Positions 1-64,000 of a DNA stretch of 64,000 nt are shown here, in pieces. The position numbers and the translations under genes were made by a program. The notes beneath the pieces were generated by a model. It saw nothing but the letters and a program-made list of their open reading frames with translations. It was not told the origin of the DNA and did no database searches. Numbering within the stretch: the first letter of the stretch is position 1; every line of letters starts with the position of its first letter. Where the stretch lies: positions 1 through 64,000 of the forward strand of contig NZ_FOBW01000017.1 in assembly GCF_900109925.1 (NCBI RefSeq). The letters run 5' to 3'. The stretch is from Mesobacillus persicus. Lineage in GTDB: Bacteria > Bacillota > Bacilli > Bacillales > Cytobacillaceae.

Positions 1-69
1 CGCTCGACTTGCATGTATTAGGCACGCCGCCAGCGTTCGTCCTGAGCCAGGATCAAACTCTCCAATAAA
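1..69 (-). rRNA. rrs: 16S ribosomal RNA, 5' end (partial)
   Basis: Read on the minus strand this begins TTTATTGGAGAGTTTGATCC and continues through the universal 27F primer site and the GACGAACGCTGGCGGCG block to ATGCAAGTCGAGCG, which is the start of bacterial 16S rRNA. Only about the first 69 nucleotides lie in the window; the gene runs off the left edge. The start is set by similarity to the Bacillus mature 5' end. The tandem promoters upstream confirm that this is the head of an rrn operon. Confidence 0.97.
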
Positions 70-215
70 GAGTGATTAGCTCATAAAATAAAACGTTGGC
101 TCATGTTCTCTATATAATAGAAGATACATGATAAATATTGTTTGTTGACGCTTGTTTGTTTAGTTTTCAAAGAACAATTTTAGTAGTCACATCACTTATC
201 GAAGCGACAAATATT
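70..215 (-). other. rrn leader with boxA-type antitermination region
   Basis: This transcribed leader lies between the P2 promoter and the mature 16S 5' end. On the minus strand it holds TTGTTCTTTGAAAACTA at about 161-178, the phrase typical of Bacillus 16S leaders and associated with boxA antitermination and RNase III processing. No coding sequence is present. Confidence 0.75.
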
Positions 216-244
216 ATCTTAACATAATATTTTGTCTCAGTCAA
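216..244 (-). promoter_or_regulatory. rrn P2 promoter
   Basis: On the minus strand TTGACT (-35, 239-244) and TAAGAT (-10, 216-221) are separated by exactly 17 bp. This is the promoter proximal to the 16S gene, in the tandem arrangement usual for Bacillus rrn operons. Confidence 0.85.
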
Positions 245-293
245 CAGTTATTTATTCTACTCATTTGTTGCCGTATTTCAACGGCGGACTATT

Positions 294-322
294 AATATAT
301 AACAACCAATCGATTTCGTCAA
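294..322 (-). promoter_or_regulatory. rrn P1 promoter
   Basis: On the minus strand TTGACG (-35, 317-322) and TATATT (-10, 294-299) are separated by 17 bp. It lies 78 bp upstream of P2. Bacillus rrn promoters are normally controlled by the initiating nucleotide level; the sequence shows only the sigma-A core elements. Confidence 0.82.
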
Positions 323-470
323 TAACTTTTTTAATAAAGTATTTAAGACATCATTTAAATGTTACCTGCCACCGAAGCAGCTAAGTTAGCTTACCATTCA
401 TTCTGTCAATGAATCAATAGAAATTTTTTACAATCCTATTGATCTGGTTATTAATGTTCCAAATAGACAA

Positions 471-502
471 ACAAAAGCGTGATTCCATAAGAACCACGCT
501 AG
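471..502 (-). terminator. Intrinsic terminator after the NlpC/P60 gene
   Basis: The minus strand has AGCGTG and CACGCT arms around a short loop followed by a T-rich run (TTTTGTTT). It lies about 75 bp past the stop codon of the NlpC/P60 gene and separates it from the rrn promoters. Confidence 0.7.
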
Positions 503-576
503 ATTAGTAGAAAGAGGTAAACCGGCACAAACCGCTTCTATTATATTAAATTGCATGACAAAAGTTTTTTTGTTGT

Positions 577-1737
577 TTAACGTAAGATTCGAGCGGCACT
601 AGAAAATTTAGCTGGTGTATAGCGCGCAATTTTCACGACATCCCCTGTTTGTGGTGCATGGATATATTGACCGTTTCCGATATAAATACCAACATGATAA
701 GCAGGAGAACCATTAAAGACTAAATCTCCTGGCTGCACTTGACTCGGTGAGATTCTTGTCCCTACATTCTGCTGGTCTCTTGATACCCTTGGTAGACTCA
801 TGCCAACTGAATTACGATACACATATTGAACGAAACCTGAGCAATCAAATCCATTTGGTGTTGAACCACCCCATACATATGGAACTCCTAAAAACTGTTT
901 AGCATACGCGATGACATTATTCGCTGCATTTCCGTTGGTTGAACTGGTTGTATCTGCAGGTGGTGCTGGTTGTGAAACAGTGTTTACTGAAGCCGATGAT
1001 TGAGACTGTTGTTGAACTGCTGGTTCAACTTGTTGCACTTCTTGAACCTGTAGAGCTTCTTGTTGTGCTTGTAGAGCCTCTTGAGCCTCTACTTGATCTA
1101 AAGCTGCCTCCTGGCTTTGTAGCATATCTTGGAGGGCTTTTAGTTCACTTTCAATAGTCTTTTTCGCTTCTTCAATCCCTTTTTGTTCAGAAGCTAATTC
1201 AGCTTCGTTCTTTTTTAATTGCTCAAGTGCTTTAAGTAGCTCTTCCTCAGCATCCTTTAATTCTTGTTGTTTTTCTTTTAGACCATCCATAAGATCTGCA
1301 TCACTACTCATAATTTGTGAAATGGCAGTGAAGCGAGTGAAAAACTCTGAAAAGCTATCAGATGAGAGCAAAAATTCTGCGTAGGTGATAACAGACTGTT
1401 GCCCGTCCAACTGTAGGCTTTTTAATCGCTCAGAGAATACTGCAGCATGGGCATCTAAGTCCTTTTGTGACTTTTCAATTTCGCTCTCTGTTGTTTCAAT
1501 TTTTCCTTGTTGCGTTTCTATTTGATCGTTTAGTTGTTGACTTTTCTCCATCGCTAGGATGATTTGGTTATCTAGTTTTTGGATCTTTGTTTGAAGGTCA
1601 TCGATTTGTGATTGTGTGGTAGCAATTTGTGATTCGATCACTACAGATTCATCTGGGCTTGCGTATGTAGGCGTTGCTTGAATTATCGTGAATAGAACAG
1701 CTGCTGATATCGTTGTTTTTATTACTTTATTTATCAT
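577..1737 (-). CDS. Secreted NlpC/P60 peptidoglycan endopeptidase with coiled-coil domain (CwlO/PcsB-like)
   Basis: The 386-residue protein has an N-terminal signal peptide (about residues 1-26, ending TYA), a long Gln/Glu-rich coiled coil at about 28-230 of the CwlO/PcsB type, a low-complexity Gln/Ser/Pro linker and a C-terminal NlpC/P60 domain. The catalytic Cys299 lies in FDCSGF, with His348 in YHVGIYIG and His360 as the other catalytic positions. In the family such enzymes cut D-gamma-glutamyl-meso-DAP bonds in wall peptides during growth, and the coiled coil mediates activation by FtsEX-like complexes. The ATG is preceded by AGAGGAG. It is a single gene with its own terminator. Assignment as CwlO rather than a paralogue is inferred. 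Confidence 0.88.
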   Translation of the reverse strand: MINKVIKTTISAAVLFTIIQATPTYASPDESVVIESQIATTQSQIDDLQTKIQKLDNQIILAMEKSQQLNDQIETQQGKIETTESEIEKSQKDLDAHAAVFSERLKSLQLDGQQSVITYAEFLLSSDSFSEFFTRFTAISQIMSSDADLMDGLKEKQQELKDAEEELLKALEQLKKNEAELASEQKGIEEAKKTIESELKALQDMLQSQEAALDQVEAQEALQAQQEALQVQEVQQVEPAVQQQSQSSASVNTVSQPAPPADTTSSTNGNAANNVIAYAKQFLGVPYVWGGSTPNGFDCSGFVQYVYRNSVGMSLPRVSRDQQNVGTRISPSQVQPGDLVFNGSPAYHVGIYIGNGQYIHAPQTGDVVKIARYTPAKFSSAARILR

Positions 1738-1974
1738 TACAGAATCTCCTCTTGTTTCCTAGCATTCATTTTTAATATAAACCTAGTTTATCTTTCCAGA
1801 TGACTAAAAAACAATATAATAGTAGATAATGTAATATAATTGTAATTTTATGTAGAAATTTCTGTCACACTTTTAGTTGCTAGATTCAAGAATTATTTAT
1901 CCCTGGCCTGCTCTACTTTCATATCTCTCCTAATAAACTACTACCAACCTTTCTCTCCTTTTAATTAAAATAAC

Positions 1975-2010
1975 AAAAAGACGTTGTTTACACTCCCAAC
2001 GTCTTTTTTT
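1975..2010 (-). terminator. Bidirectional intrinsic terminator
   Basis: The arms AAAGACGTTG and CAACGTCTTTTTTT form a hairpin with poly-T in both orientations. It lies 46 bp beyond the enoyl-CoA hydratase stop codon and serves that minus-strand gene. Confidence 0.8.
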
Positions 2011-2055
2011 GCATGCTTATCAAATATTCTAATCTACTAACTCACCCTATCTAGA

Positions 2056-2844
2056 CTACTCTCCTCGAAACACCGGTTTCCTCTTCTCGGCAAAGGCTTT
2101 TACTCCTTCTTGGACGTCTTTTGTTCCAAAACATACTTTGATTGAACTATACTCTTGTTTTAGAATCGTTGTAAGATCCACATCAGGGCTTGCAGCTAGT
2201 AATCTTTTTGAAAGGGTCATGGCCACAGGTGGTCCTTCCGCTAATTCTCTAGCGAAATTCATCACTCTTGCCTGAAATTCATCATCCGGGAAAATTCCAT
2301 TTACCAACCCGATTCGTTCAGCCTCTTCAGGATGGATGTCCCGACCTGTATAAATTAACTCTGCCGCTTTTGCACTTCCGACTAACCGCGGTAAGAAATA
2401 GGTCATTCCCGCATCAGGACTAAGGCCACGACGAATATACCCGGCTGTTACCCTTGCACCCTCAGCCATGAACCGCATGTCGCAAGCTAAGGCCAATGCC
2501 AGTCCTGCGCCGGCAGCGATCCCATTGATGGCAGCGATGACTGGTTTGTCACAATGAACAATTCCTAACGCTTGATGACCTACCCAGCCCAAGTCATCTA
2601 ATTGCTTATGACGGGAATCAGTGGATCGATCTCTCTTCGCATAGTCAGACAGGTCGAGACCTGCACAGAAACCTCGCCCACTTCCTGTTATCACAATCAC
2701 ACGGACTTCATCATCAGCCGATGCATCCCTAATCGCTTGAATAATCTCTGTACTCAGTTGATCATTGACCGCATTTAAACGCTCAGGTCTGTTGAGTGTT
2801 AAGGTGCGTACCCCATTTTCTGTGTTCACGATAATATGCTCCAT
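2056..2844 (-). CDS. Enoyl-CoA hydratase/isomerase family protein
   Basis: The 262-residue protein has the crotonase fold signature throughout: the RPERLNAVN segment, the oxyanion-hole region GRGFCAGLDL at about 57-66, and the second hole segment AAINGIAAGAGLALALACD at about 103-121. Length equals the family norm. It is predicted to hydrate or isomerise an enoyl-CoA in fatty acid or aromatic acid breakdown; the exact substrate cannot be read from sequence. GAGGAGG lies 7 bp before the ATG. The next upstream gene on the same strand (MBL hydrolase) carries a FadR-like operator, which suggests but does not prove a fatty-acid context. Confidence 0.87.
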   Translation of the reverse strand: MEHIIVNTENGVRTLTLNRPERLNAVNDQLSTEIIQAIRDASADDEVRVIVITGSGRGFCAGLDLSDYAKRDRSTDSRHKQLDDLGWVGHQALGIVHCDKPVIAAINGIAAGAGLALALACDMRFMAEGARVTAGYIRRGLSPDAGMTYFLPRLVGSAKAAELIYTGRDIHPEEAERIGLVNGIFPDDEFQARVMNFARELAEGPPVAMTLSKRLLAASPDVDLTTILKQEYSSIKVCFGTKDVQEGVKAFAEKRKPVFRGE

Positions 2845-3056
2845 ATGTATTCCTCCTCAAATGATTAATATATATTTCTATAAAAGATGATTCGCCTTAT
2901 TGAGTTCTAGTTTTACACTCCTCCGTGAATCACCCCCTTAAAATAAAAGCAGCAATAGGATTTTTCCGGATAGCACTACTGGACTTTCATTAACCACTTA
3001 TAATGGTCGGCCCGCATCTTCATAGAAATTCGACTCCCTTATGTGACCCTATCATT

Positions 3057-3884
3057 CTATGAAATAAGCTTTTTATCATGCTGTTGGATAATCGACTGTA
3101 TAATATGACCTGAGTGCCATTCACCTGAAGAAAATACGGTAATTGGATATTTTTTAGGAAACAATGTAGCGGTAATCTCTTCTGTTGACTTTCCTTCGTC
3201 GTACAATTTTAAAATATTTCCTTCGAGATCCAATAAATAATCCAATTTTCTCTTTAAAGAGTTTCGACCATCGCTCAAGTAACCTGCATGACTACAAAAA
3301 ACATCTTCAAAATCATAGGTTAAGACTTCTTTTAAGGAGTTGATAATCACAGGAACATTTTCCTCCTTCAGAACGACCTTTGTCTTTTCCTGGCAATAGA
3401 GGTCACCGGTAAAAAGCTGACCTGTTTCCTTATTTAAGAAAGCAAGATGATCAATCGCATGTCCAGGAGTCTTGATGACCTTCCATTCTGCATTTGAAGA
3501 ATGAATAGTTTCCCCAATTGGCTCGGCGTGAAATGGTTTCCGCTTCCCCCAGAAGAATTGTCGATAAAGCGGATAATCAGCCTTCATCGTGCAGTAATCG
3601 AGCTTGATCTCACTCATGAAAAGTGGCAGTTGGAGCTTTTCCTGTAAAAACGCAGCACATCCCGTATGATCTTCATGAAAGTGGGTCATCACGACCTTTT
3701 CAATCGCTAGTTGCTTGAAAAATGGCTGGAATAACTTTTCCAGAGACTTTGCACCTGCATCAATTAATACTCCATCAATAAAAAAGCTATGAACATTTAG
3801 TTTTACACCTCGGAACGATACCGTTCCATTGCCCATATTTACCCCATTGATCGTTTTCTGAGTGAAGTCCTTCTTTAAAAGCAT
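3057..3884 (-). CDS. MBL-fold metallo-hydrolase
   Basis: The 275-residue protein carries the metallo-beta-lactamase zinc signature THFHEDH at about 92-98, followed by KTPGHAIDHL and TGDLYC, which supply the further metal-binding His and Asp. The fold is therefore clear, but its substrate is not: related proteins hydrolyse thioesters or lactones. The C-terminal part is helical, as in the MBL C-terminal associated domain. GGAGGG precedes the ATG. A palindrome matching the Bacillus FadR box lies just upstream, so regulation by fatty acyl-CoA is plausible. Confidence 0.82.
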   Translation of the reverse strand: MLLKKDFTQKTINGVNMGNGTVSFRGVKLNVHSFFIDGVLIDAGAKSLEKLFQPFFKQLAIEKVVMTHFHEDHTGCAAFLQEKLQLPLFMSEIKLDYCTMKADYPLYRQFFWGKRKPFHAEPIGETIHSSNAEWKVIKTPGHAIDHLAFLNKETGQLFTGDLYCQEKTKVVLKEENVPVIINSLKEVLTYDFEDVFCSHAGYLSDGRNSLKRKLDYLLDLEGNILKLYDEGKSTEEITATLFPKKYPITVFSSGEWHSGHIIQSIIQQHDKKLIS

Positions 3885-3917
3885 AGATTCCCTCCTTTTA
3901 CATTACGCAACGTAAAA

Positions 3918-3935
3918 TGAATGGCTATTCATTCA
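3918..3935 (-). promoter_or_regulatory. FadR-like TetR-family operator
   Basis: TGAATGGCTATTCATTCA matches the Bacillus FadR operator consensus TGAATGAMTANTCATTCA with one mismatch. It lies 34 bp upstream of the MBL hydrolase start. A second imperfect palindrome (TTTTAC...GTAAAA) sits next to it at 3896-3917. No fadR gene is in the window. The rest of 3885-4211 shows no gene. Confidence 0.55.
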
Positions 3936-4211
3936 TTATTTGCACAACTTAAACTTTGTCGCCGCTTTCCACTTGAAGATAAGTTCATTTAGTAGAATTT
4001 AGAATATTTAAATTATAACATGTAAAACGGTTACAAGGATAAGATTTATTTGACGAGTAAATTTAAAGCGAATGCGGTTTTAAAGGGAAATACTTAACAG
4101 ATGAGGCATCAGAATGACAAACAGATGGGAATAGGGTTTAGGTTACAAAGGCCCAGAGATTTTTTAAAAAGCTTAGATTAATTAAAACTCTTAGGCCCTA
4201 ACACACCAAGA

Positions 4212-4523
4212 TTAAAAGTATAAAAATAACATAACGATGAAACTAATTATCGTATACAAAACGGATCCATAAAAAACGGCACCTACATTTGATTTCAGTT
4301 CGGTATCCTTTTGGATTTTCCAAACAGACTCGCTTGCCTCATAGGTGGTTACCTTTGATAATACCCCTCCACTACTATTAAAGAAGAAAAGGATAACAGA
4401 TAACGCTAAGCCAATGAAAAAACTCCACTCACCATATGAGAAAGAAAAGAAAATACTCACACCCCAAACCAATAAACCGATTACCATTGCTGTTACCAGT
4501 GACCAACTAATATTCTTTTTCAC
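4212..4523 (-). CDS. Small membrane protein of unknown function
   Basis: The 103-residue protein has three predicted membrane helices at about 9-27, 31-47 and 81-103, with a polar loop of about 30 residues before the last one. It starts at GTG, supported by GGGAGG 6 bp upstream. Similar three-helix DUF5316-like proteins are common in Bacillus, but the match is by general pattern only. It stands alone between two unrelated genes. Confidence 0.6.
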   Translation of the reverse strand: MKKNISWSLVTAMVIGLLVWGVSIFFSFSYGEWSFFIGLALSVILFFFNSSGGVLSKVTTYEASESVWKIQKDTELKSNVGAVFYGSVLYTIISFIVMLFLYF

Positions 4524-4722
4524 ATTCTCCCTCCCCCGCTACTTCCTACGTATTAACCCGTAAGAAGGTTTCGAATTGTAAAAATTTTCATTCTCCTTTA
4601 AATGGGTTGGTATTCCTTCCGTAGAGAGAAACCTTCTTCACAGAAATAATCTTCAAAGCTTTGAAAATCTTTTAAAATTCGATAGTATAAAAATAGAAAC
4701 TATTTGCATTGGAGGAATAATA

Positions 4723-5163
4723 ATGAAGTTAACGGTGTATTTAGCTGGGCAAATTCATGATAATTGGAGAGATGAAGTCGCGAAGAGAGCGGAGGAAAAG
4801 AATCTCCCATTAACGTTTGTCTCGCCACAAACCAATCATGATCGTTCTGATTCTATCGGCGAGGCTATTCTTGGAGAGCAGCCAGGCAAGTTATATAAAG
4901 ACGATGTCGCCTCTGATATTAACAATTTCCGAACACAGGTGTTAATGCAAAAATCCGATATTGTCATTGCTCTCTTTGGTGAAAAGTACAAGCAGTGGAA
5001 TACGGCCATGGATGCCAGCACGGCAATTGCCATGAATAAACCAACCATCATCATTAGGCCAGAATCATTAATTCACCCATTAAAAGAACTTTCCAACAAG
5101 GCGAATGTCACCGTAGAGACAGTTGATCAGGCATTGGATGTTATTGGATATATTTACGAATAG
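4723..5163 (+). CDS. ytoQ: YtoQ family protein
   Basis: The 146-residue protein resembles Bacillus YtoQ, a conserved cytoplasmic protein of unknown function. Visible hallmarks are the N-terminal LTVYLAGQIHDNWR strand-turn, the segment SPQTNHDRSDSIGE, and KSDIVIALFGEKYKQWNTAMD, which is like nucleoside 2-deoxyribosyltransferase folds. That fold relation is inference. GGAGGA lies 7 bp before the ATG. It is a single gene facing away from the membrane protein. Confidence 0.85.
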   Translation: MKLTVYLAGQIHDNWRDEVAKRAEEKNLPLTFVSPQTNHDRSDSIGEAILGEQPGKLYKDDVASDINNFRTQVLMQKSDIVIALFGEKYKQWNTAMDASTAIAMNKPTIIIRPESLIHPLKELSNKANVTVETVDQALDVIGYIYE

Positions 5164-5298
5164 GATGCTCAGATCTTAGCTACATCCGCTTAACCTCTAC
5201 GAAAATGGCTTGGTTCAGCTATTTCGATAAGATAAAAATTTACAAAGCCTACATGTTTGTAGGCTTTTTTCATACAATTCTTTTAGAGGTGATGAAAA

Positions 5299-5739
5299 AT
5301 GGCACGAGTAAAATATACCGACAGCGACGTTGATTTAGTGGCAAGGATGATGAGGGCAGAAGCCGAAGGGGAAGGAAAGCAAGGAATGTTAATGGTAGGA
5401 AATGTCATTGTTAATCGACTTAAGGCGGATTGCTTAGACTTTAGAGAGTTAAAAACCATTTCCCATGTGATTTATCAAATCCAAGGAGGAAATTATTCTT
5501 TTGAAGCTGTCCAAAAAGGAAATGTTTTTTATAACCGAGCAAGAGCTGCTGAAAAAAGGTTAGCCAAACAGACTTTAGACTATTGGCGCGAACATCCTTC
5601 TAAACATGCCCTTTGGTATTTTAATCCGTATGCTCCATGTCCCCCTACATGGTACAATCAACCATTCACAGGGCAATATAAACAACATTGTTATTATGAA
5701 CCAATTGCTAATACTTGCGAAGGTGCCTATAGATTTTAA
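5299..5739 (+). CDS. cwlJ: Spore cortex-lytic cell wall hydrolase CwlJ
   Basis: The 146-residue protein has the Hydrolase_2 (SleB/CwlJ) domain over its whole length, with no signal peptide, as is typical for CwlJ, which is deposited with the spore coat. The conserved acidic residues of MMRAEAEGEG (Glu21, Glu23) and the blocks GNVIVNR and ALWYFNPYAPCPPTW are present. In Bacillus CwlJ degrades spore cortex muramic-lactam peptidoglycan during germination, usually with GerQ. GAGGTG precedes the ATG. Its presence shows that the organism forms endospores. Confidence 0.93.
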   Translation: MARVKYTDSDVDLVARMMRAEAEGEGKQGMLMVGNVIVNRLKADCLDFRELKTISHVIYQIQGGNYSFEAVQKGNVFYNRARAAEKRLAKQTLDYWREHPSKHALWYFNPYAPCPPTWYNQPFTGQYKQHCYYEPIANTCEGAYRF

Positions 5740-5767
5740 AAAATCCCCACACATTGTGGGGATTTTT
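5739..5767. terminator. Bidirectional terminator between cwlJ and the aldehyde dehydrogenase gene
   Basis: The inverted repeat AAAATCCCCAC / GTGGGGATTTTT around a 5-base loop serves converging genes on both strands. Confidence 0.9.
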
Positions 5768-5846
5768 ATCATTAACCAAACATTCCTGGTTTACGTTTCT
5801 TCTATAGAAGATTACTTTCGTCCAACTAGTCTGAGAAACGAATTCC

Positions 5847-7238
5847 CTATAAATCTCCGATTGAGAGATACTTAGTCTCCAAATATGGCTCAATTCCTTC
5901 AACGCCACCTTCGCGACCTAGACCACTTTCCTTCATACCCCCAAATGGTACATGCGCAGCAGATGGAGCGCCGTCATTCCAGCCAACAATCCCAAAGTCT
6001 AAATTTTCGTGTAAGTAGGTTCCGGTTTTATAGTTGTTAGTGAAGAAATAAGCAGCAAGCCCGTACGGAGTCCCATTGGCAATCTCTACTGCTTCCTCAA
6101 GTTCTTTAAAACTGATGAGGGGTGCGACAGGTCCAAAGGTTTCCTCTTGGGTAATCTTCATATTTAGGTTAACGTTTTTCAATACCGTTGGATAGACAAA
6201 GAAATAGCCTTTATCTTCATTGATGTTAAACTCATTCCCAACAAGCACTTCTGCTCCATGATCAACCGCATCACGGATCTGCGCAACGATTTTGGAGTAG
6301 CCTTTTTGATTGATGATTGGCCCTACGTCCGTATCTTTGTCTAAACCGTTTCCAACTTTCAATTTTTTTACTTCGGCCGTTAATTTAGCGGCGAACTCTT
6401 CGATTACATTTTCATGGACAAGGATTCGATTAGCACATACGCATGTCTGCCCTGCGTTGCGATATTTAGATGCGATTGTTTGGGCAACAGCAAAATCTAG
6501 GTCCGCATCCTCGGCGATAATCAGAGGGGCATGACCGCCTAATTCCATCGTGACATGCTTGACTGTATTAGCACTATTTTTAATAAGAGATTTCCCTACC
6601 GGTGTAGAGCCAGTAAAGGTAATTTTCCGTACATACTCACTACTTGTGAATAATTCACCGACTTCTTTTCCATCGCCAATGACAAATTGAACCGCGTCAG
6701 TCGGAAACCCAACCTCATGCGCAAGCTGAATTAATCTTATCGTTGTTAACGGGGTGTCCTCCGCAGGCTTCACAATAAAGGTACACCCTGCCGCTAAAGC
6801 TGGTGCCGCCTTTCTTGTCATCATTGCTGCCGGGAAATTCCATGGCGTGATGGCAGCAACTAATCCGACAGGGTGCTTCGTAATAATGATTCGCTTTGAT
6901 TCGGTATGGGATGGGATTGTGCGGCCATAAATGCGCTTCGCTTCCTCTGCGTACCAATCAATATAGCTTGTGGCATAGTCGACTTCACCCAAGGATTCCT
7001 TCAATGGTTTCCCGTTTTCAAGCGTCATCACTTCAGCTATTTCCGCTTTATGCTCTTGAATTTTATCTGACCATTTCCTCAATAAATTCGAACGTTCATG
7101 GGCATTTACCTTGGACCATTTTTTAAAGCCTTCATGGCCTGTTTTCAACGCTTGGAGGATCTCTTCTTCCGTATTTACTCTCACCTCTGAAATGAACTCC
7201 CCTGTGGCAGGGTTGGTTACTTTAAACGTATTTGCCAT
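5847..7238 (-). CDS. gabD: NAD(P)-dependent succinate-semialdehyde-type aldehyde dehydrogenase
   Basis: The 463-residue protein is a full aldehyde dehydrogenase. It has the TPWNFP cofactor segment at about 131-136, FTGSTPVGK at about 208-216, the general base Glu232 in MELGGHAP and the catalytic Cys266 in [11 protein letters not shown]. The CxC arrangement around the nucleophile and overall similarity point to the GabD (succinate semialdehyde to succinate) group, which belongs to GABA degradation. No gabT or gabR is nearby, so the substrate is inferred. GAGGTGG lies 5 bp before the ATG. Confidence 0.85.
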
Positions 7239-7316
7239 TTACTCCACCTCGTTACGATTCATCTTTTATAGGTTATATTCTCCTCATCACGAGTATCATC
7301 CTTCTACTTCTTAGCT

Positions 7317-8381
7317 TTATAATAAGGATATGTTGAACTTCTCGATTAAATCTTTAAAAGCTGGCCTTGTATTGCCATCTCGTCCAACGACCGCCTCTGC
7401 TGTGACTAATGAATTCAAGACAGCTTCCTCTGTTGCTTCTCCTACCGCGCGAAAAGCCAAATCGATGTCTTCTTCATGAATCATCGGCAAGGTAAGACAT
7501 TGGTTCGGTTTCTCATGGGGAATTTTTGTTGCTGTTGAAAACCCGATAACGATCTCGCCACTACCGTTAGTTATCATAGAGCCCGTTCGGGACAATCCGG
7601 TGACAGACCGTTTAATGATTCGGTTTAGCTGTCTTTCCGATACTGGCAAATCAGTCGCAACGATGATCATAACTGATCCTTTATCCTCTTCTTTATAGGA
7701 ATCGAGGATGGCTTCTTTTAATTCTTGACCGACCATCTTCCCGTTGACGCGAAGATCACTTAAGATTCCAAAGTTCGACAATACCAACACACCGATTGTG
7801 TACGTCCCATGTGATAATTCCACTAATCGGGAGGCAGAACCAATCCCCCCTTTTAACGAATAGCAAAGCATCCCTGTCCCGGCACCGACACTTCCCTCTT
7901 TGAATTCCATTGAGGCATTTTCTAATGCTTGAAAAATATCTTCAGACTTTACATGCTTGGCTCTAACATCATTTAAAAACATATCATTGCATTCCCCAAT
8001 GATTGGATTAACCGTACCGGTCGTACGGCCAATCTCAGGGTTGCGCTCTAACATGTAATCAATTAATGCATCAGCAGCGGTCCCAACATTTAACGTATTC
8101 GTTAATAAAATCGGCGTTTCTAAGGTACCTAACTCGGCCATTTGTATCGTCCCCATCGTTTTCCCGAACCCGTTGATCACATGACTTGAAGCAATCAATC
8201 TCTCTTTAAAAAGATTGCCTTGATGCGGCAAGATGGCTGTAACTCCTGTTTGCCTGTTCTGATCGCTTAACGTCACATGACCAACGGTGACTCCTTCTAC
8301 ATCAGTAATCGCATTGTTTTTCCCTGTCTCCAAACGGCCGATTTTGACCCCATAATCTCTTATTCTCTTTTGATTGAACAT
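7317..8381 (-). CDS. P1 family peptidase (DmpA-like aminopeptidase)
   Basis: The 354-residue protein begins with DYGVKIGRLETGKNNAITDVEGVTVGHVT, the usual head of family S58/P1 (DmpA, BapA). The block GSVGAGTGM and KGGIGSASR surround the autoprocessing site that yields the new N-terminal Ser nucleophile in family members. Members are self-cleaving N-terminal nucleophile aminopeptidases acting on D- or beta-amino acid peptides. AAGGAGAGG precedes the ATG. It is on the same strand as the aldehyde dehydrogenase with a 78-bp gap, so cotranscription is possible. Confidence 0.83.
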   Translation of the reverse strand: MFNQKRIRDYGVKIGRLETGKNNAITDVEGVTVGHVTLSDQNRQTGVTAILPHQGNLFKERLIASSHVINGFGKTMGTIQMAELGTLETPILLTNTLNVGTAADALIDYMLERNPEIGRTTGTVNPIIGECNDMFLNDVRAKHVKSEDIFQALENASMEFKEGSVGAGTGMLCYSLKGGIGSASRLVELSHGTYTIGVLVLSNFGILSDLRVNGKMVGQELKEAILDSYKEEDKGSVMIIVATDLPVSERQLNRIIKRSVTGLSRTGSMITNGSGEIVIGFSTATKIPHEKPNQCLTLPMIHEEDIDLAFRAVGEATEEAVLNSLVTAEAVVGRDGNTRPAFKDLIEKFNISLL

Positions 8382-8813
8382 TATGCCTCTCCTTTTTGTG
8401 TTTGCTGTGTTATATACCTGGATGTTGATTTCCGCTCCAATGACCTTTAACAGCCTTTATGTAAAAACCACCACTAAGTTTTGCGAACCCATTAAATGAA
8501 TAAACCTTAAATTCCCGAATAAGTCTCTATAAAAGTACACATAAAACCAGTGTAGTTACTTCTCTTCCATCAGCCGGGTTGAAAATGGAAGCAGAAGAAC
8601 CGTCCCCATCGTTTTTTTGAATAGGTTTCCACTTGTTCGATAGGAAAAATAAATACAATAAAACTTTGAAAACTTACAATAATCGACAAAATTTACGCTA
8701 TACTATCTAGTAGAATTGTAGTAGTAGTTTAATCATATAGTAAAGTAATTGTAATCTTAGATAAAAAGAGCAAAGAGCAAAATCTTTACTGAAGGTTGTG
8801 TGGGGGGATTTGT
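8382..8813. other. Intergenic region with a short remnant of the GC-rich repeat
   Basis: No gene is visible. TTGATTTCCGCTCC at 8425-8438 equals the terminal phrase of the GC-rich dispersed repeat found complete at 20.4, 24.4 and 31.0 kb, so this is probably a deleted copy. The stretch holds the promoter of the L,D-transpeptidase gene, but I could not fix its -35 and -10. Confidence 0.45.
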
Positions 8814-10259
8814 GTGGGTCAAGCGGTAGAACAAACAGTGGATGAAGTCGTTCATTCACGTAAAAAAACAAGTAAATGGTATAAAAACTGGAAGATTATC
8901 ATTTCTATAGTCCTGATTCTTATTACGCTAATCATTCTAGGGATGAGCTATTATCAGGCAAATCATTTTAATGCCAATATAACGATTAATACTATAGATG
9001 TTGGTGGATTGACTGCTGATGAAGCTCTAGCGAAGCTACAAGCTTCTAATTTGAAAAACGAAATCTATATTGGTGACCAACAAATTTTAGATGGTCAAGA
9101 TCGGCTAATGGGACTATCAGAAGCAGATTTGCCTGAAGTTGAAAAACTATTAAAAAGCCAGTATACATTTTTCCCTTCATTCAAAGCCGAAGATTTTTCA
9201 TTGTTGCCAAGCGAACAGGACCTTTATCGAAGCAAGGTTCTTAAAAAAGCGCTAGAACAAGAGCTCGTTTCCATGAATGAAACGTTAGAAGCTCCTATCG
9301 ATTCACAGGCAATTCTACAAGATGGAAAGATTATCGTCACAGAAAGCAACGATGGCCAGCAATATGATATTGATAGCTTACTAGAGTCATACGACAATCA
9401 TGACTATACGAGTGAAGTTCGTTTGGAACCTATCCACCTCCTTCCAATTAAGGAAGACAGTGAGATGGTTAAAAATCAAGAGAAGAAGCTACAAGAACTC
9501 CTTGACCATACAGTTGACTATAAAGTACAAGATCAAGTACACTCCTTAAAGGGAAGCGATGTCATTAAAAACGCCACAGTATCCGGTGAACTAAAAGTTA
9601 AGGTTGACCCAAAAGATTTACAAGCGAAACTAACTGAAATCAACGATTCTCAGTCCACTTTGGGAAAAGATTTTACCTTTAAGACCCACTCAGGTTCGGT
9701 CATTTCGGTCAAAGGAAAAGGCTATGGATGGGCACTCAATGTCGAGAAAGAGACCGCTCAGGTTCAAGCAGCCTTTGAAAAAGGCGAGAGCTCAACTTCC
9801 GCTTCGAACATATACGGAAATGGCTGGAGCAATGAGGGCTATGGCTACGACACACTCACAAACGACGGAATTGGCGACACTTATGCGGAAGTGTCAATTG
9901 CAGAGCAGCGTATGTGGCTTTACAAAGATGGCAAAGAAATTTTTACAACCCATGTCGTGACCGGTAAACGTAGCACAGGAGAAGATACCAATCCAGGAGT
10001 TTGGTATATCCTCTATAAACGAACCCCTTACACACTAACTGGTAGTGCGGTCGGGAACCCAGACTATTCGGTTGATGTTAGTTATTGGGCACCCTTTACA
10101 AACGGAGGCCAAGGATTCCATGACGCCAGCTGGCGAGGCAACTGGAGCAGCACTGCCTATCTGACTGGTGGATCCGGAGGCTGCGTCAATGTTCCACCTG
10201 GTGTGATGAGCACAGTCTATAACAATCTTTCAGTCTACCAACCAGTCGTCATCTATTAA
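8814..10259 (+). CDS. Membrane-anchored L,D-transpeptidase (YkuD domain)
   Basis: The protein has about 481 residues. Start: GTG at 8814 follows GGGGGG with a 6-bp gap; an upstream in-frame TTG at 8796 lacks such a site. A cytoplasmic head with basic residues is followed by one membrane helix (about residues 24-46). After that come a long region of peptidoglycan-binding-4 type with KxD/E-rich repeats and a C-terminal YkuD domain. The YkuD active site is the His of GFHDASW and the Cys of SGGCVNVP. Family members form 3-3 or other meso-DAP cross-links outside the membrane. It is monocistronic with a strong terminator. Confidence 0.88.
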   Translation: MGQAVEQTVDEVVHSRKKTSKWYKNWKIIISIVLILITLIILGMSYYQANHFNANITINTIDVGGLTADEALAKLQASNLKNEIYIGDQQILDGQDRLMGLSEADLPEVEKLLKSQYTFFPSFKAEDFSLLPSEQDLYRSKVLKKALEQELVSMNETLEAPIDSQAILQDGKIIVTESNDGQQYDIDSLLESYDNHDYTSEVRLEPIHLLPIKEDSEMVKNQEKKLQELLDHTVDYKVQDQVHSLKGSDVIKNATVSGELKVKVDPKDLQAKLTEINDSQSTLGKDFTFKTHSGSVISVKGKGYGWALNVEKETAQVQAAFEKGESSTSASNIYGNGWSNEGYGYDTLTNDGIGDTYAEVSIAEQRMWLYKDGKEIFTTHVVTGKRSTGEDTNPGVWYILYKRTPYTLTGSAVGNPDYSVDVSYWAPFTNGGQGFHDASWRGNWSSTAYLTGGSGGCVNVPPGVMSTVYNNLSVYQPVVIY

Positions 10260-10261
10260 AT

Positions 10262-10306
10262 AAAACAGGAGCTCGTTTTAATTAACCATGAGCTCCTGTT
10301 TTTTTA
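10262..10306 (+). terminator. Terminator of the L,D-transpeptidase gene
   Basis: The arms AACAGGAGCTC and GAGCTCCTGTT are followed by seven T residues, directly after the stop codon. Confidence 0.9.
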
Positions 10307-10514
10307 TATTAAGCACCCCGCAAGCACGTCCTATGAAAATGGTTTCTTGCTTGATTCCTTCTCTTTTTCATTTTCATCAGCCTTATGAAGTTGATTTCTC
10401 GACTAATTCCTCCTCCTTATCATCTTCACCGGCTCGCGGATGCCCCCAACACCCTCCAACTGTTCGCGTATTGCCTGGAGCAGACCAAATGAACAGAGTC
10501 TCTATTACTAAATA

Positions 10515-10566
10515 ACAAAAAGAACAGTTCCTCCAATCAAATCTCTTGGAAGAACTGTTCTCTTTT
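10515..10566 (-). terminator. Terminator of the xylanase-esterase operon
   Basis: AGAACAGTTC and GAACTGTTCT arms enclose a 21-base loop with flanking A/T runs, usable on both strands. It ends the minus-strand xylanase-esterase pair. No gene is seen between 10307 and 10514. Confidence 0.75.
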
Positions 10567-10596
10567 CATTAAATAGGGAGTCCCTTTGCCCGCCCT

Positions 10597-11874
10597 CTAC
10601 TTTCTACTGAGTGGCGTTTTAAAAATCGAAAGATCAATTGACTCTGCCATCACTTGTAACCCTAGATCATTTGGATGCAGGTGATCTCCGCTATCGTAGG
10701 CCGGTAAAAGTTTTTCTGGGTTGCTAGGGTCTCTCAGCACGGAGTCGAAATCAATAATGCCGTCAAACACATCATTGTTCCGAATCCATTGATTGACTTC
10801 CTGGCGAGTTTGTTCCCCTTCTGGACTGAAATAGTTTCCGTCATCGTATCCATTGAATGGAGTCAATGTTCCCGCATAAATGCGAATGCCGCGTTCATGG
10901 GCCTCTTCGGCAATTTCCTTCATCCCAGCGATGATTTCATTTGCGTCATAGACATTTGGTTCATGCCCAATATCATTGATTCCTTCTAAAAGGATAATAT
11001 CGGTAACACCCGTTTGCGAGAACACATCTCTTTCTAATCTTGATAGAGCTTTTTCCCCAAAAATCGGTGAATCAGTCAAAATCCGATTCCCCGAAATTCC
11101 TTGGTTTAGCACAGAAAAAGTTTGATTCTTTATTTCTCGGTCTAAGCGGTCATTGAAGACATCTGTCCAACGACAGTTTTCATTTAAAGTCGATAGATAA
11201 CCATCTGTGATCGAGTCACCGAGTGCTACAATCACACGCGATTTTTTATTAGAGTGTGTCATAACATCAACACCTGATAACCAGAACCACGCATCAAAGC
11301 TTTGAGTGAAGGCATCACCAGTTTCTTCGTTAGTAAAATCACCTTCTGCAGAGATATAAGTAGTTTGGTTAGATGTATTATGCCAAGTCGTTGGACCACT
11401 TTCACTAGGAACATAAACGCTAATCGTTAAATCCGTACCGTCAGTCACTTCAAAAGGAATGGGGTCACTGTAAACCACTTCCCCTTTCGGAATGGTGACA
11501 GATTCATTGTTATTAAAAGTTAAGGATTTTACAGAACCTGCAACAACTTCCGCACCCTCTTGGGTATCCGCAATTGTAACCTTATCAAAGGTCAATGGCT
11601 TGATTCCAAATTCATTCGAAAGACGGATACGTACAGCAGAACCAGATTCATTTGGATGAACAATCATTCGTAATGTTTGATTGTCGAAACCTTTACGAGA
11701 AGTTCCGCCATCCCAGTCAACCGTTTCCCAAGCAGCTACTTGACTAGCTGACCAGGCACCAATCCACTGACCTCCGTTGCTAGGCGTTTTAGCCTCCACG
11801 GATGGTCCCTTCACCATTGGAATCATCGCTATCATTAGGGCACTAATAAGGAATAAGGTGATTTTTTTTCGCAT
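10597..11874 (-). CDS. Secreted SGNH/GDSL esterase, probable acetylxylan esterase
   Basis: The 425-residue protein has a signal peptide (about 1-28), an N-terminal beta-rich domain at about 35-205 and a C-terminal SGNH hydrolase domain. Blocks I to V are visible: Ser221 in ALGDSITDG, Gly in NQGISGNR, Asn300 in LLEGINDIG, and Asp397/His400 in GDHLHPND. It starts 8 bp after the xylanase stop codon, so the two form one operon. That pairing suggests removal of acetyl groups from xylan; the substrate is inferred from context only. The upstream AGGAGTAGG and the ATG context support the start. Confidence 0.85.
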   Translation of the reverse strand: MRKKITLFLISALMIAMIPMVKGPSVEAKTPSNGGQWIGAWSASQVAAWETVDWDGGTSRKGFDNQTLRMIVHPNESGSAVRIRLSNEFGIKPLTFDKVTIADTQEGAEVVAGSVKSLTFNNNESVTIPKGEVVYSDPIPFEVTDGTDLTISVYVPSESGPTTWHNTSNQTTYISAEGDFTNEETGDAFTQSFDAWFWLSGVDVMTHSNKKSRVIVALGDSITDGYLSTLNENCRWTDVFNDRLDREIKNQTFSVLNQGISGNRILTDSPIFGEKALSRLERDVFSQTGVTDIILLEGINDIGHEPNVYDANEIIAGMKEIAEEAHERGIRIYAGTLTPFNGYDDGNYFSPEGEQTRQEVNQWIRNNDVFDGIIDFDSVLRDPSNPEKLLPAYDSGDHLHPNDLGLQVMAESIDLSIFKTPLSRK

Positions 11875-11882
11875 CCTTATTC

Positions 11883-13034
<1,152 letters not shown>

Positions 13035-13192
13035 TTAGCTCCCTTTTTCAAGTATTTTAGTAATTTGATAGAATCTGAAAAAACTCTAACTATCCTCCTT
13101 TTGGATACGTTCTATGTCAGTGGCAAAAAAGTAAGGGCTTTCATATGGTTTTAAAAAATTTTAATTAACAGTTTTTGCCTTGACGTAAAATG

Positions 13193-13222
13193 ATTATAAC
13201 AGCCTCATTCTTAGTTTATCTA
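13193..13222 (-). promoter_or_regulatory. Promoter of the xylanase operon
   Basis: On the minus strand TATAAT (13193-13198) has a weaker -35, TAGATA, 18 bp upstream within the operator. Transcription would start about 150 bp before the xylanase ATG. A long untranslated leader follows, with no recognised riboswitch. Confidence 0.6.
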
Positions 13223-13238
13223 CTGGATAAACTAAGAA
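13208..13238. promoter_or_regulatory. XylR-type operator of the xylanase operon
   Basis: This is a perfect inverted repeat with 13-bp arms TTCTTAGTTTATC and GATAAACTAAGAA around a 5-bp spacer. The core TTAGTTTRT...AYAAACTAA equals the operator bound by Bacillus XylR. It overlaps the spacer and -35 of the xylanase promoter. The cognate repressor gene lies 16 kb away. Confidence 0.85.
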
Positions 13239-13382
13239 TTTTGCTTATTTTCAAAAAACAGGAAAATTCTCCTGTGTGATAATACCTACCTTCTTTTGAT
13301 GAACCTTCAAAACCGTGCTAAAAGGACTAATGGAAATTTGTCTCAACTTTTGTAAAATAGACAACGCTAACATAAAAAGAGT

Positions 13383-13388
13383 TATAAT
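13383..13388 (+). promoter_or_regulatory. Probable -10 of the two-component system promoter
   Basis: TATAAT lies 50 bp before the histidine kinase start. A TAGACA 19 bp upstream (13358-13363) could act as -35 with long spacing. The RBS for the kinase is GAAAGG before the ATG. Confidence 0.4.
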
Positions 13389-13437
13389 AAGAAGAGAGTT
13401 AATCTAACTTCCAAACAAATGAAAGGCGATCAACCAG

Positions 13438-15183
13438 ATGCTTAATCAACTTAAAAAATGGAATACCTTGCGCAACCAAATTTTATTTATCTTCTTGATT
13501 GTCATGATCATTGTGCTTTTGATCGTCAGTCTACTTACCTTAAGACAAGTTTCTTCTTTGTTAAAAAACAATGCCGAAAAACAAATACAGCAAGTGGCGA
13601 TTGAAGCAAATGGCCGTATTGAATCACTGTACGAGCAAATCAATATGTCCTCAAAGCTGGTGATAACTGATGAACAAGTTCAACAGGTCTTAACAGATGT
13701 ATATGAAGGAAAAGAAGTAACCTTTAGTGACCGTCAAAGATTAATGGGACAAATCAGCAGAATTATGGGCCATTCAGATGGAGTATTCTCCTTTCAACTT
13801 TTTTCTAATGAACAACAACGTGTTCTTCCTCTAGATGAAGATTCTTTACAAAATCGAATTGACAAAAAATGGGTGGACGAAGCCAACCAAGCAAAAGGTG
13901 GGCTCGTTTGGATTGGGGAGGATCCAAATGATAAAAACTACTTCCTTGCCATTCGCCGGGTAAACTTAATAGAAAGACAATATACGAATGGTGGTTATCT
14001 TTTAATTAGTATTAATCGCTATCATTTCAAATTCGCCAATGAAAAATACGAGAATGATCAATACTCTATTCTGTTGGATCAGGATCAAAAGCCGATTATT
14101 GAAAATTATCAAGGCGATATCAATACAATCATTAACAGCAATGAAACTCTTGTTGAGATAAATGAGAACGATTATATGGTTACGAAGCAATCATCAAAGC
14201 TTACAGGTTGGTCTGTGTTAATTTTAACTCCTGTTAGTGAACTAACAGAAGGAATATCAGGAATTCGCACAGGAATTATTTTATCTGGAATTGTTGGCGT
14301 CATTATTTTTACCATTAGTTCGTTTTTCCTTTCAACCATCATTACGAGCCCTATCGTGCGATTAACAAAAACGATGCGGCGTGCCGGTGAAGGTTCTTTG
14401 ACCATGAATCCAAGTGTTTCTTCAGTAAACGAGATCAATGAATTAAACAGTACGTACAATCAGCTTGTAAAAGAAACGAATCATTTAATTCAGATGGTTT
14501 ATCAAAAAGAGATTTTACGAAGCCGAAGTGAATTGAAGGCCCTTCAGGCTCAAATTAACCCGCACTTCCTTTTTAACACCTTGGATGCCCTTCATTGGTC
14601 CCTTGAGGAAAAAGAGGAAGAAGAATTATCTGAACTTGTCTTAGCCATGTCTAATTTATTTCGCTATACAATTACAAAAGAAACCGATGATGACTGGGTA
14701 TTTTTGAAAGAAGAAATCGAGCATATCGGCGACTATATGGAAATTATGAAGATGCGTTTTGGTGACCGACTTCACTGGAAAGTTTCTGTTCCACCTGAAT
14801 ATGAGCAGGTTCGAATTCCAAAATTGGTTATTCAACCATTGGTAGAAAACGCAATTATACATGGCGCTGGAAACAAAGTCGGAGATTGTCTAATATCTGT
14901 CACAGTTGAACCTGCTCCTATTGGGGATGGAAATGAAAGAATTCGCGTTTCTGTTCGAGATGATGGATCCGGGATTGACAAAGAGCGACTTGAATGGATT
15001 ATCCAATCGATGAAAACCGGCGGTACCTCTTCTGCTACTGGGAAAGGTATGGCCATCTCAAACGTCTATAAGCGCTTAAAATTATACTACAAGGATATTG
15101 TTCATTCAGACCTTCAAATAGAGAGTGAAATTAATCAAGGAACAAAGATTTCATTTGAATTACCGATTAATGGAGGAGAGTAA
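13438..15183 (+). CDS. Sensor histidine kinase, YesM family
   Basis: The 581-residue kinase has two membrane helices at about 16-36 and 278-300, with an extracellular sensor of about 240 residues between them. A HAMP domain (about 298-352) and a His_kinase/HATPase_c module follow. The phosphorylated His376 lies in AQINPHFLFNTLDALHW; the ATP-binding N, G1 and G2 boxes are LVENAIIHG, DDGSGI and GKGMAISNV. It adjoins its response regulator directly and then the sugar ABC genes. In Geobacillus a like system (XynD/XynC) controls xylo-oligosaccharide uptake, so that role is inferred here. Confidence 0.9.
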   Translation: MLNQLKKWNTLRNQILFIFLIVMIIVLLIVSLLTLRQVSSLLKNNAEKQIQQVAIEANGRIESLYEQINMSSKLVITDEQVQQVLTDVYEGKEVTFSDRQRLMGQISRIMGHSDGVFSFQLFSNEQQRVLPLDEDSLQNRIDKKWVDEANQAKGGLVWIGEDPNDKNYFLAIRRVNLIERQYTNGGYLLISINRYHFKFANEKYENDQYSILLDQDQKPIIENYQGDINTIINSNETLVEINENDYMVTKQSSKLTGWSVLILTPVSELTEGISGIRTGIILSGIVGVIIFTISSFFLSTIITSPIVRLTKTMRRAGEGSLTMNPSVSSVNEINELNSTYNQLVKETNHLIQMVYQKEILRSRSELKALQAQINPHFLFNTLDALHWSLEEKEEEELSELVLAMSNLFRYTITKETDDDWVFLKEEIEHIGDYMEIMKMRFGDRLHWKVSVPPEYEQVRIPKLVIQPLVENAIIHGAGNKVGDCLISVTVEPAPIGDGNERIRVSVRDDGSGIDKERLEWIIQSMKTGGTSSATGKGMAISNVYKRLKLYYKDIVHSDLQIESEINQGTKISFELPINGGE

Positions 15184-15969
15184 ATGTTTACTAAAAATAT
15201 CGTAATCGTTGATGATGAACCGAGAACAAGACAAGGTTTACAAAGATCGTTAGAAAGCTGGAATAATGGTGAATTTGCCATCCTCACTGCCGAAAGCGGT
15301 GAGGATGTCCTTCGAATTGCCGAGGAAAAGAAAATTCATATTTTGCTTTCTGATATTCGCATGCCTGAAATGACCGGGCTACAATTATTAAAAATCATTA
15401 AAGAAAAAGGCATGTCTCCAGTTGTCATTGTGATCTCTGCATACTCGGAGTTCGAGTATGCACAGGAAGCGCTAAGACTAGGGGTTGTCAATTATCTTTT
15501 AAAGCCGATTGGGAAAAAGAAATTGATTGAAGCGGTTGAGGAGGCAGTAAAGGTCTTAGAGAAGCAAGTCCGTGCTGGGATGATTGAAAAAGTAGTAGAT
15601 GAAAAAATAGTTGATGCGAACACCAAAATGGATTCGACCAAAGATACCATCCGCAAGGCGATGAGCTATATTGACCAACATCTAAAAGAGGAATTAACCC
15701 AAAAAGACGTTGCAGCCCATGTTCATTTGAACCCGAGCTATTTTAGTGTGTTGTTTAAGGAACAAGTGAAAATGAACTTTAGTGAGTATGTAACGAGAAA
15801 GAGAATTCAGCGTGCAAAGGAATTAATGATTTCAACCAATCTACCAATCAGTGAAATCGCTGAGGAAGCTGGCTATAAAACGGCTAAATATTTCATTAAA
15901 CTCTTTAAAGAAAATGAAGGAATGACCCCCAGCGCATACCGAAAGAACAACAATGAAAGGGCTTTCTAA
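15184..15969 (+). CDS. AraC-type response regulator, YesN family
   Basis: The 261-residue regulator has a receiver domain at about 5-120 with the acidic pair Asp10/Asp11, phosphoacceptor Asp57 in LLSDIRMPEM, and Lys107 in LLKPIG. A two-helix-turn-helix AraC domain occupies about 155-255 and ends in the usual FKENEGMTPSAYRK. It starts right after the kinase stop codon with GGAGGAG inside the kinase end, so translation is coupled. It probably activates the following ABC transporter operon. Confidence 0.92.
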   Translation: MFTKNIVIVDDEPRTRQGLQRSLESWNNGEFAILTAESGEDVLRIAEEKKIHILLSDIRMPEMTGLQLLKIIKEKGMSPVVIVISAYSEFEYAQEALRLGVVNYLLKPIGKKKLIEAVEEAVKVLEKQVRAGMIEKVVDEKIVDANTKMDSTKDTIRKAMSYIDQHLKEELTQKDVAAHVHLNPSYFSVLFKEQVKMNFSEYVTRKRIQRAKELMISTNLPISEIAEEAGYKTAKYFIKLFKENEGMTPSAYRKNNNERAF

Positions 15970-16078
15970 AAATAGTAGTATTTTACCCAATCATAGTCTC
16001 CTTTTTTGAAAACCACTATGATGATACACTTTATCTTGTAAGGCAGAGAGAAAACAACATATTAAGGGGGCATTTTAA

Positions 16079-17389
16079 TTGAAGAAAAAGAAAGCGTTTT
16101 CCGCAGTCATGACAATGGCGTTAGCCGGCAGCCTTGTTTTAGCAGGATGTTCTGGTTCAGATTCTTCTAGTTCCGAAGGGTCAGAATCAAGCAGTGATAA
16201 AACAGTTGTAAAAATGATGCACTTATGGCCTGAAGGTAGTTCAAATGCACAGTACACAATTGTTGACGACATCATTAAGTCATATGAAGAAGCAAACCCA
16301 GATGTAGACATTCAAACAGAAATTCTAGGTAATGAGCAGTACAAAGAGAAAATCAAAGTACTTTCTGCTTCTAATGAACTTCCAGACGTTGGGATTTCTT
16401 GGGCAGCTGGATATATGAAGCCTTTCGTTGAAGGCAACATGTTCGCTCCATTAGATGACGTTGCTCAACCAGATCGCTTTGTTGCTGGTACACTAGATGC
16501 GTTTTCAGTTGATGGAAAACCATACGCTCTACCTCTTGAATTGAATATTACTCCAGTTTATTACAATAAAGAAATCTTTGAAAAGCATAACTTAGAAGCT
16601 CCAACAACATATGATGAATTCGTAAACGTCGTTGATACACTTGTTGAAAACGATGTTACACCAATCACATTAGGAAACAAAGACCGTTGGACAGGCTCTA
16701 TGTGGTATATGTACATGGCTGACCGTATCGGCGGACCAGAAGCTCTTAACAATGCAATCAACCGTACTGGAAGCTTCGAAGATCCAGCTCTAGTTCAAGC
16801 GGCTGAAGAACTGAAAAGCCTTGTTGACAAAGGGGCATTTGTAAAAGGATTTAACGGACTTTCAAATGATGAAGCAAAAGGTTACTTCATGAACGAACAA
16901 GCAGCAATGTACCTAATGGCTACTTGGGAATTACCAAACTACACAACTAGCCCAGATGTTGCTCAAGAGTTCAAGGACAAAGTTGGTTACTTCAAGTTCC
17001 CTACTGTTGAAGGCGGAAAAGGCGACATCGACAGCTATGTAGGTGGTCCTGGTGTTGGTCTATTCGTTGCTGAACAGTCAAAAGTTAAAGATGAAGCAAA
17101 AGCATTTGTTTCTTACCTAGTTGATGAATGGGGCAAGCGCTCTGTTGTTGATGCTGGTGTAATCCCTGCAACTGTAGTTGATACATCTTCAGCTGACCTT
17201 GATCAAATGTACATTGATATTCTTAACGATTTAGGAAATGCAACAAACCTTACTCTTTATGCGGATGTTCAAATGTCTGCTGGCGTTGCTGATGTTCACT
17301 TAAATCAAATCCAAGCATTATTCGGTGGACAATCAACACCTGAAGAATTTGCTAAAACGCAAGAAGAGGCTCTAGCTGCTGAGAAATAA
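16079..17389 (+). CDS. Extracellular sugar-binding lipoprotein of an ABC importer
   Basis: The 436-residue protein starts at TTG, preceded by AAGGGGG. It has a lipoprotein signal with lipobox LVLAGC (Cys24) and a Ser-rich linker, then a type 1 solute-binding fold of the carbohydrate (CUT1) family. The segments MMHLWPEG, ALPLELNITPVYYNKEIF and GFNGLSNDEAKGYFMNEQAAM are typical. It delivers oligosaccharides to the two permeases encoded next; the xylan setting suggests xylo-oligosaccharides. Many codons are of the optimal kind, which suggests high expression. Confidence 0.9.
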   Translation: MKKKKAFSAVMTMALAGSLVLAGCSGSDSSSSEGSESSSDKTVVKMMHLWPEGSSNAQYTIVDDIIKSYEEANPDVDIQTEILGNEQYKEKIKVLSASNELPDVGISWAAGYMKPFVEGNMFAPLDDVAQPDRFVAGTLDAFSVDGKPYALPLELNITPVYYNKEIFEKHNLEAPTTYDEFVNVVDTLVENDVTPITLGNKDRWTGSMWYMYMADRIGGPEALNNAINRTGSFEDPALVQAAEELKSLVDKGAFVKGFNGLSNDEAKGYFMNEQAAMYLMATWELPNYTTSPDVAQEFKDKVGYFKFPTVEGGKGDIDSYVGGPGVGLFVAEQSKVKDEAKAFVSYLVDEWGKRSVVDAGVIPATVVDTSSADLDQMYIDILNDLGNATNLTLYADVQMSAGVADVHLNQIQALFGGQSTPEEFAKTQEEALAAEK

Positions 17390-17464
17390 TTATTGCTTAG
17401 AATGAGGGCATATTGCTAAATAATATGTCCTCTTCTTTATAGAAAGGAAGGGGCCTAAACCAAC

Positions 17465-18340
17465 ATGAAAAATGTAATGTCAAATAAATTTGTTATCGCC
17501 CTTTATACACTCCCTGCTTTACTACTCATTTTAGTACTTATTTATATCCCAATTGTCCTTTCAGGTTATTATGGTCTCATGGATTGGGACGGAATTGGTC
17601 AGATGACGTTTATTGGATTAGAGAACTACGTTACTTTAATTAAGGATAATTATTTCTGGTCAAGTACATGGCATTCATTTTTATTAGCCATCTTCTCGAC
17701 ACTTAGCTTACTACTATACTTAGCGATTTCACTTGTTTTAGCTAGTAAAATTAAGGGTTCTGACTTATTAAGAAAAATTTACTTAATTCCAATGCTATTA
17801 TCATCTGTTGCGATTGCTCAGCTTTGGATGAAAATCTTTGACCCAACGAACGGAATGGCTAACACCCTGCTTGCATTCTTTGGGGTAGAAAACACACCAA
17901 TTTGGTTAGCGGATCCAGCCATTGCTCTTTACGCCATCTTCATTCCAGTAATTTGGCAGTACGCGGGCTTTTACATTCTGATTTACTATGCAGCATTAAA
18001 AAATGTACCAGATGAAGTTATTGAAGCAGCCAAAATTGATGGTGCTTCCCCATTACAAATTGCCTTAAAAATTAAATTGCCTCTTATTTCCGGAGTATTT
18101 AAAGTGACAATCATGCTTGCAGTCGTCGGATCATTAAAGTACTTTGACTTGATCTATGTAATGACTGGTGGAGGACCAAACGGAGCAAGTGAAGTAATGG
18201 CCTCATATATGTACAAAGAAGCGTTCAAACTCAATAACTTCGGTTATGGTAGTGCGATCGGATTTGGACTATTAGTCATTTGTCTTGTAATGACTTGGTT
18301 AACGATGAAATTAACGAAATCTAAAGATGATGTTCAATAA
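17465..18340 (+). CDS. Sugar ABC transporter permease, MalF type
   Basis: The 291-residue protein has six predicted membrane helices and the EAA loop EVIEAAKIDGASPLQIALKI at about 189-208, which docks the ATPase. It is the first permease of the CUT1 importer. GAAAGGAAGGGG lies upstream of the ATG. No ATPase gene follows; in Bacillus such importers commonly borrow the shared MsmX-type ATPase encoded elsewhere. Confidence 0.92.
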   Translation: MKNVMSNKFVIALYTLPALLLILVLIYIPIVLSGYYGLMDWDGIGQMTFIGLENYVTLIKDNYFWSSTWHSFLLAIFSTLSLLLYLAISLVLASKIKGSDLLRKIYLIPMLLSSVAIAQLWMKIFDPTNGMANTLLAFFGVENTPIWLADPAIALYAIFIPVIWQYAGFYILIYYAALKNVPDEVIEAAKIDGASPLQIALKIKLPLISGVFKVTIMLAVVGSLKYFDLIYVMTGGGPNGASEVMASYMYKEAFKLNNFGYGSAIGFGLLVICLVMTWLTMKLTKSKDDVQ

Positions 18341-18358
18341 TAAGGAGGATGAAACAAG

Positions 18359-19252
18359 ATGAGTGAGGTTACTACACAACATGCAACACCCAACCTGCCC
18401 GCACCCAAGGCCTCAAAGAAATCCTACTTGAACAAAATCGGATTTGGATTTCTTTATCTAATATTAGGGGTATTTGCTATCATTCAGATTTATCCATTAG
18501 TATGGCTAGTATTTTTCTCACTAAAGACCAATCAAGAAGTGTTTGGGATGTCTCCATTCGCATTACCGCAAGACCCACAATGGGGCAACTTTACAAAAGC
18601 ATGGACATCAGGAAATATTGGCCTTTACTTCTTTAACAGTGTTTGGATTACCGGATTATCCGTCATCCTTACAGTCATTCTTGCTAGTTTCGTAACGTTT
18701 GCCCTTACTCGGATGCATTGGAAGCTAAGTGGCCTAGTCCTAGGAATGTTCTTAGTCGCTTATATGATTCCTTTACACTCAACAATTATTCCACTGTTTA
18801 ATATGTTTAATAATGTAGGCTTAATCGATAACCCAGCTTCTATCGTATTATCGTATACGGCTTTCAACTTACCGTTAACGATTATGATTTTACTAGGTTT
18901 CTATAAAACCTTCCCACGTGAAATTGAAGAAGCAGCTGTAATGGACGGATGTTCGATCCACCGAATTTTCTTCCAGGTTACACTTCCAATGACGATTCCA
19001 GTCCTTTCAACAACTGCTATCATCAACATGATTTACAACTGGAATGAATTCGTTTTTGTTAATACGTTCATTAGTTCAGATAAGTTTAAAACATTAACTG
19101 TTGGGATCAACAACTTCGTTGGTCAATATTTAACTGACTGGGGCGCAATTGGTGCAACTCTAGTAATCAGTATCATTCCAATCCTACTAGCATTCTTATT
19201 CTTAAGTGATAAGATCGTAGAAGGTATGACAGCTGGTTCTGTAAAAGGTTAA
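18359..19252 (+). CDS. Sugar ABC transporter permease, MalG type
   Basis: The 297-residue protein has an extended cytoplasmic head, six predicted helices and the EAA loop EIEEAAVMDGCSIHRIFFQV at about 196-215. It begins 18 bp after the first permease with AAGGAGGATG before the ATG. It is the second half of the membrane channel and the last gene of the operon. Confidence 0.92.
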   Translation: MSEVTTQHATPNLPAPKASKKSYLNKIGFGFLYLILGVFAIIQIYPLVWLVFFSLKTNQEVFGMSPFALPQDPQWGNFTKAWTSGNIGLYFFNSVWITGLSVILTVILASFVTFALTRMHWKLSGLVLGMFLVAYMIPLHSTIIPLFNMFNNVGLIDNPASIVLSYTAFNLPLTIMILLGFYKTFPREIEEAAVMDGCSIHRIFFQVTLPMTIPVLSTTAIINMIYNWNEFVFVNTFISSDKFKTLTVGINNFVGQYLTDWGAIGATLVISIIPILLAFLFLSDKIVEGMTAGSVKG

Positions 19253-19262
19253 TCGATTACAC

Positions 19263-19325
19263 AAAAAAGACAGATGAAGAAGGTTTCTACTATTACTAGA
19301 GAAACTTTCCTATCTGTCTTTTTTG
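19263..19325 (+). terminator. Terminator of the ABC importer operon
   Basis: Long arms AAAAGACAGAT / ATCTGTCTTTT with inner pairing of GGTTTCT and AGAAACT end in TTTTTT, 10 bp after the last permease. No gene is visible from 19326 to 19523. Confidence 0.88.
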
Positions 19326-19523
19326 GTTTTTAATTTTTGGGGTTAGGGCCCTCCCCCATCTATAGATAGCATTAACTCACTGCTATTTTAGTCGATGAAG
19401 ATGGTTACCCGATGATTTTACGCCTGATTTCATCTTCATACCTAAAGAACACAATCACAAACTGATTCAGACCTCAATCTAGAGTTTGTCTAATCGGGCC
19501 TATGAAGGTAAACCTCGACAGAC

Positions 19524-19558
19524 AAAAAGAAAGCGCGAATCCTATATGAATTCGCGCC
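19524..19558 (-). terminator. Terminator of the YesL gene
   Basis: The minus strand has GCGCGAATT / AATCGCGC-like arms (GCGCGAATTC and GATTCGCGC) followed by TTTCTTTTT. Confidence 0.75.
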
Positions 19559-19610
19559 CCAAAAATCTATTATAACACTTTGCTTTTCCCAAATATCCAT
19601 ACCTCTTAAG

Positions 19611-20231
19611 CTACGCCTGCTGCTTTTTCTTGTCCATTTTATTAAAAACAAGATAGACTGTTCCCATGATGATTCCTGCTGTAAGGCTGGCTCCAAAGAA
19701 GAAGCCCAAGCCAGGGACGAATCTCACCACAAAGAATACAGCAACCACACCAGAAATCATGACGAGGTTTTCAATCGGATTAATAATCATCATCAAGAAA
19801 GAGTTTTTAAAGATTTGTCTAAGTTTTAACTCGTAATGAACATAAATCGGGAACAGATAAAACATGGTCAAAACGGCTACAAACATAAACATATACAAAG
19901 GAATTTGAATCATATTTGTGAAGCTATCCCCTGAATTTCGCATAAACACCAAGTTTAGGACCATTATTCCACCGACAATCACGATGACGAGCCCTAAGCC
20001 ATTACTTCGAATGATTTCGGATTTATAGGTCGTCCAAAAGGTTTGAAAAACCGGGATATCTGTTTCCCCCATGATCCATTTACGAATCACTGCAAACATC
20101 GCAACCGTCGCTGGAAAGAACCCCAGGAGCACCGCACCTAGCAACGTAAAACCAATCCATAATAAATTTACATAAGCAAATCTCATGATCCATTCGGTAG
20201 CCATAAAGGCTCGATTTGCTGTTCTATTCAT
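19611..20231 (-). CDS. yesL: YesL family membrane protein (DUF624)
   Basis: The protein has about 206 residues and five or six predicted membrane helices. The N-terminal pattern of a short head, then FAYVNLLWIGFTLLGAVLLG with the FPAT motif near residue 40, is characteristic of YesL/DUF624. These proteins usually accompany sugar ABC transporters or YesMN systems and have no established activity. Start at 20231 is chosen because GGAGGAGGG lies 5 bp before that ATG; an in-frame upstream start at 20258 lacks a site. It faces the ABC operon tail to tail. Confidence 0.82.
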   Translation of the reverse strand: MNRTANRAFMATEWIMRFAYVNLLWIGFTLLGAVLLGFFPATVAMFAVIRKWIMGETDIPVFQTFWTTYKSEIIRSNGLGLVIVIVGGIMVLNLVFMRNSGDSFTNMIQIPLYMFMFVAVLTMFYLFPIYVHYELKLRQIFKNSFLMMIINPIENLVMISGVVAVFFVVRFVPGLGFFFGASLTAGIIMGTVYLVFNKMDKKKQQA

Positions 20232-20440
20232 ATAATCCCTCCTCCAAACATGAAACAATCTTAGATGTTAAGGGTTTCATTTCGCTCAGTCTGAATATTA
20301 TTCTAATATAAAAAGCCCGTACATCCCTATTATATAGCACTTTTCATCATCTGGGGAACAATTAGCTTAAGTTTTTTCTGGGTAATCATGGGGGTGTTTT
20401 AACCTGTTTTATTAAAATAAGGCTATGTTAAACGGGTGTG

Positions 20441-20627
20441 TTGATTTCCGCTCCAGTCACTCGCTTTCCGCGGGTGCGGTGAGCCTCCTCGCTCGTTCCT
20501 CGCTGTGGGGTCTCACCTGTCCCGCTGCTCCCGCAGGACATTGATTAACTTCCTCGAAAAAGCCCACGCACGAGAAAATGTGCAGTTCATTTTCGAGGAG
20601 TCGAGTGCCTTCCGCTCCAATCAACAG
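20441..20627. repeat. GC-rich dispersed palindromic repeat, copy 1
   Basis: The element begins TTGATTTCCGCTCC and ends with GGAAT-like inverted phrase CCGCTCCAATCAA, with GC-rich arms GTGAGCCTCC and GGTCTCACCTGTCCC inside. It shares these blocks with copies at 24.4 and 31.0 kb. This copy has an extra hairpin (CCTCGAAAA / TTTTCGAGG) in its middle, possibly a second unit inserted. Repeats of this type are common between genes in Bacillaceae and do not encode protein. The surrounding 20232-20701 has no gene. Confidence 0.75.
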
Positions 20628-20701
20628 TTAACAAACTCAGAATATCCTATAAAAAGCTATTAATTACAAATGACACAACAAAAACCCCAAAAGGCCCCCT
20701 A

Positions 20702-21334
20702 TTATTCCCCTAACTCCGCTCGTTTCAATAGTTCACTCACAGTCACAAGCTGAAACCCTTGTGAGGTTAATTCGGAAACGAGTAAGCGAACTGCTTGGAT
20801 GGTTTGTGAGCGGTCTCCAAAGCCGTCATGGAAAATTAAAATACTACCGTTTTTCACACAGCTCATGGATTTTGATAGGATATGTTCCACTCCTGGTTGC
20901 TCCCAATCGTGAGCCTCTAGATTTAGCGCTCCTATCGCGTGATAACCCTTTTCCGACACAGTTAAAGCTGTACTAGAATTATAATCAAGGTACGGAGGAC
21001 GGAAAACACTAGGTTTTTGGCCAGTTACATGATGAATTAGCTTCTCTGTCCGTTCAATTTCGTCCACACGCTGTCCCTGGCTTAATTCAGACATCCTAGG
21101 GTGCGAGTAGGTGTGGTTACCAATTTCGTGCCCTAGCTCATATGCCTGCCTTGCAATTTCAGGATTCTTTTCAATTTGCTCACCAATCATAAAGAAGGTG
21201 GCCTTACCCCCAGCTTCCTTAAAAATTCCGAATACTTGGGGTGTATAAACCGGGTTCGGTCCATCATCAAAGGTAATCGCTACTAGCTTTTGTGACGTTA
21301 CTACTTCGTCGATCATCAACAACTTCTCCACCAA
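20702..21334 (-). CDS. Polysaccharide deacetylase family protein (NodB domain)
   Basis: The 210-residue protein is essentially one NodB homology domain. The metal triad is present: Asp24 of TFDDGPN, and His74 and His78 of GNHTYSH; Arg/Pro of FRPPYL and the late IFHDG block follow. It lacks a signal peptide and starts at TTG 7 bp after AAAGGAGG. Family members remove acetyl or other groups from sugars, such as xylan, chitin or peptidoglycan. Lying at the end of a xylan-related gene run it could act on acetylated oligosaccharides inside the cell, which is inference. Confidence 0.85.
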   Translation of the reverse strand: MVEKLLMIDEVVTSQKLVAITFDDGPNPVYTPQVFGIFKEAGGKATFFMIGEQIEKNPEIARQAYELGHEIGNHTYSHPRMSELSQGQRVDEIERTEKLIHHVTGQKPSVFRPPYLDYNSSTALTVSEKGYHAIGALNLEAHDWEQPGVEHILSKSMSCVKNGSILIFHDGFGDRSQTIQAVRLLVSELTSQGFQLVTVSELLKRAELGE

Positions 21335-21356
21335 ATGTACTCCTCCTTTCCTACGA

Positions 21357-21387
21357 AAGACGAGACCGCCAATTGACAGTCTCGTTC
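21357..21387 (-). terminator. Probable terminator of the aldo/keto reductase gene
   Basis: The arms ACGAGACTG and GGTCTCGT are followed by CTTTC on the minus strand. The T tract is weak, so partial read-through into the deacetylase gene is possible. Confidence 0.5.
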
Positions 21388-21404
21388 GTTCTTACGCTAA
21401 CTTA

Positions 21405-22388
21405 TTAATAAGGTCCTCTAATAAAATCCTTCACTTTCTCATTGTAAAAACGCTGAAGCTTTTCCTGCTCTTCGGTTGTGAATGGCTTTGTATCCAGTGC
21501 CAACAAATTATCCTCGACTTGCTTCACATTTTTAAAACCAGGGATGATGCAAGTAATCTCTTTTTGGTCTAGTATCCAGCGGAGTGCGGCACTAGCCATC
21601 GAGTTACGTCCTTCGGCAATCCACTTTAACTCGTCCGCTAATTCAACACCCTTTTGGAATCCAAGCCCGGCAAAGGTTTCCCCTACATTAAAAGCCTCTC
21701 CGTTTTCATTAAAGCGACGATGGTCATCAGCTTCAAAGACATGATCATTCGTGAATTTACCAGTAAGCAATCCGCTAGCAAGTGGCAAGCGAACAAGCAG
21801 TCCGACCCCTTTTTTATAAGCCTCAGGAATCAACGTTTCTAAAGGCTTCTGGCGGAACATATTGAAAATGATTTGTAGGCTTTTTACATTCGGATTCTCC
21901 AAACAAATAAGCCCTTCCTCAACCGTTTCGACACTAACACCATAGTGACGGATTTTCCCTTCCTGCTGCAAGCGATCAAGGACTTCAAACACTCGACCAT
22001 CTCTTAAAATTTCTGTTGCCGGGCAATGAATTTGATACAAGTCAATCGCTTCGCGGTTCAAGCGGCGAAGGCTATCTTCAGCATAGGCACTTACCTTTTC
22101 ATAGCTATAGTTTGCCGGGTCAAATATGTCGCCTTGTCGGCAAAACTTTGTCGCGATTTTGATTTGGTCTTCCTTGCCTTTTGTCGCCTTGGCCAAAAGC
22201 TCTTCACTATGTCCGTCACCGTATACATCCGCCGTATCAAAAAAGTTAACTCCTTGGTCCATCGCATATTCAAGCGATTTTAAAGCCTCAGTGTCGTTTG
22301 TCTTGCCCCATGCGCCACCGATTGCCCATGTACCAAAGCTAACTTCACTAATTTTAATTCCCGTGTTTCCTAGCTCACGATAATTCAT
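21405..22388 (-). CDS. Aldo/keto reductase
   Basis: The 327-residue protein has the full (beta/alpha)8 AKR pattern. The catalytic Asp and Tyr lie in FDTADVYGDGHSEELL (about 51-66), Lys in KIATKF near 82 and His in YQIHCP near 120. The NADPH-binding end includes IIPGFKNVKQVEDN. Substrate cannot be assigned; many such enzymes reduce sugars or aldehydes. It sits 22 bp after the MBL hydrolase stop and is likely cotranscribed with it and galM. Confidence 0.9.
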   Translation of the reverse strand: MNYRELGNTGIKISEVSFGTWAIGGAWGKTNDTEALKSLEYAMDQGVNFFDTADVYGDGHSEELLAKATKGKEDQIKIATKFCRQGDIFDPANYSYEKVSAYAEDSLRRLNREAIDLYQIHCPATEILRDGRVFEVLDRLQQEGKIRHYGVSVETVEEGLICLENPNVKSLQIIFNMFRQKPLETLIPEAYKKGVGLLVRLPLASGLLTGKFTNDHVFEADDHRRFNENGEAFNVGETFAGLGFQKGVELADELKWIAEGRNSMASAALRWILDQKEITCIIPGFKNVKQVEDNLLALDTKPFTTEEQEKLQRFYNEKVKDFIRGPY

Positions 22389-22410
22389 CTTAACATCTCC
22401 CTCTTACAAA

Positions 22411-23262
22411 CTATTTATGATAAATAAATCTTTCCCCAGGGACCATCATATGAAACTTTTGAAATGGGTACTGGTGAAAAAGGTAATCCACCATATACGC
22501 TGGGTTTTCCCGATTATTTGGAAACAAATCATAGTGAATCGGAATCATTAAATCCGCTCCAACCGCTACGGTAAAATCAACGGCTTCCCGGAAGCTCATA
22601 TTGCCGATAATCCCGCGTGAGGTCCGGAAATGGTCGCCTCCATTGATTGGCAGAAACGCTAGATGAGGTTTAAACGCCTTCACTTGCTCAATCAGTTCAG
22701 GAGTAACAACCGTGTCTCCGCTATGATAGATTCGAATGCCATTTCCTTCAATAAAATAGCCCAATAAACGGTGGTTCCCATCTTCATCGAAATCGTATTC
22801 GGTGTGAGCCGCCGGAACTGGTGTTATTTTAAAACCTTTAATAAAAAGGCTTTCCTGGTCACGTGCTGCAATTAGCTTATCTCCCGTTGCCAGATCCTCT
22901 ACTAACGGTACATCTGGGGCAGGAACGGCAAACCTCGTATGACTCGCCACCTTTGCAATTCCCTCAAGCGTGGGCAGATCTAGATGATCTCCATGCGCAT
23001 GCGTGACCAGCACAGCATCGACGTTTCCGAGCATTCCTGGTTCTACAACCGGCGGAAACGCCCGTTTAAATTCAGTCTCCGGATCCTCTTCTTCGATACT
23101 CCGGGTCAAATAAGGATCAATACAAATCATGCCATCGTCCTGGCTTCCTTTAATCACTATGCCCGCTTGTCCTAGATGCCAAAAGGCAATACTGTCTTCC
23201 TGAATGCGCGTCTCATTCATTTCTTTGACTAAAGCGTCTCCACTTTTATAAACGTTTCTCAT
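22411..23262 (-). CDS. MBL-fold hydrolase, UlaG-like
   Basis: The protein has 283 residues from the chosen start. AGAAGGG lies 8 bp before the ATG at 23262, which also gives a 4-bp gap to galM; the longer frame to 23289 would overlap galM. The metal site is VTHAHGDHLDLPTLEG with the later HTEYDFDEDG, YHSGDTVVTPE and PIHYDLFP. This is the UlaG/YtkL-type layout, some of whose members are lactonases such as the ascorbate-6-phosphate lactonase. A sugar-lactone substrate is only a guess from context. Confidence 0.85.
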   Translation of the reverse strand: MRNVYKSGDALVKEMNETRIQEDSIAFWHLGQAGIVIKGSQDDGMICIDPYLTRSIEEEDPETEFKRAFPPVVEPGMLGNVDAVLVTHAHGDHLDLPTLEGIAKVASHTRFAVPAPDVPLVEDLATGDKLIAARDQESLFIKGFKITPVPAAHTEYDFDEDGNHRLLGYFIEGNGIRIYHSGDTVVTPELIEQVKAFKPHLAFLPINGGDHFRTSRGIIGNMSFREAVDFTVAVGADLMIPIHYDLFPNNRENPAYMVDYLFHQYPFQKFHMMVPGERFIYHK

Positions 23263-23266
23263 CGAC

Positions 23267-24310
23267 TCAACCCTTCTCAATGACTCCAAATTTATATTTT
23301 GTCACCGAAGCGTATGGTTGACCTTTATCTAAAATCATCGACGGAAAGTGTGGGTTGTGAATCGCATCAGAGAATGCTTGCGTCTCCAAACAAATGCCTA
23401 GGTATTTTCTAGACGGAACACCTCTAAAGTCTCCTTCAGGGCTTATGGAATTTCCTGAATACACGACAACTGCAGGTTCATCGGTTTCAACCGTTAACGT
23501 CCGCCCGCTTTCCGCATCCTGCAAAGCGATTTCGTTGTCATGATGGGCATTTAATACGAATGGATGATCATACCCATTTCCGACAAGAACATTTTGCGGA
23601 TGCTCTGAAACGGCTCCCGCCTCAATCTGTCTTCCCTTTGTAAAATCAAATGCTGTATCTGCTACCGCTGCCAAATGACCTGTTGGAATAAACTCCTCAT
23701 CCAACTCCAAAAACTGATCACTTTTCAGTGTTAACGAATGGTTTAATACATCCCTTTTCAAATTGCCGCTTAAGTTAAAATAAGAGTGGTTCGTAAGCGT
23801 TACTATCGTTTTCTGATCGGTTTTGGCTCCATATTGGATCGATAGTTCATTGTCGTTGGTTAAGCGATAGATTACCTCAATCGAGAGATTTCCCGGGTAC
23901 CCTTCTTCCCCGTCCTTGCTTAGATAGGAAAAGCGAACCCCATCATCTAGAACTTCTGCAGCCCAAACGACTTTGTCAAAACCTTTGATTCCACCGTGGA
24001 GATGATTGTTGCCATTATTTTTAGCTAAATGATAGGTTTTGCCATCAAGTTCAAAAGAGGCTCCTTTGATTCGTCCTCCGACACGACCGACAACGGCTCC
24101 GAGAAAACTAGAGTCATTTAGATAGTCATCTAGTGTGTCATGGCCAAGAACCACATTTTCATAACTTCCGTGTTGGTCCGGAGCGATGATTTTCGTGATA
24201 ATGCAGCCATAATTAATCGCCGTCACTTCTAAACCATGGTCATTGATTAACGTATACGAATAGACGGACTGTTGGTCGATTTGACCAAAGTCTTCTTGAA
24301 TCACTTTCAT
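23267..24310 (-). CDS. galM: Aldose 1-epimerase (mutarotase)
   Basis: The 347-residue protein is a galactose-mutarotase superfamily member. The key motifs are NGNNHLHGGIKGFDK (about 99-113, first catalytic His), LTNHSYFNLSG (about 167-177, second His) and the Glu near the C-terminus in LGICLETQAFSDA. It interconverts alpha and beta aldoses. In this locus it would speed conversion of xylose or xylobiose anomers before XylA. GGAAGG precedes the ATG. It is first of a run galM-MBL hydrolase-AKR. Confidence 0.92.
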   Translation of the reverse strand: MKVIQEDFGQIDQQSVYSYTLINDHGLEVTAINYGCIITKIIAPDQHGSYENVVLGHDTLDDYLNDSSFLGAVVGRVGGRIKGASFELDGKTYHLAKNNGNNHLHGGIKGFDKVVWAAEVLDDGVRFSYLSKDGEEGYPGNLSIEVIYRLTNDNELSIQYGAKTDQKTIVTLTNHSYFNLSGNLKRDVLNHSLTLKSDQFLELDEEFIPTGHLAAVADTAFDFTKGRQIEAGAVSEHPQNVLVGNGYDHPFVLNAHHDNEIALQDAESGRTLTVETDEPAVVVYSGNSISPEGDFRGVPSRKYLGICLETQAFSDAIHNPHFPSMILDKGQPYASVTKYKFGVIEKG

Positions 24311-24386
24311 TTAGATCTTCCTTCCCTTTTAAATGACTTCTGTTCAAACAATTTTTAAAGGCTGTTTGTCATAATAGCAAGGAGGG

Positions 24387-24514
24387 TTGATTTCCGCTCC
24401 AGGCGCTCAGCGAACAGCGGGGCGTGCGGTGAGCCTCCTCGTCGCTGCGCTCCTGCGGGGTCTCACCTGTTACGCTGCCCCCGCAGGAGTCAAGCGCCTT
24501 CCTCTCCAATCAAC
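24387..24514. repeat. GC-rich dispersed palindromic repeat, copy 2
   Basis: It starts TTGATTTCCGCTCCAGGCG and ends CTCTCCAATCAA, with the shared core GCGGTGAGCCTCCTCG and GGGGTCTCACCTGTTACG. The two ends are inverted relative to each other, so the whole can fold into a large hairpin and could also terminate transcription after the GH43 gene. Confidence 0.78.
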
Positions 24515-24572
24515 CGGTTTTATACCAAATTCTACAGTCACAGATTCGTGAAACCTGCCTTTATTCCTTTGT

Positions 24573-26186
24573 TTAAAGACTGTTCCCACGCTCCTGATAC
24601 CGAAAATAATCAAAATCGGCATGTTTTCTTCGACCGCTCAAATCCTGGGCACAGATACCAATAAACGCACCTGTAAACCCTTGGTCAAGCAATACTCCGC
24701 CTACTTTTGTTTCCACATAATCATCTGAAATTTTACTAGCATCCAATTCAGGACCAATCGCTGTCCAAGTGATTCCATCCTTTGAATAGGAGAACTGTAG
24801 TTTTTCATAATGGATGTCTGCTTTTAGATAGACTTTTTCCCAGCCTTCAATGGAAACCGGCGTTTCGAGCGGTTCATCATACGCCCCACGATGATTGGAC
24901 ATAATGCCTAAACTTTTTCCTAGTTCTTCATCGTGACTGATCCAGAGATAGTAATAATTACGGGTATTATAGTAGTAAACCAAGCCGGCCATCTGTTGGA
25001 ACGTCTCTGGTTCAAACTCAACGGCCGTGTCAACCGTAACAGTAAAGGCCTGCTGCCTACGGGCTACAAGGCTTTGGTTATGAGCAGAACTAAATGATTC
25101 GCGCCCGAACAATCGGAGAAAACCAGAACGTTGCTTAAGTGACGCCCAGTCTTCTGAAACTGGTTCACGTAATGAATTAAACTGGATACTAAGTTCATTC
25201 TGAGTAAAATCATCGATTTCTTCTTCCGCTTTAAAAGGAACCTCAGGTAGATTTGGGGCTTCCACTAATTCTTGTGGTTCATTCCCACCACCTGCTAGCC
25301 TTAACCAGCCATCCTCCGTCCAAACGCCTTTTTGAATCGCCGTTTCCCGGCCTAAATTACAGTTCATCGAAGGTTTGAGCGGACGTCCAGTTAAATGAAC
25401 CAAATACAGTTCGTTATTTTGCGTATGTACAATGCTTGCATGTCCTGCCTTTTGCAAGGAAAGCTCTGGATTTCCAGCAGATGTTAAAATCGGGCCAGTC
25501 GGATCCACCTCGTAAGGACCAAAGATAGAAGTCGCACGGGCTACGGTGACCGCATGGTTATACCTTGTCCCACCTTCAGCTGTCATCAAATAATAATAGC
25601 CATTATGTTTATAAAGATGAGGAGCTTCGGTTAACCCCAAATCAGTCCCTTTAAAAATATTGTAAATCGGACCAACTAGCTTTTCTTCCTCAGAAGAATA
25701 CTCTTGCATGAGGATTCCACCAAATGAATTTTTGTTCTTCCGATGATCCCACACCATATTCACCAGCCACTTTTTCCCATCGTCATCATGAAATAGCGAT
25801 GGATCAAATCCACTGCTGTTCAGGTAAATCGGCTCAGACCATGGTCCCATAATATCCTCTGCAGTAATCAGGTAGTTATGCGTATCCTTAAATGGCCCAA
25901 TAAGCGTTTTCACATCGGTGAAAATTAAATAATACGTTCCTTCATGATAGCTTAAACATGGTGCCCAAATGCCACCAGAATCAGGATTCCCGATCATATC
26001 GAGTTGACTTTTACGTGTTAAGGGATGGGTTAACAGACGCCAGTTCTTTAGATCCTTTGAGTGATGAATTTGCACACCAGGAAACCATTCAAACGTCGAG
26101 GTAGCAATATAATAATCATCCTCGACTCTTATAATCGATGGGTCAGGATTGAATCCTGGTAGAATCGGATTTTTAATATAGCTCAT
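24573..26186 (-). CDS. xynB: GH43 beta-xylosidase
   Basis: The protein has 537 residues from ATG 26186, chosen because AGGAGC lies 6 bp upstream; the frame is open 17 codons further. The N-terminal five-bladed propeller carries the GH43 triad: Asp15 in GFNPDPS, Asp128 in SSGFDPSLF and Glu187 in LTEAPHLYK. Spacing matches characterised XynB/SXA xylosidases (Asp14, Asp127, Glu186). The C-terminal beta-sandwich (DUF1349-like, about 320-535) completes the active-site pocket. There is no signal peptide, so it hydrolyses imported xylo-oligosaccharides to xylose in the cytoplasm. Confidence 0.95.
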   Translation of the reverse strand: MSYIKNPILPGFNPDPSIIRVEDDYYIATSTFEWFPGVQIHHSKDLKNWRLLTHPLTRKSQLDMIGNPDSGGIWAPCLSYHEGTYYLIFTDVKTLIGPFKDTHNYLITAEDIMGPWSEPIYLNSSGFDPSLFHDDDGKKWLVNMVWDHRKNKNSFGGILMQEYSSEEEKLVGPIYNIFKGTDLGLTEAPHLYKHNGYYYLMTAEGGTRYNHAVTVARATSIFGPYEVDPTGPILTSAGNPELSLQKAGHASIVHTQNNELYLVHLTGRPLKPSMNCNLGRETAIQKGVWTEDGWLRLAGGGNEPQELVEAPNLPEVPFKAEEEIDDFTQNELSIQFNSLREPVSEDWASLKQRSGFLRLFGRESFSSAHNQSLVARRQQAFTVTVDTAVEFEPETFQQMAGLVYYYNTRNYYYLWISHDEELGKSLGIMSNHRGAYDEPLETPVSIEGWEKVYLKADIHYEKLQFSYSKDGITWTAIGPELDASKISDDYVETKVGGVLLDQGFTGAFIGICAQDLSGRRKHADFDYFRYQERGNSL

Positions 26187-26214
26187 TTGCCCGCTCCTTT
26201 TTAGATAAAATTGA

Positions 26215-26246
26215 AAGAAAGACCCCACATTATGCACGTGGGGTTT
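26215..26246 (-). terminator. Terminator of xylB
   Basis: AAACCCCAC / GTGGGGTC arms followed by TTTC lie 16 bp after the xylB stop and separate it from xynB. Confidence 0.75.
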
Positions 26247-26261
26247 AGAGGATAAGTCAAA

Positions 26262-27761
26262 TTACTTTCTAAATTCTCTTAACTGATCGTTAAGCGTTTT
26301 TGTTTGTGTGTACACTTGCTGATAGATTGCGTAGATTTTTTTGTACCTCTCTACGTTTTCTGGAATTGGGTGATACGTTTTCGATGTTTGAATAAAGGTT
26401 TCGGCACATTCTTTCAAAGAGGTAAACCAGCCTGAACCGTAAGCCGCTAGCATCGCTGCGCCCATTCCCGGACCTTGTTCACTTGTAAGCTTTTCAATTT
26501 TCGCATTGAAAATATCTGCTTGCATTTGTAACCAAGTTTCGTTTTTCGCTCCGCCACCAATGGAGATGATGGTATCAATCGTCTTGCCACTATTTCTAAA
26601 GATTTCAATCGAATCATTTAGAGAGAAGGTAATTCCTTCAAGAACCGAGCGAGCAAAATGCTTGCGCTCATGGGCAGCATCGACACCAATAAAGCTACCA
26701 CGAATATTTGAATCCGCATACGGAGTTCTCTCCCCAACAATGTAAGGAGTAAATAATAATCCGTTGCTACCTGCAGAAACTTCATCCACGCCTTCTAAAA
26801 ATTGATCAAATGCTTCTTCTTTCGCAAATGTGTCTTTAAACCAGCTTAAGCTATACCCTGCAGCCAGCGTTACACCCATCGTATAATAAGTATTTTCTTC
26901 ACTATGGTTAAAATAGTGAACCTTGCCTTCAAAATCGAGGTCATTTCTTTCTTCATAAGAAAGAACAACACCAGAAGTTCCGATACTGCATAAGGTTTTG
27001 CCTTCAGCTAAAATCCCAGATCCAATCGCACCACATGCATTGTCTGCACCGCCTGCGAACACCTTTGTCGCTTCGGATAATCCTGTTGCTAGGGAAAATT
27101 CAGCATTTACCGGTCCAACAAAGCCATGAGATTCTACTAATGGTGGGCAGAATTCAGGAGCTAGGTCGAACAGATTTAAGATTTCTTGACTCCACTCACG
27201 CTTCGCCACGTTTAACAACAGCGTACCTGCTGCATCTGAGTACTCCATATGAATGTTTCCAGTCATTCGGTAACGCAAGTAATCTTTAGGAAGCATAAAT
27301 ACACTAGATTGTGCGAAAAGCTCAGGTTCATTTTCTTTTACCCAAAGGATTTTAGGTAGTGTAAACCCTTCCAAAGCAGGGTTCTTGGTAATCTCTAACA
27401 GTTGTTGTTGGCCAACAACGTCATAAATTTCCTCGCATTGTTTCGTTGTTCTAGTATCATTCCATAAAATTGCATTTCTAAGTACTTGGTTGTTTTCATC
27501 TAATAAAACAAGCCCATGCATTTGTCCGGAAAAGCTGATTCCTTCGATATCGTTTACATCCCCATCAAACTTGCCGATCAGTTCAGCTAAACCTTCTGTC
27601 GTTTTCTCCACCCATTCTTCTGGGTTTTGTTCACTATAGCCTGATTTTTCAATTATAAGGGGATAGGATTTTGACACTTCATTGCACACTTCACCCTTTT
27701 GATTCACGAGCAAAATCTTTACCGCACTAGTTCCAAGGTCAACCCCAATTACGTACTTCAT
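26262..27761 (-). CDS. xylB: Xylulokinase
   Basis: The protein has 499 residues from ATG 27761, which lies 8 bp after AAGGA; the frame also opens at 27770. It is an FGGY kinase with the N-terminal phosphate loop GVDLGTSAVKILL, the xylulokinase motif GQMHGLVLLD (about 77-86), substrate Asp in GGADNACGAIG (about 235) and the C-terminal ISIGGGAKNETWLQMQADI signature. It phosphorylates D-xylulose to xylulose 5-phosphate for the pentose phosphate pathway. It follows xylA but is separated by a terminator, so it may have its own promoter or be expressed by read-through. Confidence 0.96.
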   Translation of the reverse strand: MKYVIGVDLGTSAVKILLVNQKGEVCNEVSKSYPLIIEKSGYSEQNPEEWVEKTTEGLAELIGKFDGDVNDIEGISFSGQMHGLVLLDENNQVLRNAILWNDTRTTKQCEEIYDVVGQQQLLEITKNPALEGFTLPKILWVKENEPELFAQSSVFMLPKDYLRYRMTGNIHMEYSDAAGTLLLNVAKREWSQEILNLFDLAPEFCPPLVESHGFVGPVNAEFSLATGLSEATKVFAGGADNACGAIGSGILAEGKTLCSIGTSGVVLSYEERNDLDFEGKVHYFNHSEENTYYTMGVTLAAGYSLSWFKDTFAKEEAFDQFLEGVDEVSAGSNGLLFTPYIVGERTPYADSNIRGSFIGVDAAHERKHFARSVLEGITFSLNDSIEIFRNSGKTIDTIISIGGGAKNETWLQMQADIFNAKIEKLTSEQGPGMGAAMLAAYGSGWFTSLKECAETFIQTSKTYHPIPENVERYKKIYAIYQQVYTQTKTLNDQLREFRK

Positions 27762-27886
27762 CCATATCATCCTTTTCTTATAAGGCCTTTTCTCATATTA
27801 AGATACTATTTTTATAAATTAAACAGCCAAGGAGAAAAGAGCTTGTGAATTTACTTTTAAAATAACCTCACGAAAACCGCTTCTTA

Positions 27887-27927
27887 TAAAAATGTGCTGG
27901 AGTAATAAAACGCCAGCACATTTTTTA
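27887..27927 (-). terminator. Terminator of xylA
   Basis: AAAATGTGCTGG and CCAGCACATTTTTT arms enclose a 12-base loop, 20 bp after the xylA stop. Confidence 0.9.
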
Positions 27928-27946
27928 TGATTATATTAAGAATAGA

Positions 27947-29269
27947 TTACTCAGAAATTGTTTCTAATAGATACTGGTTGATGATTGCTTTTAGGCGCTC
28001 AGTTCTACCTGAAGTATTTTTAATTTCAGTTAAGCCAAGAGCATATTGTTCAAGCTCACGGAAGTTTGTAGCTCCTTCGACAATCTTCTGACCAATTCCA
28101 GATGTGTAGCTGCTGTAACGCTCTTCAACAAAGTTATCAAGAACCTTATCTTCGATTAACTTGTTTGCAACCTTTGTGCCGACAGCAAATGCATCCATAC
28201 CAGCAATATGTGCATGGAATAGATCGTCCGCATCGAATGAACCTCTTCTAACTTTTGCATCGAAGTTCAATCCGCCGCTGCCTAGTCCATCGTTTTTAAG
28301 GATTTCGTACATTGCTAATGTGTTTGTGTATAGATCTGTTGGGAATTCATCTGTATCCCATCCAAGAAGAGTATCCCCTTGGTTTGCATCCACTGATCCA
28401 AGCATTCCATTGATACGAGCTGTGTGTAACTCATGCTCAAATGTATGTCCAGCAAGTGTTGCGTGGTTTGCTTCGATATTGAACTTGAAGTAGTCTGTTA
28501 GGTCATACTTCTGTAAGAAGCCGATTCCTGTTGCTACGTCGAAGTCGTACTGGTGCTTTGTAGGCTCTTTTGGTTTTGGCTCGATTAAGAATGGAACATT
28601 TAAGCCGATTTCTTTCGCATAATCAACCGCCATATGGAAGAAACGTGCTAGGTTGTCCTGCTCAAGCTTCATGTCTGTGTTAAGAAGCGTTTCGTACCCT
28701 TCACGGCCGCCCCAGAATACATAGTTTTCAGCACCAAGTTCTTTTGCCACTTCTAAGCCTTTTTTCACTTTCGCTGCAGAGTAAGCGAAGACATCTGCGT
28801 TCGGTGAAGTTGCTGCTCCGTGAGTATATCTTGGGTTTGTGAACATGTTAGCTGTGTTCCAAAGCAATTTCGTCTTGCTAGTTTTCATATAATCTTTGAT
28901 CATTGATACGATAACATCTTGGTTTTCATTTGATTCTTTTAATGTGCTACCTTCTGGAGCGATATCCACATCATGGAATGCGAAGAAAGGAACATCTAAC
29001 TTTTCAAAAAGTTCAAATGCTGCTTCGACACGTGCTTTTGCTAAATCTAATCCTTTTAGATTGTCCCAAGGACGGATCGCAGTACCTGCACCGAATGGAT
29101 CTCCACCATCAGCAGTGAATGTATGCCAGTATGCTACTGAGAAACGAAGAAGCTCTTCCATTGTCTTGCCATTTATTTTTTCTTCTGGATTATAATATTT
29201 GAATGCGAACGGATTTTGAGATTTTGCACCTTCATACCGGATTTTGTTAATGTTTTCGAAATAAGCCAT
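27947..29269 (-). CDS. xylA: Xylose isomerase
   Basis: The 440-residue protein has the usual length for class II xylose isomerases. The catalytic His lies in [13 protein letters not shown] (about 96-108), metal ligands in [18 protein letters not shown] (about 230-247) and in [14 protein letters not shown], and the signature [10 protein letters not shown] is present. It converts D-xylose to D-xylulose in the cytoplasm. Expression is under a sigma-A promoter overlapped by a XylR operator, with a cre-like site in the leader. Confidence 0.97.
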
Positions 29270-29310
29270 TGGGTTATTCCTCCTAGTAGGGTTTTAGATT
29301 TATACCAATC

Positions 29311-29326
29311 TTGTAACTGCTTACAA
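29311..29326 (-). promoter_or_regulatory. cre-like catabolite control site of xylA
   Basis: TTGTAAGCAGTTACAA (minus strand) is a palindrome matching the CcpA consensus TGNAANCGNTNNCA with one mismatch. It lies in the xylA leader, downstream of the promoter, the position used for glucose repression in Bacillus xyl operons. Confidence 0.65.
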
Positions 29327-29369
29327 AAGGTTGTATAACACTCTTAATATGTAACCTTTGTACATTCAG

Positions 29370-29398
29370 ATTATAGCATCGTAAACTTTGTTTGTCTA
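29370..29398 (-). promoter_or_regulatory. xylA promoter
   Basis: On the minus strand TAGACA (29393-29398) and TATAAT (29370-29375) are 17 bp apart. The -35 lies inside the XylR operator. Confidence 0.85.
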
Positions 29399-29412
29399 TT
29401 GAATAAACAAAG
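29386..29412. promoter_or_regulatory. XylR operator between xylA and xylR
   Basis: The inverted repeat CTTTGTTTGT / ATAAACAAAG has 10-bp arms with one mismatch around a 7-bp spacer. It covers the xylA -35 region. Binding of XylR here would block xylA transcription without xylose. Confidence 0.85.
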
Positions 29413-29507
29413 ATTTATAAAATATTTTTTTCGCTATTTTATCAGATTGTTTCACGTTGTAAGCGAATTCACTTTTTTCGAATCTATCATATCACCGAGT
29501 TCCTTCT

Positions 29508-29536
29508 TTGTATATCCATCAAACAATGTTTATGAT
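29508..29536 (+). promoter_or_regulatory. Probable xylR promoter
   Basis: TTGTAT (29508-29513) and TATGAT (29531-29536) are spaced by 17 bp, 37 bp before the xylR start codon. Confidence 0.6.
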
Positions 29537-29572
29537 AAAATAAATTTACTACTAAATAAGGAGTTAATCATA

Positions 29573-30733
29573 GTGGGAACGATGACCTGGAATCAACAAG
29601 TTGTAAAGAAAAATAATAAAGCCCTCGTATTGCAATTAGTTATGGAAAAAGGGTCCCTCTCCCGAGCTGACATTGCCCAGGTATCAGGATTAAATAAGAC
29701 AACTGTTTCTTCATTAGTAAATGAATTATTAGCAGAAGAACTTATTTACGAATCCGGCCCAGGTGAATCAAGCGGTGGCCGACGACCTGTGATCCTTCAT
29801 TTCAATAAAAATGCCGGATATGCGATTGGAATTGATATCGGTGTTAACTATGTTTTATGTGTCTTGACGGATTTAAAAGGCAATATTGTCGTGGAAAAAA
29901 ACCAGGCGGTTAACAGAACCCCCTATTCTACGATCATGAGCATTGTTCAAACGATGATTCAGTCTTTAATGGAAGAAATGCCTCACAGTAGATATGGAAT
30001 TATTGGGATTGGAATCGGTGTACCTGGGATTGTAAACAAAGAAGGGTCGATCCTGCTTGCTCCGAATTTAGGCTGGACAAATATTCAGTTAAAAGAGGAC
30101 CTTGCACGCTTGTTCAAAGTACCCGTTATCATTGAAAACGAGGCGAATGCCGGGGCTGTCGGTGAACAGCAGTTTGGTGCAGGTCAAGATTATCAAAATA
30201 TTATCTATATTAGTGCCGGGATTGGTATAGGTGTTGGGATTATTTTAAATCAAGAATTATATCAAGGGAAAAATGGATTCTCCGGTGAAATGGGTCATAT
30301 GGTGATTGATATGAACGGCAAGCGTTGCAACTGTGGGAGCAGCGGATGTTGGGAAGCCTACGCCTCTGAACATGCATTGCTAGAGATGGCTGATCAAGAC
30401 GTTGATACACTAGAGTCTTTAATCCAATCTGCTGAGAGCGGGAATCAAGTCGCTCAAAGTCTTTTTGAAAATATTGGACGTTACCTCGGCTTTGGAATCA
30501 ATAACATCATTAATACCTTTAACCCTGACCAAGTCATCATTGGCAACCGCTTGGCACTTGCACAAGAATGGATTGAGCAGCCAATCCAGACAACCATTCA
30601 AAATCATACCCTTGCCTACCACCAAAACGAAATGCAATTAAACTTCTCCAAGCTTGGCAAATATTCAACTGCTTTAGGTGTCACAGCTTTTGTTGTTGAT
30701 AACTTTATTAAGGGCGAAGAGAAAATCTCATAA
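29573..30733 (+). CDS. xylR: Xylose-responsive transcriptional repressor XylR (ROK family)
   Basis: The protein has 386 residues from GTG 29573, chosen because AAGGAG lies 9 bp upstream and the upstream frame looks non-coding. The N-terminal winged helix-turn-helix spans about 13-75 (SRADIAQVSGLNKTTVSSLV is the HTH). The ROK sugar-binding domain follows, with the ATP-like loop IGIDIGVNYVLCVLTD, ExGH-type GEMGHMVID and the zinc motif CNCGSSGCWE. It represses xyl genes and is released by xylose. It is divergent from xylA. Confidence 0.95.
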   Translation: MGTMTWNQQVVKKNNKALVLQLVMEKGSLSRADIAQVSGLNKTTVSSLVNELLAEELIYESGPGESSGGRRPVILHFNKNAGYAIGIDIGVNYVLCVLTDLKGNIVVEKNQAVNRTPYSTIMSIVQTMIQSLMEEMPHSRYGIIGIGIGVPGIVNKEGSILLAPNLGWTNIQLKEDLARLFKVPVIIENEANAGAVGEQQFGAGQDYQNIIYISAGIGIGVGIILNQELYQGKNGFSGEMGHMVIDMNGKRCNCGSSGCWEAYASEHALLEMADQDVDTLESLIQSAESGNQVAQSLFENIGRYLGFGINNIINTFNPDQVIIGNRLALAQEWIEQPIQTTIQNHTLAYHQNEMQLNFSKLGKYSTALGVTAFVVDNFIKGEEKIS

Positions 30734-30740
30734 GTTGATT

Positions 30741-30775
30741 TTATGGCATCATAATTCGATTATGGTGTCTTTTTG
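30741..30775 (+). terminator. Terminator of xylR
   Basis: GGCATCATAAT / ATTATGGTGTC arms followed by TTTTTG lie just after the stop codon. Confidence 0.65.
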
Positions 30776-30940
30776 TTTAGGCGATTCTCTTGGGACTTCT
30801 TGATCCTAATTCTCTAATGGTCGCTCTTTTTGGGCCTCATGAACCTTTTTGCTGAACACCTTAAACTAAAAAAATGACCCCATCAGGTTAGAAGGCACTG
30901 AAAAGCCTTCGGGTTTTTGAAAAAGTAATTTCTTCAATCA

Positions 30941-30986
30941 AAAAACGACTCTAATATTCAAAACCTGATTTAGAGTCGTTTTTTTG
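30941..30986. terminator. Second hairpin after xylR
   Basis: The arms AAACGACTCTAA and TTTAGAGTCGTTTTTTT enclose a 14-base loop. It is a strong stem with a T run on the plus strand, possibly a backup terminator. Confidence 0.7.
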
Positions 30987-31020
30987 TTAATTTTTAAACT
31001 CAACCTAATTAAAGACACTG

Positions 31021-31152
31021 TTGATTGGAGTGGAAGGCGGCGAAGACTCCTGCGGGAGTACGGGGCAGGGGAGACCCCACAGGTGCCAAAGGCACCGAGG
31101 AGGCTCCCCGGCACGCCCGCGGAAAGCGAAGCCGCCTGGAACGGAAATCAAC
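31021..31152. repeat. GC-rich dispersed palindromic repeat, copy 3
   Basis: This copy is in the opposite orientation to the other two. It starts TTGATTGGAGTGGAAGGCGG and ends GGAACGGAAATCAA, with core GGGGAGACCCCACAGG and CCGAGGAGGCTCCCC. Open frames across it are artefacts of its GC-rich composition. Confidence 0.78.
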
Positions 31153-31274
31153 AACTATGTTTTAGCACTTTTCTATTTCGAGGGACCTTTTCAGTGCCCT
31201 CTCAGGTTAACGGGGCTATTTAACAACAAATCTCACGAAAATTTCAGTTCTAAATCTGAGTGCTTTATTGATTA

Positions 31275-31440
31275 ACTAGTGAATATGAAATAAGGGGAGA
31301 TTCTCCCGCTATACCAATAAAAATCCCGCAATTTTAACGTTTCTCGAGTTAATAAAGGGAATTTCTCCGCTTATTTTTGCTATTTTTAATGGTATTTGCT
31401 AATTAAGGGGAATTTTTCCCTTTATTTTGTAAGGGATAAG
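31275..31440. repeat. Cluster of three small AT-flanked palindromes
   Basis: AAGGGGAGATTCTCCCGC, AAAGGGAATTTCTCCGCTT and AAGGGGAATTTTTCCCTTT repeat the same GGGGA-AT-TCCCC theme at about 60-bp steps. No gene is visible. The function is unknown; they may be degenerate small hairpins. Confidence 0.4.
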
Positions 31441-31445
31441 AATAG

Positions 31446-31488
31446 CAAAAAAAGCAGGGCAAATCCCATAGGGTTGCCCTGCTTTTCT
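31446..31488 (-). terminator. Terminator of the second GH43 gene
   Basis: AAGCAGGGCAA / TTGCCCTGCTTTT arms around an 11-base loop lie 64 bp after the stop codon. Confidence 0.85.
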
Positions 31489-31551
31489 CTTGCCTTCTGT
31501 ACCTCAAAATAGAACTCGTTACTACAATAAGGAGGCAAGCGGTTCACTTAC

Positions 31552-32538
31552 TTACTTATGTCCATAAGGATCAATCGTTTGAATGGTTCCGTCTTCGTTA
31601 TACTTAAGTTCCGTGTACTTGACTGAACGCTTATGGTTTACGCCATCTGACATTTCGCAATCGTGATAGAACAGATACCATTTACCCTGATACTCAACAA
31701 TGGAATGATGCGTTGTCCAGCCGATGACTGGAGTAAGAATCGTTCCTTTGTACACAAAAGGTCCCTGAGGATTTTCACTTACTGCATAAACAATTTTATG
31801 AGTGTTACCGGTAGAATAGGAAAGATAGTATAGACCATTATACTTATGAACCCAAGGGCCTTCAAAGAATCGACGATCTTCGTCTCCTGCTAGAAGTGGG
31901 TTGCCATCTTCATCTACAATTGAAATTTCATTTGGCTCACTTTTAAAAGTAAGCATATCATCGCTTAGTTCGGCTACGATTGGTCCTAACGCTGGTTCTG
32001 TAGGAGCTGGTCCTTCGGCATCTTCTTTAAATGTTCTAGTCTGCCACTTTTCCAACTGTCCACCCCAAAGGCCACCAAAGTAAACATATGCTTTTTCATC
32101 TTCATCCACTAATACTGCCGGGTCAATGCTGAAGCTTCCAGGAATGTAATTTTCCTCTGCCTTGAAAGGTCCTGCAGGTTTATCGCTAGTTGCGACGCCA
32201 AGTCTAAAGATGCCATCTTTATCTCTCGCTGGGAAGAATAAATAGTACGTATTATTTTTATAAGCAGCATCAGGTGCCCAAAGCTGTTTACTTGCCCAAG
32301 GGATATCTTTTAAGTGAAGTACTTCACCGTGGTCTACAACTGGACCGCCTGCTTCATCCATGGATAAAACATGGTAGTCTTCCATCTTATATTGGTCACC
32401 ATTATCATTCGAAGGTTCATCATGATCAAGATCATGAGAAGGATAAATATAAAGCTTTCCTTCAAAAACATGCGCGGAAGGATCTGCTGTGTAAATATGT
32501 GTAACAATCGGTTCATTTGGTTTAGAGTTTTTAGACAT
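31552..32538 (-). CDS. GH43 family glycoside hydrolase (beta-xylosidase or arabinofuranosidase)
   Basis: The protein has 328 residues from ATG 32538, which lies 5 bp after GGAGG; an upstream open frame has no site. It is a single five-bladed propeller: catalytic Asp in YTADPSAHVF, pKa-modulating Asp in SFSIDPAVLVDEDEK and acid Glu in FFEGPWVHKYNG. It lacks the C-terminal sandwich seen in the first GH43 and has no signal peptide. It probably removes arabinose or xylose from imported oligosaccharides; the sequence does not decide which. A cre-like site overlaps its promoter. Confidence 0.9.
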   Translation of the reverse strand: MSKNSKPNEPIVTHIYTADPSAHVFEGKLYIYPSHDLDHDEPSNDNGDQYKMEDYHVLSMDEAGGPVVDHGEVLHLKDIPWASKQLWAPDAAYKNNTYYLFFPARDKDGIFRLGVATSDKPAGPFKAEENYIPGSFSIDPAVLVDEDEKAYVYFGGLWGGQLEKWQTRTFKEDAEGPAPTEPALGPIVAELSDDMLTFKSEPNEISIVDEDGNPLLAGDEDRRFFEGPWVHKYNGLYYLSYSTGNTHKIVYAVSENPQGPFVYKGTILTPVIGWTTHHSIVEYQGKWYLFYHDCEMSDGVNHKRSVKYTELKYNEDGTIQTIDPYGHK

Positions 32539-32555
32539 AATATCCTCCATTGGTT

Positions 32556-32569
32556 TGAAAGTGTTTACA
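32556..32569 (-). promoter_or_regulatory. cre-like site of the second GH43 gene
   Basis: TGAAAGTGTTTACA on the plus strand fits the CcpA consensus with one mismatch. It lies just downstream of TATAAT (32576-32581, minus strand), the place where CcpA blocks transcription start. A lone half-site TTAGTTGTTTG resembling the XylR operator lies further upstream near 32612. Confidence 0.55.
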
Positions 32570-32712
32570 ATTTCTATTATAACTATAACCCAATCACTTT
32601 GTATACTCAAACAACTAACTTTTTTAACACAAATTTACCCTGGGTGCCAGGCACCATCCAGGTAATGGAAGTTTTTGTCGCTTAACCTTTTTAAACAATT
32701 GTACTTGTACCT

Positions 32713-32733
32713 CAAAAAGCCCCAATATGGGGC
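32713..32733 (-). terminator. Terminator downstream of truA
   Basis: GGCCCCATATTGGGGC is followed by TTTTTG on the minus strand. It lies after the rlmD-like stub and would end the truA transcript. Confidence 0.7.
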
Positions 32734-32737
32734 CAGC

Positions 32738-32805
32738 AACCTTATATTCATTTAAAACAAGCTTTGCTACATTTTCCAGGTGTGGCAACATAGGGTGTGG
32801 TGGAT
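32738..32805 (-). pseudogene. Possible rlmD 3' stub A
   Basis: The minus strand reads PHLENVAKLVLNEYK, which resembles the HxENVALL tail of TrmA/RlmD rRNA methyltransferases, followed by a terminator. It is the weakest of four similar stubs in 32.7-42.4 kb and may be chance. Confidence 0.2.
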
Positions 32806-32811
32806 GTTTTT

Positions 32812-33549
32812 TTAAAAACCAACCTTCTCCAAATACAATCCCTCGGCTTCCGCCATACGACCTGTTTGAATTCTTTCTTTTGATTCAAGAATCGTAGGGA
32901 TTGTAGTAGGATCTTTTTCTCCTAATCCAACTTCAATTAACGTTCCTACAATTTTTCTAACCATATTGTAAAGGAAGCCGTTGCCACGAACTTTAATTTC
33001 GATGAAACCCTCGTTTTCTTCTATATCAAGTGAGTAGATTTCACGCACCATTGACTTTTTCTTCGACTTGGCATTGGAATAGGATGTAAAGTCATGCGTA
33101 CCTAGAAAATACTGAGATGCTTTTCGCATTTTTTCAATATCAAGCCTGTCCTCCACATGCATACTGTACTTTCGCATGAAGGGATGGGGATATTTCTCGT
33201 TCCAAATCTTACACAAATAAGTTTTATCATTCGCATTATAGCGTGCATGAAATCGATCAGGAACGAACGATACATCGACAACGCTAATATCATTAGGAAG
33301 ATACCTATTTAAATATTGCATAACCTCATCTTCCGTTGAATCTTTATGCATCTTAAAATTCGCAATTTGGGCAAGAGCATGTACACCTGCATCCGTTCTT
33401 CCAGATCCGATGATTTCAATTTTTTCTCCTGCCAACTCTGATAATACGTTTTCAATTTTTCCTTGAATGGTTTTGTCATCGTTACCGAGTCGTTGCCACC
33501 CCTTGTAGCGGGCACCATCATATTGAATGGTTAATTTATAATTGTTCAT
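32812..33549 (-). CDS. truA: tRNA pseudouridine(38-40) synthase TruA
   Basis: The 245-residue protein has the TruA fold. The catalytic Asp52 lies in GSGRTDAGVHALAQ, with GWQRLGND near residue 20, RFHARYNAND near 103 and the C-terminal GNGFLYNMVRKIVGTLIEVG. It makes pseudouridine at positions 38-40 of the tRNA anticodon arm. AAGGAG precedes the ATG. In Bacillus the main truA lies in the ribosomal protein region, so this stand-alone gene may be a second copy; that is inference. Confidence 0.93.
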   Translation of the reverse strand: MNNYKLTIQYDGARYKGWQRLGNDDKTIQGKIENVLSELAGEKIEIIGSGRTDAGVHALAQIANFKMHKDSTEDEVMQYLNRYLPNDISVVDVSFVPDRFHARYNANDKTYLCKIWNEKYPHPFMRKYSMHVEDRLDIEKMRKASQYFLGTHDFTSYSNAKSKKKSMVREIYSLDIEENEGFIEIKVRGNGFLYNMVRKIVGTLIEVGLGEKDPTTIPTILESKERIQTGRMAEAEGLYLEKVGF

Positions 33550-33651
33550 TGCTTTCTCCTTCTATAAGTACTTTTTATCTAAATTCCTCATTAACAACAT
33601 TTTAGCACAACTATATCACTTCTTATTCTTTGTGAAAATTACACCCCTAAA

Positions 33652-33688
33652 ACAAAACTCCCCCAAACAACTAGTCTGAGGGAGCCTG
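33652..33688 (-). terminator. Terminator of the thi operon
   Basis: CTCCC and GGGGGAG arms with a T run (TTTTGTTTT) on the minus strand lie after thiD and stub B. The hairpin and flank resemble those after stub C at 37.8 kb. Confidence 0.65.
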
Positions 33689-33699
33689 AAACACACATC

Positions 33700-33760
33700 T
33701 ATATTCAACTACAAATTGCCTATAATCAACTTTATCATCGCGACTGACTCAACATGCCCA
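33700..33760 (-). pseudogene. rlmD-like 3' stub B
   Basis: The minus strand reads TGHVESVAMIKLI and then stops, similar to the C-terminal HVESVALI of RlmD-type 23S rRNA m5U methyltransferases. The downstream stretch to the terminator aligns with stub C. Only about 20 codons remain. Confidence 0.35.
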
Positions 33761-33784
33761 GTTTACTTCAACTACTATACATCC

Positions 33785-34591
33785 CTATTTATTTATAATT
33801 TTTGCATCCGTATAGACATTCCAAACGTGGTTAAGCGGTCCGCTTCCTTTTCCAAGATCAAGCATTGCCCATAATGCACCTGATACATATTCCTTGGCAA
33901 ATTCAATTGACCCCTGCAAATCCATGCCCTTGGCAAGACCTGAAGCGATGGCACTGGATAAGGTACACCCAGTTCCATGAGTATTTTTATTGTCCACTCG
34001 GTCCCCTATGAACCATCTGTACTCATGATTATAATACAATAAATCATTGGCATCGTTTATGCTGTGTCCACCCTTACAAAGAACGGCACATCCGTATTCC
34101 TTACTGATGATTTTTGCCGCCTTAATCATATCAGCTTCATTAATAATGGATATTCCTGATAAAACAGAAGCTTCCGGAATATTTGGTGTCAATAAAATCG
34201 CCTGATGAAAGATGTCATTCTTTAATGTTTCCACTGCATCGTCCTGAAGAAGCTTTGAACCGCTGGTGGAAACCATTACCGGATCGACAACAATGTTTTT
34301 TGCATGATAAAACTTCAGCTTTTCTGAAATGGTTTTAATCAGTCCAGCTGATGAAACCATACCAATCTTCACTGCATCCGGATAGATATCGGTAAAAATA
34401 CTATCCAACTGTTTGCCCAAGAATTCTGGAGTCACTTCTACAATATCCGTAACACCAGTTGTATTCTGAGCAGTAAGTGCAGTTATCGCACTCATGGCAT
34501 ATACGCCATTTGCGGTCATTGTCTTTATATCTGCCTGGATGCCGGCGCCTCCTGAGGAATCGCTTCCTGCAATTGTTAATGCTGTCTTCAT
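33785..34591 (-). CDS. thiD: Hydroxymethylpyrimidine/phosphomethylpyrimidine kinase
   Basis: The protein has 268 residues from ATG 34591, which lies 5 bp after GGAGG; the frame begins 4 codons earlier. Ribokinase-fold motifs are clear: TIAGSDSSGGAGIQADIKT (about 5-23), DPVMVSTSG (about 104-112) and the anion hole KNTHGTGCTLSSAIAS with catalytic Asp replaced in the normal TGC context. It phosphorylates HMP to HMP-PP. It is last gene of the thiamine operon. Confidence 0.95.
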   Translation of the reverse strand: MKTALTIAGSDSSGGAGIQADIKTMTANGVYAMSAITALTAQNTTGVTDIVEVTPEFLGKQLDSIFTDIYPDAVKIGMVSSAGLIKTISEKLKFYHAKNIVVDPVMVSTSGSKLLQDDAVETLKNDIFHQAILLTPNIPEASVLSGISIINEADMIKAAKIISKEYGCAVLCKGGHSINDANDLLYYNHEYRWFIGDRVDNKNTHGTGCTLSSAIASGLAKGMDLQGSIEFAKEYVSGALWAMLDLGKGSGPLNHVWNVYTDAKIINK

Positions 34592-34737
34592 TTCTCCCTC
34601 CATTTCGCTGTATACACAGCTCTCTTTTACATTTATTTTATCTAGGGCAAAAGGTGGTGACCCTATTTGCCGCTGAAGATTCTTTTTTTAAAAAGCATTA
34701 CTATCGCCTTATGTGTAAAAATGATAAGTTTACTAGT

Positions 34738-35454
34738 TTATTTGCTGATTGGGTTAAGCTTATTTAAGTTCCAAGCTATAACTAGATTAGTAGCTTCCAA
34801 CTTTGGATCATCAGCCTCTGTTACAGCGGACACCACGAAAAAGCCATCCACCCCGGTTTGTGCAAGTGGAGGGATATCAGCAAGCTTAACACCGCCACCG
34901 ATTACGACCGGAATTGGGCTGAGTTTAGCAAGCTCAGAAATTTCGTCCAAACTTCTGATCACTATTTTCCCATCCAAATCCATACCACAGTCCGGTTTCG
35001 TCTTCGTTTCACGCAGTGGTCCAGCGCCAAAATAGTCAATCTGAGAGACATCCACTGTTTTGATATACTCGAATAATTCATGCGTTCTGGCCGATACGCC
35101 CACGATTGAATCGTCGCCTAAGTATTCCCGACAAACATCCACTGGGATATCCGATTGACCGACGTGGATTCCATCTACTTTAATCCCTTGTTTTCTAGCA
35201 GCTAGAATCACATCAAGACGATCATTCACGAGCAGCGCAACTTCATCCGACTTGCCAGCTTGTGCGATTACCTCGGAAGCTTCACGGGTCAACTGAATTA
35301 GTTCAAGGGCAGAGGCAACCTTTGAACGGATTTGTATACATGTAAAACCTGCCTCAATCGCATCTTTAATGATTGTCCCAACGGGCCGATTTTTCGTATT
35401 CTCAGGGCCCACAACAAGGTAGGCTGAAATATTAATATTTTTTCTAATGCTCAT
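34738..35454 (-). CDS. thiE: Thiamine phosphate synthase
   Basis: The 238-residue protein has the ThiE barrel: CIQIRSKVASA (usual QLREK region is altered to QIRSK), LLVNDRLDVILAARKQGIKVDGIHVGQSD (about 83-111), GVSARTHE, DYFGAGPLRETKTKP (about 140-154) and VVIGGGVKLADIPPLAQTG. It joins HMP-PP and thiazole phosphate to thiamine phosphate. Its start overlaps the upstream MTH1187-family gene by 11 bp. The QLRxK variation is a little unusual, but the remaining active-site blocks are present. Confidence 0.9.
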   Translation of the reverse strand: MSIRKNINISAYLVVGPENTKNRPVGTIIKDAIEAGFTCIQIRSKVASALELIQLTREASEVIAQAGKSDEVALLVNDRLDVILAARKQGIKVDGIHVGQSDIPVDVCREYLGDDSIVGVSARTHELFEYIKTVDVSQIDYFGAGPLRETKTKPDCGMDLDGKIVIRSLDEISELAKLSPIPVVIGGGVKLADIPPLAQTGVDGFFVVSAVTEADDPKLEATNLVIAWNLNKLNPISK

Positions 35455-35755
35455 TTTGTCCTCCCAAAATATCGTTGATTTTATCGACTTTTGTATTCAT
35501 CGTGTTCGTAAAACCAGGACGTATATCTGCCTTTAGAACAACTTCCGTGCGGATTCCTTTGGCGGCAAGTACAAATGTTGCGTCTTTTACAACCTTCATG
35601 ACTTCATCCCACTCCCCTTCAATCTCTGTAAACATGGAAGTCGTATGATGTGGTAAGCCTGACTCACGAATCACTTTCACCACTTCGGCTACTTCAGATG
35701 CAAGTTCCTCACCTTTACCAAAAGGCGCGATTGCAACGGCAATTAGTGTATTCAT
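35444..35755 (-). CDS. Thiamine-binding MTH1187/YkoF-like protein
   Basis: The 103-residue protein has the ferredoxin-like MTH1187 (DUF77) pattern: VAIAPFGKGEELASEVAEVVKVI at the start, GLPHHTTSMFTEIEGEWDEVM in the centre and a helical tail. Members bind thiamine or its HMP part (YkoF, YqgV). Encoded inside a thi operon, it probably carries or buffers a salvage intermediate. GAGGAGG lies 8 bp before the ATG. Confidence 0.85.
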   Translation of the reverse strand: MNTLIAVAIAPFGKGEELASEVAEVVKVIRESGLPHHTTSMFTEIEGEWDEVMKVVKDATFVLAAKGIRTEVVLKADIRPGFTNTMNTKVDKINDILGGQNEH

Positions 35756-35758
35756 AAA

Positions 35759-36595
35759 TTAAACCTCCTCAATTTCAAATGGATTGTGCGCAATATCCAC
35801 TGCGGTTGCTTTATACAGTTCATCGAGGAACTGAACCTGAAAACTTCCTGGCCCATCAACCCTATTTTCAGCACGGGCTCCCGCTAAATTGTAGACTGCA
35901 GAAGCAGTAAGCGCGGCGATAAACGGCGAGGTGGCTGTTGAATAGACCGCGACGACTCCACCCAATGAACAGCCAGCCCCAGTAATTTTCTCCATAAAAT
36001 GTGACCCTCCATGAGAGTAGGCAATGACCGAACCGTCGGTGATTAAATCCGTTTTGCCCGATACGGCAACAGCCCCACCGGTCCATTTGGCCAACGCGAC
36101 AGCCGCGGCCTTTGCGGTGTTTACTGTATCTGTAGAATCCACTCCTCGGACATTGGATACATCCGTACCACCGTCCAACTCCCACAAACCAGCCAAGGCA
36201 ATAATTTCCGAAGCATTTCCTCTAATCACACTTGGTTTATACTCTTTAAACTGCTGTAACAGTTGAGTTCTCAGCGAGCCAATACCAACTGCGACTGGAT
36301 CCAGGACCCATGGCTTCTCCGTATCGTGCAAAATTTTTGCTGTATGAGGTAGAGTCTCCTCATAGATTGGGAGAAGTGTACCGACGTTTATGTAGGTGGC
36401 CCCTCCGGCCTTTGCCAAAAATTCACCCTCATCGGGCAGATAAACCATCGCAGCGGATCCTCCGACGGCAAGCTGTGCATTAGCCACAAAATTGATCGTT
36501 ACCGTGTTGGTGATCGACCCTGCCATAGGATTTGTTTTTATTACAGTTTCAACTGCCTGAATCATCCTGTTTTGAATTTCCTCTTTAGTAATCAT
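35759..36595 (-). CDS. thiM: Hydroxyethylthiazole kinase
   Basis: The 278-residue protein has ribokinase-like ThiM motifs: ITNTVTINFVANAQLAVGGSAAMVY (about 28-52), PWVLDPVAVGIGSLRTQL, IRGNASEIIAL (about 140) and the phosphate loop ITGAGCSLGGVVAVY with the catalytic Cys. It phosphorylates thiazole alcohol for ThiE. AAAGGAG lies 9 bp before the ATG. It lies between tenA (158-bp gap) and the MTH1187-family gene (3-bp gap). Confidence 0.95.
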   Translation of the reverse strand: MITKEEIQNRMIQAVETVIKTNPMAGSITNTVTINFVANAQLAVGGSAAMVYLPDEGEFLAKAGGATYINVGTLLPIYEETLPHTAKILHDTEKPWVLDPVAVGIGSLRTQLLQQFKEYKPSVIRGNASEIIALAGLWELDGGTDVSNVRGVDSTDTVNTAKAAAVALAKWTGGAVAVSGKTDLITDGSVIAYSHGGSHFMEKITGAGCSLGGVVAVYSTATSPFIAALTASAVYNLAGARAENRVDGPGSFQVQFLDELYKATAVDIAHNPFEIEEV

Positions 36596-36754
36596 TTAAT
36601 CGTTCTCCTTTCCCAGATAGGTTTGTTTGATAGAATCCCAAAATTTTAAATCAACCCACACTTAAGTCCGATAACCACTGACATGCAATCTTTTAATCTA
36701 GTTTCATTCTTTTCTAAAAATTTTGCAGAAACCAGTCATCTTACACTCTTCCTT

Positions 36755-37444
36755 TTAGCTGTTGATGATGGAATTCTGTTTCTCGATAGGCCATTCTTCT
36801 TGTCGATAAGCCATTTCCCAAAACGAGTATTCATATTGACTGCTAATCACAAAAAGTTCAGACATTCGCTCCCGATCTGATTCCGTTACCCTCTCAGCAA
36901 TCTCATCGATACGGTTGATTTGTTCCACAACCAATTCATGAAACCATTCACCACCGTATGCAGCAATCCATTCTTGGTAGATCGGTTCCTTTGGTGTCAT
37001 CCCTTTTAGGCGCTGCCCGATTTCATCATAAAGCCAATAGCAAGGGAGTAATGCTGCAATAATATCGCCGAGTTGACCAATACATGCTACACGATAAAGA
37101 TGTGAGGTATAGGCATATGCAGTAGGAGCAGGCTTAAATTTCGCTATTTCATTTTCAGTAATCCCTAATTGTTTGGAAAAATTAGCATGTAGTTTCAATT
37201 CGGCTTCGGCTGTCCCCTGTGCGTGGACAGCCATACGGGCAGTTGTATGTAAATCTGGTGCCTTCGCCGCCCCTAACGCTTGCACCTTTGCAAAATGAGA
37301 AAGATAATAAGAGTCCTGTAACACGTAATAGCGAAAGCTTTTCAGTGATAAGCTTCCATCGGCAATTCCTTTTACAAAAGGATGCTGAAAGCTCGCCTCC
37401 CAAATCGTATCTACTTCTTGTCGTAACTGCTGTGAAAACGTCAT
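36755..37444 (-). CDS. tenA: Thiaminase II / aminopyrimidine aminohydrolase
   Basis: The 229-residue all-helical protein matches TenA in length and key residues: Cys135 in ALLPCYWLY and Glu205 in SSQYEYSFW take the same positions as in Bacillus subtilis TenA. It hydrolyses aminopyrimidine breakdown products of thiamine to HMP for salvage. It is first gene behind the TPP riboswitch. GGAGGG lies 5 bp before the ATG. Confidence 0.95.
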   Translation of the reverse strand: MTFSQQLRQEVDTIWEASFQHPFVKGIADGSLSLKSFRYYVLQDSYYLSHFAKVQALGAAKAPDLHTTARMAVHAQGTAEAELKLHANFSKQLGITENEIAKFKPAPTAYAYTSHLYRVACIGQLGDIIAALLPCYWLYDEIGQRLKGMTPKEPIYQEWIAAYGGEWFHELVVEQINRIDEIAERVTESDRERMSELFVISSQYEYSFWEMAYRQEEWPIEKQNSIINS

Positions 37445-37493
37445 AAAATCCCTCCGAAAATTTAAGTATTAGCGGAGAAAGTGGAATAAAAAA

Positions 37494-37529
37494 AACCACT
37501 TTCCTTTTAAATAAAGAAAGTGGTTTTTT
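37494..37529 (-). terminator. Riboswitch-controlled terminator before tenA
   Basis: The minus strand has AACCACTTTC / GAAAGTGGTT arms followed by eight T residues. It lies between the TPP aptamer and tenA, so thiamine pyrophosphate would favour termination here. Confidence 0.85.
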
Positions 37530-37569
37530 ATGGAAATTATTTTAAAATCGAACAAGAAAATTTCCTCTA

Positions 37570-37664
37570 TCCCACTTCCCTACGCTGGTTTAAACCAGAT
37601 CAGGTTCTAAGAGTCTTAAAGTCACACTTTAATCTCAGCCATTTTGATGGCACCCCTAGTGGTG
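37570..37664 (-). promoter_or_regulatory. TPP riboswitch (THI element)
   Basis: On the minus strand the aptamer shows every conserved block: AGGGGTGCC, GGCTGAGAT, CTTAGAACCTGATCTGG, TTTAAACCAGCGTAGGGAA. The first and last parts pair as P1 (CCACTAGGG / CCCACTT region). It controls tenA-thiM-MTH1187-thiE-thiD by transcription termination. Confidence 0.97.
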
Positions 37665-37796
37665 AAAAATATTAAGTTTTCCAACTCATTTCAGTATTAT
37701 CTTAACATTCATAAAATAGTTGTCAAGAAGATATATTGATTAATAGTGTCGAAATCTTTTTAATAAAAAACTTCGTAACAGTTAGACCCCAAGGGC

Positions 37797-37831
37797 AAAA
37801 AAATCCCCCGAACCATTAGTCCTAGGGAGCA
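37797..37831 (-). terminator. Terminator after stub C
   Basis: TCCC and GGGGGA arms followed by a seven-T run on the minus strand. The stretch matches that after stub B at 33.65 kb in sequence as well as form. Confidence 0.6.
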
Positions 37832-37879
37832 TAAATCACAATTCAATTTACAACTAAAAATCCGCTAAGCCTATTGATA

Positions 37880-37955
37880 CAAAGCTATTTCAACTCTAGC
37901 AACGCTACACACTCCACATGCGCAGAGTGTATGTGGTAACACATTAGATGCTGGT
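37880..37955 (-). pseudogene. rlmD-like 3' stub C
   Basis: The minus strand reads YHIHSAHVECVALLELK and then a stop. SAHVECVALLE is the standard C-terminal end of Bacillus RlmD-type 23S rRNA (uracil-5-)-methyltransferases. The upstream part of the gene is absent and nothing else in 37680-38117 looks coding. Confidence 0.5.
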
Positions 37956-38073
37956 GGTTAAATTTATTTAATTTAACTCAATTCGTCTATAAATGCCGGT
38001 CTTTATTTTGTCAGCCCATTAGTTCATTTATCAATTCCATTTATTTCCGCCTACCCGCAATCTTTTTTCCGCA

Positions 38074-38101
38074 AAAAACATCTACAATTTTATGTAGATG
38101 C
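38074..38101 (-). terminator. Terminator of the toxin-antitoxin operon
   Basis: CATCTAC / GTAGATG arms around an 8-base loop with TTTTTTGCGG on the minus strand lie 17 bp after the toxin stop codon. Confidence 0.7.
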
Positions 38102-38117
38102 CGATATTTTACTAGAA

Positions 38118-38411
38118 TTATTTATTTTTCCAATAAACATTTTCCCGCTTATGTTTAATACCATCAACCCAAACTAATGAGTTCTCTTCATCAACTTCAA
38201 ATACTAGCATAACCTGATGAAGTCCAAACCTGACCCAATATCCTTCCAACATACCATTTTGTATTTTCTTTGCTGTGAGAGTAGGCGCATAGGATAATCG
38301 ATTAAACGAATCCAAATAAGTTCTTTCCTTTACATCCAAAGGGTATGCAAGAATATTGCTCAATTCGTTTAACGCAGTTTGCGACCAAAAAACAATATAT
38401 TCCTTGTCCAT
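38118..38411 (-). CDS. Probable RelE/ParE-like toxin
   Basis: The 97-residue protein has the shape of the RelE/ParE superfamily. It has an N-terminal strand and helix (VFWSQTALNELSNILAY), a central helix with basic residues, and a closing sheet GYWVRFGLHQVMLVFEVDEENSLVWVDGIKHKRENVYW. The match is by pattern and by its place directly after a small acidic antitoxin-like gene (2-bp gap). The mode of action (mRNA cleavage or gyrase block) cannot be told. Confidence 0.65.
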   Translation of the reverse strand: MDKEYIVFWSQTALNELSNILAYPLDVKERTYLDSFNRLSYAPTLTAKKIQNGMLEGYWVRFGLHQVMLVFEVDEENSLVWVDGIKHKRENVYWKNK

Positions 38412-38413
38412 GC

Positions 38414-38683
38414 TTAAGACTCCTCGAAACTTTTCCGAAAATACTCAAGCCCCTGTCCTTTGCTGTAAATACGTCCATTCCTGCGGTCCTCACAACTTTT
38501 TTGAACCTGACGTATAAGTCCTTCATCTTTTGCAAGATATTCAACTTCCATCTCATTTATTGTATCTTTTTTCCTTTTCATGTTTAAGTATTCAATAAAA
38601 TCATACACCTCAAGAGCATCTTGTTCAGGAATTTGATCAATCATTCGCTTTAATTCTTCGCGATCTACACTCAATCCTTTCAC
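38414..38683 (-). CDS. Probable antitoxin of the RelE/ParE-like pair
   Basis: The 89-residue protein starts at GTG. The N-terminal MIDQIPEQDALEVYDFIEYLNMKRKKD is the DUF2281/antitoxin-type helix pair found in partners of RelE/ParE toxins. The tail is mixed charged and probably binds the toxin. It precedes the toxin gene by 2 bp on the same strand, the classical antitoxin-first order. Confidence 0.65.
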   Translation of the reverse strand: MKGLSVDREELKRMIDQIPEQDALEVYDFIEYLNMKRKKDTINEMEVEYLAKDEGLIRQVQKSCEDRRNGRIYSKGQGLEYFRKSFEES

Positions 38684-38730
38684 CGCCTTGTGGTTTTACT
38701 CATTCCATTATATCATATCATTGACTAAAG

Positions 38731-39063
38731 CTAATTATCTATAATCCTAATTCCGTTAATCAGCATACATCCGCTGTTGGAGAAATAGTTAGACTTATAC
38801 CGACCAAAACTTCTTGTTACATTTACATCCAAACCATTATTAATCATTTGATATAAGACAGGTTCTAGGTATATAGTGTAAAGAGGTTTGTCAAATTTTG
38901 AAGGCATGGATCTACCGTGATATAATAAATACGCATTCTTTACTTTTTCCCAAGCTAAATCTGCTTGAATTTTATTAAATTCATCTTCCTTTCTTTTTCG
39001 TTCGGCTTCTTCTTTTTCAGCTTCTATATGTTTTATTGCAGTCTTTTCTCCTTTTTTGCACAA
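38731..39063 (-). pseudogene. Hypothetical protein, probable frameshifted C-terminal part
   Basis: The open frame gives about 110 residues with a charged helix (KHIEAEKEEAERKRKEDEF) and a C-terminal domain ending SFGRYKSNYFSNSG...IRIIDN. It begins at TTG with no good site. The preceding DNA carries a coding-like stretch in another frame (DLIENSYRLKEEVEKMLFCAKK) that joins at an A6 run, so a frameshift there probably destroyed the true start. I do not recognise the family. Confidence 0.4.
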
Positions 39064-39166
39064 AAAAGCATTTTTTCTACCTCTTCTTTCAATCTATAAG
39101 AATTTTCGATTAAATCATATCAAGGAAGTCTGATAACGTTAAATAGTCTGATAGTTTATAACCGTT

Positions 39167-39505
39167 TTATATCTTCAACCAATTGTCCAGAATGGTCCAA
39201 CAGTTTAGTATAAAATTCAGGATTTGTTTTTGATCCCAAGTGAAGAAAACTCTTTCTGACAGGAAATCACCATTATTATATAATTCCTTGTAGGCATTCA
39301 AGGCCTTTTCAATTTGTTGTATTGAAAAGGTAGAATTGTCGCCTGATCCACTAACTCCTGCATAGTCATAATAACAATTCTTGAAATTCCTTTTTACATT
39401 CTCTGATATAGCAGAAATAATTGTAGATAGATTATGTTGTATATTTAATATGGTAATTGAAATTTGGATTTTATCTACAACAAGAGCTATTAAGTTTTAT
39501 TACGA
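39167..39505 (-). pseudogene. Fragment of an unrecognised protein gene
   Basis: An open stretch of about 112 codons without a credible start codon reads ...SAISENVKRNFKNCYYDY...TFSIQQIEKALNAYKELYNNG... and ends WTILDNWLKI. Its composition is protein-like with an amphipathic helix pattern. It may be the upstream part of the gene at 38731-39063, split by several mutations. No family is recognised. Confidence 0.35.
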
Positions 39506-39648
39506 TTATCGACTAATCCACTCCACTTTCAAATATAAGCTCCTTACTATTTAAGAAATCAGCATCTCAAATTCGATATACCCTAGAAAGTCGATACACA
39601 ATGACACTCGCTTCCTATTGTATACAATCGATGCTACGGATCTAAACT

Positions 39649-39828
39649 TTATTGAAAAGAAGTAAAGTAAACATATTTTTCTTTAGGAAGGCGTTTTCCA
39701 GTTTGAGCATCTGTACAATGGGCTTCTTCAATTTCTGCTGAGCTAATTCCCTCCCATGAGTTATGCACCAATCTAACTCCTGAAATTTTGCTGATATGGA
39801 CAAATTCATCCTCATCTGCTATTTTCAA
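39649..39828 (-). CDS. Small hypothetical protein, TTG start
   Basis: The frame of 59 codons begins at TTG 10 bp after the stop codon of the upstream 375-residue gene. It reads LKIADEDEFVHISKISG...SAEIEEAHCTDAQTGKRLPKEKYVYF. The close spacing and protein-like composition suggest a small partner of that gene. The start and its reality are uncertain. Confidence 0.35.
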   Translation of the reverse strand: MKIADEDEFVHISKISGVRLVHNSWEGISSAEIEEAHCTDAQTGKRLPKEKYVYFTSFQ

Positions 39829-39837
39829 TGGAGTTAT

Positions 39838-40965
39838 TTATCTGATTGTCATTCCTCCACCAGTTTTCATACCAATTTTTATCAATTTTTTAAACTGTGA
39901 GTAATGGCCTCGACCGTTTACGACATACGGAGATGATAATTCACCGTCTTTTAATTCAAATACTTGTGGAAAAGGATCCGTGACTACAGTTAGAATCTTT
40001 ATCCCATCCATCGATTTGATCTTATCTATTAATTGAGTGCATTTCTTTTCCGTTTCTAAATATTTTTTGTCGTTTTCATCCAAAAACAATTCTGCTCCTT
40101 CTTCATAAAGTTTCTTAACAGGCATATCTCTTGCAATGTCCTGTAATTCTTGATCAACTTCCCAAAATATAAAATCATTTAACTCCGGAATTTGTGATAA
40201 ATAACTAACCATACCGTCAATGACTTTTTCATCCTCACACAAACGTCCTATGTCACTTCTTGCGATGATGCGGGAGCACTCTTGGAACCTTTGATCGTCT
40301 AAATATACCGATTTTACTACTTCACCAACAACAGACCATATGAATTCTCTTGTTAATTCTTCAAAATCTTTTTCGTAACGGTTATGGAAAAATCCACATC
40401 CGCTAATAAAAGATGGTTCTTTTTCTCCGGTGTATTCATCCAATAAATCCTTTAACTCATCATAATCATCTGGATTAAATCTCTCTCCAGTGATGTATGT
40501 TTCTCCACTATGATCCCATTCCGGATCATTTGAATAATCGAGATCATATTTTTCACCATATACTATGATTGATACAACCATTTTTCTTACTTCATCAAGG
40601 TAATCTTCTTCATTCTCTTCAATTCTTTCTTGAATCAGCTTTTTTATATCAACCGCATAGTTATTTAATTGTTCTTCCGCCCATTTGAATTGTACTCTTT
40701 CAAGTGCAACTATTTTATCATCTTTATAAATTTGACACTTTTTTCTACTAATCTTTTCGTCTACCACGATATGTTCATTTTCGAGTTGGTATAGGTCCTT
40801 ACCGATTTTAAAAACATTTTCTGAAGTTGCCTCATCATTCACCATTTGTAGCAGCATTAAACACCCATCTTTATACAAATAAGTTTTTTCTTTTTTTCTT
40901 TTACTCTTTTTGTATTTTACAATTGATTCATTTTCGACTTCTGCCAATTTTATTGAAATCCACAT
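39838..40965 (-). CDS. Unrecognised 375-residue acidic protein
   Basis: The protein has a basic patch near its N-terminus (KYKKSKRKKEKTY) and then a long, acidic, mostly helical body with Trp/Phe-rich motifs (SGCGFFHNRYEKDF, LNDFIFWEVDQEL). The C-terminal basic segment SQFKKLIKIGMKTGGG follows a possible beta domain. There is no signal peptide or membrane helix and I see no known catalytic motif. It is complete in length, has an ATG with an upstream GGTGAAT, and is next to a toxin-antitoxin pair and broken genes. A role in defence or as a toxin partner cannot be shown. Confidence 0.6.
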   Translation of the reverse strand: MWISIKLAEVENESIVKYKKSKRKKEKTYLYKDGCLMLLQMVNDEATSENVFKIGKDLYQLENEHIVVDEKISRKKCQIYKDDKIVALERVQFKWAEEQLNNYAVDIKKLIQERIEENEEDYLDEVRKMVVSIIVYGEKYDLDYSNDPEWDHSGETYITGERFNPDDYDELKDLLDEYTGEKEPSFISGCGFFHNRYEKDFEELTREFIWSVVGEVVKSVYLDDQRFQECSRIIARSDIGRLCEDEKVIDGMVSYLSQIPELNDFIFWEVDQELQDIARDMPVKKLYEEGAELFLDENDKKYLETEKKCTQLIDKIKSMDGIKILTVVTDPFPQVFELKDGELSSPYVVNGRGHYSQFKKLIKIGMKTGGGMTIR

Positions 40966-41211
40966 TTCCTATTCACCTCAATATATAAAGAGTTCTATTA
41001 CATATATTATAGCAAACATACGTTCCATTTTGTATTATGAATTCTGCTTTACTCCTTGTTTTTTTAAGGATTTCTTAAACATCGTTTTTTTAATAAAGCC
41101 ACTCGCTGCACAATGTGTTGATACCTGATTTAATAATTATGTAAAAATGCTTAAAAAAGTGATATGAAATTAGCTATAGCTTATAATAAAAGGAAAAAGG
41201 AGAGATGATAT

Positions 41212-41457
41212 ATGAAGTGGCAGGAAGTTAGAGAATTATTCCCAAATCAGTTTGTATTAGTATCGATTCTTAATTATCATGAGGAAGAGGACAAAAAAAT
41301 CATTGATGAAGTCGCACCCATTCGGTCCATTCCAGAAGAAAAAGTGAATAAAGAGTTTTTTAAGGTAGAACCTGGAAATATTGTTTACCATACATCGAAC
41401 GAGGAATGTATCGTTCATATTCGTAAAGACCCGTTGATGAGAGTGAGACGAATATAA
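41212..41457 (+). CDS. Small hypothetical protein upstream of an aspartyl protease gene
   Basis: The 81-residue protein has the head MKWQEVRELFPNQFVLVSIL and a compact alpha/beta composition (VEPGNIVYHTSNEECIVHIRKDP). AAAGGAGAGATG lies upstream of the ATG. Its stop codon overlaps the ATG of the following retropepsin-like gene (TAATG), so the two are translationally coupled. Such pairs recur in Firmicutes; the partner function is unknown. Confidence 0.7.
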   Translation: MKWQEVRELFPNQFVLVSILNYHEEEDKKIIDEVAPIRSIPEEKVNKEFFKVEPGNIVYHTSNEECIVHIRKDPLMRVRRI

Positions 41458-41854
41458 TGAAAATATCATTCGATGGACAACTTATTACAACATCACTTAT
41501 TGTTACTTTTCGAGGAAGAACGTTACAAATCGATGATATGATTATCGATACAGGTTCTCTCACACGTTAATTAGTCCAGATATATTAGAAGAAATAGGAG
41601 TAACGTATGAAAATGGTGACGATATTTATGAAGCATATGGAATTGGTGGTTCAGTTCCATTCTATACAAAGGTAATGGATGAAATCCAAATTGATAAATT
41701 TAATATAAAGAATATTGAAATTGATGTGGGAGTTCTTCCAAAAAATCACAATGGACTTCTAGGGTTGGATATTTTAATGACCTACAATTTTATTGTAAAT
41801 ATGGACAAGTTAGAATTATATCCATCAAAAAATAAAGCCAAGGATGAAGTATGA
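41457..41854 (+). pseudogene. Retropepsin-like aspartyl protease gene, frameshifted
   Basis: The first frame (41457-41570) reads MKISFDGQLITTSLIV and reaches MIIDTGSL, the aspartyl protease DTG(S) motif, then stops. One base inserted after the DTGS codons in the TCTCTC tract would join it to the second frame, HTLISPDILEEIGVTYENG...GIGGSVPFYTK...LPKNHNGLLGLDILMTYNFIV. The second frame supplies the GLLGLDIL motif of clan AA. The whole would be about 132 residues. Confidence 0.75.
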
Positions 41855-41951
41855 TGAATCTAATCTTTCTAGGAACAATGTTCAAAAATTCCAATCACTC
41901 ATTACCGCCAATAAGGGTAACCCTAAAAATACCCGCTTTTTTCCGCTAGTT

Positions 41952-42180
41952 TTATTCACAAAAATTATTCCTCAAATTAAAAGATTCTTTTAGTCTCAGA
42001 ATAACAATTATTAGATTAAGCAACGAGGCCACCACAAGGCAGATGAAAATCCTGGCATCATCAATATAATTCCCAGCTAAGGACACTCCCGCCTCCAATT
42101 AATGTTATTATTTTCAGTAAAAAGGATGAAGCGATTAGGATTGTGATGAAAAAAATTGCACCATTATTATTGGTAACAAT
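41952..42180 (-). pseudogene. Remnant of a membrane protein gene
   Basis: Two overlapping frames give hydrophobic segments: GAIFFITILIASSFLLKIITLIGGGSVL and, after a frameshift, NYIDDARIFICLVVASLLNLIIVILRLKESFNL. Together they look like two membrane helices of a small broken protein. No family is recognised. Confidence 0.35.
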
Positions 42181-42245
42181 CTAAAAGAAGGACTGAATCT
42201 GGTCGACTTAACTCCGACAATTCTTCATTTACTGGTTGCAAAGAT
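42168..42245 (+). pseudogene. Remnant like the C-terminus of a type I phosphodiesterase
   Basis: The plus strand reads IIGNNLKEGLNLVDLTPTILHLLVAK. NLVDLTPTILHLL resembles the conserved end of alkaline phosphatase/phosphodiesterase family proteins. Only about 26 codons remain. Confidence 0.3.
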
Positions 42246-42308
42246 TACTTGTGAACATGACGCACTGTCCATATTCAATACAACTTTATTAATCCATTAC
42301 AAGACATG

Positions 42309-42336
42309 TAAAAAGGCAACGCCCCAGAAGGGCAGT
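42309..42336 (-). terminator. Hairpin after stub D
   Basis: AAGGCAAC-GCCC and GGGC-A-GTTGCCTT arms with TTTTTAC on the minus strand. It follows an rlmD-like 3' end, like the hairpins after stubs A to C. Confidence 0.6.
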
Positions 42337-42339
42337 TGC

Positions 42340-42410
42340 CTTATTTTAAAATGAGTTGCGCCACACACTCCACATGGCTTGAGTAGTGATCGCAGATAAA
42401 TATTGATGTA
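42340..42410 (-). pseudogene. rlmD-like 3' stub D
   Basis: The minus strand reads DHYSSHVECVAQLILK and a stop, close to the RlmD C-terminal consensus and to stub C at both protein and DNA level. The rest of the gene is missing; IS4 DNA begins 30 bp upstream. Confidence 0.45.
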
Positions 42411-42439
42411 GTGGTGTTTACCTACACTTCTTAAGTTTA

Positions 42440-43964
42440 TAACTCAACTTTCGCACATAGAAAAACGTAGTTAGTTCAACGGGCTGTAACGCTAGTAGCT
42501 GTTGAAGTATGGTCATTTACAAATAAATAGACATGAAAAAACACCTCATCGTTTGGTATAGTTGATTTGTCGAGAATCCACATAACCATACAGAAGAGGT
42601 GTCTCCTATATGATAACGAATAATGATCAAACTAAGCAACTACCAAATGAATTAACTTCAACATTTAAGGAATTACAGGTGTTGAAACATCTAAGAAAAG
42701 CTGGTATTACAAAGTCTTTTGGTTTTTCCTGTGCCTACAGTGATTTTTGTTTAATCTTTGAAAACAAAAACTGGTTTCGAACGCTTGAAAGTAAGAAATC
42801 TACCGATTTCCCTGCCAAGGATGCTGTCTATCGTTTCTTAAATCAGTCTACTTATTCTTGGAGACGTTTTTTAACATTCCTTAGTGCTGATACGATTAAA
42901 AAAGTAATAAAACTCACCAATCACGAATGTCCGAAAGTATTGATTTTAGATGATTCTTCTTATGATCGAAATCGTAGTAAAACAGTTGAATTACTGGCTC
43001 GTTGTTTTGACCATGCTTCTCAAAAAATGCGTTTCTATAAGGGTTTCGCATGCTTACGCTCGGTTGGTCTGATGGAGCTACCTTTATACCAGTGGACTTT
43101 TCTTTATTGAGTTCAAAAACGAGTCAGATTAACGGAATATCTACAAAGATAGATAAGCGCAGCTCTGGTTACAAGCGCCGTCATGAAGCTCTACAATCTG
43201 CACCAGATAAAATTCCTGATATGATTCGTCGTGCTTTGAATGCTGGGGTCGATGCCTCTTATGTTTTGATGGATACTTGGTTTACCCAACAACCACTTAT
43301 TAAGAACATCAAAGAACAAGGACTTGATGTCATTGGAATGGTTAAGAATTTAAAGCAACGTACCTTGTTAATGGTGATCGTGTGAGCTTAAAAGAACTCT
43401 ATCGTTTGGCAACACCAATTCAAGGAAAAAAGGGACTTCTTCGCTCGATTCATACCACACAAGCTAATGATGTTCCAATCAAAGTAGTTTTTGTCCGCAA
43501 CCGTAATAAAAAGAGTGAATGGCTAGCAATTCTGAGTACAGACTGTACATTGAGTGACCAAGAGATTATCAGAATTTACGGTATAAGATGGGACATTGAA
43601 GTCTTTTTCAAAGCAACTAAATCCTTATTAAAACTCCAGAAGGAGTATCAAAGTCGCTCCTATGATTCGTTAATCAGTCATACAACCATTGTCTTTTCAC
43701 GTTACATCGTTTTATCCTGGCAAAACCGATGTAGCACAGATTAAAGAACACTTGGCGGGTTGTTTTATGAACTTTGTGATGAAATACATGATCTCGATTG
43801 GGCTATTGCGCTACAGCAATTAATTGAGCTTCTTGAAGATACCCTTAAAGAGAGTAACAAAAAAATACAAAAGTTAATAAAAAGTCAACTACAGCAATGG
43901 ATTGCAGGTTTACCTAACTATATCAAGGCATACCTGCCTATTTCAGTCTGCGAAAGTTGAGTTA
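42440..43964 (+). mobile_element. IS4-family insertion sequence, decayed
   Basis: The ends are inverted: TAACTCAACTTTCGCA at 42440-42455 matches the complement of TGCGAAAGTTGAGTTA at 43949-43964, with partial pairing further in. The 1.5-kb body holds one transposase gene in several frames. No target duplication was found, and the right end cuts into a sigma factor gene. Confidence 0.8.
42610..43960 (+). pseudogene. IS4-family transposase, multiple frameshifts
   Basis: Four consecutive frame segments together make one transposase: 42610-43110, about 43050-43385, 43382-43744 and 43760-43960. The DDE residues are visible in LILDDSSYDRNRSK, YVLMDTWFT and IRWDIEVFFK. The last lies in YGIRWDIEVFFKATK, which is the exact IS4 signature Y(2)R(3)E(6)K. 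At least three frameshifts (near 43050, 43375 and 43740) inactivate it. Confidence 0.85.
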
Positions 43965-44181
43965 AGATTATTACCTTTCTATATGTATCTTTTAGTTCCC
44001 CTAAAGCATTATAAAGTTCATATGAGTCCTCTTTTAATCGAAGAATTTCTTGAGGCATTGGATTATAATCCAAATCTTCGGATTGTTGATAATCCTTAAC
44101 CATCAATAAAATATAGCTTAAAATCGATTTACTATGTTCGTCATACCAATATGCTATTTCTTCTTTTCTATACTCTACCAA
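43964..44181 (-). pseudogene. Truncated ECF-type sigma factor gene
   Basis: From TTG 44181 (7 bp after GAGGGG) the protein reads EYRKEEIAYWYDEHSKSILSYILLMVKDYQQSEDL, a sigma region 2 start. It then jumps to NPMPQEILRLKEDSYELYNALGELKDTYRKVIIL, the region 4 start. The part between (rest of region 2 and linker) is deleted, and the IS4 right end removes the remainder of region 4. Confidence 0.65.
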
Positions 44182-44528
44182 AATTACACCCCTCCCTTCC
44201 TTGTTGTACAATACTTAGACGCATTAGCTATTTAAAAAGTTGTGTTTTTTGAATCCTTTTTTATATTTTTTATAGGTCTAGGGTTCTTACATAGTCCGAA
44301 AAATAAATTCAATAGATATCATTGTTTAAACATAGCGCAATAATACATAAGGTGGAAAACTATGATTTTTTGCGAATCCTAAAGGGTTGATTTGCTAAAG
44401 CAAAATTGTTTTTAAAACGAATCTATAGGGTTAGCGAGGCAGAAACGCTGATCCAATACTCCCATATATGGGAGTTAACAAACACTAAGTGACTCACTTT
44501 TAAAGTGATCGTTCTGGCTCAATATAAT
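44182..44528. other. Intergenic region without recognised gene
   Basis: The stretch lies upstream of the sigma factor fragment and before the transposon. It holds only short hairpins (ACTCCCATATATGGGAGT at about 44457-44475). No coding frame is convincing. Confidence 0.4.
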
Positions 44529-44534
44529 ATTGAC
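44529..44534. repeat. Target site duplication, left copy (ATTGAC)
   Basis: ATTGAC is directly adjacent to the left transposon end TGTTAATGAC and is repeated directly after the right end at 50742-50747. Confidence 0.8.
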
Positions 44535-44613
44535 TGTTAATGACGTTCTACAATGACCCGAAATTGATGTTATTAATTGTCCTAAAACTGACGGATTCAC
44601 TGTCCAAAATGAA

Positions 44614-44637
44614 GGGGAAGCAGGTTTTTGCTTCCCC
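44614..44637 (-). terminator. Hairpin at the left end of the transposon operon
   Basis: GGGGAAGC / GCTTCCCC arms with an 8-base loop follow the DUF5348-like gene; the T tract is weak (TTCATTTT). Confidence 0.45.
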
Positions 44638-44644
44638 AATGATT

Positions 44645-44881
44645 TTATAAATCAACCATATAGGTTTCATTTTTCTTAAGGTAAAACCTAACATCATTTC
44701 GGCCAGTAAGAATGTACCAGTCTCTGCCCAGTTCCAAACGGCAGGAAAGAGTCTTTCCATTTCCTAGATGAAGATCAAACCATTCACCACAGTGCATCTT
44801 ATAACCTGAATTATCTCCCCAAATCACAACCCAACAATCCAGCTCTTCATTGTAGTTCATTTCTTTCCAGCGGCTTTTCAT
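44645..44881 (-). CDS. DUF5348-like transposon protein
   Basis: The 78-residue beta-rich protein (YNEELDCWVVIWGD, LHCGEWFDL-like core, LELGRDWYILTG) resembles DUF5348. This small domain is often encoded beside DDE-transposase/ATPase pairs in Firmicutes. Its ATG overlaps the ATPase stop (ATGA), so it is cotranslated. Its job in transposition is not known; a regulatory or target-selection subunit is possible. Confidence 0.7.
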   Translation of the reverse strand: MKSRWKEMNYNEELDCWVVIWGDNSGYKMHCGEWFDLHLGNGKTLSCRLELGRDWYILTGRNDVRFYLKKNETYMVDL

Positions 44882-45678
44882 GAAAGTTCCCCCTGGATAA
44901 CTTGCTTAATCATATGATCATCAATGATTCTTCGGCCATTTTGTGAGCCATACAGAAGACTATGTGTACAGAGTTTATTTATGAGCCTTGCGGCACCACC
45001 AGAGAACCGATGGATTTCGTCAAGCGCGCCATCAGAAAAGATGGGTTGTTCAACACCTGCATAACGAAGATGCCTGGAAACATACTCCTCAACCTGAGCA
45101 CGGTCGAGATGTCCTAACTGGAATTGGATATCGATTCTTTGGCGTATCGCTGCGTATGACTGTAGGCGTAGTCGATCCCACAATTCACTTTGACCGACTA
45201 GAATTAGCGCCATCGGACTTTGCGAATCCATTTTGAAGTTTAGTAGGAATCTAACTTCTTCAAGCAGTTCCCGGTCTAGAAGGTGAGCTTCATCGACTAC
45301 TACAACTGGCTGGAGTCCTCGAATACCTTTCATTAATTCAATTTCTCGATGAAGCTGTCGTTTCGCATCTCCCCGATAAAACTTTGCTTCTGAACCTAGT
45401 TGTTCCAAAAGACCTTTGTAAAAATGCCGAGGAGTTAATTTAGAGTCGGACAGGTAAAGAACGTGAAATTTCCCTTTATCCAACCTATCTACAAACCTAC
45501 GAATTGTCGTCGTCTTTCCTGTACCACTATCCCCACTCAGGACTGCAAAAAGCTGTCTTTCAGCTGCATATTTCAGCCTTCCGAGAATTTCTTGCATCAT
45601 GGAGGAATCGTAAAGCTGATTCGTTGGCAAATCTCGGGTGAAAGGGGTATTTTCCATTTCATAGAATGCTTCAAACAC
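44878..45678 (-). CDS. AAA ATPase of the transposon (TniB/ExeA-like)
   Basis: The protein has about 266 residues. Start: GTG 45678 lies 9 bp after AAGGAGG, and overlaps the transposase gene end by 8 bp. Walker A is LSGDSGTGKTTTIRR (about 41-55) and Walker B is VVVVDEAHLLD (about 112-122). Sensor and arginine-finger regions ILVGQSELWDRLRL and AIRQRIDIQF follow, and a C-terminal helical lid GGAARLINKLC closes it. Like TniB, MuB or TnsC it should bind target DNA and stimulate the transposase. Confidence 0.88.
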   Translation of the reverse strand: MFEAFYEMENTPFTRDLPTNQLYDSSMMQEILGRLKYAAERQLFAVLSGDSGTGKTTTIRRFVDRLDKGKFHVLYLSDSKLTPRHFYKGLLEQLGSEAKFYRGDAKRQLHREIELMKGIRGLQPVVVVDEAHLLDRELLEEVRFLLNFKMDSQSPMALILVGQSELWDRLRLQSYAAIRQRIDIQFQLGHLDRAQVEEYVSRHLRYAGVEQPIFSDGALDEIHRFSGGAARLINKLCTHSLLYGSQNGRRIIDDHMIKQVIQGELS

Positions 45679-47026
45679 GAGAATCATCCTCCTTCCAGAC
45701 AGCACGGAAGGTTACGGCAGGTTTCTGTTCAATTTGACGATCCTGGTTCTTTCGTTCAGCTGCCTTTAATAGTCTTGAAGAGTCAACACTCTGCACCTGC
45801 AGGTGCTCAGGTAATTCAGGACGTTTCCCAGCTCTTTCCCCAATGACAAGCTTCTTGGCTTTCCAAGGAGTATAATCTTCGAACTCAATGGTAAGCACTT
45901 CGATATTCGAAGGGTCATAGACTACATCAACCTTTCTTCCAATGAATGCCAAGCCCACCTCATATTTTTGATCCATTAAACTAATACATCCTGATTTATC
46001 GACTTTCCTTGTCTCACAATGAAGAAAGGCATTGCTCAACGTATCTGAATCGATGAACCGAATCGCTTTCCTGTCTGAACGAAAAGCGGTTTCTGGGCTG
46101 ATTTTCTCCTCTAGCGCAGAATGATGCTTATTCTGATAGCACTCTGTGAGCCATACTTGGAAAAGTTCATTCAGGCGGTCAAGAGTATCTGGTTTTTCAA
46201 TGACAGCTTCACTAATAAATGAATCTATGACTCTATTGAACTTTTCAATTTTGCCTTTCGATTCAGCTGCATAAGGCCTTGTGTAAGTAAGACGAGTGCC
46301 TATTTTTGAGCAGGTACGTGACATCCATTTGGTCCGATATTGCTTTCCATTATCAAAATAAACAGCCTCTGGTACACCATATTTTAGGTTTGCCTGCCGG
46401 AAGGCATCTTCAATGATCCTTGAATCCAATGTAGGATAGAAAGCTGCATGAAGTACAAACCTAGTGGCGTCGTCGATAAAGGCGACAAGATACACTTGTT
46501 TCTTAATTCCATTTGGACCAATCGGCAAGTAAGGACCATACTTGATATCTGATTGCCAGAGTTGGTTGCGATGACGTTTTTGAAACCTTCGGGCAGCTAC
46601 TCCTGTCTGGGAATAGAGTCTCATATGTCGTGTACTATAACCTTTTTCCGTCAGCTTTTCCTGCAGCGTTGATCTTTTGATTTGTCCTGGTTCAGCTAAT
46701 CCTTCCCATTCAAGAATCTGGATAATCTGAGCCACACTGCGGCCCGGCACTTCCTTCCGAAGAAGTATCGCTTGTTCCAAAAGATGAGGAGGGATGGCTT
46801 CCGGCTTTCTAGTAGCCTTTCTCCCTTGTGGCTTCAGTCCCCCAAACCCATCCTCACGAAATTGAGCCAGATATCGTCTAATAGTTCTTTCTGATAGACC
46901 GTTGGCCTTCGCTATCTGGTCTTTTAATTCTTTTACTTTTCCAGCATCAAGCCCCTCTGCTAATAAAGGGGATATCAGCTGAAAACGCTGCACTGCCAAT
47001 TCTTCTGATTTTTTACGATCCCTCAT
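45671..47026 (-). CDS. DDE transposase of the transposon (TniA/Mu-like)
   Basis: The 451-residue protein has an N-terminal helix-turn-helix pair (about 25-130, with SERTIRRYLAQFRE), then an rve integrase core with Asp160 (QSDIKYG), Asp225 (YFDNGKQY) and Glu261 (GKIEKFNR), spaced D-D-35-E. A Mu-type C-terminal beta-barrel follows (about 325-400, KSGCISLMDQKYEVGLAFIGRKVDVVYDP). The frame is open throughout. An IS21 element lies only 11 bp upstream of its ATG and separates it from the DUF6431-like gene. Confidence 0.9.
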   Translation of the reverse strand: MRDRKKSEELAVQRFQLISPLLAEGLDAGKVKELKDQIAKANGLSERTIRRYLAQFREDGFGGLKPQGRKATRKPEAIPPHLLEQAILLRKEVPGRSVAQIIQILEWEGLAEPGQIKRSTLQEKLTEKGYSTRHMRLYSQTGVAARRFQKRHRNQLWQSDIKYGPYLPIGPNGIKKQVYLVAFIDDATRFVLHAAFYPTLDSRIIEDAFRQANLKYGVPEAVYFDNGKQYRTKWMSRTCSKIGTRLTYTRPYAAESKGKIEKFNRVIDSFISEAVIEKPDTLDRLNELFQVWLTECYQNKHHSALEEKISPETAFRSDRKAIRFIDSDTLSNAFLHCETRKVDKSGCISLMDQKYEVGLAFIGRKVDVVYDPSNIEVLTIEFEDYTPWKAKKLVIGERAGKRPELPEHLQVQSVDSSRLLKAAERKNQDRQIEQKPAVTFRAVWKEDDSRV

Positions 47027-47031
47027 GATAC

Positions 47032-47037
47032 ACTCTC
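47032..47037. repeat. Target site duplication of IS21, left copy (ACTCTC)
   Basis: ACTCTC abuts the IS21 left end TGTATTTG and is repeated at 49965-49970 after the right end CAAATACA. Confidence 0.85.
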
Positions 47038-47147
47038 TGTATTTGATAATCTAAAAGTGGGCCACCGTAGTCATTGAAAACTCCCCCACCTGGTTTATAA
47101 TAACCCATGACGAAATACTGTAATTTCAACGTGGGGAGACTGGGGCG

Positions 47148-48737
47148 ATGATAGATTTGAATAAGAAACAAGATGTATTAATAATGTACCTTAGGGAGGG
47201 GAAATCTCAAAGAGAGATAGCAAGAGTAACAGGAATTGATCGGAAAACAGTAAGTAAATATATCAAAGAATATGAGAGTAAGCAGCAAGAAATTGAACAA
47301 TCCAATGATAGTGTACTTACAGGGGAGCTAATTCAAGAACTCGTAGAGGCGCCTAAATATAAAGTTGGCATTCGACCAAAGAGAGTAATGACATAGGAAA
47401 TAGAATTAAAGGTTATCAGTCATCTTCAGGTCAATGATGAAAAGCGTAGGAAAGGTCTCCGAAAACAGCTAAAGAAACCAATTGATATTTTTGAAGCTTT
47501 AGAAGCAGAAGGTGTGGAAGTCAGTTACAGTACGGTCCTACGGACCATTAGGAAAATTGAAAAAACAACCAAAGAGGCTTATGTAAAAGGATCATACGAT
47601 CCTGGGAACATATGCGAGTTTGATTGGGGTGAAGTGAAACTTAAGATAAACGGAAAGTGGACAAAACTCCAAATGGCATTATTTACTTCAGCTTTTGGAA
47701 ATTACAGAATGGCATTTTTATTTAACAAACAGAAAATGGAATGTTTTCAAGAGGCACACGCTTTGTTTTTTAATGTGGTTGGTGGTGTGTATAAAACAAT
47801 GGTCTATGACAATATGAAAGTAGCTGTTAAACGATTTGTTGGTACAGAAAAGGAACCTACAGAAGGTTTATTAAAGCTTTCTATATACTATGGATTTGGA
47901 TACCGTTTCTGTAATGTACGTCGTGGAAATGAAAAAGGCCATGTAGAGCGTAGCGTGGAAGTGATTCGTAGAAAAGCATTCGCTTTTCGTGATACATTTG
48001 AAACTTTAGAGGAAGCAAACCAATACTTGCTTGAGATTTGTAAGAAGCGTAACCGAAAACCACAGCCATCCCAACAAAACCAGACTGCCGAGGAGTGTTT
48101 AAAACAGGAGCACAAAAACTTCCTCCATCTTCCCCATCCGTTTGATGCAGCACGAATCCAAAACGTGCGAGTCGACAAGTATTCAACGGTAGTCATTGAT
48201 CAAAGCCACTACTCGGTCCCAGATCATTTGGTTGGCGAAATTATAAAGGTGAAAATCTACTCAAATCGTATTCTATGTTTCTATGAAGAGAAAAAAATAG
48301 CTGAGCATATTCGTTTAACCGGCTGTCATGAATGGAGCTTACAACTAGAACATTACATAGAAACGCTAAAGAAAAAGCCTGGTGCATTAGCTGGTAGCAC
48401 AGCATTACAACAGGCAGACAAAAAAATAAAAACAATTTATGAAACCTATTATAACAGTCACACAAAAGAATTTATAGAGTTAATGCAGTATTTAAAAGAT
48501 GAAACTACGCTTAGTGAAATTGAGCAATGTATTGAAGAACTTAGAAAGATACATCCAAGTCATGTGACAACCGATAAAATCAAAATCTTATGTGCTAAAA
48601 ACAAGAATAAAGTGCTCTCCTCTGTTCCTAAATCAAAAGAAACAAAGGATATTAAAGATTATGCCAAGTCGAATCTCAAATTGTATGATGAGTTATTTCA
48701 GACAGAAGCAGTAGGAAAAGAGGAGGCTATCGCATGA
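47148..48737 (+). pseudogene. istA: IS21 transposase IstA with an in-frame amber codon
   Basis: The frame runs from 47148 to 48737 with a single TAG at 47394-47396; removal gives about 529 residues. The N-terminal part has an HTH (SQREIARVTGIDRKTVSKYI). After the stop come the rve core with Asp in CEFDWGEV, Asp in MVYDNMKVA and Glu in GNEKGHVERSVE, and the C-terminal DNA-binding part. The stop lies between domains in VMT-stop-EIE. Either the enzyme is inactive, or two pieces or read-through supply function. Its stop overlaps istB (ATGA). Confidence 0.88.
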
Positions 48738-49507
48738 GTAAGCCAAAGGATTGGATAGAAGATATAACTAACTTTAGTAAGGATTTGAAGCTGCCTATTA
48801 TTCGTCAATGCTTTCAAGAGCAAATAAAAGAGTCTTCTCAAAAAGATGCCAGTTATGAAGAGTTTTTGGCTTTATTATTACAAAAAGAGTGGGACTATAG
48901 GCAAGAAACTGCCCAATATAATCGTATCCGTCGGGCAGAATTTCCTTATAAAAAACACTTAGAAGATTTATTGATATCCGAATTACCGGAAGATGCTCAA
49001 AAAAAATATAAACAGCTTAGGACACTAGAATTTATAAAGGAAGGCGGAAATCTAATTTTAGCAGGAAGTCCAGGCACCGGAAAATCGCACATGGCAATTG
49101 GTTTAGGTATGAAAGCCTGTGAGGAGGGCTATAAGGTTTGGTTTACAACCGTCCCCTTATTAATTAATCAACTAAAGGAATGCCGTTCAGAAAAGACTCT
49201 AAGAGCATTCCAAAATCGTTTTGAGAAGTATGATTTGGTGATCGCTGATGAGATGGGTTACATATCGTTTGATAAAGAGGGAGCTGAATTATTGTTTACT
49301 CATCTTTCCCTTCGGGCAGGTCAAAAGTCAACTATTATCACAACAAATCTATCGTTTGAAAGATGGGAAGAAATCTTTCAAGATCCAGTTATGACAGCAG
49401 CTATGATTGACCGACTGACTCATCAGGCCTATCTTGTCAATATGAATGGTAATTCCTATCGTATGAAGCAAACGAAAGAATGGCTTGAGACGCAAAAATT
49501 AATGTAG
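48734..49507 (+). CDS. istB: IS21 helper ATPase IstB
   Basis: The 257-residue protein is a DnaC-like AAA+ ATPase. Walker A is LAGSPGTGKSHMAIGL (about 108-123), Walker B is LVIADEMGYISFD (about 166-178), and sensor 1 is STIITTNLSFERW. It binds DNA and directs IstA to target sites. The start ATG overlaps the istA stop. Confidence 0.95.
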   Translation: MSKPKDWIEDITNFSKDLKLPIIRQCFQEQIKESSQKDASYEEFLALLLQKEWDYRQETAQYNRIRRAEFPYKKHLEDLLISELPEDAQKKYKQLRTLEFIKEGGNLILAGSPGTGKSHMAIGLGMKACEEGYKVWFTTVPLLINQLKECRSEKTLRAFQNRFEKYDLVIADEMGYISFDKEGAELLFTHLSLRAGQKSTIITTNLSFERWEEIFQDPVMTAAMIDRLTHQAYLVNMNGNSYRMKQTKEWLETQKLM

Positions 49508-49553
49508 ATTCATCTCGAAGAGATAGATGCAAAATGGAAAAGGAGATTACTAG

Positions 49554-49877
49554 ATGAATATTGTTTCGGTCGAAGAAGTAACCCTTTACTTCCGATCATA
49601 CGGGTTGAAATGTGATGAAGAACTGGTTAAAACATGGCTAGACGAGGAAAAAAATAAATCAAATACAACCATCTTCAATAAACAGATTAACGAAGATTAC
49701 CTCTATACTTTCAATGATTGGTGCAGATGGAAAGGAACTGCTTATGAAGATGGAATTGATGATCAGACAAAGATAGCCCGTTTATTTGAAGAAGTTATTG
49801 AACTCAAAAAGGAAATAGATAAATTGGAAAAGGAAAAAGCAGCGTTAGAAGACTCGTTGGGTGTTCTACCCTTTTAA
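49554..49877 (+). CDS. IS21 passenger protein with C-terminal coiled coil
   Basis: The 107-residue protein has an N-terminal helical part (SVEEVTLYFRSYGLKCDEELVKTWL, suggestive of a small DNA-binding helix bundle) and a C-terminal heptad stretch (ELKKEIDKLEKEKAALEDSL). AAAAGGAGATT precedes the ATG. It lies 47 bp after istB and inside the IS terminal repeats, so it moves with the element. I do not recognise a function; an accessory or regulatory role in transposition is possible. Confidence 0.7.
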   Translation: MNIVSVEEVTLYFRSYGLKCDEELVKTWLDEEKNKSNTTIFNKQINEDYLYTFNDWCRWKGTAYEDGIDDQTKIARLFEEVIELKKEIDKLEKEKAALEDSLGVLPF

Positions 49878-49964
49878 TAAAAGTAGGTTCCTCTACCTAT
49901 TTGGAAAAATTAGGTGGGGGAGTTTTAAATGCTCAAGTGGGGGATTTTTCGATTGACAAATACA

Positions 49965-49970
49965 ACTCTC
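49965..49970. repeat. Target site duplication of IS21, right copy (ACTCTC)
   Basis: It is identical to the copy at 47032-47037. Confidence 0.85.
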
Positions 49971-49996
49971 CTCTCTGTGTCTATCATGAGTGTAAA

Positions 49997-50458
49997 TCAG
50001 GAGTTATTGGACAATGAATGCGGAACGGGTATGTATCCAAAAATATTTACAATGGGCCGGACAATTCTTGTCAGCCATCCATTGGCATCTCCTGCCAAGC
50101 GTCCAATCCTTTGAAGTGCAGTCCCTGAACCTTCGGACGTGAAATCCAAGGGGATGTTTCCCTGTTTGGTCCTAATCATGATGGAAGTCAAACAGCCAAT
50201 CCAATAATCCACAAATTTATGAAACCAGCCATGCCACCTCGAAAGGGTGGAATCATCGGCCGGAACAATGTGGTTGGATGGGTTCGTAAGAACGTTTTCG
50301 ATACATTCAGCCTCATAACGCTTATAAGGGATCAATAAATCCGGCAGTTCATGGTGGATGGTACTGCAATTAGTACACTGTAACCTCCGGATGTTATATG
50401 TCTTACTCTGTCCTGTTTGATCCTTGGCTTTTCGATTCTTAGTTCCTATAACCAACAT
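49997..50458 (-). CDS. DUF6431-like zinc-ribbon transposon protein
   Basis: The 153-residue frame starts at ATG 50458. It has IRRLQCTNCSTIHHELPDLLIPYKRYEAE, the hallmark of DUF6431 proteins found in transposons with DDE/ATPase genes. The frame is open further upstream and reads PSPCCGKD just before the Met, which would give a Cys pair to match CTNC. No standard start codon serves that extension (see findings). It is first of the transposon genes and is now cut from the transposase by IS21. Confidence 0.65.
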   Translation of the reverse strand: MLVIGTKNRKAKDQTGQSKTYNIRRLQCTNCSTIHHELPDLLIPYKRYEAECIENVLTNPSNHIVPADDSTLSRWHGWFHKFVDYWIGCLTSIMIRTKQGNIPLDFTSEGSGTALQRIGRLAGDANGWLTRIVRPIVNIFGYIPVPHSLSNNS

Positions 50459-50571
50459 GTCTTTTCCGCAACATGGAGAAGGTATCCTCCCCGCACCCCT
50501 AACTAAAAACCCCAGTTAGAATGTTTTCAATCAGCTGATAATCTGATACAATAACCATATGCTTTTTTGGT

Positions 50572-50628
50572 GGGACGTCTCCCGTATAACTGTTGGCGCA
50601 GTTATACATTTATGGGGGGCGTCTTTTC
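50572..50628. promoter_or_regulatory. Long hairpin near the right transposon end
   Basis: GGACGTCTCCC / GGGGGGCGTC and GTATAACTG / CAGTTATAC form a nested stem around TTGGCG. It lies upstream of the DUF6431-like gene and could stop outside transcription (TTTTCC on the plus strand) or regulate the transposon. Its role is not known. Confidence 0.5.
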
Positions 50629-50741
50629 CTTTCTCCAGAATAAAATGTCGAAATGTTTCGAATCATATACGGACATTATAATCGACTAATTCTGGACAGG
50701 CAATACCGTCAACTTTCGGTTATTTAAGGGTGTCAAAAACA

Positions 50742-50747
50742 ATTGAC
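50742..50747. repeat. Target site duplication, right copy (ATTGAC)
   Basis: It is identical to the copy at 44529-44534. Confidence 0.8.
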
Positions 50748-50841
50748 AAAAACACATAAGTAACACAGAGACATTTTTCACATGTTATTTAATTTTCAGG
50801 AACGTATTATCTTACCTTTTCAACCAAAAGTTACTAGTTTT

Positions 50842-51224
50842 TGTCGATCGGCTGCCTCCCAGAGGTTTCTAATGATTTTTCAGGAAGCAGAAAATCTCCT
50901 ATCCATTTTATCTTCCATTTCCTAGTCTAATGGACATGTCACTCCTTTCCTCACAGCGATAACAATGACCTCTGTTACTTTCCGACAAGAGTGTCCATTT
51001 CTTGCAGAAATGCCTCTCAAACTGGTTCCCTCATCATTTAATTCCAGTATATTACGATAATGGATCAAAAAAAATACCCCCATATAAAGTGTCATATCGT
51101 AAGATATGCTCACTAATTATATAGAAGGTAGTGGGTGGTAAATAAGCTGTCTTTTAGTGGTAAATCCCCTGTCATTCGGTAGTAAAAAATTTGTCACTGG
51201 TGGTACATATAGATGGCCGTAATC
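50842..51224 (-). mobile_element. Terminal fragment of a second IS21-type element, copy 1
   Basis: It holds the end of an IS21-type element with three spaced GTGGTAAA blocks (about 51133-51205) and the first part of istA on the minus strand (YRNILELNDEGTSLRGISARNGHS). It matches 62.28-62.66 kb over its full length. The start codon context is altered and frameshifts are present, so it is dead. Confidence 0.75.
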
Positions 51225-51766
51225 ATAGTTCGCTAAAGTACCAATGAGAGAAGATAATAATATAATTAACTTAATCATCAAAACTATATACAATAGATAA
51301 CACTCATAAAATTAGAGTCCACGTCTCGGTAAAACACAGTTAGAATAAAAAGAGTCCATTGGAAAGGGAAAAGAACATGAAATAGAAGTTCTATGCTACA
51401 TGGAGAATAACCAAATGAATCACTCTTTAATAAAGAGAAAAACCATTCCCCCGATTTCCATCTTTTAGACCTACCTCCCTATAAAGGAATCCGACTTTCA
51501 TATATGTCCCGTTCTTGTTTCCTCCGCTCTTCCCTCTAATGTACCACCTATTTAGCATTAATCACTATAATTTTCCAATACTTTTCCCACCAAAATAGAA
51601 CAATAATAAAAAAAGCAGAATCAGTTGCTCTAATATTTCTTACTTATAAACAAGTTAAATAAACAGTTTTTTACATCATTTATGTAAATATATAGTATTT
51701 TATGCTACAATGTAACGAAGATTCAGATTTATTATATTAAATTAATTTGGAATAGGAGGATATTAT
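51225..51766. other. Non-coding AT-rich region
   Basis: No gene could be supported here. It contains the upstream region of the lipoprotein gene; TAGGAGGA lies at the end. Confidence 0.4.
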
Positions 51767-52285
51767 ATGAAAAATCGAATGACCTTATACTCTGTACTCG
51801 TTCTATTAGTCTCACTTCTTTTATTAGTAGGTTGTACAGAAAAACCCAAGCAGATTACCGAAGATGGAAATATTAAGACAATCGATGTTATTTTGCAAAA
51901 AGCTCTAACAGGTCCGAACGAGGAATTGAAGAAAATATTCCACGATGGCGACTTTACCGAAAATGTTAGGCAATATGATAATGCTCAATTTAACGGTTAT
52001 TTCGCAAATGATTCAGCCTATATGGAATTTGTGAATAGTTACGGGGCGGTATTAATGATAACACCTATTAGAAACGACTACACACTTAAAATAAATAACA
52101 TCGAGTATGAACAAACTGATTCCGAAGAAATTATCTACAATTTCTCAATTGATTTACAGTATCAAAAAGAAGGTAGTCAGGAATCAGAGGTTGTTTCAGT
52201 GAATGGGCAAGCAAACCTCAATGAAGAACACAAAATAGAAGATATGCTTATAAATTTAAAAAACTTATGGAGTGCAATAGAATAA
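51767..52285 (+). CDS. Putative lipoprotein
   Basis: The 172-residue protein has a lipoprotein signal: basic head, hydrophobic LYSVLVLLVSLLLLVG and lipobox LLVGC with Cys23. The exported part has a helix (NEELKKIFHDGDFTENVRQ) and several strands (YTLKINNIEYEQT, NFSIDLQYQKEG, VVSVNGQANLN), like small Bacillus surface lipoproteins of unknown role. TAGGAGGA lies 8 bp before the ATG. It is intact and isolated in a decayed region. Confidence 0.8.
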   Translation: MKNRMTLYSVLVLLVSLLLLVGCTEKPKQITEDGNIKTIDVILQKALTGPNEELKKIFHDGDFTENVRQYDNAQFNGYFANDSAYMEFVNSYGAVLMITPIRNDYTLKINNIEYEQTDSEEIIYNFSIDLQYQKEGSQESEVVSVNGQANLNEEHKIEDMLINLKNLWSAIE

Positions 52286-52949
52286 AAATAGCTCTACTAC
52301 TTAGCCTAGTTATTTTGCATTATCAAAATAGTGCGCTTACTAATAAGATTGCCTCAATTTGCAGACAAAAGGGTTCTGAACATCCACATTCTGAACTCTT
52401 TGTCCCAAATTTTATTTTCCATAATGATTAACTCTCTCCTTTAATATACTACTTAAAAAAATAACAAGACCCTTACATGCCCAATTGGTTACCTTCTTTA
52501 GATTTAATGACGTAAAGGTATGATTTCCCCACACTCACAACAGTATCAATGCTTGGTTACTGCTTCCCGACTTACGAATCAAACACTCTTAAGGAAATAT
52601 TTGTTCTATGGTTACACTCTCTAATTGATATCACGTGACCGAATTCTTTCTTAATAGAATCTCTTCATCACCCTATTATGCCATATGTCTATGTTAAATT
52701 ATGTTTTAATCCTATTCAAAATAAAGATCGGAATCTCCGATGCTGAAGCGGAAACCATGCGGGGATCATAGACAGGTGAGAATATCCGACAGAAACTTAC
52801 AATGTTTAGGTACAGTGTCATTCCTAAGGAAGCACATACCTGGAACTGAATCAACCACACCTTATTCTAATAAAACCAAAATAAAAGACAATCTCATTTT
52901 ATACAGTGTACCCTTTGTAAAGGACATAAAAAAACTAGGCAGCTTATAA
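52286..52949. other. Region without recognised gene
   Basis: Only short frames with no protein-like features occur; a 69-codon frame at 52740 lacks a ribosome binding site. Confidence 0.4.
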
Positions 52950-53810
52950 AAGATGATCTCTGTATTGTACCGGTGCATCTATTTTTCGATGCCATTGATT
53001 CTATGGTGGTTATAGTAGGTCATGTATTGTATAATTTCCTTTTTAACATCACCTAATGTTAGACATCCTTAATAAATGTTTCGTCTTTCAGTTGGCCAAA
53101 TAATGATTCGATTGGGGGATTATCCCAACGGTTTCCTTTTCTAAATATAGATTGATAGAACCCCAGTTTTTTACCATCTTTTGAAATTGAGGGTGAGTAT
53201 AGTGAACCCCTTGATTTGAGTGAATAGGCGCATCTTTATCTTTTTTTGAATCTTCTACCCTTCTTTGCTCTTGGAATGTATCTGTAGTTAAGCCCATGGT
53301 CATTCTGTCAGAGACGTGGTAGGCAAGAAGCCTGCACGCTCGATCCGTCTAATATCATTGACAAATAAGCTCTAGAATTTCTCCCAAAATTCAAGTAAGT
53401 TTTGTCTGTCAATATAACTCCCCCTACTTCCCTTGGGTGAATTGACACTCTAATAAGTTAGGGCCACAGAGTGTTCCTGGGTAGCTTTCATCAAACTCCT
53501 GTTAGGATTTGCTCTTCTAGATAGGGCAGACAGTATTATATTTGTTCATAATTGTCGTATTTTTTTTCAAGTTATAAACGATCTGAAATCGACCTGTCAA
53601 CGTCATTTTTATTTGGAATTCCCCTCTTTTTGCGGCGTTTATTTTGGAATGCTTTTAATAGGATTTCTTGCACTTCTTCCCTAGTTTCTCTCTGTATTCT
53701 GTTCTTTTTGCGAATTGAGAGAGAAGCAATTATAACAGCCACTCTTCGAGACTATGGCTACTCTATAAAGAAATCACACCATATTATTCAGCTGATATTT
53801 CTAGTTCACG
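52950..53810 (-). pseudogene. IS3-family (IS150-type) transposase OrfB relic
   Basis: Scattered frames on the minus strand spell pieces of OrfB. N-terminal pieces are KAFQNKRRKK and FQIVYNLKK...IMNKYNTVCPI (53510-53700). C-terminal pieces are APIHSNQGVHYTHPQFQKM and GNRWDNPPIESLFGQLKDE (53060-53260), ending in MTYYNHHRING. Numerous frameshifts and stops occur and the middle catalytic part is lost. Confidence 0.75.
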
Positions 53811-53869
53811 AAACGAAGAATAAACTTTTAGTTAGATGAGAGGACTACTTATTTACCCCCTTAACGCAA

Positions 53870-54150
53870 AACAAATCTTTTTTGGAGTTCACTTTCAGAC
53901 TTAAGTGACTACTCTCTTTCCGTATGTCTCCCGGATTCACATTTCCCTCTTTCATATAACCCGGCAACTCCACTCCATTCTTTTTATAAGCTGGCTACTT
54001 CTTTTACTTGCGGCATGAATACGTGATATTTCGATTTTATTCGTATCAAATCCAGACTCTTCAAAGATTTCACTTGTGAACTTTCTCTTTCTCAGCTATA
54101 AGTATCCGTTTAAATTCATCAGAATAAGCGATTCCCTTTATACTTACCAT
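53870..54150 (-). pseudogene. IS3-family OrfA relic
   Basis: From ATG 54150 the minus strand reads KGIAYSDEFKRILIAEKEK and later, in another frame, FEESGFDTNKIEISRIHAASKR and GYMKEGNVNPGDIRKE. These resemble the HTH OrfA of IS150-type elements. It lies just upstream of the OrfB relic on the same strand, so both belong to one dead element. Confidence 0.6.
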
Positions 54151-54387
54151 TTCACATATGGATTAGTGGATGATTACTTGATTTTTTTCTCTGTATATTT
54201 TTTACTGATGATGGATTTCCTCAGGCTTTCCAATGTTGTTATTTGTCACTATACAAAAAGCACCCTATAGGTAGACTTTTTTAAGTGTCTACACTACAGG
54301 GTACCATTTATTATAACAAGCTTGTCCTTTATTTTGGTTGTTTAAATTATTTCGTCTTATCTTTATAATTCGTAGTTAGTAATATGG

Positions 54388-54837
54388 TTAATACCATGTA
54401 TAGCTATCCCATGGTGCCTTTGTTGGTGATGTAGATGAATTATACCCCACGGAATCAGGTGTTTTCATTGTATATGATGTTGTAAGTCTCCAAGATACCT
54501 GTTGCACACCATAATTACCCAGTTTACCATGCTGTTCAGGGTCATATTCACTAACAATTACCTTAAGACATTTACTACACTGATGGGCATACCCAAAACC
54601 GACTATCTCTTTCCCATTTTGATATAATTCACCAACACCATGTTCAGTCATGGTGTGTTTACCTCCTCCAGGACAGGCTATATAAAAAGTTCGATATTTT
54701 CATCTGTACTTCCTTCTAAACTATCAGAATCGTGTTCATGATTATGATGAATATCTCCAGCCGCAAATGAACTACTTGGTAAATATATCAAGATAGCAAA
54801 AATTGCAATCATAATTGTAATTAAATTCTTTTTCATA
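54388..54837 (-). pseudogene. Frameshifted secreted cysteine- and histidine-containing protein
   Basis: From ATG 54837 there is a signal peptide (KKNLITIMIAIFAILIYLP...FAAGD) and then HHNHEHDSDSLEG. A stop follows in the first frame after CTTTTTATATAG. One added base in the T5 run joins a second frame: FYIACPGGGKHTMTEHG...GYAHQCSKCLKV...WDSYTWY. CPGGGKH, CSKC and the His-rich head suggest metal binding. The downstream frame alone (54388-54651) has its own ATG and GGAGGAGG, so a leaderless product could still form. Confidence 0.6.
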
Positions 54838-55163
54838 CTTTCCATCTCCCTTTGTTAAAATAGTTCTGTAATACCCCTATATAAAAGTACTTATGTTAGG
54901 AACAATAAAGTTTTTTGCTTATTTTTTCTCTCCTTCTAGATTAGTTTTTCGGAACTATATCCCCCCCTACCGCTAACCCATACCCTTCTTTCGATTTAAT
55001 TTTTTACCATAATAATTCCAATTTTTATTTCAACATAATTTGGGTTATTTGTGTTTAAATATTCAAAAAAATAATTCAAATAAATATTCTATATTGATAA
55101 TGGATTTAAGAGTTAAGCAATTTGTATTTAAGTAGTGAATTATATGAGGGAGAGGTCCTTAAA
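54838..55163. other. Divergent intergenic region
   Basis: It lies between two secreted-protein genes pointing away from each other and must hold both promoters. It is very AT-rich with a C/T run (CCCCCCCTACC near 54961); I could not assign promoter elements with confidence. Confidence 0.4.
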
Positions 55164-55781
55164 TTGAAAAAAATTCTTATTATTCTTTCAGCTATATTAA
55201 CTTTTGTATTCGGCGGGTTTACTGTTAGTGCTGAAGGAACAGGCAATGATGACGACAATCAAAAATCTGTTGAAATTGGAGAAAAAGAGTTATACGAAAA
55301 TTTAGATATGGGCGAAGCTGAAAATATAGAAGAGTATACAAAAAATGAAAATGATAAGGATGGACTCAATGTAACACTCGACTATGAACCAATTATTTAA
55401 AATGGAATACTTAGCCCTTTGCATCAAGAAGGCTCTTCACAGTTTACAACCTTTGGCGCTGGAACATGGGATTATTTAACTTATGATTATATTAATACGG
55501 AAAAGTCAATAATAGTTAACTCGGGTGGTGGTGACTTTATGTTTATCATTACTCAGCCAAATATAGGTCCTGGTTTTTCATGGATGTATAAAGTTTATGA
55601 AGATGATGGGGCAGTTGGTGATGATACAGTGGGGTATTATTCATTGGGAAACTATAGTGATCCACAAGCAATAATAATTGATGCTAGACCTTTCGTAGAT
55701 GGAGACAATAATAAAGCTGAATTTTATATTGAGAAAACTACGGTTCCAACACGTAGCGTACTTGTAGAATTTTATGATTAA
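55164..55781 (+). pseudogene. Secreted protein gene with an internal ochre codon
   Basis: TTG 55164 lies 8 bp after GGGAGAGG. A signal peptide (KKILIILSAILTFVFGGFTVSA) is followed by an acidic segment (NDDDNQ...ENIEEYTKNENDKDG). TAA at 55398-55400 interrupts the frame, which then continues unbroken to 55781 with a beta-rich domain (SSQFTTFGAGTWDYLTYDY, NSGGGDFMFIITQPN, YYSLGNYSDPQAIIIDARPF). Without the stop it would have 205 residues. The family is not recognised. Its arrangement beside another exported protein hints at a small secreted system. Confidence 0.6.
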
Positions 55782-55790
55782 ATAAGCTAA

Positions 55791-55827
55791 TAGAAAAGGT
55801 GAGAATAATATATCTCACCTTTTCTAT
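55791..55827 (+). terminator. Terminator of the secreted-protein gene
   Basis: ATAGAAAAGGTGAGA / TCTCACCTTTTCTAT is a perfect stem with a short loop just after the stop codon. Confidence 0.88.
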
Positions 55828-56279
55828 TTACACGGTTTGCATGGAACTACTGCCCCCGTAAATACCATCTTTATTTATTCATATTCCAGATGCGATAACT
55901 TTAGATTTTCCAAGGATTTATTCTAACGGTAATACCCCCACTATAGTATCACTTATTCTTCTATATTACTCATATTATATATTTAAGATAAGTATACTTA
56001 TATTTCACCTACATTATTTTTACTAAATGCGTACCAATATTTATGTAATTATAGATTGTTGTTCATTATTGCCTTATACACATAGATCCTTTAGCAATAA
56101 TATTTATATTTCCTTAGTTCATCTAATTAACAACATACTCAGTTCAGTTTTCCTTTTCCTTCATAAGACGAAAAAAGGTAAAATAAGTATAAAGATTTTT
56201 TCTTAGGGTCAGTATGATGACCAACTTAATTGGCATTAGTTATAGTTATATTTATTATCTCGACAAGGAAGGTGTTTTT
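55828..56279. other. AT-rich intergenic region
   Basis: No gene or clear repeat was found before the small membrane protein gene. Confidence 0.4.
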
Positions 56280-56447
56280 TTGAGGGAAGACAAGGAACAG
56301 ATGCAAAGAAAATCACAGAGTCAATATAGAAAGGCAAAGAATAAAAACCAAAAAGATGATTTAAGTACAAGTAATAAAGAGTTTATAGTAGTGTCTATTA
56401 TTTTATTTATTTTTATAATGATTAAATGGTTATTTACTCTAGAGTAA
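56280..56447 (+). CDS. Small single-helix membrane protein
   Basis: The protein has 55 residues. The start chosen is TTG 56280, which lies 5 bp after AAGGAAGGTG; the frame opens further upstream without a site. A basic, polar N-terminal part (REDKEQMQRKSQSQYRKAKNKNQKDD) precedes one membrane helix (FIVVSIILFIFIMIKWLF). The function is unknown. It is typical of small Bacillus membrane proteins. Confidence 0.5.
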   Translation: MREDKEQMQRKSQSQYRKAKNKNQKDDLSTSNKEFIVVSIILFIFIMIKWLFTLE

Positions 56448-56677
56448 GATACCGAACTCTTTCCTTATTGACCCCTATAGGCAAATAATAAAATATTCAA
56501 TTTTCTAATACCAATAAATAACTGTTCAAAATACAACTAAGCTATTCAATGTGTAAATATAAATAAAATTTGTGCCAAGATTGATTATAACGTAAGCCCC
56601 CAATCAAACAACGCATATAAAACACGCAGCGCCTCCTGGTACTATGAAAGTATCAATTTAAGGGAGGTGCTTTTCAA

Positions 56678-56871
56678 ATGCCGGATCAAAAACTCACGAT
56701 TGTCCCGTTACATTAGATGCCGAATACAAAGTATCATATCCACCTACTTCATCAACCACCTCAGCCATTAACGTTTGTACGATCCAAACGACTAACATAG
56801 AAATTTCCTTCTCCAACGGCGTGGATGAGCACATCATCCAAACGGTTATGAGGGAGCTGAAACACCTGTGA
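56678..56871 (+). pseudogene. IS66 TnpA (OrfA), frameshifted
   Basis: ATG 56678 is preceded by GGGAGG and reads MPDQKLTI. After a frameshift near 56700 the frame continues PVTLDAEYKVSYPP...IEISFSNGVDEHIIQTVMRELKHL, the standard IS66 OrfA end. It is short compared with most OrfA proteins. Confidence 0.6.
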
Positions 56872-57221
56872 AACAAGATTATACTAGTGTGAAAAATATT
56901 TACATCATTTGTGGAAAGACACATATGCGCAAAGGTATTGATGGATTGGCAACACTAATCCAAGATTCATTCGAACTTGATCCGTATGGTGATTCCATTT
57001 TCTTATTTGCAGGATGGAGAAAGGATCGCTATACATGTTTGTATTTTGACGGCGATGGCTTCGCCATGCTTTATAAACGTTTAGATAATGGCAAACTTCA
57101 ATGGCCCAAAAATGAAAAGGAAGTACGAAATCTTTCACAACAGGAGCTTCGCTGGCTCCTTGAAGGGTTATCAATCCAGCAGCCAAAAGCGATTCAACCA
57201 TCATCAAAAGGTGTTTTCTGA
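56868..57221 (+). CDS. tnpB: IS66 TnpB (OrfB)
   Basis: The 117-residue protein starts at GTG overlapping the tnpA stop. It has the full IS66 OrfB pattern: IYIICGKTHMRKGIDGLATLI, IFLFAGWRKDRYTCLYFDGDGFAMLYKRLD and the tail LSQQELRWLLEGLSIQQPKAI. OrfB is needed for IS66 transposition, but its activity is not known. Confidence 0.9.
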   Translation: MKQDYTSVKNIYIICGKTHMRKGIDGLATLIQDSFELDPYGDSIFLFAGWRKDRYTCLYFDGDGFAMLYKRLDNGKLQWPKNEKEVRNLSQQELRWLLEGLSIQQPKAIQPSSKGVF

Positions 57222-57309
57222 GTTCGAAATTGCCATCATTTATCTATATTCTACTATTCGAACTCGTTATAATAAGAGGAGTGAATCCGGTCGAAAAGTG
57301 GTGAATGAT

Positions 57310-58668
57310 ATGGCGAACGCTTCTTCTAAAAACGAAAATCCGTCCAAGAAATTAATTCGGCTACTCGAAGAGCAATTGGCTCATTCGAATCAACAAAATA
57401 AAGACTTGTCAAAGCAGATTGAAGTGTTAATCGATCAAGTGCGCCAATTAACTAAGCTGTTATATGGATAAAAAACTGAGAAATCAAAATATAATGCACC
57501 AGATGGGGAAGCGTCATTATTTGGTGATGAGCCGTCTTTTAGTGAAACTGAGAACATAGAAGAACAAAGCCAACAGACGATTTCTTATACTGTTGTTCGA
57601 ACTATTGAAAAGAAAAAACGAAATGATTCATTACGTGATGATATAGAAGTGGAAGCATTTCACTATCATCCAGAAAATACACAATGTGACTGTTGCCAAG
57701 GACAAATGATTGAAATTGGCTGTACAATCGCACGCGAAGAAGCAGAATTTATTCCCTCAAAAATGAAGAAAGTTCAACACATTGCACACGCGTATGAATG
57801 TAAAGTTTGCAAAGTCGACGCATCTCAAAAAGCGCAAATTAAACGTGGTAAAGCACCGCAGCCACCTATTCAACGTAGCATCGCAAGTCCTAGCGTACTT
57901 GCCAAAGTAATGTATGATAAATTTGCACAATACTTACCCCTTTACCGTCAGGTAAAGGAATGGGACCGTTATGGCCTGAATACCAATGATAAGAATCTAT
58001 CGAATTGGGTCATTTGTGCATCACATGATTGGCTATTGCCTATTTACGAACGAATGGAGCATCTGATGATGGCTAAATCGATTCTACATGTGGATGAAAC
58101 TTATGGACAAATCATCAACCGGTCCGATGGGAGATCAGGTCAAACCAATGCCTATAATTGGGTATATCGATGTGTCCCAAGCCAAGGACCGACCATGACT
58201 CTCTTCCAAAGCTCATTATCACGGTCTCGATCTATTCTTGAAAGTTTCATTGAAGGCTATTCTGGAACCATCGTTTGTGATGGTTATTCTGCTTATGATA
58301 AGTTGGAAGGCGTATCCTTCGTAAATTGTTGGGCGCATGTTCATCGTTATTGGCTGAAAGCAGACAGCAAAAATGGACGAATTGGTGTTAGCTATTGCGA
58401 CGATTTGTACCGGCTCGAAAGGAAATTTATACACTTGTCTCCGAGTAAGCGAAGAAAAAAACGCCAAAAGTACTCCAAGCCAATTGTGGATAAATTCCTC
58501 GAGTGGGTTAAAATTTCACCCTTCTACGGAAAAAATGCCCTAGCAAAAGCAGCTGAATACACATTGAATCGAGCAAATGGACTCAAAAAGTTCTTGAACG
58601 ATGGTCGAATTGAGATTGATAATAATCCAGCCTTATACAAATCATTAAATTATTCTGAGCTTTTCTAG
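57310..58668 (+). pseudogene. IS66 transposase TnpC with a nonsense codon and lost C-terminus
   Basis: The frame starts at 57310 (MANASSKNENPSKKLIRLLEEQL, a leucine-zipper head). It is broken by TAA at 57469-57471 in LLYG-stop-KTEKSKY, where LLFGxxSEK is usual. It then continues with the zinc-finger CDCCQG, the DDE core (ILHVDETYGQ and VCDGYSAYDKL) and RIEIDNNPA near the catalytic Glu region. The last residues LYKSLNYSELF come from the RIT end; the normal ENAIRP-type tail is missing. Confidence 0.85.
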
Positions 58669-58713
58669 AAAACCTCGTAATTTCAAGGTTTCTTCTTCAA
58701 ATGCTCAGAATAA
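58650..58713. repeat. RIT left terminal palindrome
   Basis: TTATTCTGAGC and GCTCAGAATAA are separated by 42 bp. The pair is probably the recombinase binding site. Confidence 0.8.
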
Positions 58714-58782
58714 TTTTTTTGTTTTCCGGATATTACTGATTTGTCAGATTCCTGGCAATTAAATATATCGGAGGGTAAACAA

Positions 58783-60024
58783 TTGGATGATTTTAAAGAA
58801 CTGTCAGTTGCAACTCTTGTGAAAATCAAATCGTTTGGCATTAAAAGTAAAAGTGTAATAAAAAGTTTCAAGCGATCTTGCAGGCTTCTTGAAACTTTCC
58901 TAAAAGAAAACAACCTGAATTTCTCTGCCGAGAATGCTGAGCAGTGGCTTTCGGGATTTGTGATTCTAAAGAAAGGAACACGAAGTCACCGTGACCTGTA
59001 TCTATCTCATAGGCGTGCTATGCTGCTTTTGCTTGACATGCAGAATAATCAACTTGGCGAATGGAAGGTATACCCCTTAAAGATAGCTCAAAGACCAGCC
59101 ACCGACCACTATAGAAACTTACTAGAACAGTATAAACAATATCTTTTACAAGAAAATATGTCGAAAGCTACTATAATATTTTCACTTAGAGTGGTAAGCA
59201 TGTTTTTTTGTTATCTTGAAAGTATGAAAATAGACAACTTAAGCGAGCTCACAGCTAAAAATGTCTCAGACTTTTGGGGAAATGATGTACTTTCAGGCAG
59301 AAAGCCAACGGGTATACAGGCTTATGCATATAAGTTAAAAAAGTTCTTCATTTTTCTCGAAAAGAATGGATTCATTAGTCAAAAAAACCTATATCTTGCA
59401 ATTCCAAAGGTTTTTGCAAAGCAGGTTTCAATAGTAACAACGATATCCAAAGATGCTGAGCAGAAGCTTATATCCGATGATAAGCTATCAACTCCGTTGG
59501 GAAAGAGGGATCAGGCTATAATTCTTCTAGCGTTACGTCTTGGAGTGCGACGTTCTGATTTAGTCGGGTTAAAATTCAAAAACATTGACTGGCAGAATGA
59601 TTCGAAAACATTTATACAGCGGAAAACGAAAATTCCGGTAACACTCCCCCTTCTAACAGATGTTGGAAATGCTTTGATGGATTATATACTCAATTCACGA
59701 ATGAATTCTGAAGCAGATGAAATTTTTCTAAGAGGACATGCACCTTACAAGGCAATTCAGCCGGCCTCTGCTAGTAAAGTTCCGCTTAAATACCTTTCAG
59801 AGTTTGACTCGGACGATTGCCCTGAGAAGGGATTACATATTTTGAGAAGGACTGCAGCAACAAACTTGTTTGAAAACAATGTATCTTCAAGTATCATATC
59901 TGCATCGCTTGGCCATTCGAATCCAGATTCAGCAGATGTCTACATTTCTACTGATTCCAAAAAGATGCGTAAATGTGCTTTAAGCCTCTATGGAATAGAA
60001 TGTTCAAGGGAGGAATTGCAATGA
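58783..60024 (+). CDS. RIT tyrosine recombinase 1
   Basis: The protein has 413 residues from TTG 58783, 7 bp after GGAGGG; an upstream in-frame TTG at 58741 has no site. It has an N-terminal SAM-like core-binding domain (about 100-200) and a catalytic domain with Arg in LRLGVRRSDLVGL, His-x-x-Arg in LHILRRTAATNLF, His in SLGHSNPDSADVY and the nucleophile Tyr in the same block. All five catalytic residues are present, so it may be active. It overlaps the next gene by ATGA. Confidence 0.85.
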   Translation: MDDFKELSVATLVKIKSFGIKSKSVIKSFKRSCRLLETFLKENNLNFSAENAEQWLSGFVILKKGTRSHRDLYLSHRRAMLLLLDMQNNQLGEWKVYPLKIAQRPATDHYRNLLEQYKQYLLQENMSKATIIFSLRVVSMFFCYLESMKIDNLSELTAKNVSDFWGNDVLSGRKPTGIQAYAYKLKKFFIFLEKNGFISQKNLYLAIPKVFAKQVSIVTTISKDAEQKLISDDKLSTPLGKRDQAIILLALRLGVRRSDLVGLKFKNIDWQNDSKTFIQRKTKIPVTLPLLTDVGNALMDYILNSRMNSEADEIFLRGHAPYKAIQPASASKVPLKYLSEFDSDDCPEKGLHILRRTAATNLFENNVSSSIISASLGHSNPDSADVYISTDSKKMRKCALSLYGIECSREELQ

Positions 60025-60807
60025 ATGAGAGATTTATAAGCAACTTTGCACAATATATGGAAAGCATGATAAGAGAAAAACATAATTCAGGATTTTCTTT
60101 AAAATATATGGATAAGCACCTTGATGAGTTTGATTGGTTCTGCAGGAACAACTTTCCCAATAAGGTTTCACTTGATAAGGAACTGGTCGAGGCATGGGTA
60201 TATCATACAGAATCAAAATCTATACAGGAAGTACAGAAACGCTTTCGAACAATGATGCATCTTGGTAACTATATGCTACCCCTGCGGGGTGAAACATGCA
60301 TTACTAAAAACAAGCTTAAAAGAGCAAAACCCAAGGAGCCGCATATTTTTACAGATGCTCAGTTAGAAGAGTTCTTTCGAATTGGTATATATGTCGGCAG
60401 ATTTGACTGAACTTTGTCGTAAATATGATTCTATTATGGAGACTAAAAACCCGGGACGTGAATATTTTTTTCCATCTAGTAGGGCAGCTAATTATAACAA
60501 TACTTCGGTCTGCAGGTTGTTTGACAACATACTTAGAAAGACTTCATTCTTTGAAAAGACCAGTAAGAAGCCAACCTGTCACGGGTTAAGACATACTTTT
60601 GCAGTGAACAGTATGAGGAAGTGCATCGAAGATGGGGAAAATTTCAATATTATGATCCGATACCTAAGCCGATATATGGGACACTCATGCCCGCAAAATA
60701 CCATGTATTACTTACACATGGTAGTGACCCTTGTTCCTGAAATCCGAAAAATGGCAAAAGGATATGAGGATATCCTTAACGGTGTAGCATATGTTGAAGA
60801 ATATTAA
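60021..60807 (+). pseudogene. RIT tyrosine recombinase 2, internally deleted
   Basis: The first frame (60021-60410) gives the N-terminal part to DAQLEEFFRI and then GIYVGRFD-stop. The second (from about 60382) resumes at ADLTELCRKYDSIMETKNPGREYFFPSS. The stretch carrying the first catalytic Arg and the Lys beta-hairpin is missing. The C-terminal half is kept: HGLRHTFAV and YMGHSCPQNTMYYLH. A deletion with frame change is the simplest explanation. Confidence 0.8.
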
Positions 60808-61838
60808 TAAGCAAAAAATGTTTTTTATTTATGTAAGTGATTTTCTCTTCCTGCATCTTAAAGACCATGAGCATAAGTCTAATAATACGGTAGTTGCATA
60901 TAGACAGGGGCTGAACAGTTTTAGGGAATTCACAAAGGAAGTATATGGGAAAGGGGTTGATAAACTTACATTTGAAATAGTGACCCAGGATGTGGTACGA
61001 GAGTACCTGAAATGGCTAGTAGAGAAAAAACGATGTACCATTACTACAAGAAATCATCGGCTAACTAATTAAACAATATTTTCAATATTGTTCTGATAGA
61101 GACATATCCCTTGCTCCACAGTATATCAAAATATCAAAAATCAAACATGTTACCGTACGTGCTAAAAAAAGGAACTGGATGACACGTGATGCTATCAAAG
61201 TAATCCTCGAACAACCACCAAAGACAAAAATAGGAATTCGCGATAGGTTTTTCATGATATTTCTATATGGAACAGGTGCAAGGGTTTCGGAAGCACTTAA
61301 TGTAAGGCTTAAGGATATAGAAATTGCTACCAAAGACCCTTTTGTAAGAATTCTGGGTAAAGGAAACAAACCGAGGTGTGTACCTTTACTTGATATCACA
61401 GTAGAAAATCTTGATTATTACCTGTCGGTTTATCATCCTAATGGGTTGCCTGAAGATTACCTTTTTTACACTGTCATTAAAGGCACTAAGGATTGTATGT
61501 CCGTTGCAAATGCGGAACGCTTCATAAAAAAATATGGAGAAGCTGCCCGTAAGACCTGTAGTCAGGTGCCTGAAAATGTGTATCCACATCTTTTCAGACA
61601 TAGTTTTGGTGCACATTTGTACAGAATGGGATTTCCATTGCCGGTGATTGCAAAACTGCTTGACCATGAATCGTTGGAAACTACAGAAATATATGCACAA
61701 ACGGATACAGAAATGATAAATGCAGCTTTTAGGGAAGTAGAAGAGTCCTTACAGAGTCAAAACCCTTTAGAGTTGAAGGAAAAGAAATGGAAACTTGCAG
61801 ATGAAGAAACCCTTGCTAAGCTATACGGATTGAAATAA
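60791..61838 (+). pseudogene. RIT tyrosine recombinase 3, frameshifted
   Basis: ATG 60791 overlaps the second recombinase gene by 17 bp. The first frame ends at 61072 (TTRNHRLTN-stop). A change of frame near 61065-61075 restores YFQYCSDRDISLAPQYIKI and the rest to 61838. The catalytic domain is otherwise intact: GTGARVSEAL (Arg), HLFRHSFGAHL (His and Arg) and LLDHESLETTEIYA (His and Tyr). Confidence 0.8.
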
Positions 61839-61849
61839 TCCCCAAAAAA

Positions 61850-61913
61850 TTATTCTGAGCATTTTAGGACAAATCAAGGTAATTATGCAGTTTTCTTACA
61901 ATGCTCAGAATAA
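61850..61913. repeat. RIT right terminal palindrome
   Basis: TTATTCTGAGC and GCTCAGAATAA are separated by 42 bp, mirroring the left terminus. Confidence 0.8.
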
Positions 61914-61931
61914 CCTAATAATTGGTATAAT

Positions 61932-61968
61932 GCTGGATTATTGTCTATTTCAATTCGACCATCGAATA
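61932..61968 (-). pseudogene. IS66 tnpC stub in inverted orientation
   Basis: The minus strand reads DGRIEIDNNPA and joins the RIT end at AATAATCCAGC, precisely as tnpC does at the left end. About 37 bp are recognisable; beyond that the DNA is IS21 istA. The sequence differs from the left copy at several bases, so it came from another IS66 copy. Confidence 0.65.
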
Positions 61969-62504
61969 GTCCTTTCGCATATGAAAGTTGGCTGCACGGC
62001 AATGTAGTTACGAAAATATATGCTTTCACCTTTTCACCAGTATCCCTATCAATAATAAATGCCTTTGTACCCGCCCAATCTACCTCCAGTATTTCTCCTG
62101 GTTTTCTACGAATACGCAAAGTTGTTTTATGTTTCTGGGCATATTCACCATAAATGACGGATAAAACGGCGATACGAGTAAGGGATATTATTGTTCGCTC
62201 GACTTTCTGCCTCATATTCATGGTGTAAAAGCGAAAGAGTAACGTCCGGTTTGGCCAACTCTTTATGGATGTAATCAAAGTCGAGTGGTTGCCTCCAGAG
62301 GCTACCAATGATTTTTCAGGAAACAGAAAATCTTCAATCCATTTATCGTCCATTTCCTTGTCTAATGGATACGTCAATCCTTTCCTCATAGCCATATCAA
62401 TGACCTCTGTTACTTTCTGACGAGAAGTGTCCAGTACTTGCAGAAATTCCCCTCAAACTGATTCCCTCATCATGTAATTCCAGTACCTTCCGATAATGGA
62501 TCAT
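61969..62504 (-). pseudogene. IS21-type IstA, N-terminal fragment
   Basis: From ATG 62504 it reads MIHYRKVLELHDEGISLRGISAS. A frameshift near 62440 follows, then VIDMAMRKGLTYPLDKEMDDKWIEDFLFPEK. It proceeds to KTTLRIRRKPGEILEVDWAGTKAFIIDRDTGE, which carries the first catalytic Asp, and ends at TTLPCSQLSYAK, where IS66 sequence starts. Confidence 0.75.
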
Positions 62505-62660
62505 AAAAAATACCTCCCATATAAAGGTCATATCGTAGAGGTGCTCACTAATTATATAGAAGGTAGTGGGTGGTAAATAAGCTGTCTTTTAGTGGTAAAT
62601 CCCTTGTCATTCGGTGGTAAAAACTTTGTCACTGGTGGTACAGTTAGATGGCCATAATCA
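61969..62660 (-). mobile_element. Terminal fragment of a second IS21-type element, copy 2
   Basis: The outer end is GGCCATAATCA (62650-62660), followed inward by GTGGTAAA-type repeats (to 62570) and the istA start. It shares its first 380 bp with the fragment at 50.84-51.22 kb. The element is cut after about 690 bp by the IS66 stub and RIT element. Confidence 0.78.
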
Positions 62661-62859
62661 ATTAACAACTTTAATACCAACTCAAGAATATGAACAATTT
62701 GTAAAACAAGGCTATCACCTAGATAAAATTAAGCTTAGAGAATTTGCTGACAAAATGGATATAAATATTGGCATCCTTATAGGTAGATTAATGAAAGATA
62801 AACATATTGACTTTAGTAAAAAGTCCTATGAAGCCCTTAGAAGGAAGTTTAATATATAA
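62661..62859 (+). pseudogene. C-terminal fragment of an ImmA/IrrE-like or HigA-type protein gene
   Basis: Directly after the IS21 end the frame reads QEYEQFVKQGYHLDKIKLREFADKMDINIGILIGRLMKDKHIDFS...LRRKF. The block FADKMDINIGILIGRLMKDK resembles FAEEMGIHPGIVVGRLQ, the C-terminus of ImmA/IrrE-type or HigA-type regulators. The 5' part was lost when the IS21 element landed. The gap in sequence and the short match leave some doubt. Confidence 0.5.
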
Positions 62860-63730
62860 TATTAAATGTTTATTCCTACTACTTACCAAATATAAATTCT
62901 AGGCTAAATAATGCTTTATATTATAAAACGAACACTTTTGACCCCTCTTGTATCCATAGGGGTTAAATCATGAAAAGAACTGAACCTATAAGTTTCATGA
63001 AGAATACACCATTATCATTAAATCTTCTGTTCGATAAAAATTTGAAGTAATGTTTGGAAGCACGGAGCGTCTAGGAAATAAAGAAGAATGAAGTGACGCA
63101 CATGTGATGTGATCACTCTTGCTCAAATTACAATATACAAATACTATTACTCGTATTTTAATGTGAAAAGTGATAATAATATTATTATTGGCTATCTATT
63201 TTCTGGATGATTTGTGTAATCCATTAAAATTGAGAAAACCCATCTCTCTGTTGGATAAACGAGCATAACAGTCATGATTCCCAATTTCACATGGATACTT
63301 CTTATCTAAATTTCCATAATATCAATAAAGATACTGCCAACCAAAATCCCTTTATTTCAGTCTTTACTCGACAATATTTTTACCAATCATCCAAGTTCTT
63401 TACCAATGATGAACTCTTCCATCATATGTGGAGAAGTTTTTTATTTTACTAAAGACCAATATTAAGCTTTAAAATATTTAATGATGATTTTTCTTGAACC
63501 ATAGTAAATGTTTGGTTCTGACCATGTATTGAATGTAAGTAATTTATGTTTTGGAAGTCCCTCGTTCCATAAACAAGTCTCATGTCTTTAAACAACATCG
63601 TAATATACAAAATTTTATACCCATACGGAAATCTACAGGTACGTGTACCCGGCAGATAAATTTGATTTAGAATTAATGTATTCAGAAAGAAATCAAATTG
63701 TTATTCCTCCTTATAAACTGGATTTCCATG
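62860..63730. other. AT-rich region without recognised gene
   Basis: Neither strand shows a convincing frame, repeat or hairpin over 870 bp. It is probably decayed accessory DNA. Confidence 0.45.
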
Positions 63731-64000
63731 TTATAACTCCTTCGAGATTATATCAATCTGGACATGTCCGAGGTCAGGCGATATGTCATTAATCATGAAC
63801 ATTTTAAATACAGGAACCAATATAAATATGGTAGTTGAACTGATATTATTCAATAGGGAAACCCAATTGGAAGCATTAAAGCATAATTGCTTCATCATCC
63901 CTGGGATATGTCGGAATTTCAATAACACTAGTAGAACTAATGCTAATAATAGCAAATAAATAAAAGTTACTTCCAAGTTAATCAAGGCCAGTTCAACTAT
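63731..64000 (-). CDS. Partial membrane protein, runs off the window
   Basis: The frame stays open to the right edge, so the start is outside or at TTG 63985. The visible 84-89 residues are hydrophobic: ALINLEVTFIYLLLLALVLLVLLKF forms one helix and SLLNNISSTTIFILVPVFKMFMI a second. It ends VQIDIISKEL. I do not recognise the family and it could be a remnant. Confidence 0.3.
   Translation of the reverse strand: MVELALINLEVTFIYLLLLALVLLVLLKFRHIPGMMKQLCFNASNWVSLLNNISSTTIFILVPVFKMFMINDISPDLGHVQIDIISKEL

Follow-up and report, generated by a model that had tools for sequence, protein, structure and literature searches.

A decayed RIT element at the DNNPA codons of an IS66 transposase gene suggests insertion from a palindrome-bearing circle

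The 64,000-nucleotide stretch of DNA analysed here (the window) contains a decayed RIT element that is bounded on both sides by 5' pieces of IS66 tnpC. Judged by sequence comparison, these pieces are target DNA and not element DNA, since the two nearest relatives of the element (L061 in genome G088 and L062 in genome G325), inserted at the same Pro-Ala codons of the DNNPA motif, show the other half of tnpC. The explanation that we hold to be clearly the most probable, taken as one account, is that the RIT entered the DNNPA motif of IS66 from a circle carrying a palindrome and two cores, and that the two 5' flanks were brought together later by recombination.

The left flank is the 5' part of tnpC (57649-58632, forward strand), in which the DDE_Tnp_IS66 domain was found (PF03050, 1.7e-63, 215 bits; NF033517, 1.8e-76). 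It ends at the 6-bp core CCAGCC (58627-58632, forward strand), which forms the Pro-Ala codons of DNNPA and was placed by the arm repeats and the cores of L061 (CCCGCG) and L062 (CCCGCC). This tnpC is decayed, as shown by a stop codon in frame upstream (ORF end 57471). The RIT itself occupies 58633-61930 on the forward strand (3298 bp, with terminal inverted repeats, in the usual size range of about 3.3-3.5 kb); the span of 58600-61968 given at first is wider than the element. Its ends and register were set by hand using L061 and L062. The A-end (58633-58659, forward strand) consists of an outer arm TTATACAAAT, 7 bp and an inner arm TTATTCTGAG, the two arms being spaced by 17 bp like those of other RITs, and the C-end (61904-61930, reverse strand) of an outer arm TTATACCAAT, 7 bp and the inner arm TTATTCTGAG. 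Three consecutive tyrosine recombinase genes are present on one strand, the second and third of them broken: ritA, which is open (58783-60021, forward strand, 413 aa; PF00589, 3.8e-18), a ritB remnant in two frames (60021-60807, forward strand; ORFs 59973-60410, without family match, and 60382-60807, PF00589 at 3.9e-7) and a ritC remnant in two frames (60791-61838, forward strand; ORFs 60791-61072 and 61179-61838, the latter matching PF00589 at 3.4e-32). A fourth conserved gene, a trait of the GInt and SE elements, was looked for within 58633-61930; besides the rit pieces, the sense strand there has no ORF of 80 aa or more. Unlike the usual RIT insertion, this copy has no 20-bp palindrome at either end.

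On the right, the core CCAGCA (61931-61936, reverse strand) opens a short 5'-side tnpC piece (61931-61964, reverse strand), which we read as a second IS66 copy and which, at 34 bases, is not long enough to call a domain. It abuts a 5' fragment of IS21 istA, cut at the IS66 piece (61965-62395, reverse strand), which has no Pfam family, matches NF033546 at 1.7e-8, a score under that model's cut-off, and has 56% tblastn identity, across residues 1-142 of 170, with a record bearing the annotation istA. Comparison of 58599-58719 with 61844-61964 showed inverted copies of 121 nt that are 80% complementary, of which 34 bases on each side (58599-58632 on the left; 61931-61964, reverse strand, on the right) belong to IS66. 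The initial annotation had described inverted IS66 sequence on both sides of the RIT, joined to it at the same base and differing by several bases, and all of this was confirmed: both pieces meet the RIT precisely at the core, the left one extending without a break into roughly 1 kb of tnpC; of the 34 bases, 4 differ between the two, each time synonymously, and both pieces encode DGRIEIDNNPA. IS21 DNA does follow on the right as described, after 34 bases and not 37. A degenerate pattern for GRIEIDNNP was found in the genome at these two sites only, and its backwards control gave no hit.

Related RITs, whose flanks had been proposed for inspection, also lie in tnpC in the two nearest cases: L061 and L062 each show a single RIT end, at which a palindrome is followed by the 3' half of the gene. 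The proposal that the RIT recognises a conserved IS66 site is therefore right in kind, with the window copy, G088 and G325 all at the DNNPA Pro-Ala codons; recognition of the whole DGRIEIDNNPA stretch does not stand, as the part that is exchanged and shared is the 6-bp core CCNGCN, and the motifs used by other RIT groups are different ones, in different mobile genes. Relatives are multicopy. A further RIT, G000:C19 in the same genome as the window copy, is inserted in IS66 at VIG[RK]NW and has three TCGCAA cores, one palindrome and both tnpC halves.

The general layout was obtained from a survey of 111 candidates, of which 2 without ends were dropped and 109 parsed; 27 with unclear ends (the window copy included) and 7 duplicates were then excluded, leaving 75. 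The usual order in these clear-ended RITs is target, 6-bp core, RIT, core, 20-bp palindrome, core, target. By a criterion of at least 7 of 10 pairs, 62 of the 75 had a palindrome at one end only, 10 at neither and 3 at both; shuffled flanks gave a one-end palindrome in 186 of 1500 cases. When the register was set without the core term, the figures were 62 of 74 and 213 of 1480 for the control, and with a stricter criterion of 8 of 10 pairs in that register, 59 of 74 and 31 of 1480. Two of the 10 without a palindrome, L202 and L206, carry a weaker one (5 of 10 pairs) in the right place. Only three of the nine named plasmid RITs examined are clear cases.

Identical cores are frequent among the 62: the palindrome-side core equals the middle one in 43, the two outer cores are equal in 37, and the middle core equals the RIT-side core in 35, the corresponding counts in the 213 shuffled cases being 0, 0 and 37. 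We considered whether this agreement was an artefact of a register that scores cores, and a recount without core terms still gave 43, 37 and 35 of 62. We rejected the idea that the target is always the source of the middle core on insertion, for this core differs from two agreeing outer cores in 6 of 62 RITs, and all three cores differ in 9 of 62. Exchange of cores is visible in G705, where GCCGCC, ACCCCC and TCCACC are permuted between two RIT copies. Unequal cores were counted at positions 1 to 6 in 19, 5, 9, 24, 2 and 5 elements, and in the group of the window RIT the core varies at positions 3 and 6; a rule that mismatches are tolerated at positions 1 and 4 only is too strong in view of these counts and of the window group.

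Genomes with several copies provide further evidence. G221 has 20 RITs (40 ends) and 21 palindromes, every palindrome beside a RIT end and with the same arm toward the same RIT end in 21 of 21, as is expected from one circle (palindrome, core, RIT, core) with two usable junctions; two exact empty sites are present within the same genome. The G221 copies are not independent events. Site-specific inversion of the RIT body is not needed in G221, where both orientations keep this arm facing; two IMG/VR relatives, L095 and L097, have the palindrome in the opposite orientation, so flips may occur over longer times. In G190, six palindromes accompany six RITs, none on one copy (5'/5'), two on another (3'/3') and one on each of four. 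Solo palindromes were sought in G190 and G221 as scars of departure, and all those found adjoin a RIT end. On pHG1, a RIT lies between 3119-bp inverted repeats (99.87% identical) that bear 5' genes of another RIT. The 5'/5' form is seen in L064, pHG1 and the window, and probably in L170, where the flanks agree and the left one is cut by a contig edge.

The layout, the targets, the empty sites and the exchange of cores are shown by the sequences themselves; we infer a circle, and its catalysis, as follows. A RIT with three tyrosine recombinases integrated in the IS66 transposase gene, at the Pro-Ala pair of its conserved DNNPA motif. The mobile unit would be a circle in which the 3.3-kb RIT body and a palindrome of about 20 bp, made of two arm-like sequences, are linked through two 6-bp cores. 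Recombination with a 6-bp target core could take place at either junction and would leave a core at each outer end and the unused one between palindrome and RIT; related RITs keep to a single motif in the genes of other mobile elements. In the window, where the palindrome is missing, two RIT-bearing IS66 copies in opposite orientation most likely recombined within the RIT and left the 5'/5' product, and a subsequent deletion would have fused the right tnpC stub to IS21. The two 5' halves look like a derived state, because most surveyed RITs have a palindrome at one end and one open reading frame spanning their joined flanks (54 of 66, below). This history is drawn by analogy, since the copy is decayed and its right flank retains only 34 IS66 bases. 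The tally of palindromes in G190 and the inverted repeats of pHG1 speak for inversion. Against such a history, the 3'/3' partner was not found in the same assembly, in which the two IS66 C-terminal pieces detected both come from other IS66 copies; against the explanation as a whole count G221, where one copy has two palindromes and none was seen without, and whose copies are not independent, the surveyed RITs without a palindrome, the middle cores that differ from both outer ones, and the small share of clear cases among the named plasmid RITs.

A single RIT-driven event, in which both junctions of one circle joined two target copies (a sister or a second IS66) head to head, is an unlikely alternative. 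G221 does use both junctions of the inferred circle and 5'/5' forms recur, but the G190 palindromes add up as expected for exchange between complete copies, and the palindrome would be lost in such an event. It is quite improbable that IS21 activity copied or inverted an IS66 piece beside the right end with the RIT uninvolved; the shortness of that piece and its contact with IS21 fit this, but a junction exactly at the core, at the same base as on the left, would then be a chance match. Least credible is that the ends captured IS66 DNA once and now move with it, as the initial annotation had suggested in its second alternative, for although both ends have inverted blocks whose register matches that of the RIT inverted repeat, no CGATGGTCGAATTGA block stands beside the single end seen in each of G088 and G325, where an end of the same sequence enters the 3' half of tnpC through the palindrome, the differences are synonymous as in a coding gene, and the left block runs on into tnpC.

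Returning to integration from a circle at conserved codons, we found that RIT targets are mostly codons of conserved motifs in other mobile genes, with one motif common to related RITs. When the flanks were joined, a single long ORF (at least 130 aa) spanned 54 of 66 examined RITs, that is, one 5' and one 3' half. The median length of the spanning ORF was 290-294 aa if the join lost a multiple of three bases, and 86.5-98 aa otherwise. The core fell in the three codon phases in 43, 3 and 4 of 50 elements, figures that exclude four added by hand (L098 at 5060, L109, L202 and L206), which had either been dropped by a filter or have a weak palindrome. These data suggest that RITs tend to enter the genes of other mobile elements at codons of high conservation, taking a short palindrome with them. 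A wider reading, which we favour by a little when all its parts are taken jointly, is that RITs are active-site parasites of mobile elements, each group using one motif: Walker A or B of IstB, DNG of the IS481 transposase, PQGG of the group II intron reverse transcriptase, RH of a Rit-type recombinase, or DNNPA, GRKNW or WAH of IS66. The core would lie in a preferred codon phase, with tolerated mismatches mostly on wobble bases; the circle, with its mobile palindrome, would offer two equivalent sites for exchange, and the three 6-mers would record the last site of the RIT.

Homing endonucleases and inteins likewise use conserved coding motifs and tolerate changes at wobble bases; they work with other enzymes, whereas a RIT interrupts its target gene as a whole element, without being spliced out. 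From the layout, attachment sites and empty sites can be given exactly, together with a rule of motif and codon phase that is open to test, and RIT boundaries can be annotated to the base. The layout would account for RITs being nested inside one another as well as in transposases and group II introns, and it points to a tyrosine recombinase system tolerant of synonymous target variation. A comparison from 2023 counts target choice and movement among the untested aspects of RITs (PMC10214605). There is published precedent for a RIT inside IS66, namely ritA1B1C1 of Cupriavidus metallidurans in tnpA (PMC2864759; PMC3414803). The published RITs share with ours three consecutive tyrosine recombinase genes, a size of about 3.3-3.5 kb, ends with an inverted repeat and palindromic sequence, and insertion in transposase genes including IS66; the 6-bp core, the one-sided palindrome and the codon-motif rule do not appear in the parts of these accounts compared (PMC2864759; PMC3414803). 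GInts resemble RITs in their tyrosine recombinases, 6-nt staggered cuts and heteroduplex repair that alters the attachment site, and differ in having ginABCD with cargo and direct imperfect repeats, the words "palindrom" and "inverted repeat" being absent from the text on GInts (PMC5385486). Strand-biased circularizing elements (SEs) differ in having four conserved genes, and the covered part of their description mentions neither a 20-bp palindrome nor a second internal junction; like the RITs here, they have a 6-bp spacer between the end motifs at the circle joint, and one of their outer 6-mers is derived from the donor and the other from the target (PMC10214605).

The RIT element (recombinase in trio; tyrosine recombinase genes ritA, ritB and ritC) was located at 58633-61930, between inverted copies of one IS66 tnpC stretch, as the initial annotation had described. 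On the left the RIT abuts an IS66 transposase gene (PF03050, NF033517) whose reading frame is open between 57649 and the junction; on the right it abuts a piece of the matching tnpC region that is 34 bases long and lies on the reverse strand (61931-61964). Directly beyond this piece begins an IS21 istA (NF033546, 1.7e-8), whose similarity to annotated istA stops at residue 142 of 170. The annotation was thus right that IS21 follows, the IS66 piece before it being 34 bases rather than 37. The left and right 34-base pieces differ at 4 bases and encode identical residues; therefore they appear to derive from two IS66 copies and not from a recent duplication, in agreement with the earlier view that they are no simple duplication. 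Within the RIT, ritA is open and ritB and ritC are both split. An in-frame stop was also observed in the tnpC upstream of the RIT (57088-57471), so the target gene is decayed quite apart from the RIT insertion.

Closely related RIT pieces were found in two other genomes, G088 of the same family (84 and 96% nucleotide identity to the window RIT) and G325 of the same order (93-94%), with one RIT end readable in each (L061 and L062, respectively). Both ends run from the RIT through a 6-bp core, a 20-bp imperfect palindrome and the core reversed into the 3' half of IS66 tnpC, which in G088 reads PAENAIRPSVVGRKNW. The relatives' cores, CCCGCG or CCCGCC, are the Pro-Ala codon pair of DNNPA, and the matching codons in the window are CCAGCC and CCAGCA; the three related RITs occupy the same IS66 codons. 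Of the two explanations first offered, recognition of a conserved IS66 site by the RIT agrees with these shared Pro-Ala codons, although the 5' block turns out to be just target DNA. Capture of IS66 DNA by ends that then moved with it is contradicted by the lack of the 5' block at the ends read in L061 and L062.

A second RIT of the same genome (L163, contig C19, 15500-28000; ritA at 4361) has the usual layout, with both tnpC halves, one palindrome and three equal cores. It lies inside another IS66 tnpC copy, between VIGR and KNW of the GRKNW motif, about 12 codons beyond the window site. A PF13817 search of this genome (E up to 0.001) found no additional IS66 C-terminal piece that could be the 3' half now missing from the window copy. 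A RIT within IS66 is already on record for C. metallidurans (PMC2864759), and a RIT in a Tn6049-like transposase gene has been described (PMC3414803).

The layout was examined in 128 loci, the window included; the genome loci among them were picked by best RitA or RitC matches, from 397 genomes in the order and 398 in the phylum, so that they are a non-random sample. From these, 111 candidate elements were parsed, 109 with recognisable ends; 82 had clear ends, and 75 were left after duplicate removal. The window is one of 27 elements dropped by the automatic filter, and its register was set by hand. Exactly one end carries a 20-bp palindrome, scored at 7 or more of 10 pairs, in 62 of the 75 elements, neither end does in 10 and both ends do in 3; the same register search on shuffled flanks gave 186/1500, and the 7-of-10 threshold by itself is not stringent. 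With the register set without core terms, the counts were 62/74 against 213/1480 shuffled at 7 pairs, 59/74 against 31/1480 at 8, and 42/74 against 2/1480 at 9. The palindrome adjoins ritA in 37 of the 62 and ritC in 25, and its arms are similar to the RIT-end arms, which are 17 bp apart. When the flanks of the 62 were joined with 6 bases removed, the spanning ORF had a median of 292 aa, against 86.5-98 aa for losses not a multiple of three; this shows that the frame is kept, not that exactly 6 bases are lost, as any other multiple of three does equally well. PMC3414803 noted an inverted repeat with a palindrome overlapping it, but no convincing binding sites; the RIT literature surveyed, mostly titles and abstracts and excluding Ricker 2013 and Van Houdt 2009, mentions no core, one-sided palindrome or motif rule.

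Nine of ten named plasmid records were also examined, the Mycobacterium record being left out. A palindrome with 8-10 of 10 pairs stands at one end of the Rhodococcus, Sagittula and Marinobacter plasmid RITs; the Bacteroides finegoldii RIT reaches 8 of 10, but its end match is poor. Four are unclear, pENH92 and Candidatus Megaera at 5 of 10, and EbN1 plasmid 2 and pNGR234a at 6 of 10; the pHG1 RIT lacks a palindrome, and its two flanks are equal.

With either register choice, the palindrome-side outer core equals the middle core (between palindrome and RIT) in 43/62 elements, the two outer cores are identical in 37/62, and the middle core equals the RIT-side outer core in 35/62; the corresponding counts in 213 shuffled cases were 0, 0 and 37, and core identity between elements is about 1%. 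All three cores are equal in 31 elements and all different in 9; the palindrome-side and middle cores alone agree in 12, the outer cores alone in 6, and the middle and RIT-side cores alone in 4. The excess of the class of 12 suggests that the palindrome would keep the donor core and that the target core would end up on the RIT side.

To characterise the targets, 50 of 78 listed single-flank pieces were hand-picked for Pfam (E up to 0.001). Transposase, IstB, reverse transcriptase or integrase families accounted for 32, among which L067, L179, L182 and L198 match below Pfam's own cut-off and L082 was assigned from HTH_21 plus a weak rve. Four are C5 DNA methylases, two phage structural genes, one each ParA, ArdA, DruA, AAA and amidoligase, and three helix-turn-helix only; four gave no match at that threshold. 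In L189, L192 and L204 the cores disagree, and the boundary or target is doubtful. NCBIfam assigns L071 and L184 to IS21 and L065 to IS481, the pieces scoring below the whole-protein cut-offs of the models; L070 had no NCBIfam match. The interrupted motifs are conserved ones: Walker A and B of IstB, EKG[HN]VE of IstA, Y[AV]DNG of IS481-type elements, KGKIE, DWYSR of IS3, WAH, GRKNW and DNN of IS66, PQGG of group II introns and the RH motif of Rit-type recombinases. In the RitC tree the elements grouped largely by interrupted motif; Rit protein subgroups are described in PMC8138268.

Several further insertions were observed. C5 DNA methylase genes are interrupted at conserved motifs by L108, L118, L194 and L098, three of the four being IMG/VR contigs. 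The C-end flanks of L079 and L076 resemble group II intron RNA; Rfam places group-II-D1D4-3 on the reverse strand at L079:8761-8925, some 1.8 kb past the end of the RIT, whereas L076 had no Rfam match at gathering score. RITs also lie inside other RITs or tyrosine recombinase genes (L233, pHG1 118000-150000; L236, L239, L242, L106 and L113), several of these sites presumably being the catalytic RH or Tyr motif.

Codon phase was determined for 66 elements, the 62 plus four added by hand; an ORF of at least 130 aa spans the joint in 54. Read towards the RIT, the wobble base falls at core positions 1 and 4 in 46, 3 and 6 in 4, and 2 and 5 in 4 (43, 3 and 4 of 50 without the hand-added elements). 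Clustering of the 54 by RitC at 60% identity gave 29 clusters, of which 22 are only 1,4, three only 3,6, three only 2,5 and one mixed. The target ORFs of the 2,5 class (L087, L090, L104 and L187) are called by length only, and for L187 the strand chosen is probably wrong, as the sister copy L186 matches an amidoligase. The window group belongs to the 3,6 class, and its variable bases are also at 3 and 6. Among the 62, cores are unequal at positions 1 to 6 in 19, 5, 9, 24, 2 and 5 elements, respectively. We read this codon phase as a likely sign that synonymous changes in a conserved target are tolerated, through the enzyme or through selection.

Genome G221 carries 20 near-identical RIT copies (38 of 40 ends read) in copies of one IS21 istA, a target identified by an NF033546 match for one copy, L071. 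Since the IS21 may have multiplied with the RIT inside, these are not 20 independent insertions. All 21 palindromes lie beside a RIT end, and in 21/21 the C arm of their one asymmetric base pair faces the ritA end and the T arm the ritC end. The RIT occurs in both orientations relative to istA, with the palindrome always on the istA 3' side. These orientations fit a single circle with two usable junctions, in which palindrome-core-RIT-core would be opened at either junction. Two exact empty sites are present in the same genome; RIT copies and RIT-free sites occur on contig C1.

Two 5' halves, as in the window, were found in L064 of G190, where the inverted repeat measures 1386 bp (99.5%), and in pHG1, where 3119-bp inverted repeats (99.87%) bearing another RIT's 5' genes enclose the RIT. 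L170 is probably a further case; its flanks agree, the left one being cut by a contig edge. Two palindromes are present in L066, L117, L185 and L285, with both flanks seen as 3' halves in L066 and L285 only. The six RITs of G190 have 0, 2, 1, 1, 1 and 1 palindromes, six in total, as predicted by exchange between two complete inverted copies; G221 has a two-palindrome copy without a matching no-palindrome copy. An origin of the window's 5'/5' state from such exchange between inverted RIT copies remains an analogy, and the IS21 junction looks like a later deletion.

In genome G705, two RIT copies share three unequal core sequences that stand in a different order in each; such a pattern would be expected of cores that move with the mobile unit. 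This permutation resembles the 6-nt changes reported for GInts (PMC5385486) and for SEs (PMC10214605).
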